A stretch of DNA of 31,024 nucleotides, taken from positions 1 to 31,024 of the IMG/VR virus record IMGVR_UViG_3300037193_002711, one strand, 5' to 3'. The DNA comes from a virus. Each line of letters opens with the position of its first letter. Within the stretch, counting starts at the first letter, position 1. The position numbers and the translations under genes are program-made. The notes beneath the pieces are model-generated. The model saw only the letters and a list, made by a program, of their open reading frames with translations, made no database searches and was not told the origin of the DNA. Shown one piece after another: positions 1 through 31,024 of the stretch.

Positions 1-2
1 CC

Positions 3-749
3 ACCATCCTCGACCGCCTGCCGCCCGCCGTTGTGCAGCACAAGGCCCATCCCGGTCGCAGCGACCGCTACGTCCACATCAACACCCGCGACATCATCGC
101 CACGCTGGCCAAGGAAGGCTTCAGCGTGCAGCAGGTGCAGGTCACCAAGAGCAAGGCCGCTGACCCGCTCTACGCCCGGCACCAAGTCGAGCTCCGCCGC
201 AACGACCTGAAGCCCCAGCACGGCGCCGTGCCGCGCTTCCTGTTCACCAACAGCCACGACGGCAGCAGCTCGGCGACCTTCATGCTCGGCGCGTTCGTCT
301 ACGCCTGCACCAATGGCCTCGTGGTCGGCGACATGTACGCCAAGGAGCGCGTGCGCCACGCAGGCGACGCTGCGGCGGACCTGATCCACCGGGTGCGCAA
401 GCTCGCGGCCGAAACGCAGCCCCTGTTCAACACCATCGAGCGCTGGAAGCGCAAGGAGCTGACCGCAGCCCAGACCCGCAAGTTCACCGAGCTGGCCTCC
501 GTGCTGCGCTGGGGCGACCCGCACCGCTTCCCCCAGGAAGAGATCCTGAAGGTCCGCCGCGCCGAGGACGACAACGGGTCGCTCTGGTCGGTGTTCAACC
601 GCGTGCAGGAAAGCGGCATGCGTGGCGGCATCGTCGGGCTCAGCCGCAGCGGTCGGCGAGCGACGAGCCTCCCCCTGAGCGACATCGTCAACAGCAACGA
701 GTTCAACGGCAAGCTCTGGCGCCTCGCCGAAGAGTTCGCTGCGCTCTGA
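3..749 (+). CDS. DUF932 family phage protein (5' partial)
   Basis: The reading frame is open from the window edge, so the true start lies upstream. An internal GTG at 33 is an artefact of the truncation. The visible 248 residues carry the pattern typical of DUF932 proteins: a segment with HQVELRR, then FTNSHDGSSSATF and a hydrophobic stretch ending CTNGLVVGD. DUF932 proteins are common in phages and plasmids, usually near replication genes, and have no settled biochemical role. It is the first visible gene of the rightward arm and is followed directly by a perfect 8-bp hairpin. Family assignment is fairly secure; function is not known. Confidence 0.75.
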   Translation, partial: TILDRLPPAVVQHKAHPGRSDRYVHINTRDIIATLAKEGFSVQQVQVTKSKAADPLYARHQVELRRNDLKPQHGAVPRFLFTNSHDGSSSATFMLGAFVYACTNGLVVGDMYAKERVRHAGDAAADLIHRVRKLAAETQPLFNTIERWKRKELTAAQTRKFTELASVLRWGDPHRFPQEEILKVRRAEDDNGSLWSVFNRVQESGMRGGIVGLSRSGRRATSLPLSDIVNSNEFNGKLWRLAEEFAAL

Positions 750-759
750 TCCCAGCCTG

Positions 760-780
760 AAGCGCTCGTCGGAGCGCTTT
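760..780 (+). terminator. Intergenic hairpin after the DUF932 gene
   Basis: A perfect 8-bp stem (760-767 with 772-779) closes a GTCG tetraloop 11 bases after the stop codon. Only one T pair follows, so it is not a classical intrinsic terminator. It may be a weak terminator, an mRNA 3' end stabiliser or a processing site. Similar hairpins recur in this arm. Confidence 0.5.
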
Positions 781-823
781 GGGGTGTCGATCCGGCACCG
801 ACAACTCAGAAAGGATAACCACA

Positions 824-1174
824 ATGGCTTCCGTGACATCAACGCTGCTGATGACCCCGCAGTTCCGCTGGGCCGCTCAGCCCCAATGCCTGATCACCGG
901 CTGCGGTCTGTACCAGCCCAACGAGGACCGCATCGTGCACGGAGACTTGCACCTGGTCGGACGCTGCTACGTGTTCAATGGCGTCTACCACAAGGACGGC
1001 CCGTACTGGTTCACGCTGTCCCAGGACGAGCTCGCCGGCAAGCGCTACATCAGCGTTGACTCGAATCTCGTGCTCGAAAAGCGCGCCATGTTTGTCTTCG
1101 ACATCGAGGCGGGCGAGCTGAGCGAAGCCGCCAAAGACTACCTGCTGCACGCAACTCCGTTCAAGAAATCATGA
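824..1174 (+). CDS. Hypothetical protein, 116 aa
   Basis: The start is the ATG at 824, preceded by the leader CTCAGAAAGGATAACC (805-820) with AAAGGA as the ribosome-binding core; the same leader precedes several other genes here. An earlier in-frame start at 779 lies inside the intergenic hairpin and is less likely. The product is acidic and soluble, with no signal peptide or membrane segment, and no family was recognised. Its 3' end overlaps the next start by 4 bases (ATGA), so the two genes are probably translationally coupled. Confidence 0.7.
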   Translation: MASVTSTLLMTPQFRWAAQPQCLITGCGLYQPNEDRIVHGDLHLVGRCYVFNGVYHKDGPYWFTLSQDELAGKRYISVDSNLVLEKRAMFVFDIEAGELSEAAKDYLLHATPFKKS

Positions 1175-1455
1175 TCATCCTCATCCTCAAGAGCATCCTC
1201 ATCGTCCTGGTGCTGGCCGACGTTGCCACATCGCTGTTCGCGTTCAAGCTCGGCCTGATCGAGCGCAACCCCGTGCTGCGCTGGATGGTCACCCGGCTCG
1301 GAGCGCTGCCGGCCATGGTCATCACCCACGGCATCGTCGTCGCGTGCGTCGCCTACTTCGAGCTGGGCTACCTGAGCGTTGGCGGCCTGATCGCGCTCTA
1401 CCTGTACGTGGTGCTGAACAACCTTCAGCAGATCGACAAGTTTGTGAGCGAATGA
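1171..1455 (+). CDS. Small membrane protein, DUF5658-like
   Basis: A 94-residue protein with three predicted membrane segments: about residues 1-24, 45-65 and 69-87. The stretch after the first segment (ADVATSLFAFKLGLIERNP) matches the pattern of DUF5658 membrane proteins, where an Asp/Thr pair in the helix is followed by a Gly and a Glu-x-Asn-Pro turn. The role of that family is unknown. ATGA overlaps on both sides place it inside a translationally coupled group of small genes (824-1944). Possible roles include altering the host membrane or superinfection exclusion, but that is speculation. Confidence 0.6.
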   Translation: MIILILKSILIVLVLADVATSLFAFKLGLIERNPVLRWMVTRLGALPAMVITHGIVVACVAYFELGYLSVGGLIALYLYVVLNNLQQIDKFVSE

Positions 1456-1619
1456 TGCGCCTCGCCCTGCGCCTGTTGCGGCTGCTGCCGCATCCAATCG
1501 AGGCCGCGCAGCTGTACTTCGCGCGGGCGACGCTTCACCCGGCTCACCACGCCATCCCGGAGGTCATCCTCCGCCTTCATGAACTGGAGCAACCAATCCA
1601 TGGAAGAACAATCCGTTGA
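1452..1619 (+). CDS. Hypothetical small protein, 55 aa
   Basis: The ATG overlaps the stop of the membrane protein gene (ATGA at 1452-1455); a second ATG follows at once. The product is basic at the N-terminus (Arg/Leu-rich, perhaps an amphipathic helix) and has no recognised domain. There is no strong Shine-Dalgarno sequence of its own, so translation would depend on coupling to the upstream gene. It overlaps the next gene by 20 bases. Support is positional: it fills the space exactly between two better genes. Confidence 0.45.
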   Translation: MMRLALRLLRLLPHPIEAAQLYFARATLHPAHHAIPEVILRLHELEQPIHGRTIR

Positions 1620-1944
1620 GCTCGACGCGGTGATGCGCCGCGTGCAGAAGCTCCTGGCGATCGCGCAGGACAACGAGGTGCGCGCGCTGCGCTTCCCGGT
1701 GCTGTTTTCGCCGAACGAGAGCGAGGCGCTGCTGGAGCACAAGGCTGGCAACGCGCTGGTGGTGGCCAAGAAGGACGCGCTGGAGGAAGCCTTCGGCAAG
1801 TTCAAGTACGGCGAGAGCAAGGCGTACGAGCCGCACAACGAGCGGGCGTTCGTGGAGGGCATCCGCAAGGCGCGGGAAGTGGACCTGAACCGACGCGGCC
1901 TGGGCAACGATCAGCCCGGCGCCGGGCCGTTGCTGCTGGGGTAA
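1600..1944 (+). CDS. Hypothetical protein, weakly DUF2786-like N-terminus
   Basis: The ATG at 1600 is preferred because GGAG sits about 11 bases upstream; an in-frame ATG at 1579 is also possible and would add seven residues. The 114-residue product starts with a helix reading VMRRVQKLLAIAQD, similar to the opening of DUF2786 proteins, but the rest does not follow that family well. The C-terminus is Gly/Pro-rich. The stop codon runs directly into a 55-bp promoter-like repeat, so this is the last gene of the 824-1944 group. Confidence 0.6.
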   Translation: MEEQSVELDAVMRRVQKLLAIAQDNEVRALRFPVLFSPNESEALLEHKAGNALVVAKKDALEEAFGKFKYGESKAYEPHNERAFVEGIRKAREVDLNRRGLGNDQPGAGPLLLG

Positions 1945-1996
1945 TTCCCCTGAATGTTGGAGGGGCTTTGCGTTATGTTGAAACTGGAACATAATC
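1941..1996 (+). promoter_or_regulatory. Promoter/operator repeat, copy A
   Basis: This 55-bp block recurs at 15871-15925 with 46 of 55 bases identical by hand alignment. It contains a CCCCT/AGGGG inverted repeat (1947-1951, 1961-1965), then TTGCGT (1968-1973), 16 bases, and CATAAT (1990-1995), readable as -35 and -10 elements. In this copy TTATGTT (1973-1979) and AACATAA (1988-1994) form a 7-bp inverted repeat overlapping the promoter, as an operator would. The downstream gene starts at 2022 with AAAGGA ahead of it. Confidence 0.6.
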
Positions 1997-2021
1997 GGCT
2001 CCTCAACAGAAAGGAACTGAA

Positions 2022-2249
2022 ATGACCGAATCGACCTCCTCCATCATCTCCCGCAACGTGGTCAAGAACCAAGCCAATGAAGATGTCGTCGTCTGCATTC
2101 GTCGCTGGACCAAGGACGACGCTACGTACTTTGACGTGTTCGTGAACGGCGGCTTCCTCAGCGACGGCACCGATCTGTACACAGCCAGCACCATCGGCGA
2201 CGCTTTTCGCGCGGCGGCTGAAGAAGCAGAGCGCGCGCATCGCAGCTGA
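2022..2249 (+). CDS. Hypothetical protein, 75 aa
   Basis: It starts at ATG 2022 after CAACAGAAAGGA. It is the first gene behind promoter-like copy A, so it may be expressed separately from the upstream group. The sequence suggests a small alpha/beta fold: a central strand-rich part (DVVVCIRRWTKDDATYFDVFVN) and a C-terminal amphipathic helix rich in Ala/Glu. No family was recognised. Confidence 0.65.
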   Translation: MTESTSSIISRNVVKNQANEDVVVCIRRWTKDDATYFDVFVNGGFLSDGTDLYTASTIGDAFRAAAEEAERAHRS

Positions 2250-2303
2250 GCCCAGCGCAGATTGACCAACAGCAAAGCGCAGATCAACAGTTAAGCCGGC
2301 AAC

Positions 2304-2335
2304 GAGCGAGCCCCGGCAGAATTCAAGGCTCGCTC
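2304..2335 (+). terminator. Intergenic hairpin (9-bp stem)
   Basis: GAGCGAGCC (2304-2312) pairs perfectly with GGCTCGCTC (2327-2335) around a 14-base loop. No T-tract follows, so a weak terminator or mRNA-processing/stability role is as likely. The following gene has the leader CTCTGAAAGGATAACC. Confidence 0.5.
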
Positions 2336-2361
2336 ACACTCTCACCTCTGAAAGGATAACC

Positions 2362-2661
2362 ATGAGCACCAAGCCCTCCGCCAATCCCGGCAAGCGCAAG
2401 AAGGAAGAAGCGCCCCGCTCGCGCGCCGAGGCCATCCAGGCCTCCTGGCAAGACAAGAGCGTGGCCGCTGCCCGCGCCGTCAAGAACAAGGTGAAGGTCG
2501 GCGGCACCGAGTACAACTCGGTGGCCGACGCCTTCCGCCAGCTGCGCCTGCCGATGTCGCAGCACATCAAGTTCCGCATGGAGCTGAAGGCCAGCGCGAG
2601 CGGCCGCAAAACCTTCGAGAACGAGAAGGGCGAGAAGTTCAGCTTCACTCTGGTGAAGTGA
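2362..2661 (+). CDS. Hypothetical basic protein with NUMOD-like segment
   Basis: A 99-residue Lys/Arg-rich protein with start ATG 2362, directly after AAAGGATAACC. The N-terminal third is disordered-looking and basic. Residues of about 45-80 (VGGTEYNSVADAFRQLRLP) resemble the small helix-turn-helix modules (NUMOD type) attached to homing nucleases, where a short strand is followed by Ser-x-x-x-Ala and a second helix. No nuclease domain is present. A DNA-binding role is a reasonable inference but unproven. It is flanked by perfect hairpins on both sides, so it looks like a single-gene unit. Confidence 0.6.
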   Translation: MSTKPSANPGKRKKEEAPRSRAEAIQASWQDKSVAAARAVKNKVKVGGTEYNSVADAFRQLRLPMSQHIKFRMELKASASGRKTFENEKGEKFSFTLVK

Positions 2662-2675
2662 TCCGCTCGCCCACA

Positions 2676-2703
2676 GCGGCCTCGGCGTAAAACCCGAGGC
2701 CGC
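2676..2703 (+). terminator. Intergenic hairpin (10-bp stem)
   Basis: GCGGCCTCGG (2676-2685) pairs perfectly with CCGAGGCCGC (2694-2703) around an 8-base loop, CGTAAAAC. No T-tract follows. It lies 14 bases after the stop of the preceding gene and is one of the strongest hairpins in the arm. Confidence 0.55.
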
Positions 2704-2749
2704 AGCGCATCAAGAATCAACAACGAACTCAGAACGGACGAACTGCAAA

Positions 2750-3403
2750 ATGGCAACACTCATCACCTCCGTGGCCGCGATCGCGACTGCCGAGACCGGC
2801 GACCTGGTCTTCACCTACAACCAGCTTACCGGGAAGAGCATCAAGAAGTTTGAGACACGCGCCATCGGCGAGCGGCGTGTCGAGATGGCCATCCTGGCCG
2901 CCAAGGACGCCGACGGCAAGACCGGCATTCCCAAGGGCGCTGAGCCCCAACCCAAGACCCGCGAACAGATCGAAGAGAAGGCCGCAGCGCGCGGCATCGA
3001 GCCTCCTCCGGCGCTGGACGCCGAGCCTGTGTTCGAGCCGGGCACCCTGGCCTACGAACTGAACAAGGCCGCCAAGGCAGCAAAACCCATCCAGGAGCGC
3101 CCGAAGAAGGCCGCTGGTGACGGCGCCTCAGCCGCCAAGAAGGCGCCACTCCACGCCGTCGTAGCCACGTTCACCGGCACCAGCAAGCCCCAGGCCGGAT
3201 CCACGCGCAACGCAGTCCTGATCCGCATCCAGAGCATGGCCCGCTCTGCGGCAACCATCGAGGCGCTGGACAAGCACTTCGAGCAGAGCACCAAGGGCTA
3301 CATCCAGAAGCTCATCGAGAAAGGCCACCTGCGCCCGGTCACGCCGGAAGAGTACGCGCAGCTGCCCGATCCCCACCCCTCCAAGCCGAGCACGGCACAA
3401 TAG
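2750..3403 (+). CDS. Hypothetical two-domain protein, possible DNA-binding
   Basis: A 217-residue protein. The N-terminal part (about 18-50) reads like a segment seen in other phage and plasmid proteins (TYN-x-LTGK-x-I-x-x-F followed by ERRV); its role is not known to me. Residues 65-150 form an Ala/Pro/Lys-rich linker. The C-terminal part (about 151-205) looks like a winged-helix or similar helical DNA-binding domain, with the stretch YIQKLIEKGHLRPVTPEEY as a likely recognition-helix and wing region. A strong intrinsic terminator follows, so it ends a transcription unit. A transcriptional regulator is possible. Confidence 0.6.
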   Translation: MATLITSVAAIATAETGDLVFTYNQLTGKSIKKFETRAIGERRVEMAILAAKDADGKTGIPKGAEPQPKTREQIEEKAAARGIEPPPALDAEPVFEPGTLAYELNKAAKAAKPIQERPKKAAGDGASAAKKAPLHAVVATFTGTSKPQAGSTRNAVLIRIQSMARSAATIEALDKHFEQSTKGYIQKLIEKGHLRPVTPEEYAQLPDPHPSKPSTAQ

Positions 3404-3439
3404 CGTTGCGGCGCGAGCCGTAACACGACCCTCCATTTC

Positions 3440-3466
3440 GCCCCGGCTAGCCCCGGGGCTTTTCTT
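3440..3466 (+). terminator. Intrinsic (Rho-independent) terminator
   Basis: GCCCCGG (3440-3446) pairs with CCGGGGC (3453-3459) around a 6-base loop, followed by TTTTCTT. This is the only hairpin in the rightward arm with a proper T-tract. It separates the small early genes from the metabolic cassette. Confidence 0.8.
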
Positions 3467-3485
3467 CACCTATTGAGGAGTGAAC

Positions 3486-4406
3486 ATGCATTCACCCGCC
3501 CTGATCGTGGGCGCTGGGCTCGCGGGGCTCATCGCCGCACACGCTTGGCCGCAGGCGTCTGTCGCAGAGGCTCAGCCCGAGCCGCGTGCATCCCATCGCG
3601 CTTTGTTGCGCTTCCGCTCCGACGCAGTCGCGCGGCTCGTCGGAGTCGAGTTCAAGCGCGTGAAGGTGCACAAGGGCATCTTCCTGCACGGCAAGTTCCA
3701 CGGGCCGGACATCCAGCTGGCCAACTTGTACGCGCGCAAGGTGACCGGCTCGTTGCTCGGCGATCGCAGCATCTGGAACATCGCCCCGGTGGAGCGCTTT
3801 GTTGCGCCGGACACGCTGTACGAGCAGCTGGTGGACAACGTCGGCGCCCGCATCATGTGGGACACCAACGCGCAATTCTTCACCGAGGGCGCTCCCGCCC
3901 CCATCATCAGCACCGCCCCGTTGACCGAGACGCTCCACGCGCTGGGCGTCACCACCGACCAGCGGTTCACGCGCAAGCCGATCCTGGTGCAGCGCATGAA
4001 GGTGCGCAATGCGGATGTCTACCAGACCGTCTACTTCCCGGACCCGGACACGCAGCTGTACCGCGCCTCCATGACCGGCGACACGCTGATCTGCGAGTTT
4101 GCCGGCATGCACGAGCCTCCACGCGGCGACAGCTGGGGCGAGCAGGTGCACGCGGCCTTCGGCGTCGAGTGGGATGACGTTACGCCGCTGGAGCGCGTCG
4201 AGCAGCGCTACGGCAAGATCGCGCCGATCGACGACGCCGCGCGCCGGGCGCTCCTGTTCAAGCTGACGCACGAGCACGGCGTCTACTCGCTCGGCAGGTT
4301 CGCAACGTGGCGCAACATTTTGCTGGACGACGTTGTCAACGACATCGACGTGATCAAGCGCCTGCTGCGCACCGCAGACAGTTACGCTCTGCGTCACAGC
4401 GCCTGA
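3486..4406 (+). CDS. FAD/NAD(P)-binding flavoprotein, amine oxidase/UGM-like fold
   Basis: The start is ATG 3486, five bases after GAGGAG; an in-frame GTG at 3480 lies inside that ribosome-binding site. The 306-residue product opens with a strand and the dinucleotide-binding motif GAGLAG (residues 9-14), typical of FAD-dependent oxidoreductases. Near the C-terminus, YSLGRFATWRN followed by acidic residues resembles the closing FAD-contact region of UDP-galactopyranose mutase-like and protoporphyrinogen oxidase-like flavoproteins. It is shorter than most amine oxidases. Substrate is unknown. It heads the metabolic cassette but is separated from thyX by a hairpin, so it may be expressed on its own. 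The Rossmann-like fold is secure; the subfamily is a guess. Confidence 0.65.
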   Translation: MHSPALIVGAGLAGLIAAHAWPQASVAEAQPEPRASHRALLRFRSDAVARLVGVEFKRVKVHKGIFLHGKFHGPDIQLANLYARKVTGSLLGDRSIWNIAPVERFVAPDTLYEQLVDNVGARIMWDTNAQFFTEGAPAPIISTAPLTETLHALGVTTDQRFTRKPILVQRMKVRNADVYQTVYFPDPDTQLYRASMTGDTLICEFAGMHEPPRGDSWGEQVHAAFGVEWDDVTPLERVEQRYGKIAPIDDAARRALLFKLTHEHGVYSLGRFATWRNILLDDVVNDIDVIKRLLRTADSYALRHSA

Positions 4407-4417
4407 ACCCGCATCCC

Positions 4418-4450
4418 GCCCGCACACGCTCTGCTCGGGGCTGTGCGGGC
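4418..4450 (+). terminator. Intergenic hairpin (9-bp stem)
   Basis: GCCCGCACA (4418-4426) pairs perfectly with TGTGCGGGC (4442-4450) around a 15-base loop. The next bases are ACAATC, also found after the hairpin at 14137-14158. There is no T-tract. Confidence 0.5.
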
Positions 4451-4479
4451 ACAATCACGCTCTCAGAAAGGAAACGACG

Positions 4480-5214
4480 ATGAAAGTCACACTCATCAAT
4501 TGCACGCCGCTCGCGGTCGAGACGCTGCTGTTCACCAAGCAGACGCGCCTCAACATGACCGCCAACGCATTCGAGGACATCTGCCGCAAGGTGCAGGAGG
4601 ACCCGGAATGGGCGCACCAAGAGCTCGCCTACATGGCCGACACCATCCCGAGCAGCTGGGAGTTCGTCGACTACACCTTCATGGTCGAAGGCGTCAGCCG
4701 GGCGTACACGCATCAGCAGGTGCGCACCCGAGCGGCGAGCTACGCTCAGCAGACGTTGCGCGTCTTGGACGTCAGCGGCGGATTCGAGTACGTGTTCACC
4801 GATCGCAACAAGCAGGATGTATTCGCGACAGGCATCATCGTCGACGTTTGCAATCATGTGCGCGCTGCGTACGCAAAGCTGATCGAGATCGGCCAGCCGC
4901 CCGAGGACGCACGCGGCATCCTGCCAACCAACATCGCCACCAACATCGTTTGCAAGTTCAACCTTCGCACGATGGCGGACCTCGCCGCGTCGCGCACGGG
5001 CGGGCGGACGCAGGGCGAGTACCAGCGCGTGATCAACGCCATGATCGACGAGGTGCTCAAGGTGCATCCGTGGGCGGACAAGTTTCTGTTCCAGCAGCGC
5101 CGCGACTACTTCGAGGAACTGGAGCAGGCCATCAAGGCCGAGTGGCCGGACGACTTGCTCAAGCGCGGCAAGTTCCTCAAGCTGGTCGACAAGATGCGCA
5201 AGGAGCGGAAATGA
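4480..5214 (+). CDS. thyX: ThyX-like flavin-dependent thymidylate synthase
   Basis: ThyX converts dUMP to dTMP with methylenetetrahydrofolate, FAD and NADPH. The 244-residue product has the ThyX layout: SRAYTHQQVRTRAASYAQQT (residues 73-92) corresponds to the family signature RHRxxSxNExSxR, and PPEDARGILP followed by an Asn-Leu-Arg helix (about 140-165) matches the second conserved block around the active site. The signature reads RTR rather than RHR, so the middle His is replaced by Thr, while the Ser (S87) is kept. The start is ATG 4480 after CTCAGAAAGGA. The stop overlaps the next start (ATGA). It would supply thymidylate for phage DNA synthesis; a modified-base product is an alternative. 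Confidence 0.85.
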   Translation: MKVTLINCTPLAVETLLFTKQTRLNMTANAFEDICRKVQEDPEWAHQELAYMADTIPSSWEFVDYTFMVEGVSRAYTHQQVRTRAASYAQQTLRVLDVSGGFEYVFTDRNKQDVFATGIIVDVCNHVRAAYAKLIEIGQPPEDARGILPTNIATNIVCKFNLRTMADLAASRTGGRTQGEYQRVINAMIDEVLKVHPWADKFLFQQRRDYFEELEQAIKAEWPDDLLKRGKFLKLVDKMRKERK

Positions 5215-5690
5215 ACGTCGCACTGTGGGACCTCGACAACTGCTTGGCGGACGACGGCTGGCGCATCCCGTTCGTCGACTGGACCAAGTCCGATCCGAAC
5301 AAGCGCTACGACCCCTACCACATCCGCTGCGGCAACGACGAGCCGGGCAACTGGAGTATGTTCGCAGCAGTCAGCAAGATGGCGCAGCCGATCTTCACGA
5401 CTGCTCGCCCCGAGAGCGTGCGCTTCACGACCAAGCTGTGGATCGGTCGCAAGCTGCACTGCCCCGTGGACTTTTCAACGCTGCTCATGCGGCCGAGCGA
5501 CAGCCATCTTCCTTCCGCGCAACTGAAGCGCGCAATGGCGGAGCGCGTTCTGGCGCACGGGCACAACGTCGTTGCGGCGTTCGACGACCGACTGGATGTG
5601 GTCGAGATGTACCGGTCGCTGGGCATCCCCGCTGCTCAGCTTTGGATCCACAACGTGTGCGCGATGACCCCACCCAACGAAAGGAAGTGA
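5211..5690 (+). CDS. HAD-superfamily phosphatase
   Basis: A 159-residue protein coupled to thyX by an ATGA overlap. It has the HAD catalytic pattern: motif I DLDNCLAD (D7 nucleophile, D9 acid/base), motif II Thr in FTTARPES (T63/T64), a motif III Lys candidate in the SAQLK helix (K105) and motif IV AFDDR (D125, D126). The layout is close to the phosphatase domains of phage polynucleotide kinases and small nucleotidases. Position beside thyX suggests a nucleotide substrate such as a dNMP or a 3'-phosphate end; that is an inference. There is no kinase P-loop, so it is not a fused kinase-phosphatase. Confidence 0.75.
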   Translation: MNVALWDLDNCLADDGWRIPFVDWTKSDPNKRYDPYHIRCGNDEPGNWSMFAAVSKMAQPIFTTARPESVRFTTKLWIGRKLHCPVDFSTLLMRPSDSHLPSAQLKRAMAERVLAHGHNVVAAFDDRLDVVEMYRSLGIPAAQLWIHNVCAMTPPNERK

Positions 5691-5691
5691 A

Positions 5692-6189
5692 ATGAACGCC
5701 AATATGTTTAACTACGGCGACCGCAAAGAGCTCTCGCTGGACTCCGGCGAGGCCCACGCCGAGCCGATGCCCCTGGCGCCGCCGACACGCGGCGAGCAAT
5801 GGGTTACGACCCAAGAGGTCTTTAAGCCCCTAGCCGTCCAAGGCTTTCCGGCGCAGGCGCCAGCGCCCGAGTACATCAAGGTTGCGGCGATCGTCGACAC
5901 CAGCGCTGCGGCGATTCTCGACAAGATGGCGCATACCTACCGGGAGCGCAACGCGGTCTACGGCAGCAACTACAAGATGGTCGCGCCGCTGGTGAAGGTT
6001 CTGTTTCCCAACGGCGTGCCGCCCGAGCTGGTGACCACCCACCAGTGGCACCTCTTCGAGCTGATGCTGGTGAAGCTGAGCCGCTTCGCCATCAGCAATC
6101 TCACCCACCAAGACAGCATTCACGACACAGGCGTCTACGCTGCCATGGTGGAAGCCATCATCATCAACAAGGAGAACGAAAGTGTATAA
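5692..6189 (+). CDS. DUF6378-like phage protein
   Basis: The start at ATG 5692 lies one base after the previous stop, with GAAAGGAAGTGA as ribosome-binding region. The first 60 of 165 residues look disordered and Pro-rich. The rest (about 65-160) follows the pattern of DUF6378: a helix with YRERNAVYGSNY, a central helix pair ending in LMLVKLSRFA, then a HQDSIHDTGVYAAM segment. This all-helical family is common in phages and resembles MazG-type folds, so a link to nucleotide metabolism is plausible. No catalytic evidence is seen here. Confidence 0.65.
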   Translation: MNANMFNYGDRKELSLDSGEAHAEPMPLAPPTRGEQWVTTQEVFKPLAVQGFPAQAPAPEYIKVAAIVDTSAAAILDKMAHTYRERNAVYGSNYKMVAPLVKVLFPNGVPPELVTTHQWHLFELMLVKLSRFAISNLTHQDSIHDTGVYAAMVEAIIINKENESV

Positions 6190-6883
6190 GAGCGTAGCCA
6201 TGGTGACCGGGGCTTGCCACGGCCTCGGCGCGGCGATCTGCGATGCGCTGGTCATGGACGGCCACGTGGTCATCCCATTCGACAGTCGCTTCGGGCACGA
6301 TGTGCGCGATCCGCAGGGTACGTGGCGGCGGGAGGAATTGCCGGAGGAGCTGCCGGATGTGGACATCCTCGTCAACTGCGCCGGCATCAACCGCACCGCG
6401 TGGCTGCAGGACCTCGAAGAGCAGACCTGGGACGAGGTCATGGACACCAACGCCAAGGGCATCTTCAAGATGACACAATGGTTGCTGCCCTCGCTCATCG
6501 GCCGACGCGGCACCGTCCTGAACATCGTCAGCAACGCGTCGCACATGCCGATGACGTGCTCTGCGGCGTACAACGCCAGCAAGGGTGCCGCGCACATCCT
6601 CACGTTGCAGATGGCGCGTGAGCTCACCAAGAAGCACGACATCACCGTGTTCGGCATCAGCCCAAACAAGCTGGCCGGCACCAAGATGAGCCGTGACATC
6701 GAGGCGCAGGTCGTCCGCGATCGCGGGTGGACGCCTGAGTTCGCGCGCCAGTACCAACTCAACGCGCTGCTCACGGGTGAGGAGACCGACCCGAAACAAC
6801 TGGCCGACTTTGTGCGCTACCTGCTGCAGTCCAAGGCGCATCACAAGTTTCTTTCTGGCTGCATCCTTCCCTACGGAGCGTAA
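6182..6883 (+). CDS. Short-chain dehydrogenase/reductase (SDR)
   Basis: A 233-residue classical SDR. It starts at GTG 6182, with AAGGAG upstream, and overlaps the previous gene by 8 bases. The NAD(P)-binding motif TGACHGLG is at residues 9-16, NCAG at 65-68, and the full catalytic tetrad is visible: N90, S117, Y130 and K134 (YNASK). The Ser lies 13 residues before the Tyr, as in active enzymes. SDRs reduce or oxidise alcohol/carbonyl groups with NAD(P)(H); the substrate cannot be read from sequence. An intact SDR is uncommon in a phage. Its place between nucleotide-related genes suggests a role in sugar, pterin or modified-nucleotide chemistry. Confidence 0.9.
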   Translation: MYKSVAMVTGACHGLGAAICDALVMDGHVVIPFDSRFGHDVRDPQGTWRREELPEELPDVDILVNCAGINRTAWLQDLEEQTWDEVMDTNAKGIFKMTQWLLPSLIGRRGTVLNIVSNASHMPMTCSAAYNASKGAAHILTLQMARELTKKHDITVFGISPNKLAGTKMSRDIEAQVVRDRGWTPEFARQYQLNALLTGEETDPKQLADFVRYLLQSKAHHKFLSGCILPYGA

Positions 6884-6887
6884 TAAC

Positions 6888-7397
6888 ATGCCCAAGTTCT
6901 TCATCGAGCAGATCGCCATCTGCCCGCCCCAACCCGAGGCGGCCATCAAGCTGCTCAGCGCGCTCGGCATGACCGAGTGGGCACGCGACATCGTCGTCGC
7001 ACGCGGCGTCGTCTACCCGAAGGATGGCGTGCGCAACCACGAGCCGCAGACGAACGTCGCTCGGCTGGCGTTCAACTACCAGGCCACGCGCGATGCTGCG
7101 AAGCCGCTGGAATTCGAGGTGCTGTCCTACGAGGCGGGCGAAAACTGGATGGAGCGCCATCGCCCGAGCGTTTCGCACCTGGGCATGCACTGCACCGCGG
7201 TCGAGCTGAGCGAGTTCAAGCGCGTCTTCGCGTCCATGAACATCGGCATCGCGCAGGAGGTGAACACCGTCAGCCACGTCAACCCGACGATCGCCGGTCA
7301 GCGCTGGTACACCTACTGCATCTTCAACACACGCGGCATCCTTGGCGTGGACCTGAAGTTCATCGTGCGCCGCGACGCGCCTGTGGAGGCCGCATGA
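6888..7397 (+). CDS. VOC/glyoxalase-fold protein
   Basis: A 169-residue protein, four bases after the SDR stop, that overlaps the next start by ATGA. It shows two repeats of the beta-alpha-beta-beta-beta type: residues 3-85 begin FFIEQIAICPPQPEAAIKLL, and residues 95-165 begin SHLGMHCTAVELSEF and end with WYTYCIFNTRGILGVDLKFI. This is the layout of vicinal oxygen chelate proteins such as glyoxalase I and bleomycin resistance proteins. These usually bind a metal with His/Glu residues; candidates are H99 and a C-terminal acidic residue, but the full set is not obvious. Substrate is unknown. Coupling to the SDR and MazG-like genes suggests a shared pathway. Confidence 0.6.
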   Translation: MPKFFIEQIAICPPQPEAAIKLLSALGMTEWARDIVVARGVVYPKDGVRNHEPQTNVARLAFNYQATRDAAKPLEFEVLSYEAGENWMERHRPSVSHLGMHCTAVELSEFKRVFASMNIGIAQEVNTVSHVNPTIAGQRWYTYCIFNTRGILGVDLKFIVRRDAPVEAA

Positions 7398-7852
7398 GCC
7401 ACGTGACGATCAAGCTCGACGCCGACGATGTGCTGCAGGGCGTGCGCGAAACCGCTCTGGAACTCAACATGGGCAAGGTTCGTGAAGCTGGCGACGCCCT
7501 GACCGGCATCTGCCACGGCATGGCCAGCACGGCAGGCTGGTGGGGCAGCGACGACGGCCGCATCCCCGACCCGCGCAACAACCCGTTGTGCTTCAGCAAC
7601 AAGCTGATGCTCACCGTGAGCGAGCTCGGCGAGGCGATGGAAGGCGATCGCAAGAACAAAATGGACGATCACCTGCCGCAGTACCCGATGCGCTCCGTGG
7701 AGCTCGCTGACGCGGCCATCCGCATCTTCGACCTGGCAGGCGCGTACGGCATCCCACTGGGCATGATCATCGCCGCCAAGCTGGCCTACAACGCGCAGCG
7801 CAAAGACCACAAGGTGGAAACCCGGCTGGCCGAAGGCGGGAAGGCGTACTGA
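7394..7852 (+). CDS. MazG-like nucleotide pyrophosphohydrolase
   Basis: A 152-residue protein coupled to the VOC gene by ATGA. It carries the metal-binding pattern of the all-alpha NTP pyrophosphohydrolases: SELGEA gives E77 and E80, and VELAD gives E103 and D106, matching ExxE then ExxD 22 residues later. The following helix (IRIFDLAGAYGI) is also typical. These enzymes hydrolyse (d)NTPs to (d)NMP and pyrophosphate. In phages they may clear (p)ppGpp-related signals, remove dUTP or other unwanted nucleotides, or feed dUMP to a thymidylate synthase. The last fits the thyX gene nearby, by inference. Confidence 0.8.
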   Translation: MSHVTIKLDADDVLQGVRETALELNMGKVREAGDALTGICHGMASTAGWWGSDDGRIPDPRNNPLCFSNKLMLTVSELGEAMEGDRKNKMDDHLPQYPMRSVELADAAIRIFDLAGAYGIPLGMIIAAKLAYNAQRKDHKVETRLAEGGKAY

Positions 7853-7853
7853 C

Positions 7854-7904
7854 ATGATCCTCCTCTGGCCATTCCTGTTCTGGATGATCCTGTTCACGCC
7901 ATGA
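7854..7904 (+). CDS. Possible 16-residue hydrophobic micropeptide
   Basis: A short frame ATG 7854 to TGA 7904 encodes MILLWPFLFWMILFTP. It is almost wholly hydrophobic with two Trp and two Pro. It fills the gap between the MazG-like gene and the exonuclease, and its stop overlaps the next start (ATGA). It could be a membrane micropeptide or a small translated leader that couples ribosomes into the exonuclease gene. It could also be chance, since it has no clear ribosome-binding site. Confidence 0.3.
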   Translation: MILLWPFLFWMILFTP

Positions 7905-8437
7905 TCCTTGTCTTCGACTGGGAGACGACCGGGCTGACCCTGCATCCCGATGCCGACCTCGAAAAGCAGCCTCATGCGATCGAGTTCGGCGGGATGTATC
8001 TCAGCCCGAGTTCTGGCCGGGTGATCGAGGAGTTTTCATTCCTCATTCACCCCGGCATGCTGGTGTCGGAAGAGATCACCAAGATCACCGGCATCACCAA
8101 CGATATGCTTGACAGCGAGCCCCGCTTCAAGGATCGATTCCCGAAGGTGCGCAGCATCTTCGCAGGCGCAACGTGCATGATCGCACACAACCTGCCGTTC
8201 GACAAAGCGATTCTGCAAGGCGAGCTCGCGCGGCTGGGCGTTGCCGAGTTCCCATGGCCCGCCAAGGAGCTGTGCACCGTCGGGCTGTACAAGGAGGCGT
8301 GGGGTCGCAATCCGCGCCTGATCGAGCTGTACGAGAACGTCATGGGCAAGAAGTACGAGCAGACCCACCGTGGCCTGGACGACGTGAAGGCGCTGGTGGA
8401 GATCGTTCAGCGCGAGCGGCTGTGGGAGCTGGCATGA
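7901..8437 (+). CDS. DnaQ-like 3'-5' exonuclease (DEDDh)
   Basis: A 178-residue exonuclease of the polymerase III epsilon type. All five acidic/His residues are visible: D6 and E8 in FDWETTG, D101 in HNLPFD, and H156 with D161 in THRGLDD, so it is a DEDDh enzyme. It removes mismatched 3' ends. The stop overlaps the start of the polymerase gene (ATGA), so both are translated together, and it very probably proofreads for that polymerase. It lacks the long C-terminal alpha-binding tail of bacterial epsilon (about 243 residues), so the contact with the polymerase must differ. Confidence 0.9.
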   Translation: MILVFDWETTGLTLHPDADLEKQPHAIEFGGMYLSPSSGRVIEEFSFLIHPGMLVSEEITKITGITNDMLDSEPRFKDRFPKVRSIFAGATCMIAHNLPFDKAILQGELARLGVAEFPWPAKELCTVGLYKEAWGRNPRLIELYENVMGKKYEQTHRGLDDVKALVEIVQRERLWELA

Positions 8438-11331
8438 CATACATCGCAGACAAGGTCGCGCTGCCGCAGCTGCGCGTGCGCACCGAGTTCTCCTTCCAGC
8501 AAGCCTACGGCCCGGTGAAGCGCGTCGCTGCGGCACTCGCCGAGTTGAAGTGCCCGGCCGCTGGCATCGTGGACGGAGGCACTTGGGGGCATGTTAAGTG
8601 GGCCAAGGAGCTCAACGCGGTCGGCGTCAAGCCGCTCTTCGGCACCGAGCTCGTCGTGCCAATGGCTGATGGGCGTAAGCCTACGGCCTGGGCGCTGGCG
8701 GAGGACACCGCAGCCTTCTACCGCTTCAGCACCGCAGCTCGCCGGGAAGACGCCGACATCGCGCAGCTGTTCCGCGAAGCACGCGGCGTCGTTCGCTTTG
8801 CCGGCGCAGCGCTCAGCGATCCGGACTGCTTCGACTACGTGGATCTGAACCCGGCCTCGCCGCTGCAGCAACGCCGCGCGCTGGCGCTGGCAAAGGAGAC
8901 AGGCAAGCCCCTGGTGATCACCAGCGACAACTCCTACCCACGCCCGCAGGATCGCGCCGCGTTCATGGCGCTCATCGACCGCAGCAAGGTGACCCCTCAG
9001 CACATTCTGTCGAATGAGGAGCTGCGCGAGCAGTTGCGCTGCCTCGACGATCAGCAGTACGCCCGCGCCGTCGCAGCCACCTTCGAGGTCGCGCATCGTT
9101 GCCGCAACGCCAGCGAGCTGCCCAAGGCTCCGATCATCCAGGTGCCGGGCGACCTGCGCGCTCTGGCGCTGGAAGGCAAGCGCAGGCGCATCGCGCTCGG
9201 CCACATCAGCAGGTGGACGCAGGAGTACGCCAAGCGCCTGGAGCGCGAGCTGGTGGCCATCGAGCAGAAGGGCTTCGAGAGCTACTTCATCGTGGTGGCC
9301 GACATGATCGCGTGGGCCAAGGAGCGCATGCTGGTCGGGCCGGGCCGGGGCTCCTCTGCCGGCTCGCTGCTGTGCTACTGCATCGGCATCACGGAGGTGG
9401 ACCCGCTGGTGCACGGCTTGCTGTTCGAGCGGTTCATCGACCTGACCCGCAAGGATCTTCCCGACATTGACGTGGACTTCAACGATGAGAAACGCGACCT
9501 CGTTATTGATTATCTTGCAGAAAAGTACGGGCGCGATTGCGTGGCACGCATCGGCAACATCAATACGTACAAGCCGAAGTCTGTTCTCGCCGCGGTGTGC
9601 AAGCGCTTTGGCATCCCTGACTACGAGCGGTTCAACCTTGTCAACGTCCTTATCGAGTACAGCTCTGGCGACTCTCGGTACGGGAAGGGTTTGGAGGACA
9701 CGCTCAATAACACCGATGTCGGGCGCTCCTTCATGGAGCGCCATCCGAAAGCCGCCGTTATGGGCGAGGTTGAAAATCACGCGAGCCACACCGGCGTCCA
9801 TGCGGCGGGTGTCATCGTATGCAATGTACCGGTCAGTGACTACTGCACCGTTGGATCGGACGGTGTTGCGCACGTGGACAAGCCTGACGCGGAGGCTCTC
9901 AATCTTCTCAAGATCGACGCGCTCGGCCTTCGTACGCTTGGCATCATTGAAGACGCGGGCGTCACGACGGCTGATGAACTTTACGCGCTGAAGCTGAACG
10001 ACCCGGAGGTGTTCAAGGTCTTCAACGACCGCAAGTACTGCGCGTTGTTTCAGTTCGAAGGGCAGAGCCAGCGCAGCATCAGCGCTCAGGTTGCCGTGAA
10101 CGACTTCCAAACCATTGACCACCTGACCGCGCTGAGCCGCCCAGGTCCGCTCGGCGGAGGCGCCACCGGCAAGTACGTGGAGCGCAAGCGCGGCGACTGG
10201 GGCGAGGAGGAAGAGCACGAGAAGTACATCGCCCACATGCTGGAGGACACCTTTGGCGTGGTGCTGTACCAGGAGCAGGTGATGCGCATCGTGCGGGAGA
10301 TCGGCAAGTTCTCCTGGGACGAGACGACCGTGATCCGCAAGGCGATGTCCGGTCGCAAGGGCAAGGAGTACTTCGACCAGCAGGGCGAGAAGTTCATTGC
10401 AGGCGCCGCGCAGGACGGCATCCCGGCGCACCACGCCAAGGCGATCTGGGAACAGATCTGCTCGTTCGGCGCCTGGGGCATGAACAAGTCGCACACCTGC
10501 GCCTACGCGATCATCAGCTACTGGTGCGCGTGGATGAAGCGCTACCACCCGCTGCAGTACGCTGCGGCCTGCCTGCGGCACGCCAAGGACGACGACCAGA
10601 CTATGGAGATCTTGCGCGAGATGGCGGAGGAAGGCGTGAGCTACGTCGCCTTCGACATTGAGCGCAGCGATGTGAACTGGGCCGCAGTCGATGGAGCTCT
10701 GCTCGGCGGGTTCATGAACCTGGAGGGCATCGGCCCGGCCAAGGCGCGCAAGGCCGTGGAGGATCGCACGGCGGGCAAGATGAGCGACGAGCAGCGAGCG
10801 AAGCTCCTGGCTCTGCCCGTGAAGTTCTCCGAGCTCTACCCGCTGCGCGCGGCCTACGCGGGCATCTACGCAGATCCGTACGCGCACGGCTGTGCTGAGG
10901 GGTCGGTGCTGCTGACTGCAGACCAATTCCCCGCAGCGGGCAACGTGTTGTACCTCGGGCAGCTGGTGAAGAAAGAACGGCGCGACCAGAACGAAACGGT
11001 CCGGGTCGCGCGGCGCGGCGGCAAGCTTCTGCGTGGGCCGACGCTGTTCGCCGACCTCGTGCTGAAGGACGACACCGGCATCCCCGTGATCTGCCGCATC
11101 GACCGCTTCGACTACGAGCCGCTGGGGCGCATCGCGATCGAGAACCTCGTGGTGGGCGAGGATGTGCTGCTTGTGCGCGGTCGCCGCGTGCCTAACTTCA
11201 GCATGATCACAATCGACAGAGTCAAGTGCTTGAACAGACCGGAGGCATTACGTGAGCAGAAAGCCGGAGCAGCTCCTGTGGGACAGGATGCACAACAATC
11301 TGCGGGGCAAGCTGAACCTGCAGCGGATTGA
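8434..11331 (+). CDS. dnaE: DNA polymerase III alpha subunit (DnaE-type replicase)
   Basis: A 965-residue C-family DNA polymerase. The start at ATG 8434 overlaps the exonuclease stop. The N-terminal PHP-like domain (about 1-200) has lost the usual metal-binding His pattern (it reads RTEFSF). The palm has GPGRGSSAGS (302-311), the catalytic PDIDVDF (D344, D346) and KIDALGL (D495). An OB-like domain follows at about 836-955. It is about 200 residues shorter than E. coli DnaE and lacks the C-terminal tau-binding domain. Codons in about 9480-10000 use far more A/T third bases than their flanks. The last 80 bases overlap the next gene in another frame. It is probably the phage replicase. Confidence 0.93.
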   Translation: MTYIADKVALPQLRVRTEFSFQQAYGPVKRVAAALAELKCPAAGIVDGGTWGHVKWAKELNAVGVKPLFGTELVVPMADGRKPTAWALAEDTAAFYRFSTAARREDADIAQLFREARGVVRFAGAALSDPDCFDYVDLNPASPLQQRRALALAKETGKPLVITSDNSYPRPQDRAAFMALIDRSKVTPQHILSNEELREQLRCLDDQQYARAVAATFEVAHRCRNASELPKAPIIQVPGDLRALALEGKRRRIALGHISRWTQEYAKRLERELVAIEQKGFESYFIVVADMIAWAKERMLVGPGRGSSAGSLLCYCIGITEVDPLVHGLLFERFIDLTRKDLPDIDVDFNDEKRDLVIDYLAEKYGRDCVARIGNINTYKPKSVLAAVCKRFGIPDYERFNLVNVLIEYSSGDSRYGKGLEDTLNNTDVGRSFMERHPKAAVMGEVENHASHTGVHAAGVIVCNVPVSDYCTVGSDGVAHVDKPDAEALNLLKIDALGLRTLGIIEDAGVTTADELYALKLNDPEVFKVFNDRKYCALFQFEGQSQRSISAQVAVNDFQTIDHLTALSRPGPLGGGATGKYVERKRGDWGEEEEHEKYIAHMLEDTFGVVLYQEQVMRIVREIGKFSWDETTVIRKAMSGRKGKEYFDQQGEKFIAGAAQDGIPAHHAKAIWEQICSFGAWGMNKSHTCAYAIISYWCAWMKRYHPLQYAAACLRHAKDDDQTMEILREMAEEGVSYVAFDIERSDVNWAAVDGALLGGFMNLEGIGPAKARKAVEDRTAGKMSDEQRAKLLALPVKFSELYPLRAAYAGIYADPYAHGCAEGSVLLTADQFPAAGNVLYLGQLVKKERRDQNETVRVARRGGKLLRGPTLFADLVLKDDTGIPVICRIDRFDYEPLGRIAIENLVVGEDVLLVRGRRVPNFSMITIDRVKCLNRPEALREQKAGAAPVGQDAQQSAGQAEPAAD

Positions 11332-11677
11332 GAACATGGTTGGGGATGGCATCCCGGATGTCCTGACGTTGCGCAGCGGCAAGGTAACCTTCTGCGAGCT
11401 GAAGGTTGCGGAGCGAATCCCGGCTCGTCCTGGAACGCCGCTGCTCGGTGACAAGAAAGGCCTGAACGTCGAGCAGCGCAACTGGCATCTGGACTGGACG
11501 ATGAACGGCGGGCGATCGATGATCATCGTTGGCATTCAAGATCAGTCGGTGCACTTCGCGCTGTGGGGGCACTTGGCGGATCGTGTCAACGCTATGTCGT
11601 ACAACGACATGCATTCGGCGTGCGCCATCATGTCTAACGGCGTAAACTTTTGGCGACGGTTGTTGGAGGCACTTTGA
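11252..11677 (+). CDS. VRR-NUC type nuclease (PD-(D/E)xK)
   Basis: A 141-residue nuclease. The start is GTG 11252, with GGAGG at 11241-11245; the gene overlaps the dnaE end by 80 bases. The catalytic pattern of VRR-NUC enzymes is visible: E27 in the first helix, GDGIPD (D36), then FCELK (E49, K51) and a Gln in VEQRNW (Q75). Phage VRR-NUC proteins of this size act on branched or flapped DNA, such as Holliday junctions and replication intermediates. The position between the polymerase and an SNF2 helicase is the usual one in phage replication modules. The C-terminal 45 residues are less conserved-looking. Confidence 0.85.
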   Translation: MSRKPEQLLWDRMHNNLRGKLNLQRIENMVGDGIPDVLTLRSGKVTFCELKVAERIPARPGTPLLGDKKGLNVEQRNWHLDWTMNGGRSMIIVGIQDQSVHFALWGHLADRVNAMSYNDMHSACAIMSNGVNFWRRLLEAL

Positions 11678-13206
11678 AAACACAAGGCATGGCGCATCAG
11701 CTGGAAGGCGTCCGGCGATCGGCGGGCAAGAGGTACTTCGCCTACTTCATGGAGCAGGGCACCGGCAAGAGCTGGACCTTGCTGGCGGATGCCGAGCGGC
11801 ACTACGCCATGGGCAAGATCAACGCGCTGTTCATTCTCGCGCCCAACGGTGTGCACACCAACTGGGTGCTGCGAGAGATCGACAAACACCTGGACTGCCC
11901 GAACATCAAGCGTGCATGGCGCGCTGGCATGAGCAAGAGCAAGCGCGCAAAGATGGACGACTTGATGACGTGGCGCGCAAAGGGCGCGGCCGAGCCGCTG
12001 CGCATCTTGACCATGGCGTGGGAGTCGATCCAGAGCAAGGACGCATTCGAGTTCGCGCTCAGCTTCATGCAGTCCACCCGGTGCATGTTCGCCTGGGACG
12101 AGTCTCAGTACGGCAAGAACGGGAAGGCCGAGCGCACCAAGCACGCCATGCGGCTCAGGCCGCACTCGGTGGCACGGCGCCTGCTCAGCGGCTCGCCCTT
12201 CGACAAGCCGTGGGACATATTCTCCCAAGCGGAGTTCCTGGAGGAAGGGCTGCTCGGCACCAGCAGTTTCCGCGCGTTCTGTTCTGAGTACGCTGTGTTG
12301 GCGGACTGGAAGAACCCGGTGACGGACAGCGACTGGGCCATGAAGAAGCAGGTGGCGAAGAATCCGCGCATGGCGCACGCCATCATTGTTGCCAAGGACG
12401 ACACCACCGGCCTGCCGATGTACCGCAATCTCGACAAGCTCAACAAGCTCATCGAGCCGTGGTCGTACCGCGTGCTGAAGAAGGATTGCCTGGACCTGCC
12501 GGAGAAGATCTACCAGCAGGTGTTCTTCGATCTGAGCACCAAGCAGCGCGCGGCCTACCAGCTCATGGAGGATGAGTTCCGCATCCGTCTGGAGGACGGC
12601 TCGGTGACGCCTGTGAGCGCGCTCGCATCGCTCGTCAAGCTGCAACAGATCACCAGCGGGTACGTCGTGGTGCCAGGGCGCGAGGATCTGTTGTACGTGG
12701 ACGAGAAGAACCCGCGCTTGGAGGCGCTGATGACCTCCGTCGAGCCGTTCGCCGGGCGCAAGAAGTTCATCGTGTGGGCACGCTTCCGTGAGGAGATTGC
12801 CGCGATCGCCGCGCGCTTGCGCAAGGAGGGGCTGCGCGTCGTCGAGTACCACGGCGGGATCTCGGCCAAGGATCGCGAGGCCGCGATCGACGAGCTGCAG
12901 GAGGGCGCGGCGGACGCCATCGTCATGAACCAGCAGGCGGGCGGCACCGGCCTGACGCTCACAGCGGCTGCGTACGCGATCTACTACAGCAACTACTACT
13001 CGCTGCTGCGGCGCATCCAGAGCGAGGACCGCAACCATCGCATCGGCACGGAGAAGTTCGCCAAAGACGGCGTGGTGTACATCGACCTGATCGCCGAAGA
13101 CACCATCGACAGCGGCATTGCGCTGGCCCTTCAGCAGAAAGCTGATCTGGCCGCGACAATCCTCGGCGACCGCAAACTGAATCTGCCGGCAGGACTCGAC
13201 GAATAA
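11674..13206 (+). CDS. SNF2-type DEAD/H helicase
   Basis: A 510-residue superfamily 2 helicase/translocase of the SNF2 type. The start is taken as TTG 11674, overlapping the nuclease stop (TTGA) and four bases after GGAGG; TTG 11650 and ATG 11689 are alternatives. Motifs in order: Walker A QGTGKS (28-33), Walker B DESQ (142-145), motif III SGSP (172-175), motif V region QQAGGTGLT (about 419-428) and motif VI IQSEDRNHRIG (448-458). Phage SNF2 proteins are found beside VRR-NUC genes and are thought to work with them on replication forks or recombination intermediates. The stop codon lies inside a palindrome. Confidence 0.93.
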   Translation: MKTQGMAHQLEGVRRSAGKRYFAYFMEQGTGKSWTLLADAERHYAMGKINALFILAPNGVHTNWVLREIDKHLDCPNIKRAWRAGMSKSKRAKMDDLMTWRAKGAAEPLRILTMAWESIQSKDAFEFALSFMQSTRCMFAWDESQYGKNGKAERTKHAMRLRPHSVARRLLSGSPFDKPWDIFSQAEFLEEGLLGTSSFRAFCSEYAVLADWKNPVTDSDWAMKKQVAKNPRMAHAIIVAKDDTTGLPMYRNLDKLNKLIEPWSYRVLKKDCLDLPEKIYQQVFFDLSTKQRAAYQLMEDEFRIRLEDGSVTPVSALASLVKLQQITSGYVVVPGREDLLYVDEKNPRLEALMTSVEPFAGRKKFIVWARFREEIAAIAARLRKEGLRVVEYHGGISAKDREAAIDELQEGAADAIVMNQQAGGTGLTLTAAAYAIYYSNYYSLLRRIQSEDRNHRIGTEKFAKDGVVYIDLIAEDTIDSGIALALQQKADLAATILGDRKLNLPAGLDE

Positions 13207-13213
13207 TTCGTCG
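13197..13213 (+). terminator. Palindrome over the helicase stop codon
   Basis: CGACGAAT and ATTCGTCG form 8-bp arms around a single A, and the TAA stop is inside. As RNA it would fold as a 5-bp stem with a loop. It is followed at once by the leader CTCAGAAAGGATAGCC of the next gene. Confidence 0.35.
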
Positions 13214-13232
13214 CTCAGAAAGGATAGCCCAA

Positions 13233-13571
13233 ATGAAGCCGCGTGTATTCGTTCCACAGATGCCGAGTCGGTATGACACCGACCTGCGCATGTGGGTTCC
13301 AACTGTCAACCTGGCGCCCGCCAGCAAGCACGGCGATGTGATCGTCATGCTTCCGCCGCAGGCCAACCGCCTGCACACCGCGCCTCTCATCCAGATCATC
13401 AAGGATCGGATGGAGGATTGCAACGAGCAAGACTTCATCGTTGCGGTCGGTGACCCTTCCCTGATCGCTGCAGCAGCTTGCATCGCGACTCGCCGCACGG
13501 GCGGGTTGCTGCGCATGCTGAAGTGGGATCGACAAACCTCTGACTACCTCATCACGGAGATCAAGCTGTGA
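13233..13571 (+). CDS. Conserved-looking phage protein, 112 aa
   Basis: The start at ATG 13233 follows CTCAGAAAGGATAGCC. The product looks like a compact alpha/beta protein: N-terminal MKPRVFVPQMPSRYD, a central VIVMLPP strand-turn, then FIVAVGDPSLIAAAACIA and RTGGLLRMLKWDR. The pattern is like that of small proteins seen in other phage replication modules, but I cannot name a function. It is coupled to the next gene by a 4-base GTGA overlap. Confidence 0.7.
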   Translation: MKPRVFVPQMPSRYDTDLRMWVPTVNLAPASKHGDVIVMLPPQANRLHTAPLIQIIKDRMEDCNEQDFIVAVGDPSLIAAAACIATRRTGGLLRMLKWDRQTSDYLITEIKL

Positions 13572-14125
13572 GCGCTTCCGAAGAACTGGCACGCGTTGCC
13601 GACATGACCAGGGTGCTGCTGAATGCGCAAGAGCGCGTGCGTGCAGCCGAAGTGGAGCTGGAGGCCGCTGAGAAGGCGCTGCGCCAGATCACGCAGGAGG
13701 ACTTCCCCGAGCTCATGAGCGAGGTCGGAATGACCGAGGTGAAGCTGGAGGATGGCACCGTCATAAAGATCGAGCCGGACATCCGCTGCGGGATCACCGA
13801 GGAGCGGCAGGCCCAGGCCTTCGCATGGCTGCGCGACAACAACTTCGGCGGCATCATCAAGTCGGAGGTGTCGCTGAGCTTCGGCATCGGCGACGAGGAA
13901 TCTGTTGCCGCTGTGATGACGCTGCTTTACAAGGCTGGATTCACCGCCGAGCGCAGCGATGGCGTGCACTGGCAGACGCTCAAGAGCTTCTGCAAGGAGC
14001 AGCGCGAAAAGGGCGGTGAGTTCCCCAACGAGCTGTTCGGCGTTTTCCCGTTCACCGAGACGCTGGTCGCCCCCAAGGGCAAAGGGCGTCCCGGCAAACT
14101 GAAGCGGGCGTACAAGCGCGCGTGA
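13568..14125 (+). CDS. Hypothetical phage protein with N-terminal coiled coil
   Basis: It starts at GTG 13568, overlapping the previous stop. The 185-residue product has a strongly helical N-terminus (about 1-45, heptad-like, with many Glu/Ala), then a short beta segment (KLEDGTVIKIEPDI), a helix AFAWLRDNN and a Gly/acidic turn. The last third contains HWQTLKSFCKEQ, a Pro-rich turn ending ELFGVFPF, and a basic tail (KGKGRPGKLKRAYKRA). The basic tail suggests nucleic acid binding. It lies between replication genes; the function is unknown. Confidence 0.65.
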   Translation: MSASEELARVADMTRVLLNAQERVRAAEVELEAAEKALRQITQEDFPELMSEVGMTEVKLEDGTVIKIEPDIRCGITEERQAQAFAWLRDNNFGGIIKSEVSLSFGIGDEESVAAVMTLLYKAGFTAERSDGVHWQTLKSFCKEQREKGGEFPNELFGVFPFTETLVAPKGKGRPGKLKRAYKRA

Positions 14126-14136
14126 GCGCAGGGCTC

Positions 14137-14158
14137 GCCGAGCGCCCTCCTGCTCGGC
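14137..14158 (+). terminator. Intergenic hairpin (7-bp stem)
   Basis: GCCGAGC (14137-14143) pairs with GCTCGGC (14152-14158) around an 8-base loop and is followed by ACAATC. An overlapping alternative fold, AGGGC with GCCCT (14130-14148), would exclude it. There is no T-tract. The next gene starts at 14181 after CTGGAG. Confidence 0.4.
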
Positions 14159-14180
14159 ACAATCTCTCTGGAGATCATTC

Positions 14181-15083
14181 ATGGCAAAAGCCAATCAACA
14201 AACTCAGAAAGCAACCGTGCCCGCCGTGGTCAAGCCGCAAGGCGGAGCTGTGGTGGACGCTACGATGGCGGCGATGTTCGCTGCGGATGCCGGCGCAGGC
14301 ATGGAGAATGCGACGGAGGACTCCTTCGCGATCCCGTTCCTCAGCGTGCTGCAAAGCAACTCGCCGCAGGTGGACGAGGCCGACGGCAAGTTCATCGAAG
14401 GCGCCAAGGCTGGCATGCTGTACGAGAACGTCACCGGCCAGCTCATCGACGGCAAGGAGCGCGGCGCGCTGATCGTGCCGTGCCACTACAAGCGCGTGTT
14501 CCTGCGCTGGGGTCCGCGTGGTGGCGAGGGCGCCGGGTTCAAGGGCGAGATCGCGCCGGAGGTGGTGGCCGACATGCGCCAGAAGCGCCAGATCGTGGAG
14601 GTGGACGGACGCCTCTACGTGCCGCTGCCGGACGGCACCGTGAACGAAAAGCGCTGCGACCGCATCGTCGACACGCGCAACCACTACGTGCTGCTGGTGA
14701 ACGAGGCGGAAGGCACCGCCGTGCAGGCGCTGCTGTCGCTGCGCTCCACACAGATCAAGAAGAGCAAGGCGCTCATGAGCGCGCTCGCCAGTGTCCGGGT
14801 GCAAGGTCCCAGCGGTCCGTACCAGCCGTCCATGTTCGCTTCCACCGTGCGCGTGCACACCGTGCCGGAGAAGAACGACGACGGCTCGTGGTTCGGCGTG
14901 CGCTTCACCATGGAAGGGCGGGTGACCGATCCCATCCTGTACAAGCAGGGCAAAGCGTTCTACGAGACGGTGAAGAAGGGCATGGTCGAGGTCCGCTACG
15001 AAGAGCCGATGGACGGTGAGTCGGCTGGCGGCGAACAACAGCAACGCCGCGTGGCTCCGAGCCAGGACGGCAACCGCTTCTGA
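14181..15083 (+). CDS. Hypothetical replication-associated protein, 300 aa
   Basis: A 300-residue protein with start ATG 14181. The N-terminus is low-complexity (Ala/Gln), then a conserved-looking block IPFLSVLQSNSPQVD, a strand-rich centre with ERGALIVPCHYKRVFLRWGPR, and later VQALLSLRSTQIKKSKALMSAL and YQPSMFASTVRVHTV. The C-terminal 25 residues are polar and disordered (Gly/Glu/Gln). The beta-rich core and polar tail recall phage single-stranded DNA-binding proteins, and no other SSB is visible in this replication module, so an SSB-like role is a candidate. This is inference from layout only. Confidence 0.65.
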   Translation: MAKANQQTQKATVPAVVKPQGGAVVDATMAAMFAADAGAGMENATEDSFAIPFLSVLQSNSPQVDEADGKFIEGAKAGMLYENVTGQLIDGKERGALIVPCHYKRVFLRWGPRGGEGAGFKGEIAPEVVADMRQKRQIVEVDGRLYVPLPDGTVNEKRCDRIVDTRNHYVLLVNEAEGTAVQALLSLRSTQIKKSKALMSALASVRVQGPSGPYQPSMFASTVRVHTVPEKNDDGSWFGVRFTMEGRVTDPILYKQGKAFYETVKKGMVEVRYEEPMDGESAGGEQQQRRVAPSQDGNRF

Positions 15084-15087
15084 CGCC

Positions 15088-15504
15088 ATGCCCAAGTACG
15101 CGACGCGCTACGCCAGATTGGTGGCCAACACTGCAGAGCCGGAAAGCGAGCAAGGCTGTTGGCTGTGGACAGGATACATCGGCAATCGCGGGTACCCGGA
15201 GTTCACAGAGCGCGTCGCGGGGCAACCGCGCAGCCGCTCGCCGCACAGGGCGATGCTGGAGGAGGTGCTGAACGCAGAGTTCCCGTTCGACGAGGGCGGG
15301 CACCTTTGCTACGTGCGCAGGTGCATCCACCCGGATCACCTGGAGGTGCAGACCCCGGCGCACAACCTCAGCGACCGCCGAGGCTACGGCGAGGTCGAGG
15401 GCTGCATGATCCCAACCATCTTCCCGCGTGTCGACGCGCTGCAGGCCGCAGCAGACCGTGCGTGGGACACCCCTGGTGAGCTGGCAGATGCCTGCCCCTT
15501 CTGA
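15088..15504 (+). CDS. HNH endonuclease (free-standing)
   Basis: A 138-residue protein, four bases after the previous stop. It shows the short HNH layout: GCWLWTG near residue 23, a helix with HRAMLEE (53-59), then GGHLC (70-74), RRCIHPDHLEV (77-87) and N93. Two Cys (C74, C79) and His residues can hold the zinc/active site, as in phage intron-like HNH enzymes. It makes a nick or double-strand break in DNA. As it stands alone it may be a homing enzyme or act in replication/recombination. The C-terminal 40 residues extend beyond the core. Confidence 0.8.
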   Translation: MPKYATRYARLVANTAEPESEQGCWLWTGYIGNRGYPEFTERVAGQPRSRSPHRAMLEEVLNAEFPFDEGGHLCYVRRCIHPDHLEVQTPAHNLSDRRGYGEVEGCMIPTIFPRVDALQAAADRAWDTPGELADACPF

Positions 15505-15506
15505 AC

Positions 15507-15869
15507 ATGGGAACGCTGGACTACGTCGTGCACCGCAAAGGCGAGAGCCTGAGGGAGCTGAAGCAGCGCATCCTGGCGGGCGACGTGCCGCGCTGGATCC
15601 TGAAAACCGGGCGCGCTGCCTACGTGACGCGGGTCGTCCTGAGCACGCCACCCTGGGTAGACCGGGACGCTCTGAAGCTCATTCAGCTCCGCGCCCGGCA
15701 GGTGAGCGAGCTGAGTGGCGTCGAGCAGCACATCGCCCACGACATCCCGATCAGCCATCCTCGGGTCTGCGGCTTGACGGTCCCGTGGAACCTGTCCGTC
15801 AAGCCCGCCAAGGTGAACTTGGCCGAGTCGAACCACATCCACCTGGACGAGCAGCTTGAGCTGTTTTAG
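15507..15869 (+). CDS. HNH-like (His-Me finger) protein, degenerate
   Basis: A 120-residue protein starting two bases after the HNH gene. The C-terminal half, ISHPRVCGLTVPWNL (82-96) with a later N and K region, matches the phage HNH-like family whose usual core is DHIxPLxHPxVCGLHxPxNL. Here the Asp before the first His is replaced by Ala (A77), while H78 and N95 are kept. Activity may thus be reduced or altered. The N-terminal half is helical and basic. The gene ends just before promoter-like copy B. Confidence 0.6.
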   Translation: MGTLDYVVHRKGESLRELKQRILAGDVPRWILKTGRAAYVTRVVLSTPPWVDRDALKLIQLRARQVSELSGVEQHIAHDIPISHPRVCGLTVPWNLSVKPAKVNLAESNHIHLDEQLELF

Positions 15870-15870
15870 G

Positions 15871-15926
15871 GCAATTCCCCTCTATGTTGAAGGGGCTTTG
15901 CGTTATGTAGACTTTGGAGCATAATA
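15871..15926 (+). promoter_or_regulatory. Promoter/operator repeat, copy B
   Basis: This is the second copy of the 55-bp element seen at 1941-1995. It keeps CCCCT/AGGGG (15877-15881, 15891-15895), TTGCGT (15898-15903), a 16-base spacer and CATAAT (15920-15925). The inverted repeat over the promoter is shorter here (TTATG/CATAA). It lies just upstream of the lipoprotein gene and is the only obvious promoter for it. Confidence 0.6.
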
Positions 15927-15954
15927 CAAACTTCAACAAGCAGAAAGGATAAAT

Positions 15955-16290
15955 GTGCAACGCAGACACCTTCTGATCACTGCCGCCTTTGCGCCCCTCT
16001 TCGGGTGCGGAGGCGGCGACCACGAAATGCCGGGGGATGTTCCCCCTGCTCCGCCCAGCCCGGACCCGGCTGGACCCTCTGTGGAGAACTCTGTGGACTT
16101 TTACACCAACCGCCTCATCATCGTGCGTCGCTCGGCGACCGGGCAGATGACCGCCGTCGCCAGCTGCAACGATGAGGCCGCTGCCCGGATCGAAATCGAA
16201 GCGCAGAACGCGGCGAACCCGCTGCAGCCCGGCGAAGCCTTCCTGGCGCTCGCCGCGCCGCTGGTGGCCACGCCCTCGGTGGAAGGCTAA
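15955..16290 (+). CDS. Small lipoprotein
   Basis: It starts at GTG 15955, five bases after AAAGGA; an ATG at 15953 is in another frame and gives only 7 residues. The 111-residue product opens with MQRRHLL, a short hydrophobic stretch and a lipobox LFGC (C18), so it is probably a lipid-anchored protein. The residues after Cys are Gly, not Asp, which favours the outer membrane. Residues 22-45 are Pro-rich. It has its own promoter-like repeat and lies convergent to the lysis genes. Roles to consider are an outer-membrane spanin subunit or a superinfection-exclusion lipoprotein. Confidence 0.7.
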   Translation: MQRRHLLITAAFAPLFGCGGGDHEMPGDVPPAPPSPDPAGPSVENSVDFYTNRLIIVRRSATGQMTAVASCNDEAAARIEIEAQNAANPLQPGEAFLALAAPLVATPSVEG

Positions 16291-16296
16291 TGCGAC

Positions 16297-16336
16297 AGCG
16301 GGCGCTACCCGGCGCCAAGCAGGAATAGCGCCCGCT
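16297..16336. terminator. Convergent inverted repeat, possible bidirectional terminator
   Basis: AGCGGGCGCTA (16297-16307) and TAGCGCCCGCT (16326-16336) are perfectly complementary over 11 bp, with an 18-base loop. It sits where the two arms meet, starting 7 bases after the lipoprotein stop and covering the end of the lysozyme gene. No T-tract follows on either strand. Confidence 0.55.
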
Positions 16337-16778
16337 CCGCCTCCCGACGCCGCGTCAACCCGCGCAGCACCACTCCGCCCGCCGTGTTCGGCTTGCGGAG
16401 CAGCTCCGCTGCATCACCCCACCGACCCTCGTTGATCGCGCATCGCAGGCGACTCGCCTTGAAGGCGCCTGTCCCGCAGTTCCAAGCCCAGTCCGTGACG
16501 GCCGCCATGCACTCCGGCCGCGCCACCAGCCCCGGCGCCAGCGAGGCACACCGCCTGCCGTAGTTCCCCAGCCCCTCCTCCAGCTCAGACTCGGCCTCGC
16601 CCGGCGTGATGGCTGGGCTCGCCTCGGTGATGCCGTAGGTCCGTCCATACCCTCGGGTCCAAACGGGCGGTTTGGCCAGCCTGTCCAGGTATGGGTGGAT
16701 CAGGCCGTCCGCCTTGCGCCGCTCGCAGCCCTCGAACGGCTTGGTCAGGGCTGCGCATAGCTTGAGCCAGCTCACCAT
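16305..16778 (-). CDS. Endolysin, T4-like lysozyme (GH24)
   Basis: A 157-residue muramidase that cleaves the peptidoglycan glycan chain. The start is ATG 16778, overlapping the holin gene by 7 bases; an in-frame extension upstream lies within the holin gene. The family core is visible: KPFEGCE (catalytic Glu about residue 15), PYLDRL, then WTRGYGRTYG, which corresponds to the Asp/Thr part of the active site. The gap between Glu and Asp is longer than in T4 lysozyme. CVTDWAW-type helix (AAVTDWAWNCG) and GLTRRREAERALF near the end are typical of phage GH24 enzymes. No signal or SAR segment is seen, so release should need the holin. Confidence 0.85.
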   Translation of the reverse strand: MVSWLKLCAALTKPFEGCERRKADGLIHPYLDRLAKPPVWTRGYGRTYGITEASPAITPGEAESELEEGLGNYGRRCASLAPGLVARPECMAAVTDWAWNCGTGAFKASRLRCAINEGRWGDAAELLRKPNTAGGVVLRGLTRRREAERALFLLGAG

Positions 16779-17254
16779 GCCTTCCGGCGCAGCGCGCGAT
16801 CCTGGAACCAGAAGCCGACCATGGAGCCGACCATGGCCTTGTCGAACGGACCGTAGATCTCGAGCACCGCCTGCGCCCAGTTCAACCCTCCCGTGGTGGC
16901 GAGGTAGAACAGAGCCACCTTCACCACGCTGTAAAGGATGACGGCATGCCAGATCGTCAGAAACGGGCGGATGCTTGCGGAGACCTTGGCGACCCAGCCG
17001 CCTGCCGCAGCGGCCTCGCGGGCCTGCGCCTCTACGGCGGCCATGATCGCCTGCCACTCAGCCTTGGCCTCGGCGTTCTCGCCATCCATCTTGCGCAGCT
17101 CGGCGTCGTGCACGTGGCGCTTGTCGGCCATCTCGATCTGCTTGTCGTACATCAGCAGCTCGTGGGCGCGTTCGTTCTGCTTTTCTCGCAGATCCATCCA
17201 GTGCTGGAACAAGCGACTTGCGCCGCCGAAGAGGATGCCGATCAGCTCGATCAT
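16772..17254 (-). CDS. Holin, GTA_holin_3TM-like
   Basis: A 160-residue membrane protein directly upstream of the lysozyme. After a hydrophobic N-terminus (IELIGILFGG) comes a long charged coiled-coil (about 20-82), then the conserved IRPFLTIWHAVILYSVVKVALFYL (95-118) and a last segment AMVGSMVGFWFQDRALRRK (140-158). The latter two match the holin family first described in gene transfer agents. It would form the lesion in the inner membrane that lets the endolysin out. The start (ATG 17254) overlaps the stop of the preceding gene (ATGA). Confidence 0.75.
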   Translation of the reverse strand: MIELIGILFGGASRLFQHWMDLREKQNERAHELLMYDKQIEMADKRHVHDAELRKMDGENAEAKAEWQAIMAAVEAQAREAAAAGGWVAKVSASIRPFLTIWHAVILYSVVKVALFYLATTGGLNWAQAVLEIYGPFDKAMVGSMVGFWFQDRALRRKAW

Positions 17255-17496
17255 TTGCGTTGCTCCTTAAGCTCTCGCGTTAGTTCCCTGATGTCCGCCT
17301 TGATCTCGTTGAGCGCTGCCTGCGTGTTCAACGCGCGCTCACTCGCCATAGCCTGCGCGTTGATGCGCTCCGTCTCCAGCACCGTCACGCGTTTGTCCAG
17401 CGCGTTGTACGCTGCCACGCCCGCTCCGGCGCCGCCCAGCACAAGGCTCACCGCGGTGAGCACGTTGCCCATGTCCATCTTACTGTCGAACTTCAT
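17251..17496 (-). CDS. Small membrane protein with coiled coil (lysis cassette)
   Basis: An 81-residue protein, first gene of the lysis cassette, with AGAGGAG as ribosome-binding site. One membrane segment (about residues 10-30, Gly/Ala-rich) is followed by a heptad-rich helix to the C-terminus (LDKRVTVLETERINAQ onward). This topology, N-terminal anchor plus coiled coil, fits an inner-membrane spanin subunit, an antiholin or an XhlA-like holin partner. No family signature decides between them. Confidence 0.6.
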   Translation of the reverse strand: MKFDSKMDMGNVLTAVSLVLGGAGAGVAAYNALDKRVTVLETERINAQAMASERALNTQAALNEIKADIRELTRELKEQRK

Positions 17497-17514
17497 ACGC
17501 TCCTCTTTAGAAAA

Positions 17515-20004
17515 CTACTGCTGCCTGGTCAACTGGAACGCCTGCGCGTGATGCGCGAACCACGGCGCCCGCAACGGGTCTAGCTGCTGCAGCGTGCCGA
17601 TGAATCCGAACTGCTGGTTGAGCGCGCGGTCATCCGGGTCACGCAGGTACAACACCTCCTTGGCTATGCCAGAGAACCCGATCATCTCGTGAACCTGCTC
17701 ACCTTCCAGCTCGCTGAGCACAGGGAACGCAAACGACTCCGTGCGGTAGCGCGGCTTCTGATTAAAGATGCGCTTGCCAGTTGGCGTGCTGTTGAACGAC
17801 GACTGATCAACCCAGCCACTTTGCAATCCGTATTCCGCGTTGAACTCCGGTTGCCAGCTGGATTTGCCAAGGAACATGCGGCCGATCTGCAGCCGACCAT
17901 CCGTGAACGTGGGCGGGTTTGCATGGTTGTATGTGTAGAACTCCACGGCGCCGCGCGTGACCGTCAGCTCCGGGAAGTGCTCGATCAAGTCAAACACGCT
18001 GCCCCAGTCCTGCGGCGGATTTGAGCGATGGCTGTAATCCATCTGCAGGCACTTGATGAACCCGGAATCGTACCCGACGCCAGACGCGCTCGGGCTGCTT
18101 GCAACCATGGCGGCAAGTTGGGTCCGCGTCATATGCTTGTTCCAGTACGCCACGCGCGTCTGCCATGTCGGGCGCGTAATCTCTTCGTCCAGGTTGATGC
18201 GCGTCAGCCCGGAAGGCACGGACAGAGCCGAGTTGGTCGCAGGTGACGCGCTGCTTGCGTAGAAATCAAACTCATTCGCCCGGTACGCGATCGCAGTGCG
18301 GATCTCCGCGCCAACCGTCAAGGGGGCGTTGGCCGAATCCCACGTGGTCGCGCCTCCGCTTACGACGATCGTGTCGACGGTCGGGCTGACCGTGTCACTT
18401 AGCACCCGCAAGCGGATGCGGTTGTTCACAGTCCCATCGGTGATCGCTGCCGCGCCGACCAACGTGCCCGCTGGCGTGACGAAAGAACTGCTGGGGATAA
18501 GCGCCACGTACAGCGTGCCCTCTGCCGAACCCACAGTGACATCTGCCCCGTTGTCGACAAAAGCTGTGTCAACGGTTCGCGTGACAGCTGCCGATGTAGT
18601 CGGAATGTAGCTGGACACACCTTGAGCGTTTTCCAGCTGCCCACCCCACACATCAATAGCAGAAGTTCCGTCGCCCGTATAGACGGCTGTGCCGCTGGTC
18701 GCGTTCATCATGAAGACGGTGAACGTAGCAGCGGTCGACGCGGCGTCCATCTTGCCAGAGCATGAGATGCGAGCCCAACCACCGGGGAACTTCTGTATGA
18801 CCGCGCCAGCAACGGCGAGCCCAGAGCCGATGGCCAGTGTGTCTACCGAAACGGTGAAGTTGGATAGATCAAAGTACGCGGTGAACCCATGAGCACCGCT
18901 GCCATCGTTAACCTGCAAGCGCGCGTGTCGCGAACCAACTGCGCGCCTCACCCACATCGAAACCGTGATGTAACCGTTTGCGATGACAGTTGCACCTTGG
19001 CTGATGCTGTGCGCTGTGTTCGCTGTGTTTTCCGTGATGCGAGCGGCGTTGGGTGAGCCGCCGGGCGCGGTTGCCGAGCTGACACTAGCAGTCACGTTGC
19101 CCTTGGCCCAAGCTGCGTTGGTGATGTCTTCCGAACGCAGCATGAGGTTCGTGCGGGCCGATTCGCGCAGCCGCCCGATGCGTTGATACAACACAGAGGT
19201 CGTCGTGGCTCGCGGGTAGCGCGCCGTCGACCCGTGCTCGACCTGCCAATTCCGAAACTGCAGAACGCCAGCAGCAGAAACCTTCACGACACCGGCGCTG
19301 CCCGTAAGCGTAACAGTGGAGTTCGTGAACGTTGCAGACACCCGCGTCCACTGGCTGGTCGCCGTCTTGGTGCTGGAGAGCAAGACGCCCGCACCGCTGC
19401 CAAACCGGAACTGAAAGTCCGGACTGCCACTGACCAAGCGGACGTCCACGCTGATTGTGTAGTCGGCGGCCAGATACTCCTTGTTGCCTTGGGTCACCAA
19501 TCCATTGGCGTCGAAGTGAATTGTGCGCGCGTCCAGCACCCATGCGAGCTGCTTGAACCAAGGCGAAACAGACATGTCGTCCGACTGCAGGAAGCCGTTG
19601 CGGTACTTGGCGGGGTCGTGGTCCAGACGCGGCTGCGTCATCGGCACCACCACGCCGTTCTCGTTGACGATCGTTCCGTTGGTGCCGCCCCCGTACGTGA
19701 TGAACGGGTGCAACAGGGTGCCAGTCTCGCCATCAGTGTAGTCGATGTCGAACTGCGCTGTGCCGACGCGCACGCGCCAGTAGTCGTCCTCTTGAGCGTT
19801 GTGGTGACTCAGCGCCAACGCTGCGGCGATGGCAGGCGCAGCCAGCGAGAACCGGAAGCCTTTGAAAACTTCGCTGCTGGACTTCCACTTCAGAGATGTG
19901 TCCCGCAGCCCGATGTTGCTGACTGGAAAACCAGAAGTCGTGCTGCTCGCTGCATACGTCGCGGTGTCCGCTGCGTTCTCCGAGATGAGTTTGATGTTTG
20001 CCAT
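17515..20004 (-). CDS. Tail protein with lectin-like modules (receptor-binding candidate)
   Basis: An 829-residue tail-tip protein. Residues 1-100 and about 640-829 look like the two ends of a shorter conserved siphovirus tail protein (FYTYNHANPP, SELEGEQVHEMIGF). Between them lie three strand-rich segments: about 135-270 and 285-475, both of the carbohydrate-binding jelly-roll type (NLMLRSEDITNAAW, ending QLENAQGVSSYIP), and about 490-610, resembling a LamG/concanavalin-like domain. Insertion of such modules is a common way to change host range. It follows the hub-like gene with a 3-base gap. It probably binds the host cell-surface polysaccharide; this is an inference. Confidence 0.7.
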   Translation of the reverse strand: MANIKLISENAADTATYAASSTTSGFPVSNIGLRDTSLKWKSSSEVFKGFRFSLAAPAIAAALALSHHNAQEDDYWRVRVGTAQFDIDYTDGETGTLLHPFITYGGGTNGTIVNENGVVVPMTQPRLDHDPAKYRNGFLQSDDMSVSPWFKQLAWVLDARTIHFDANGLVTQGNKEYLAADYTISVDVRLVSGSPDFQFRFGSGAGVLLSSTKTATSQWTRVSATFTNSTVTLTGSAGVVKVSAAGVLQFRNWQVEHGSTARYPRATTTSVLYQRIGRLRESARTNLMLRSEDITNAAWAKGNVTASVSSATAPGGSPNAARITENTANTAHSISQGATVIANGYITVSMWVRRAVGSRHARLQVNDGSGAHGFTAYFDLSNFTVSVDTLAIGSGLAVAGAVIQKFPGGWARISCSGKMDAASTAATFTVFMMNATSGTAVYTGDGTSAIDVWGGQLENAQGVSSYIPTTSAAVTRTVDTAFVDNGADVTVGSAEGTLYVALIPSSSFVTPAGTLVGAAAITDGTVNNRIRLRVLSDTVSPTVDTIVVSGGATTWDSANAPLTVGAEIRTAIAYRANEFDFYASSASPATNSALSVPSGLTRINLDEEITRPTWQTRVAYWNKHMTRTQLAAMVASSPSASGVGYDSGFIKCLQMDYSHRSNPPQDWGSVFDLIEHFPELTVTRGAVEFYTYNHANPPTFTDGRLQIGRMFLGKSSWQPEFNAEYGLQSGWVDQSSFNSTPTGKRIFNQKPRYRTESFAFPVLSELEGEQVHEMIGFSGIAKEVLYLRDPDDRALNQQFGFIGTLQQLDPLRAPWFAHHAQAFQLTRQQ

Positions 20005-20007
20005 AGC

Positions 20008-21585
20008 CTAGCCCCACACCGTAACGGTCAAAGTGTCATTGGCGGAATCGAACTTGCGCCCGATCACGTAAAAGTTTTTCCCCGCATCCAGCTCGAAGCG
20101 ATCCATCACCAGCCGGAGATAGGAGGCGAAGGTCAGGTCGTTCGCGCTGTCGATCTGTATGGTCGTATCAAAGGCGTAAAAGCTACGCAACACCTTGAGC
20201 AACGCCAGCAATCGATTGGCTTCCGCCTGCGCTGCTCCCTCGTCATAGATCTGACTGTCGACAGTTATTTCGGCTGCGTTCGGGTAGTCCACCAGCACAG
20301 CACTGTCCGAAGCCGACACGGTGCGATAGTCCTGACCGAAGATGGCCTGATCCGCCGCCGACACGCCGCCTGCCAGCTGCGATCCAGTTTGCACCGTGTG
20401 GTTCTTACGATAACGCACGACCACGCGCCACACAGGGACGCCTCTGTCGTCGTCGCCACTCTTAACCTTGCGAAGCGAAGTGGCTCCGGGCCGAGTTTCA
20501 AGAATGTTGTCGTCGTCATACTCCGGTGGCGAAGACACCCCAGACGGATCTGCCAAGGCGTAGAAATTGATCACATTGCCATTGCCCGCCCATGTGGCCG
20601 ACACACCGGAAAACAGCGTGTTGATCGCTTCAAGGTATGTAACATCCCCCTCCAGCGCAATGCCGCAATCTGGATAGGCCGCCAACCCAGGACCGACGGC
20701 CGTGACCGTGTTGCCAATGGTGGACCAGTCCAGCAACTGGCAAACCAACCCGTGCACCTCGTGGCCGGTTGAAAGCGTAGGTGTAGCGGACAATGACGTC
20801 GACACAGGGTTGACAAGATCCAGCGTCGGCATGACAGGCTTCGACCCGAACCGAATGTAGCCGCCGCCCGGCCATACACGGTACTGACCAGCAGCAGGGG
20901 CGGTGGTCTCCATGTCCGCCTGGCTAACGTAGTTTGCCCCAGCGGTCAAGACGACGCCCTGATCGCGCACGACGATGGACCATCCGGTGTTGAACGCACC
21001 GTCGTTCACCTGATAGATCAGGCGAGAGGTGTTCACCTGATACGGGGTCCAGTTGTAAACCTTGCCGATCAGCTTTGGTTTGGTTTTGCCCTTCAGGTCT
21101 GCTGCCGTGCCTTCAAGGCCAGCGGGCAACGAGTTGTTGCCTGCATAGCGGTTGGTCAATGCGGGCTTGTCGAGCATGTACGCGTGGTCACGCAGGTAAA
21201 CCATGACCTGATCCATGTCCACTTCAACCGCGTCCGCGAACTGCAGCGCCTCGGTACGCGTGGTGTTCACATCCGGATTCGAGTCGCGTACACGCAGCAC
21301 ACACTCGCGCTTCTGCACGTTGCGGTTGGCGTAAGCGTCAAGGTCACCGTCAGAGTTGTCCAGCATGGCAAAGCCGTTCCACGGCCGACGCGGACCCCTG
21401 GTGCCGTAGTCTCCGAAGAACGGTGCGTCGAAGGTTATCTGCTTCAGCCGCTCCAGATATTGCGGAGTGCCGTCGCGCTCTGCGAGCGTAGAGAACGCCT
21501 GCTGCTCCAACGACCCAGGAGAGCCTGGCACCCAATAAAAGACGTCGATGCTGTAAGCAACGCCTTTGTCGTTGAAGTAGCTCAC
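20008..21585 (-). CDS. Tail hub/baseplate-like protein
   Basis: A 525-residue protein translated from GTG 21585, overlapping the tape measure stop (GTGA). It sits just after the tape measure gene, where siphoviruses encode distal tail and hub proteins. The N-terminal 120 residues (FWVPGSPGSLEQQAF, RRPWNGFAMLDNSDGD) look like a tube-attachment region. The later part (about 280-525) has the alternation of strands and helices seen in tail hub proteins, with FSGVSATWAGNGNVINFY and a final LTVTVWG. No enzyme motif was found. Position and layout support a structural tail-tip role. Confidence 0.6.
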   Translation of the reverse strand: MSYFNDKGVAYSIDVFYWVPGSPGSLEQQAFSTLAERDGTPQYLERLKQITFDAPFFGDYGTRGPRRPWNGFAMLDNSDGDLDAYANRNVQKRECVLRVRDSNPDVNTTRTEALQFADAVEVDMDQVMVYLRDHAYMLDKPALTNRYAGNNSLPAGLEGTAADLKGKTKPKLIGKVYNWTPYQVNTSRLIYQVNDGAFNTGWSIVVRDQGVVLTAGANYVSQADMETTAPAAGQYRVWPGGGYIRFGSKPVMPTLDLVNPVSTSLSATPTLSTGHEVHGLVCQLLDWSTIGNTVTAVGPGLAAYPDCGIALEGDVTYLEAINTLFSGVSATWAGNGNVINFYALADPSGVSSPPEYDDDNILETRPGATSLRKVKSGDDDRGVPVWRVVVRYRKNHTVQTGSQLAGGVSAADQAIFGQDYRTVSASDSAVLVDYPNAAEITVDSQIYDEGAAQAEANRLLALLKVLRSFYAFDTTIQIDSANDLTFASYLRLVMDRFELDAGKNFYVIGRKFDSANDTLTVTVWG

Positions 21586-24500
21586 GTCGATGCCCTCGCG
21601 AGAAGTTCAGACGTGCGCTTTTCAGAAGTGTTGTGGTCGATGGACTCCAACGTCTCCACGGTCTTCACCTGCCCGCTTGCCATGATGTTCTTAAGGCCGC
21701 GGACCTCGTCGCGCAACGCCTTCACCTCCTCCAGCAATGCGCCGTTCGCCCCGCCAGACATGTTCATGCTGTCGCGATGGTTGAAGATGCGAGACGGCCC
21801 GGTGTACTCCAGCTCCGGCCCACGCTCGCCAACCCAACGCCAGCCGCCTGGATGGTTGCCGCCGTTGGCATAAGCACCTGGCGCATCACCGGCGTCGTTT
21901 GTGCTGTTGTCCACGGGCCAGACTTGCATGCCTCCGTTGTACAGAAACCAATCCGACGGATTCTGGGTGCCGCCAGCGGCCACGTAGTAATCATACAGCT
22001 GACGGCGCGTCATCCCCCAAAGCGTCTGCTCCTCCCAGTTGACGCTAAAACCGCCGATGTTAGTCGGGAACATCGGATCGGCTGGCGCAGCAGGCGGAGG
22101 AGACACTGGCGCAGCGACAATCGGCGCTGGCGGCGGAGGCGGAGTCAGCGCCCCCTGAGACGCGCCCAGCGTGCTCAAGATTGAAGCGTTGATCGCATGC
22201 AGCTGCGCGGACTGAATGTTGCCCTGCGCAGTCAGCGCCTCCAGATGGCTGATCTGCCCATCACCGTCTGCGTCCATCAATGAAATCAGAGCGCGCAGTT
22301 GCGTGTCGGTGGCCTTGCCCGCGAGCGCCGCCTGCAGCTCCGGAAACGTCAGCATCCCATCCACATTCAGGTCAATTGCCGTGAACTGCGTAGCGATCCG
22401 CGCGGGCAAGGACAGAACCGACTGATTCGTTGTGTTCAGCTGCGAAGATTGCACGGTGCCCTGCGCGGTCAGAACTTCCAGTCGACTCAACTGTCCGTCG
22501 CCATTGAGGTCCGTCAAAGCGATAAGCGCGCCAATTTGTGCGTCTGTTGCCTTGCCGACAAGCGCCGCCTGCAGTTCTGCGAACGTCAGCATGCCGTCCA
22601 CGTTCAAGTCGATGGCGGTGAACTGCGTGGCGATCTGCATCGGCAAGGACAGAACCGACTGGTTGATCAGCGCTAGCTGCTCCAGCATCTGCTGTTCATA
22701 ACTCTTGACGGCAGGAAGCGCAGACAACTCAGAGATGACTTGATCAATAACAGCCTGGGTCATCGACCCGCTGGCGGACCAACCCTTCTGGGCTTCTAGA
22801 TAGGCCTGCGCAGAAGACTGGATGCGGCCGTAAGCGTCCGCATTGCCTGTGCGCGCGAGTGCCAAGTCCTGCAGGTAGTTGGCGCGGCGCAAGGCCAGCT
22901 CTGCCTGCGGAGAGGAGGTGTCCACGCGATCCGCGCGCAATTCGCGGACGTACTCAAACAGGCTCTTCCCGAACCCCATCAGCTGGCTGGAGACGCCGTT
23001 GACAGAATCAGCAGCTCCCTCGGCAACAGGCACGAGCGCGGCGAACGCACCGTTCACCTTGAGCAGCGCGTTGTACGCTGGCGAGCCCGGTTCAAGAGAT
23101 TCAAACAAAGCGCGGAACTGTTCACGCGTGGTGGCAAGCACCTGAGCCGCAGTTGTCGATAGGCCAGACTCGTTCAAGACCTTGGAGATCTGTTCAGCTG
23201 CGAACTGCCGCTTCTCTTCCGTGGTCAGGAAGTTGTCGATGTAACTGCTGAGACTTCCCTTGAACGCGTCCAGACCGCCGACCGCGTCCATTATGACGAC
23301 GGCCGTGTTTGTGGCAACATTCTTTAGCGACAGCAGCGCGGAAGGCAACTCCACCGTCAAGGCACGGAACCCGGCTGCGTCGACGGCGACCTGATTCACG
23401 AACGCAAGCGCTTCATCAAGCTTGGCTGTCGCCAGCACGTTTATGTCGCCGATGCTCTGCAGGTACTCGCGAACCTTGGTGGGCACATCAGCAACGGCCA
23501 ACGCTTGTAGCGTAGCCTGCTTGAGTTCATCGCCGAACTCCTTCGCCGCCTCCTCCGGCTTCTTGTTGCCACGACGGTTGTTGCGTCCAATGGCTTCAGT
23601 TGCTTCGCCAAAGGTTGCACCGGTATTCAGCGTGCCACCGGCATAAACAAAGCCCTTGCCCTTCCGCGAGCTTTCCAGCGCAGAGACGAAATCCGTCAAT
23701 CGCGCGCCACTGCCCAGCGCTTCCAGCATGCCGTTGATCTGTTGCATGGTGGCGTTCACCGCGTCGCGCGCGCCCGGGATCTCGCCGCCGGACGGCCCGT
23801 GTGCAAGCTGGCCGTTGCGGTAAGTGGCGCCGGAACGAGTCTCGCCGCCGATGCCGAGCTTTTGCAACGCGGCCTGCAGGATGGAAGAGCCGGTCAGGAT
23901 CGCAGCCATCTTGCCATCGATGCCGAACATACCAAGCAGTTCGGTGTTGATGGTCATGCCGGGGTCAGCCCACGTGTTGCCCTTATCCCACTTGTAGCCC
24001 TTGTCGTACAAGCTGCCAGACGCCATCATGCCGGCAAGGATCCAACCGACAACCGGAATGGCGCCCAGGCCAGCCGCAGCGCCGCTCCCCGCCCCGGCAG
24101 CGCCAGCAGCCGTTCCGTACGCACCGTTCGTCGCCAGAAGACCAGACAGACCGGTGCCGGTCGCGTTGGCGTACAGCGTGCCGAGACCGTTCGCAACGGA
24201 CATCGACCCGCCAAGCACTTGACTGCCCACGGTGTAAAGGCTGCTGGCCGTGCTGGCAAGCGACGTAAGATTACTGAGTGATCCCGCCGCGCTGCTGCCA
24301 GAACCGCCGCCGCCGACAACGCCGCGTGCCAGGTCACTCGCGCTCATGCTGTAGTTGCCCGACACATTGAGTAGCCAGCGCTTGACCGTCATCTGATACA
24401 GCCAATCGAAGAAGATGGCCTTGGCCGTGTCCTTCAACTTCTTCCATGTGTTTGTGCCACCCTCCAACACGTTGGTGAACACGTCATGAGCCGTGCGGTC

Positions 24501-26135
24501 GATCGACTCCCAGAACGCCTTGTGCTGCTCAAACGCCTCGTTCAGCTGAGCGCCATGCGTCTTCGCGTCTGCCAGGTCGCGCAAGAGGCGAGCCTCCTCG
24601 CGGTATGCATCCCCCATGCGACCGGACCAATCGATCTCGTCTGCAAGTGTCGCGCGACGCTCGAGAGAAGCAGCGCGGTCAAGCATCTTGGCGCGCTCCA
24701 GTTCGGCGAGCTGCCTGGTGTTCAGGCCTATCGCCTTGTTGGCGTCCAGCTGCGTCTGCAGCTCCTTGCGGAGACTTTCATTCGTGCCGTCCTGCGCCTG
24801 CCACTTGCGCTCGTACGCTTCGGCGGCTTCCTCGATCGCCTTCCTCTCAGCTTCCAGCTGCTTCTGCATGAACGGCTGCTTCTGCAACAGCGCTGCCTGC
24901 GCCTCCGCCAGTTTCTCGACATTGATGGCGCCAGCCCTGTACGCCATGTTCAGTCGATTCCAATCCTCCAAGAACGACGGAGACAGGCCGCTCATCTCAA
25001 GCATCAGCTTTTGCAGTTCGGCCTGCTCTTTAGCCACCTTCTTGGCGGCCTCGCCATTGTCGATGAACCCGCGCAGCCCGGCAGCAGCGCCGCGTGCTGC
25101 GCGGCCGTTGGCGTCCAAGCGCCGAGAGAGCGCATCGGTGGTGTCGCCCAGCGCCATGCTGGCGGTGCCAGCCGACATGATCTTGCGCTCCCAGGCATCG
25201 AACTCTTCCCGGTTGCGCGCGGCATCCTCGCGCATCAGACGCCCGATCTCGGCCGCGCGATCCCACTCGCCGCTGAAGAAGGCTGCGGCCTGCGCTGCGA
25301 TGCCGCCGATCTCGATGCCGATCGCGCGGATGACAAAAGCGACGTTGCCTCCGACAATGATCAGCGCGCGCAACGTCTCGGTAAGCGGATCGAACGCGCC
25401 GGTCGTCTCGTTGGTCTTGTCGATGACGTCGGTGAGCTCGCTGACGAACGTGGTCAGCAACGGAAGCATCGAGCTAGACAGGTTGGTCGCGGTGCCGTGC
25501 AACGCCTGCTGCATCTCGGCAACAGCATCGTTGAAGTTGTCGGCCTCTGCCGCGTTGTCCTTGGTGACCCGGCTCAGCTCGGTGCCGCGCTTGATGACCT
25601 TGTCCATCTCGGCTTCGCTGAGCGACAGCACGCCAGCCACAGACTGCCAGCTCTTGCCGAGCGCCTCGTTCATAACGGCATTGCGCAGCTGAACATCGTC
25701 AACTTGCTGAAACACTTGCGCCAACTGCTTCAACGCGCCGACGCCGTCGCGCGCGGTGACGCCGATCTTGGCGTACTTCTCCGGGTCCTTGCCTATGTTT
25801 TGCTGCAGCTTGTTGACGGCCTTGGCCAGCTCGTTCAACTCCGTTCCATTCTGCTTGGATAGCAGCGACAGCCCGGCAAGCTTACCAACAGCTATGTCTG
25901 TGGACTTACTCAGGTCGTTGAGACTGTCGTTGAAGTCGACCGCGCCCTTGATCCACACGGCGAACGCAGCGACAGAAAGGCCACCGAGCAACCCTTCGAA
26001 CCGTCCGCGCACGCGATCGATCGCCCGTTCAACCTCGGTCATGGCGCGATTGACGGTGCGCTTCACCGACTCCATGTCTTTCTGGAGTCGGGCGATGTCT
26101 GCTAGGATCTGGAGTTCAAGGGTGCCGGCGATCAT
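21582..26135 (-). CDS. Tape measure protein with EF-hand repeats
   Basis: A 1517-residue protein that sets tail length and helps DNA entry. The start is ATG 26135, overlapping the GT stop. The N-terminal 250 residues are helical (coiled coil, then LGGLSVAAFAVWIKGAVDF), with hydrophobic segments near 265-300 and in the Gly/Ala-rich middle (LGAIPVVGWILAGMMASG). Residues 1159-1316 are two 79-residue repeats with four EF-hand loops. A Pro-rich linker follows, then a C-terminal block with WVGERGPEL and GPSRIFN, common at the ends of tape measure proteins. At about 0.15 nm per residue the length suggests a tail near 200 nm. Confidence 0.92.
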   Translation of the reverse strand: MIAGTLELQILADIARLQKDMESVKRTVNRAMTEVERAIDRVRGRFEGLLGGLSVAAFAVWIKGAVDFNDSLNDLSKSTDIAVGKLAGLSLLSKQNGTELNELAKAVNKLQQNIGKDPEKYAKIGVTARDGVGALKQLAQVFQQVDDVQLRNAVMNEALGKSWQSVAGVLSLSEAEMDKVIKRGTELSRVTKDNAAEADNFNDAVAEMQQALHGTATNLSSSMLPLLTTFVSELTDVIDKTNETTGAFDPLTETLRALIIVGGNVAFVIRAIGIEIGGIAAQAAAFFSGEWDRAAEIGRLMREDAARNREEFDAWERKIMSAGTASMALGDTTDALSRRLDANGRAARGAAAGLRGFIDNGEAAKKVAKEQAELQKLMLEMSGLSPSFLEDWNRLNMAYRAGAINVEKLAEAQAALLQKQPFMQKQLEAERKAIEEAAEAYERKWQAQDGTNESLRKELQTQLDANKAIGLNTRQLAELERAKMLDRAASLERRATLADEIDWSGRMGDAYREEARLLRDLADAKTHGAQLNEAFEQHKAFWESIDRTAHDVFTNVLEGGTNTWKKLKDTAKAIFFDWLYQMTVKRWLLNVSGNYSMSASDLARGVVGGGGSGSSAAGSLSNLTSLASTASSLYTVGSQVLGGSMSVANGLGTLYANATGTGLSGLLATNGAYGTAAGAAGAGSGAAAGLGAIPVVGWILAGMMASGSLYDKGYKWDKGNTWADPGMTINTELLGMFGIDGKMAAILTGSSILQAALQKLGIGGETRSGATYRNGQLAHGPSGGEIPGARDAVNATMQQINGMLEALGSGARLTDFVSALESSRKGKGFVYAGGTLNTGATFGEATEAIGRNNRRGNKKPEEAAKEFGDELKQATLQALAVADVPTKVREYLQSIGDINVLATAKLDEALAFVNQVAVDAAGFRALTVELPSALLSLKNVATNTAVVIMDAVGGLDAFKGSLSSYIDNFLTTEEKRQFAAEQISKVLNESGLSTTAAQVLATTREQFRALFESLEPGSPAYNALLKVNGAFAALVPVAEGAADSVNGVSSQLMGFGKSLFEYVRELRADRVDTSSPQAELALRRANYLQDLALARTGNADAYGRIQSSAQAYLEAQKGWSASGSMTQAVIDQVISELSALPAVKSYEQQMLEQLALINQSVLSLPMQIATQFTAIDLNVDGMLTFAELQAALVGKATDAQIGALIALTDLNGDGQLSRLEVLTAQGTVQSSQLNTTNQSVLSLPARIATQFTAIDLNVDGMLTFPELQAALAGKATDTQLRALISLMDADGDGQISHLEALTAQGNIQSAQLHAINASILSTLGASQGALTPPPPPAPIVAAPVSPPPAAPADPMFPTNIGGFSVNWEEQTLWGMTRRQLYDYYVAAGGTQNPSDWFLYNGGMQVWPVDNSTNDAGDAPGAYANGGNHPGGWRWVGERGPELEYTGPSRIFNHRDSMNMSGGANGALLEEVKALRDEVRGLKNIMASGQVKTVETLESIDHNTSEKRTSELLARAST
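22188..22661 (-). repeat. Tandem 237-bp repeat encoding EF-hand pairs
   Basis: Two in-frame direct repeats of exactly 79 codons (22425-22661, then 22188-22424 in coding order) lie in the tape measure gene. Each encodes two EF-hand loops 33 residues apart: DLNVDGMLTFAE and DLNGDGQLSRLE in the first, DLNVDGMLTFPE and DADGDGQISHLE in the second. All four keep Asp at 1, Asn/Asp at 3, Asp at 5, Gly at 6, a hydrophobic at 8 and Glu at 12, the calcium-binding consensus. The bases have drifted, so the duplication is not recent. Confidence 0.9.
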
Positions 26136-26614
26136 TTCTTGCGTGCCTCTATGAAGCTGCGGAATTGGTTCCTGAGCGCCTTATCAACCGCCACGCGCGT
26201 CGCCCCCAGGGTCTCTGCCGGGATCAGCGGCGCAGGTCGATTCGGATCTACAGCCGCGTGAAGTTCTGACAAGTATTCCTGAGAAAGCACCCGCAGAGTG
26301 GTCTTCTCCCAAGGCGTCAGCAACCTGCACGTGCCCGCTTGCCAGTGGTTCAGCTCGCCCCATGTTATCGGACCCTCCCCAGCTCCGCCCTGGCTGATGG
26401 GTCCGACCTCGAAGAGATAGGCGATGAGGTGGTTGCATCCAGAAAGATCCGGCATAGGCACTGGCATGCCTGAGTCCTCCAGCCGCTTCTTCCTCGGCCG
26501 CCGATCCGGCTTATGCCGCTTGCCACGTTTGTCTGCTTGCGGATCTTCCGGAACGGCATGCAACCAGCCCAGCTGCCTTACGTAGCTCTTCAGCTCTTCG
26601 ACGAGCTGGGCGGA
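26132..26614 (-). CDS. Tail assembly chaperone GT, extension reached by -1 frameshift
   Basis: This frame has no good start of its own; the first candidate is TTG 26563. It is continuous with G after a -1 slip at 26614-26620. The fusion keeps 133 residues of G and adds 160 (total about 293). The added part runs SAQLVEELKSYVRQLGW, then a very basic stretch (RHKPDRRPRKKR) and a helical domain with LIAYLFEVGPI, GPITWGELNHW and LSQEYLSEL, like the T part of lambda-type GT proteins. GT recruits the tape measure protein and tail tube subunits. Its stop overlaps the tape measure start. Confidence 0.8.
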   Translation of the reverse strand, partial: SAQLVEELKSYVRQLGWLHAVPEDPQADKRGKRHKPDRRPRKKRLEDSGMPVPMPDLSGCNHLIAYLFEVGPISQGGAGEGPITWGELNHWQAGTCRLLTPWEKTTLRVLSQEYLSELHAAVDPNRPAPLIPAETLGATRVAVDKALRNQFRSFIEARKK

Positions 26615-27012
26615 AAATTTGCCCAGTCCTCGATGAAGCGCGCCATCTGGTCACGAATGTAACCGAGCTTGGAGTTGTCGCAGATCGCCTGCGCACCACC
26701 CGGGATCGGGAAGTTGATGATGCTCTTGGTGCAGGCGACGAGCTTGGCGTTCACGTTGGCGCGCTGCTCGTCGGTGCTGTCCTTCGCCTTGTTGCGCATG
26801 GCAGCGAACATGCGAGCTTGGGTGGCGGAGTCGATCTTGGCCTGCGCACGGATGTAATGCTGGCTGCCAGGACCGTACATCTCGATGGTCACGGGCTGAC
26901 CTTGATAGAGCAGGGGACCGTCGTCCTTGGCGTTCTGCACGTGCAGCACACCGAACTCGGCGACTTCGAATTCTTCGATGTTGAATGCGTTGATGACTTG
27001 AGCGTCGTTCAT
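26590..27012 (-). CDS. Tail assembly chaperone G
   Basis: A 140-residue protein lying between the tail tube and tape measure genes, the standard place for the first tail chaperone. It has a beta-rich N-terminal half (FEVAEFGVLHVQN, QPVTIEMYGPGS) and a helical C-terminal half (RMFAAMRNKAKD, GYIRDQMARFIEDW). The end of the frame carries the slippery heptamer A AAT TTT, so a minority of ribosomes make the longer GT form. It does not end up in the virion in related phages. The start is ATG 27012. Confidence 0.8.
   Translation of the reverse strand: MNDAQVINAFNIEEFEVAEFGVLHVQNAKDDGPLLYQGQPVTIEMYGPGSQHYIRAQAKIDSATQARMFAAMRNKAKDSTDEQRANVNAKLVACTKSIINFPIPGGAQAICDNSKLGYIRDQMARFIEDWANFPPSSSKS
26591..26620 (-). 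other. Programmed -1 ribosomal frameshift signal
   Basis: On the minus strand the G frame reads gcA AAT TTT, a canonical X XXY YYZ heptamer (26620-26614). Five bases later CAGCTC (26608-26603) pairs with GAGCTG (26596-26591) around a 6-base loop. Slipping back one base joins G to the downstream open frame with no stop in between. This is the same arrangement as lambda G-GT. Confidence 0.85.
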
Positions 27013-27126
27013 GATTTACCTAATTCGCGGGTAGTTGCAAAAGAAGCACTCGCCCAACCGCACCGCCACCCGCGTAGGTAGCGAATGCGGCCGGGTCTGT
27101 GCGCGGTCACAGTCTTTCGACTGGTG
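27013..27126 (-). other. Intergenic region between tail tube and chaperone G
   Basis: No gene is seen in these 114 bases. On the minus strand CGCGGGT and ACCCGCG could pair over about 40 bases, close to the G start. It may hold a weak terminator that lowers expression of the genes after the abundant tail tube, or only a long leader. No clear T-tract hairpin or promoter was found. Confidence 0.3.
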
Positions 27127-27594
27127 TTAGGCAGCCAGCGACTCGACGATGCCGACGCCGGCAGAGCTGGTGGTGATCTCCACGTTCATGGTCGCGGAGG
27201 TCATGTCGTCCACGCCGTTGACGCCGACCTTCCAGGACATGACCTTGCCACGGTAGAAATACTTGTCGCCGTTGGGCATGGTCACGCGGAAGCTGTAATC
27301 GGTGGTGGCCAGCGATGCGGTCTTGGCCAAGATTTGGCCTGCATCGTCGGTGTCCAGCGCCAGCTGCAATTGCTGCGCGCCTTCGTTGAACGAGCCCTTG
27401 AACTTCTGGGTGCCGCGCGTCGCGAGCGGGTTGTGGGTGACAAGGCTGTCTTCGCGGCCGAACTCGCCGCCATTGACGATCTCGCCAATGTTGACAAACG
27501 TGGACGCGATCGCGTTGTAGCCCGCCGCCGTGTAAGCGCCGGGGTTGGTCGCCGAGATGGCGATGAGGGTGCCCGCTGAGGGTCCTACAGACAT
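27127..27594 (-). CDS. Major tail tube protein
   Basis: A 155-residue protein of the siphovirus tail tube type (lambda gpV N-domain, HK97-like). The N-terminal Gly/Ser-rich segment, the ITSTFVNIGEIVN-like strand (here IASTFVNIGEIVNGGEF), the central LQLALDTDD and the C-terminal YFYRGKVMSWKVGVNGVDD with a final beta strand (TSATMNVEITTS) fit that fold. It stacks in hexameric rings to form the tail. The start is ATG 27594 with AAAGGT upstream. It is flanked by the two longest gaps of the late operon, as expected for a gene that needs high expression. Confidence 0.85.
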   Translation of the reverse strand: MSVGPSAGTLIAISATNPGAYTAAGYNAIASTFVNIGEIVNGGEFGREDSLVTHNPLATRGTQKFKGSFNEGAQQLQLALDTDDAGQILAKTASLATTDYSFRVTMPNGDKYFYRGKVMSWKVGVNGVDDMTSATMNVEITTSSAGVGIVESLAA

Positions 27595-27618
27595 GATGTT
27601 ACCTTTCGAACGTTAAAC

Positions 27619-27633
27619 CCGCCACGCGGGCGG
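27619..27633 (-). promoter_or_regulatory. Hairpin upstream of the tail tube gene
   Basis: CCGCC and GGCGG pair around a 5-base loop in the 66-base gap before the tail tube gene; on the minus strand GTTTAAC follows. It may be a weak terminator or a 5' stabilising/processing hairpin for the abundant tail tube message. Confidence 0.35.
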
Positions 27634-27660
27634 TGGGCCTCCGCCTTTCGGCAAAGATGG

Positions 27661-28071
27661 TTACTGGTTGACTTCATGATAAGTCACCATGTAATCTTTC
27701 ATGCGCAGATGAATGACAGGCTCTGGGATCGAGGCGTCAGGGCCATCCGCGTCTGGCACCACGGAAACGCCCGTGAAGCCTGCAACTGCGTCGGTTCGGA
27801 AGCGCAGCGTCTTGCGCACCAGCGTGGCAAGAGCCATCGCCGTTGTGATGTCCGCAGCGGCAACCGTGACCTGCACTCGCTCACGGCGCAACAACTTGTT
27901 GCCGCGTCCGCTGAGCGGCTTGTTCTCCGAACCCCAAACAACTTGCATCGCCAGCGCAGGTAAGCTTACGCCGATCGGCAGCTCGCCTGGGTACATCCGA
28001 GCGGCCGGGATCTGCGACGTGACGGCTGCTGTGTTCATCAGCACGTTCATCAGGATGACAATGCCGCTCAT
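27661..28071 (-). CDS. Tail completion/terminator protein (DUF3168, HK97 gp11-like)
   Basis: A 136-residue protein directly before the tail tube gene in the operon. Its N-terminal helix (VTSQIPAARMYPGELPIGVSLPAL) and the strand AMQVVWGSENKP, followed by a basic strand ERVQVTVAAAD and helix ATLVRKTLRF, match the tail terminator family. These hexamers cap the tail and join it to the head. The start ATG 28071 shares one base with the previous stop (TGATG), so the two genes are coupled. Assignment rests on pattern and gene order. Confidence 0.7.
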   Translation of the reverse strand: MSGIVILMNVLMNTAAVTSQIPAARMYPGELPIGVSLPALAMQVVWGSENKPLSGRGNKLLRRERVQVTVAAADITTAMALATLVRKTLRFRTDAVAGFTGVSVVPDADGPDASIPEPVIHLRMKDYMVTYHEVNQ

Positions 28072-28586
28072 CAGCTGACCTCCACATCTACCGAGCGCGC
28101 TTCCGCTCTAATGTCCGGCAACCCTCGCGCGCGAGAGAGGCGACGCTTGATGTACTCGGCGACGGCGCGCAGCGTCTCATTAGCCTTGTTGTCCAGCGCA
28201 GGGCGCATGAACGGATGGGGTGTGGCTCCGGGATGATCCACCTTGCCAACCAAACGCCCCAGCACCCGCAGCGCCTTGCCCGACTTGGCCGCGATCAAGT
28301 GCGCTGCCGTGCCGAACTCAACCCAAAGCGCGTAGTAGGACTTCTTGCCACCGGCCACGATCATGCCGCCGACCACATCGCGCAACACGCGCACGCGCAC
28401 GCGAATCGACTTCTTAAGCTCGCCGCTCCGCTCCGGGACGAGGCGCTCAGCTTCATCGCGCAGCACCTTGGCGCCGGCACGAACGCCGCCTCGCACAATG
28501 CCATCGCGCATCGCTGCAGGCAGCTGGTCCAACAGCTGTCCGAGCTTGCCCATGCCCTTGACGTTACGCAGCTCTTGGCTAGCCAC
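28071..28586 (-). CDS. HK97 gp10-like tail component
   Basis: A 171-residue basic protein of the HK97-gp10 family. It shows the typical elements: a helix with RDGIVRGGVRAGAKVLRDEA, the motif LVPERSGELKKSIRV, the strand YYALWVEFGTAAH, and HPFMRPALDNK near the C-terminus. These proteins are minor tail or head-tail joining components. It starts at GTG 28586, overlapping the previous gene by 8 bases. The basic tail (RRLSRARG) extends beyond the core. Confidence 0.85.
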   Translation of the reverse strand: MASQELRNVKGMGKLGQLLDQLPAAMRDGIVRGGVRAGAKVLRDEAERLVPERSGELKKSIRVRVRVLRDVVGGMIVAGGKKSYYALWVEFGTAAHLIAAKSGKALRVLGRLVGKVDHPGATPHPFMRPALDNKANETLRAVAEYIKRRLSRARGLPDIRAEARSVDVEVS

Positions 28587-28932
28587 CTTGGCCCTCCGTG
28601 GAGTAGGTCTCGGCGATGAAGTCCATGCCCTCCTTGCGGCCGATCACGGCCGGACCGCTGACTGGCACGAGGTGGCGATCGTTGTCGTCGAGCACAACGA
28701 ACCGCATGTTGGCTGTGAGCCAGCTGAAGTAGCGGGTGCGAACCTGGGCAGGCCTCTTGCTCATGCGAACAACAGACAGCGTGGCTTCGCTCTGGCTTGG
28801 CAGGATGTCCAGCACACGCGCCCATATCGTGGCCTTCGTCACCCAGCTGACCTTCGCCTCGTTGGTGGCGGGGTCGCGCGTGACAACCTGCTCCTCAACG
28901 CGCACGGGCCGATCGAGCGTTCCGATGTTCAC
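28579..28932 (-). CDS. Head-tail adaptor (SPP1 gp16/HK97 gp7-like)
   Basis: A 117-residue beta-rich protein: MNIGTLDRPVRVEEQ opens like the phage head-tail joining family, followed by VTKATIWARVLDI and RTRYFSWLTANMRFVVLDD. It binds the connector ring and closes the head before tail joining. The start overlaps the connector gene stop (ATGA). Gene order (connector, adaptor, gp10, completion, tube) is the standard HK97-like order, which supports the call. Confidence 0.8.
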   Translation of the reverse strand: MNIGTLDRPVRVEEQVVTRDPATNEAKVSWVTKATIWARVLDILPSQSEATLSVVRMSKRPAQVRTRYFSWLTANMRFVVLDDNDRHLVPVSGPAVIGRKEGMDFIAETYSTEGQGG

Positions 28933-29531
28933 AGGCCGAGCTCCCAGCGATGCATGTGCAGCAAGAACTCAGCGCTCTGCGGCACCTCGCTAACGATGTT
29001 GCCGAAGTTGACCGACTCGCGGTGCTCGTACCAGTGCGCAAGCATGAGCAGCATCGCCTGCACGATGGAGCTGGGCAGCGCCGTTGCCGCTGGGCTTGCG
29101 CCCTCGTCGGTGTAGCCTGCGGTGAAGCGCACGCGCACCGCATCCGCGATGTCCTTGACGCTGCTCGGAAAGTCGCTGACGTACACGGCGGGATCCGTCG
29201 GGTCGTCAACAAAATCCCACAAGCTGCTGGACAGCGTCTGCTCCACCCCATCACCATCCAGGTACTTCACGCTGGCCACCGACTGAACAGGCGACACAGG
29301 CAGCGCGATCTTGCTGGTGAATTGCGGGCGCCGCAGCTCCATGACCGTCGTGGACAACTTGCGCGCGGTGATCTTCTCCGCCGCCTCATGCGCCGAGTCG
29401 ATCAGGCTCTGCACCAGGGTGTCGTCCGGATGTGTCTGCGGGCTGTTGCCGTACACAGACAACTTGAGATGCCCGCGAGCGCGGACCAAGTCGATGACCT
29501 GATCCCCAGCCGTGATGACGCGAAGGTTCAT
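28929..29531 (-). CDS. Head-tail connector (gp6-like)
   Basis: A 200-residue protein whose start is ATG 29531, overlapping the methyltransferase stop (ATGA); the in-frame upstream extension has a different composition and is not coding. Core features of the gp6-like connector are visible: LVQSLIDSAHEAAEKITARKL near residues 50-70, LPVSPVQSVASVKYLD, and LPSSIVQAMLLMLAHWYEHRES near 165-185, a helix typical of the family. It forms a ring under the portal for DNA retention. The N-terminal 45 residues (RVITAGDQVIDLVRARGH) are an alternative extension often seen. Confidence 0.85.
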   Translation of the reverse strand: MNLRVITAGDQVIDLVRARGHLKLSVYGNSPQTHPDDTLVQSLIDSAHEAAEKITARKLSTTVMELRRPQFTSKIALPVSPVQSVASVKYLDGDGVEQTLSSSLWDFVDDPTDPAVYVSDFPSSVKDIADAVRVRFTAGYTDEGASPAATALPSSIVQAMLLMLAHWYEHRESVNFGNIVSEVPQSAEFLLHMHRWELGL

Positions 29532-30157
29532 GTGATCCTCCGGAACGCGAATGTGGTGATGTCTTCCCGCCCCGCGTCCTGCTCGCGGTTGTCGGCGTCC
29601 TCGCAGCGGAAGCCCAGCTGCGCCATGAAGCGCTCCAGGCCGCGCGTGGTGAAGTACCAGCAGTGCTCGTCCTTGCGGAAGTGCTTGCTGCGCAGGATGT
29701 GATTGCCGTCGCGGTAGATCGGCATGCTCACAAACACCCACTCGCGCACGTTGCTCAGAAGGATGTCAGGGCGGTGGATGTGTTCCAGCGAGTCCCAGAA
29801 CGTCGCGGCGCGACATGACACCTTGTACACATCCCAGAAGATCGACTGCATCTCCAGCCACTCGCAGGCCAGCGGGTTCACGTCATAGCCATAGGTGTCG
29901 GCGCGATCCTGCACGAACCGCCCGCCGCCGATGCCGATGTCCACGACAGGACCGGCGTAATGCTTGGCGACCATCTCGATCCGCATCGTCGTCAGCTGCT
30001 CGCCGACAGGCGTGTTGTCCATCTCGCGATAGCGCTGCCAGTACTTGCTGTCGTACGGCTGCTCCTGCACCGGGTAGTAGCCAATGCCCAGCTCAGGCAA
30101 CCACTGAAGGTTTCCAGCGCGCCAGAAGTCGATCAACCCAGTTTCGTGCATGGACAT
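29528..30157 (-). CDS. Class I SAM-dependent methyltransferase
   Basis: A 209-residue enzyme. ATG 30157 is chosen as start, 12 bases after AAAAGGA; ATG 30151 is near, and upstream frame continues in the glycosyltransferase gene. Motif I is VVDIGIGGGRF (71-81), followed by the acidic end YGYDVNP (89-95), then WDSLEHIHRPDILLSN (121-136) and a late helix TTRGLERFMAQLGF. This layout is that of methyltransferase 11/23-type enzymes acting on small molecules, sugars or proteins rather than DNA; no DNA methylase motif (DPPY) is seen. It overlaps the glycosyltransferase by 65 bases, so they may share a substrate. Confidence 0.8.
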   Translation of the reverse strand: MSMHETGLIDFWRAGNLQWLPELGIGYYPVQEQPYDSKYWQRYREMDNTPVGEQLTTMRIEMVAKHYAGPVVDIGIGGGRFVQDRADTYGYDVNPLACEWLEMQSIFWDVYKVSCRAATFWDSLEHIHRPDILLSNVREWVFVSMPIYRDGNHILRSKHFRKDEHCWYFTTRGLERFMAQLGFRCEDADNREQDAGREDITTFAFRRIT

Positions 30158-30962
30158 CGAAGTCACCAATCCTTTTGTCGCACGCATGATCGCGGCGATC
30201 GCATGTGCAGAAATTATCGGGCAGAACTTGCGTAAGCACACTGGTATCCATCGCCGGATCGAGTATCCGCGCAGGACCGTTGTCCCTGCCCCACCCACCA
30301 TAAACCAGAAGCATAGGCACCTTGTACGCTATTGCCGCTGGCACCAACCAGCCAACCCCACCAATCACCCCTGCCGCCCCTCGCACCAACCCCATCAGCG
30401 CCTCCAAAGACAGCTCGCCGGAGTGATAGGTGATGTCGGCACGCGGAAGCGGATCGAGCGCCCACTCTCGGTTAGGAGACAGGTCCGCAACCGAAATGAC
30501 CGTGAAGTGCTTCGACGCAATGGCTGTCGCTGCCGCGAGGTAAGCGGGGTCCGGGTTGCGCGCGTCCGCCCGCCACTCTGCGCGGACGGTTGCCGGGCGC
30601 ACCACGACGTACGGGCGCCCCACCAGCGTCATGCGGAACGGCGGCAGGTCGAAAGTTCTAGCGCGGACGCCCAGCTCCGCCTCCAACGCGCTGAGCATCG
30701 AACCGGGGCGATTCACATAGTGAAGCGTCATGCGGGCCTTGTGGCGCAGCGTTGGAGGAACCGACCAGAGGCGAGGCTCGATCGCCTTGATGTTCTTCAG
30801 CTGCGTGCGCAGCATCGTCTCTGGTCGTAGCGGGTGCACATTCGGCAGATCGCTGTACAGCTGAGGCCAAGACGTTGACAGGTACACAGGCTCAGCCACC
30901 TCGCGCAAGACAGCGCGCTGGTAGATGTTGTCGCCCAGCCCCTGCATTCCGTCTATGATCAC
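30093..30962 (-). CDS. GT-B glycosyltransferase, heptosyltransferase (GT9)-like
   Basis: A 289-residue protein. The start is GTG 30962, five bases after a strong GGAGGAG; a GTG at 30995 is less well placed. The N-terminus QGLGDNIYQRAVLREV (7-22) matches the GxLGD loop of GT9 enzymes, and the C-terminal half has GELSLEALMGLVRGA (182-196), then GVGWLVPAAIAYKVPMLLVYGG, the nucleotide-sugar side of a GT-B fold. A Cys cluster (CTC, then C seven residues on) lies near the end. It would transfer a sugar to an unknown acceptor. In a late operon, virion glycosylation is a plausible role. Confidence 0.7.
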   Translation of the reverse strand: MIIDGMQGLGDNIYQRAVLREVAEPVYLSTSWPQLYSDLPNVHPLRPETMLRTQLKNIKAIEPRLWSVPPTLRHKARMTLHYVNRPGSMLSALEAELGVRARTFDLPPFRMTLVGRPYVVVRPATVRAEWRADARNPDPAYLAAATAIASKHFTVISVADLSPNREWALDPLPRADITYHSGELSLEALMGLVRGAAGVIGGVGWLVPAAIAYKVPMLLVYGGWGRDNGPARILDPAMDTSVLTQVLPDNFCTCDRRDHACDKRIGDFDVHARNWVDRLLARWKPSVVA

Positions 30963-31024
30963 GCCAACTCCTCCAACTTCACGCGCGGAAAGCACGTGAG
31001 CGCGCTCTCGCGCGTCGCATTGAG
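30959..31024 (-). CDS. C-terminal end of an upstream late gene (partial)
   Basis: A frame open from the window edge ends LEELA at TGA 30961-30959, overlapping the glycosyltransferase start (GTGA), the same coupling used elsewhere in this operon. Only 21 residues are visible, so the product cannot be named. The strong ribosome-binding site of the glycosyltransferase is inside it. Confidence 0.45.
   Translation of the reverse strand, partial: LNATRESALTCFPRVKLEELA

Follow-up and report, generated by a model that had tools for sequence, protein, structure and literature searches.

The tape measure gene and its surroundings

The DNA examined is a 31,024-nt stretch of viral DNA (IMG/VR record IMGVR_UViG_3300037193_002711, positions 1–31,024), referred to below as a whole as the window. 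The longest gene of its tail module, placed after the genes for the tail tube protein and a chaperone, encodes a protein of 1,517 residues (Table 1). This open reading frame was identified as the tail tape measure protein (TMP) from its match to phrog_25966 together with the gene order, in which the major tail protein and a weak Phage_TAC_18 match are located immediately upstream; among the PHROG profiles it also matches phrog_8125 (1.3e-14). In addition to the hydrophobic segment closest to the region of interest, which is listed in Table 1, the 19-residue Kyte-Doolittle window revealed further hydrophobic segments at residues 48–66 and 254–277. The C-terminal tail contains a residue, Gly1431, that is invariant among relatives and, by analogy with the position of lambda gpH, this tail is expected to lie in the tail tip (PMC10721106). 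The protein resembles the lambda gpH-type TMPs in its size, its gene position after the tube and chaperone genes, its hydrophobic segments, its C-terminal coiled coil and its PHROG and Pfam TMP profiles, but differs from them in an EF-hand cassette for which no description was found in the literature covered. To our knowledge, the known insertions in TMPs are lytic enzymes.

Table 1. Features of the window TMP, its neighboring tail genes and one related locus; positions refer to the window unless an accession is given
Feature	Position	Strand	Basis or remark
Tail tape measure protein (TMP), 1,517 aa	21582..26135	minus	phrog_25966 'tail length tape measure protein', 5.3e-53
Major tail (tube) protein	27127..27594	minus	phrog_158, 7.6e-14
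Probable tail assembly chaperone, upstream of TMP	26132..26563	minus	weak Phage_TAC_18 match, E 6.6e-4, below cut-off
TMP hydrophobic segment, residues 685-706, N-terminal of EF array	24018..24083	minus	19-residue Kyte-Doolittle window
TMP anchor, residues ~1051-1150, conserved, just N-terminal of cassette slot	22686..22985	minus	HMM from alignment A5
EF-hand repeat 1, residues 1159-1237, one EF-hand pair	22425..22661	minus	profile matches, repeat alignment
Ca2+ loop 1, DLNVDGMLTFAE, residues 1176-1187	22575..22610	minus	predicted from sequence
Ca2+ loop 2, DLNGDGQLSRLE, residues 1209-1220	22476..22511	minus	predicted; passes PROSITE-type expression
EF-hand repeat 2, residues 1238-1316, one EF-hand pair	22188..22424	minus	profile matches, repeat alignment
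Ca2+ loop 3, DLNVDGMLTFPE, residues 1255-1266	22338..22373	minus	predicted from sequence
Ca2+ loop 4, DADGDGQISHLE, residues 1288-1299	22239..22274	minus	predicted from sequence
TMP C-terminal tail, residues 1317-1517, GERGPEL motif and coiled-coil end	21585..22187	minus	sequence
Halomonas qaidamensis TMP-like locus L004	NZ_CP080628.1 29366-40277		annotated only 'EF-hand domain-containing protein'

The tail gene order of the window is also present in Pseudomonas phage vB_Pae_U7, the TMP of which (1,129 residues) shows no significant similarity to the window TMP and has no EF-hands and no clear anchor. The similar gene order combined with a dissimilar TMP suggests that the TMP has been replaced between the window phage and the vB_Pae_U7 type. 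Elsewhere in the window, the gene at 30093–31022 has a counterpart with ∼47% identity in P. aeruginosa siphophages whose genes are similarly ordered (vB_Pae_U7). Downstream of the TMP gene on the minus strand are located a gene for an 829-residue tail protein whose match to laminin-G is below threshold (17515–20004) and, directly adjoining the TMP, one for a 525-residue protein assigned to a PHROG of unknown function (20008–21585). The plus strand encodes the phage's own DNA polymerase III alpha-type polymerase (8173–11331) and a DNA helicase (11650–13206).

The EF-hand repeats and their predicted structure

Four EF-hand loops with complete ligand sets (positions 1, 3, 5, 9, and 12 in all four) are found in the window TMP, arranged in two 79-residue repeats that together span residues 1159–1316 (22188–22661), and both the coordinates and the ligands are exactly as given in an earlier note on this DNA. 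At the protein level the repeats share 75% identity and at the DNA level 74%, with a dN/dS of ∼0.13 (0.157/1.249; NG86). This ratio, together with the conservation of the ligands in relatives, argues that the repeats are maintained by purifying selection, and the same DNA identity and dN/dS led us to reject a recent slippage duplication with decaying function.

The Pfam profile EF-hand_7 (PF13499) matched two stretches of the window TMP with an E value of 3.7e-14 (53.3 bits against a cut-off of 30), PF13202 and PF00036 were likewise above cut-off, and an EF-hand profile search of the window's own record gave matches of 32 and 31.7 bits, again over the cut-off. The top sequence match of the EF segment in the PDB was calmodulin (3.6e-11), and two or more such loops occurred in only 1 of 2,000 shuffles of the window TMP. 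An expression of the strict PROSITE PS00018 type was passed by one of the four window loops and by 75 of 235 loops over the entire TMP set; in the window the mismatches are confined to non-ligand sites, namely Val4 in loops 1 and 3 and the alanine after Glu12 in loop 4.

For structure prediction, AlphaFold2 was supplied with residues 1126–1325 and 66 homologous segments, rows from phage and plasmid records being left out. The model (mean pLDDT 83.9) contains the helix-loop-helix pairs on which the earlier note had made its proposal depend, with four canonical helix-loop-helix units and two strand residues in each loop. The units form two lobes connected via a 32-residue helix, the mutual orientation of the lobes being undefined at a pTM of 0.50. 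A Foldseek search of the PDB returned Ca2+-calmodulin as the top fold match (E 1e-6), and the low global TM-score of this match may be read as free orientation of the lobes in the model. The same search against viral structure models produced nothing at E 0.001, and no phage TMP with an EF fold was found among them.

The profile matches, the calmodulin match in the PDB, the predicted structure and the shuffles together led to the rejection of chance or low complexity as the origin of the loops. An artefact in the form of a frame error, contamination or a low-complexity match is refuted by the open 1,517-residue frame, four independent significant tests and recurrence in dozens of contigs. We regard the presence of an EF-hand module within a TMP as practically certain, and binding of Ca2+ by this module, as predicted from its sequence, as highly probable.

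The segment shares with the canonical EF-hand pair (PF13499; calmodulin, troponin C) the paired helix-loop-helix, the 12-residue loop, the ligands at 1, 3, 5, 9, and 12 and a bilobal model, but it sits in a phage structural protein of 1,500–2,500 residues and occurs in tandem arrays. Nor does it belong to the calmodulin family of free-standing proteins with four EF-hands in ∼148 residues, being embedded in a protein of 1,517 residues whose relatives carry one to nine pairs.

EF-hand relatives and the exchangeable slot

A search of other TMPs for EF-hands revealed them in 59 IMG/VR contigs, in EBPR siphovirus 2 and in a plasmid of Halomonas qaidamensis. The raw 159-residue segment used as a query for related loci returned nothing, and the relatives surfaced via an alignment and DNA patterns. 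Among 50,697 phage records, tblastn identified a single relative, gp77 of EBPR siphovirus 2, which has one EF pair and carries no annotation beyond 'similar to tail protein'. Plasmid records yielded a 2,491-residue TMP-like protein with nine EF pairs on a 45.8-kb element of H. qaidamensis that may be a phage-plasmid. In both of these TMP-like proteins the EF pairs occupy the same slot as the two pairs of the window TMP. IMG/VR was searched with two EF-loop DNA patterns, and an HMM built on alignment A1 served to verify the matches, giving 63 ORFs with the same EF pair on 59 distinct contigs, some of which are siblings of one phage; these counts are lower bounds, as the patterns are narrow. The ORFs either have the length of a TMP or are truncated where the stored sequence stops, with the exception of L122, whose TMP gene is split over several frames. 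As seen in L282 (4793–8655, plus strand), the frames of this one-pair relative overlap and the split lies upstream of its EF pair, through assembly error or decay.

The arrays comprise one to nine EF pairs per TMP. All 23 full-length relatives that were scanned against Pfam contain EF-hand_7, with TMP_2 matched in four, PhageMin_Tail in three, TMP_3 in two and the lambda C-terminal profile in one, and as a group they match many different TMP PHROGs. The dockerin type I profile reached E ≤0.001 in 5 of the 23 and was not listed by Pfam for the window TMP. In 274 bacterial genomes of the class of G001, EF-hand_7 matches were found only in ORFs of ≤510 residues, and the highest score against the TMP EF model among 30 sampled cellular loci was 22 bits, with TMP copies scoring up to 110 bits; these figures do not support horizontal acquisition of any one cellular EF-hand protein. 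Across the class of G002 (369 genomes), a search at 1e-8 gave no TMP-specific EF pairs, a weak negative as the search had no positive control.

Conservation was assessed over 136 unique TMP EF pairs, counting scored positions only; the search patterns had required some ligand residues once per contig, and Glu12 of the second loop was in neither pattern. In the second loop, Asp1 was found in 133 of 133 scored cases, Asn or Asp at position 3 in 132 of 133, and Glu12 in 117 of 118. The first loop is more variable, with Asp1 in 91 of 107 and position 12 occupied by Glu (87) or Gln (44), i.e. by Gln in about a third. The Ca2+ ligands, foremost Glu12, are conserved far above the remainder of the TMP. 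Three further properties make the TMP pairs a recognisable type by sequence and set them apart from the canonical EF-hand pair: the commonest loop-to-loop spacing is 33 residues; an A-T-D linker occurs in 14 of 15 pairs from contigs found without demanding the linker, a linker that none of 70 cellular pairs has; and the first (odd) loops have a hydrophobic residue at position 4, with Leu, Val, or Met in 66 of 104 TMP loops and Leu in 1 of 107 cellular ones. It is this residue that causes the PROSITE expression to miss most TMP loops. Gln12 and Leu or Val at position 4 may weaken the affinity of the first loops.

The EF array is placed between the conserved anchor and the C-terminal tail and, where the ORF has an intact 3′ end, stops 150–420 residues before the C terminus. 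A pattern for the anchor that is blind to EF-hands, together with the anchor HMM (A5), identified at least 86 further TMP-like ORFs; among the matches listed, EF pairs were present in 9 of the 65 anchor-found ORFs complete at the 3′ end, and some of the other anchor-bearing TMPs have short tails of 41–170 residues. The length of the slot ranges from 3 to >600 residues. At the lower end, L236 aligns straight across the slot and has only three residues there, making it an empty slot. L242, which is 57% identical to the EF-bearing L079 in the anchor and 51% over 315 residues of the C-terminal tail, has its slot filled with 27-residue helical repeats, as do L264, L266, and L214, and these are predicted to form an α-helical repeat array (pTM 0.73). 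Repeats of 25 residues ('EQAIGRDLSxAERAGLV') occupy the slot in L254, L270, and Azospirillum L005 and L006. Tandem-repeat cassettes were also observed in the slot of L239, L275, L193, and L199, and for most of the slot cassettes Pfam gave no credible match. We found no account of TMPs with an exchangeable repeat slot of this kind.

Gain and loss of units is visible within one lineage, where L122, L055, and L106 have one, two, and three pairs, respectively, in exact steps of a 69-residue unit, with C-terminal parts that are ∼97% identical. The total TMP length of copy-number variants is not comparable, since their N-terminal 400–800 residues have been recombined. When L280 (L055 in full) is compared with L106, and L281 with L112, the last ∼1,000 residues are almost identical and the N-terminal 400–800 residues only 22–63% identical, with a sharp boundary between the two; the N-terminal ruler part of these TMPs appears to be swapped as a module. 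On these alignments, the EF array is a facultative, copy-number-variable cassette between the anchor and the C-terminal tail of siphophage TMPs. The existence of related TMPs without the array (L236) or with a non-EF helical cassette (L242, L264) implies that its function is optional or replaceable, and the freedom in copy number together with this replaceability would be easier to reconcile with an auxiliary, graded function than with an indispensable trigger.

Possible roles of the array

Three roles had been put forward in the earlier note: a trigger, an element of fold control for the low-calcium cytoplasm, and a domain that binds in the periplasm. The comparison of relatives speaks against an indispensable trigger, as the slot is empty in L236 and holds unrelated helical repeats in other related TMPs, and a role in fold control or anchoring after ejection is favored because the array lies near the C terminus, which in lambda is in the tail tip (PMC10721106), and C-terminal of membrane-like segments. 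Every hydrophobic (membrane-like) segment lies N-terminal of the array in 36 of the 37 long EF-TMPs that have such a segment and, if these segments enter the membrane with their C-terminal side outside, the array would be periplasmic. On balance, it is somewhat probable that the array acts after ejection, outside the tube.

Lambda gpH is a trimer with its C terminus in the lumen of the tail tip (PMC10721106), the lumen of the tail tube measures ∼4 nm (PMC9022992) and, in TP901-1, the C-terminal part of the TMP is a predicted extracellular domain, the protein being thought to exit the tail and form a DNA channel (PMC5099701). The orientation and exit order assumed for the window TMP are transferred by analogy from lambda and TP901-1. 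By our estimate a folded EF lobe would be ∼2.5 nm wide and, as three such lobes cannot fit abreast in a 4-nm tube, the array in the virion is probably extended or staggered. Ca2+ is low in the cytoplasm and high in the periplasm, which makes Ca2+-driven folding on exit plausible.

In the proposed mechanism, the sub-micromolar free Ca2+ of the infected cell would leave the array Ca-free, loosely folded and threadable, a state in which it could be packed into the 4-nm lumen of the tail tube as part of the TMP oligomer. During ejection, the TMP would emerge C terminus first, either into the periplasm, which is rich in Ca2+, or across the envelope. Every EF pair that comes out would then bind Ca2+ and fold into a bead unable to slide back, and the folded array would lock the TMP or ratchet it outward. 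The periplasmic end of the TMP would thereby be anchored during insertion of the hydrophobic segments, which would make up the DNA channel. Many EF-hand proteins stay folded without Ca2+, and were this the case here the unfolded Ca-free step would fall away.

The closest counterpart in working is provided by the RTX repeats of type I secretion, which are variable in number, lie near the C terminus, are unfolded at low Ca2+ and fold as the protein exits a narrow duct C terminus first, from low to high Ca2+, thereby acting as a Brownian ratchet (PMC6891781). The two systems differ in fold, β-roll versus EF-hand, and in conduit, and the Pfam scan of the window TMP returned no RTX/hemolysin-type Ca-binding profile (glycine-rich nonapeptide β-roll); the likeness would be one of working and not of descent. 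We place the probability of the whole explanation, a facultative EF-pair cassette with Ca2+-driven folding on ejection that locks or ratchets the TMP, at roughly 0.45. The component in which the array acts via Ca2+-driven folding as a ratchet or lock draws on the RTX analogy and is tentative, a little short of an even chance. That the tandem EF cassettes would serve the TMP as a ratchet or lock on exit, powered by calcium, in an exchangeable slot that tunes TMP behavior in the host envelope and as a counterpart of the RTX ratchet with a different fold, we consider rather doubtful.

A serious rival to folding on exit is docking to a host factor, whereby the ejected, Ca2+-loaded EF lobes would grip a helix of a periplasmic or inner-membrane host protein in the manner of calmodulin, the slot being swapped according to host. 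Ca2+-calmodulin is the nearest fold, and related TMPs hold different slot cassettes, as would a site of host adaptation. Arrays of up to nine pairs and the free gain and loss of units, however, suit a function graded by length or number better than a single docking site, and there is no known partner; we judge docking to be unlikely.

The range of slot lengths, from a few residues to several hundred, and the plain helical repeats of the other cassettes would also be accommodated by a purely structural spacer, in which the repeats simply lengthen or stiffen the TMP, for tail length or periplasmic reach, and Ca2+ only stabilizes them. A spacer would not need ligands, Glu12 above all, that are conserved beyond the rest of the protein, and this reading is improbable. 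The same complete ligand sets, and the location of the array toward the tip, could instead serve a Ca2+-sensing trigger in the virion, where external Ca2+ entering via the tail tip would give a Ca2+-bound array that licenses TMP release and DNA ejection; many siphophages are Ca2+-dependent. Such a trigger is quite improbable, given that absence or replacement of the array in related TMPs would be unexpected if it were indispensable, that the C-terminal tail of 150–420 residues puts the array within the tube and not at its opening, and that there is no sequence link to receptor binding.

For EF-hands in TMPs no precedent was found: a literature search for tape measure proteins together with EF-hands or calcium returned nothing relevant within its coverage, outside which subscription journals mostly fall, and no description of a TMP EF-hand mechanism was encountered, in line with the earlier note. 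In one phage study, structural proteins were screened for the PROSITE EF-hand and none was found (PMC5889276). A class of TMPs that carry EF-hands in an exchangeable cassette slot would be a new combination of two parts, EF-hand and TMP, that are each of a known kind, and the optional arrays point to a Ca2+-dependent step of DNA injection that is apparently undescribed.

The appearance of the TMP in the tail, the trigger of its release and the ensuing DNA ejection are listed among the open questions of the field (PMC9022992). A conserved, predicted metal-binding module in a defined TMP segment offers a direct handle on these questions, with a state that can be read and that can be broken by point changes. 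A natural series is available in TMPs with zero, one, two, three, and nine pairs and in those with non-calcium replacements. If the proposed role is true, it would provide one concrete molecular reason for the calcium need of some siphophages.
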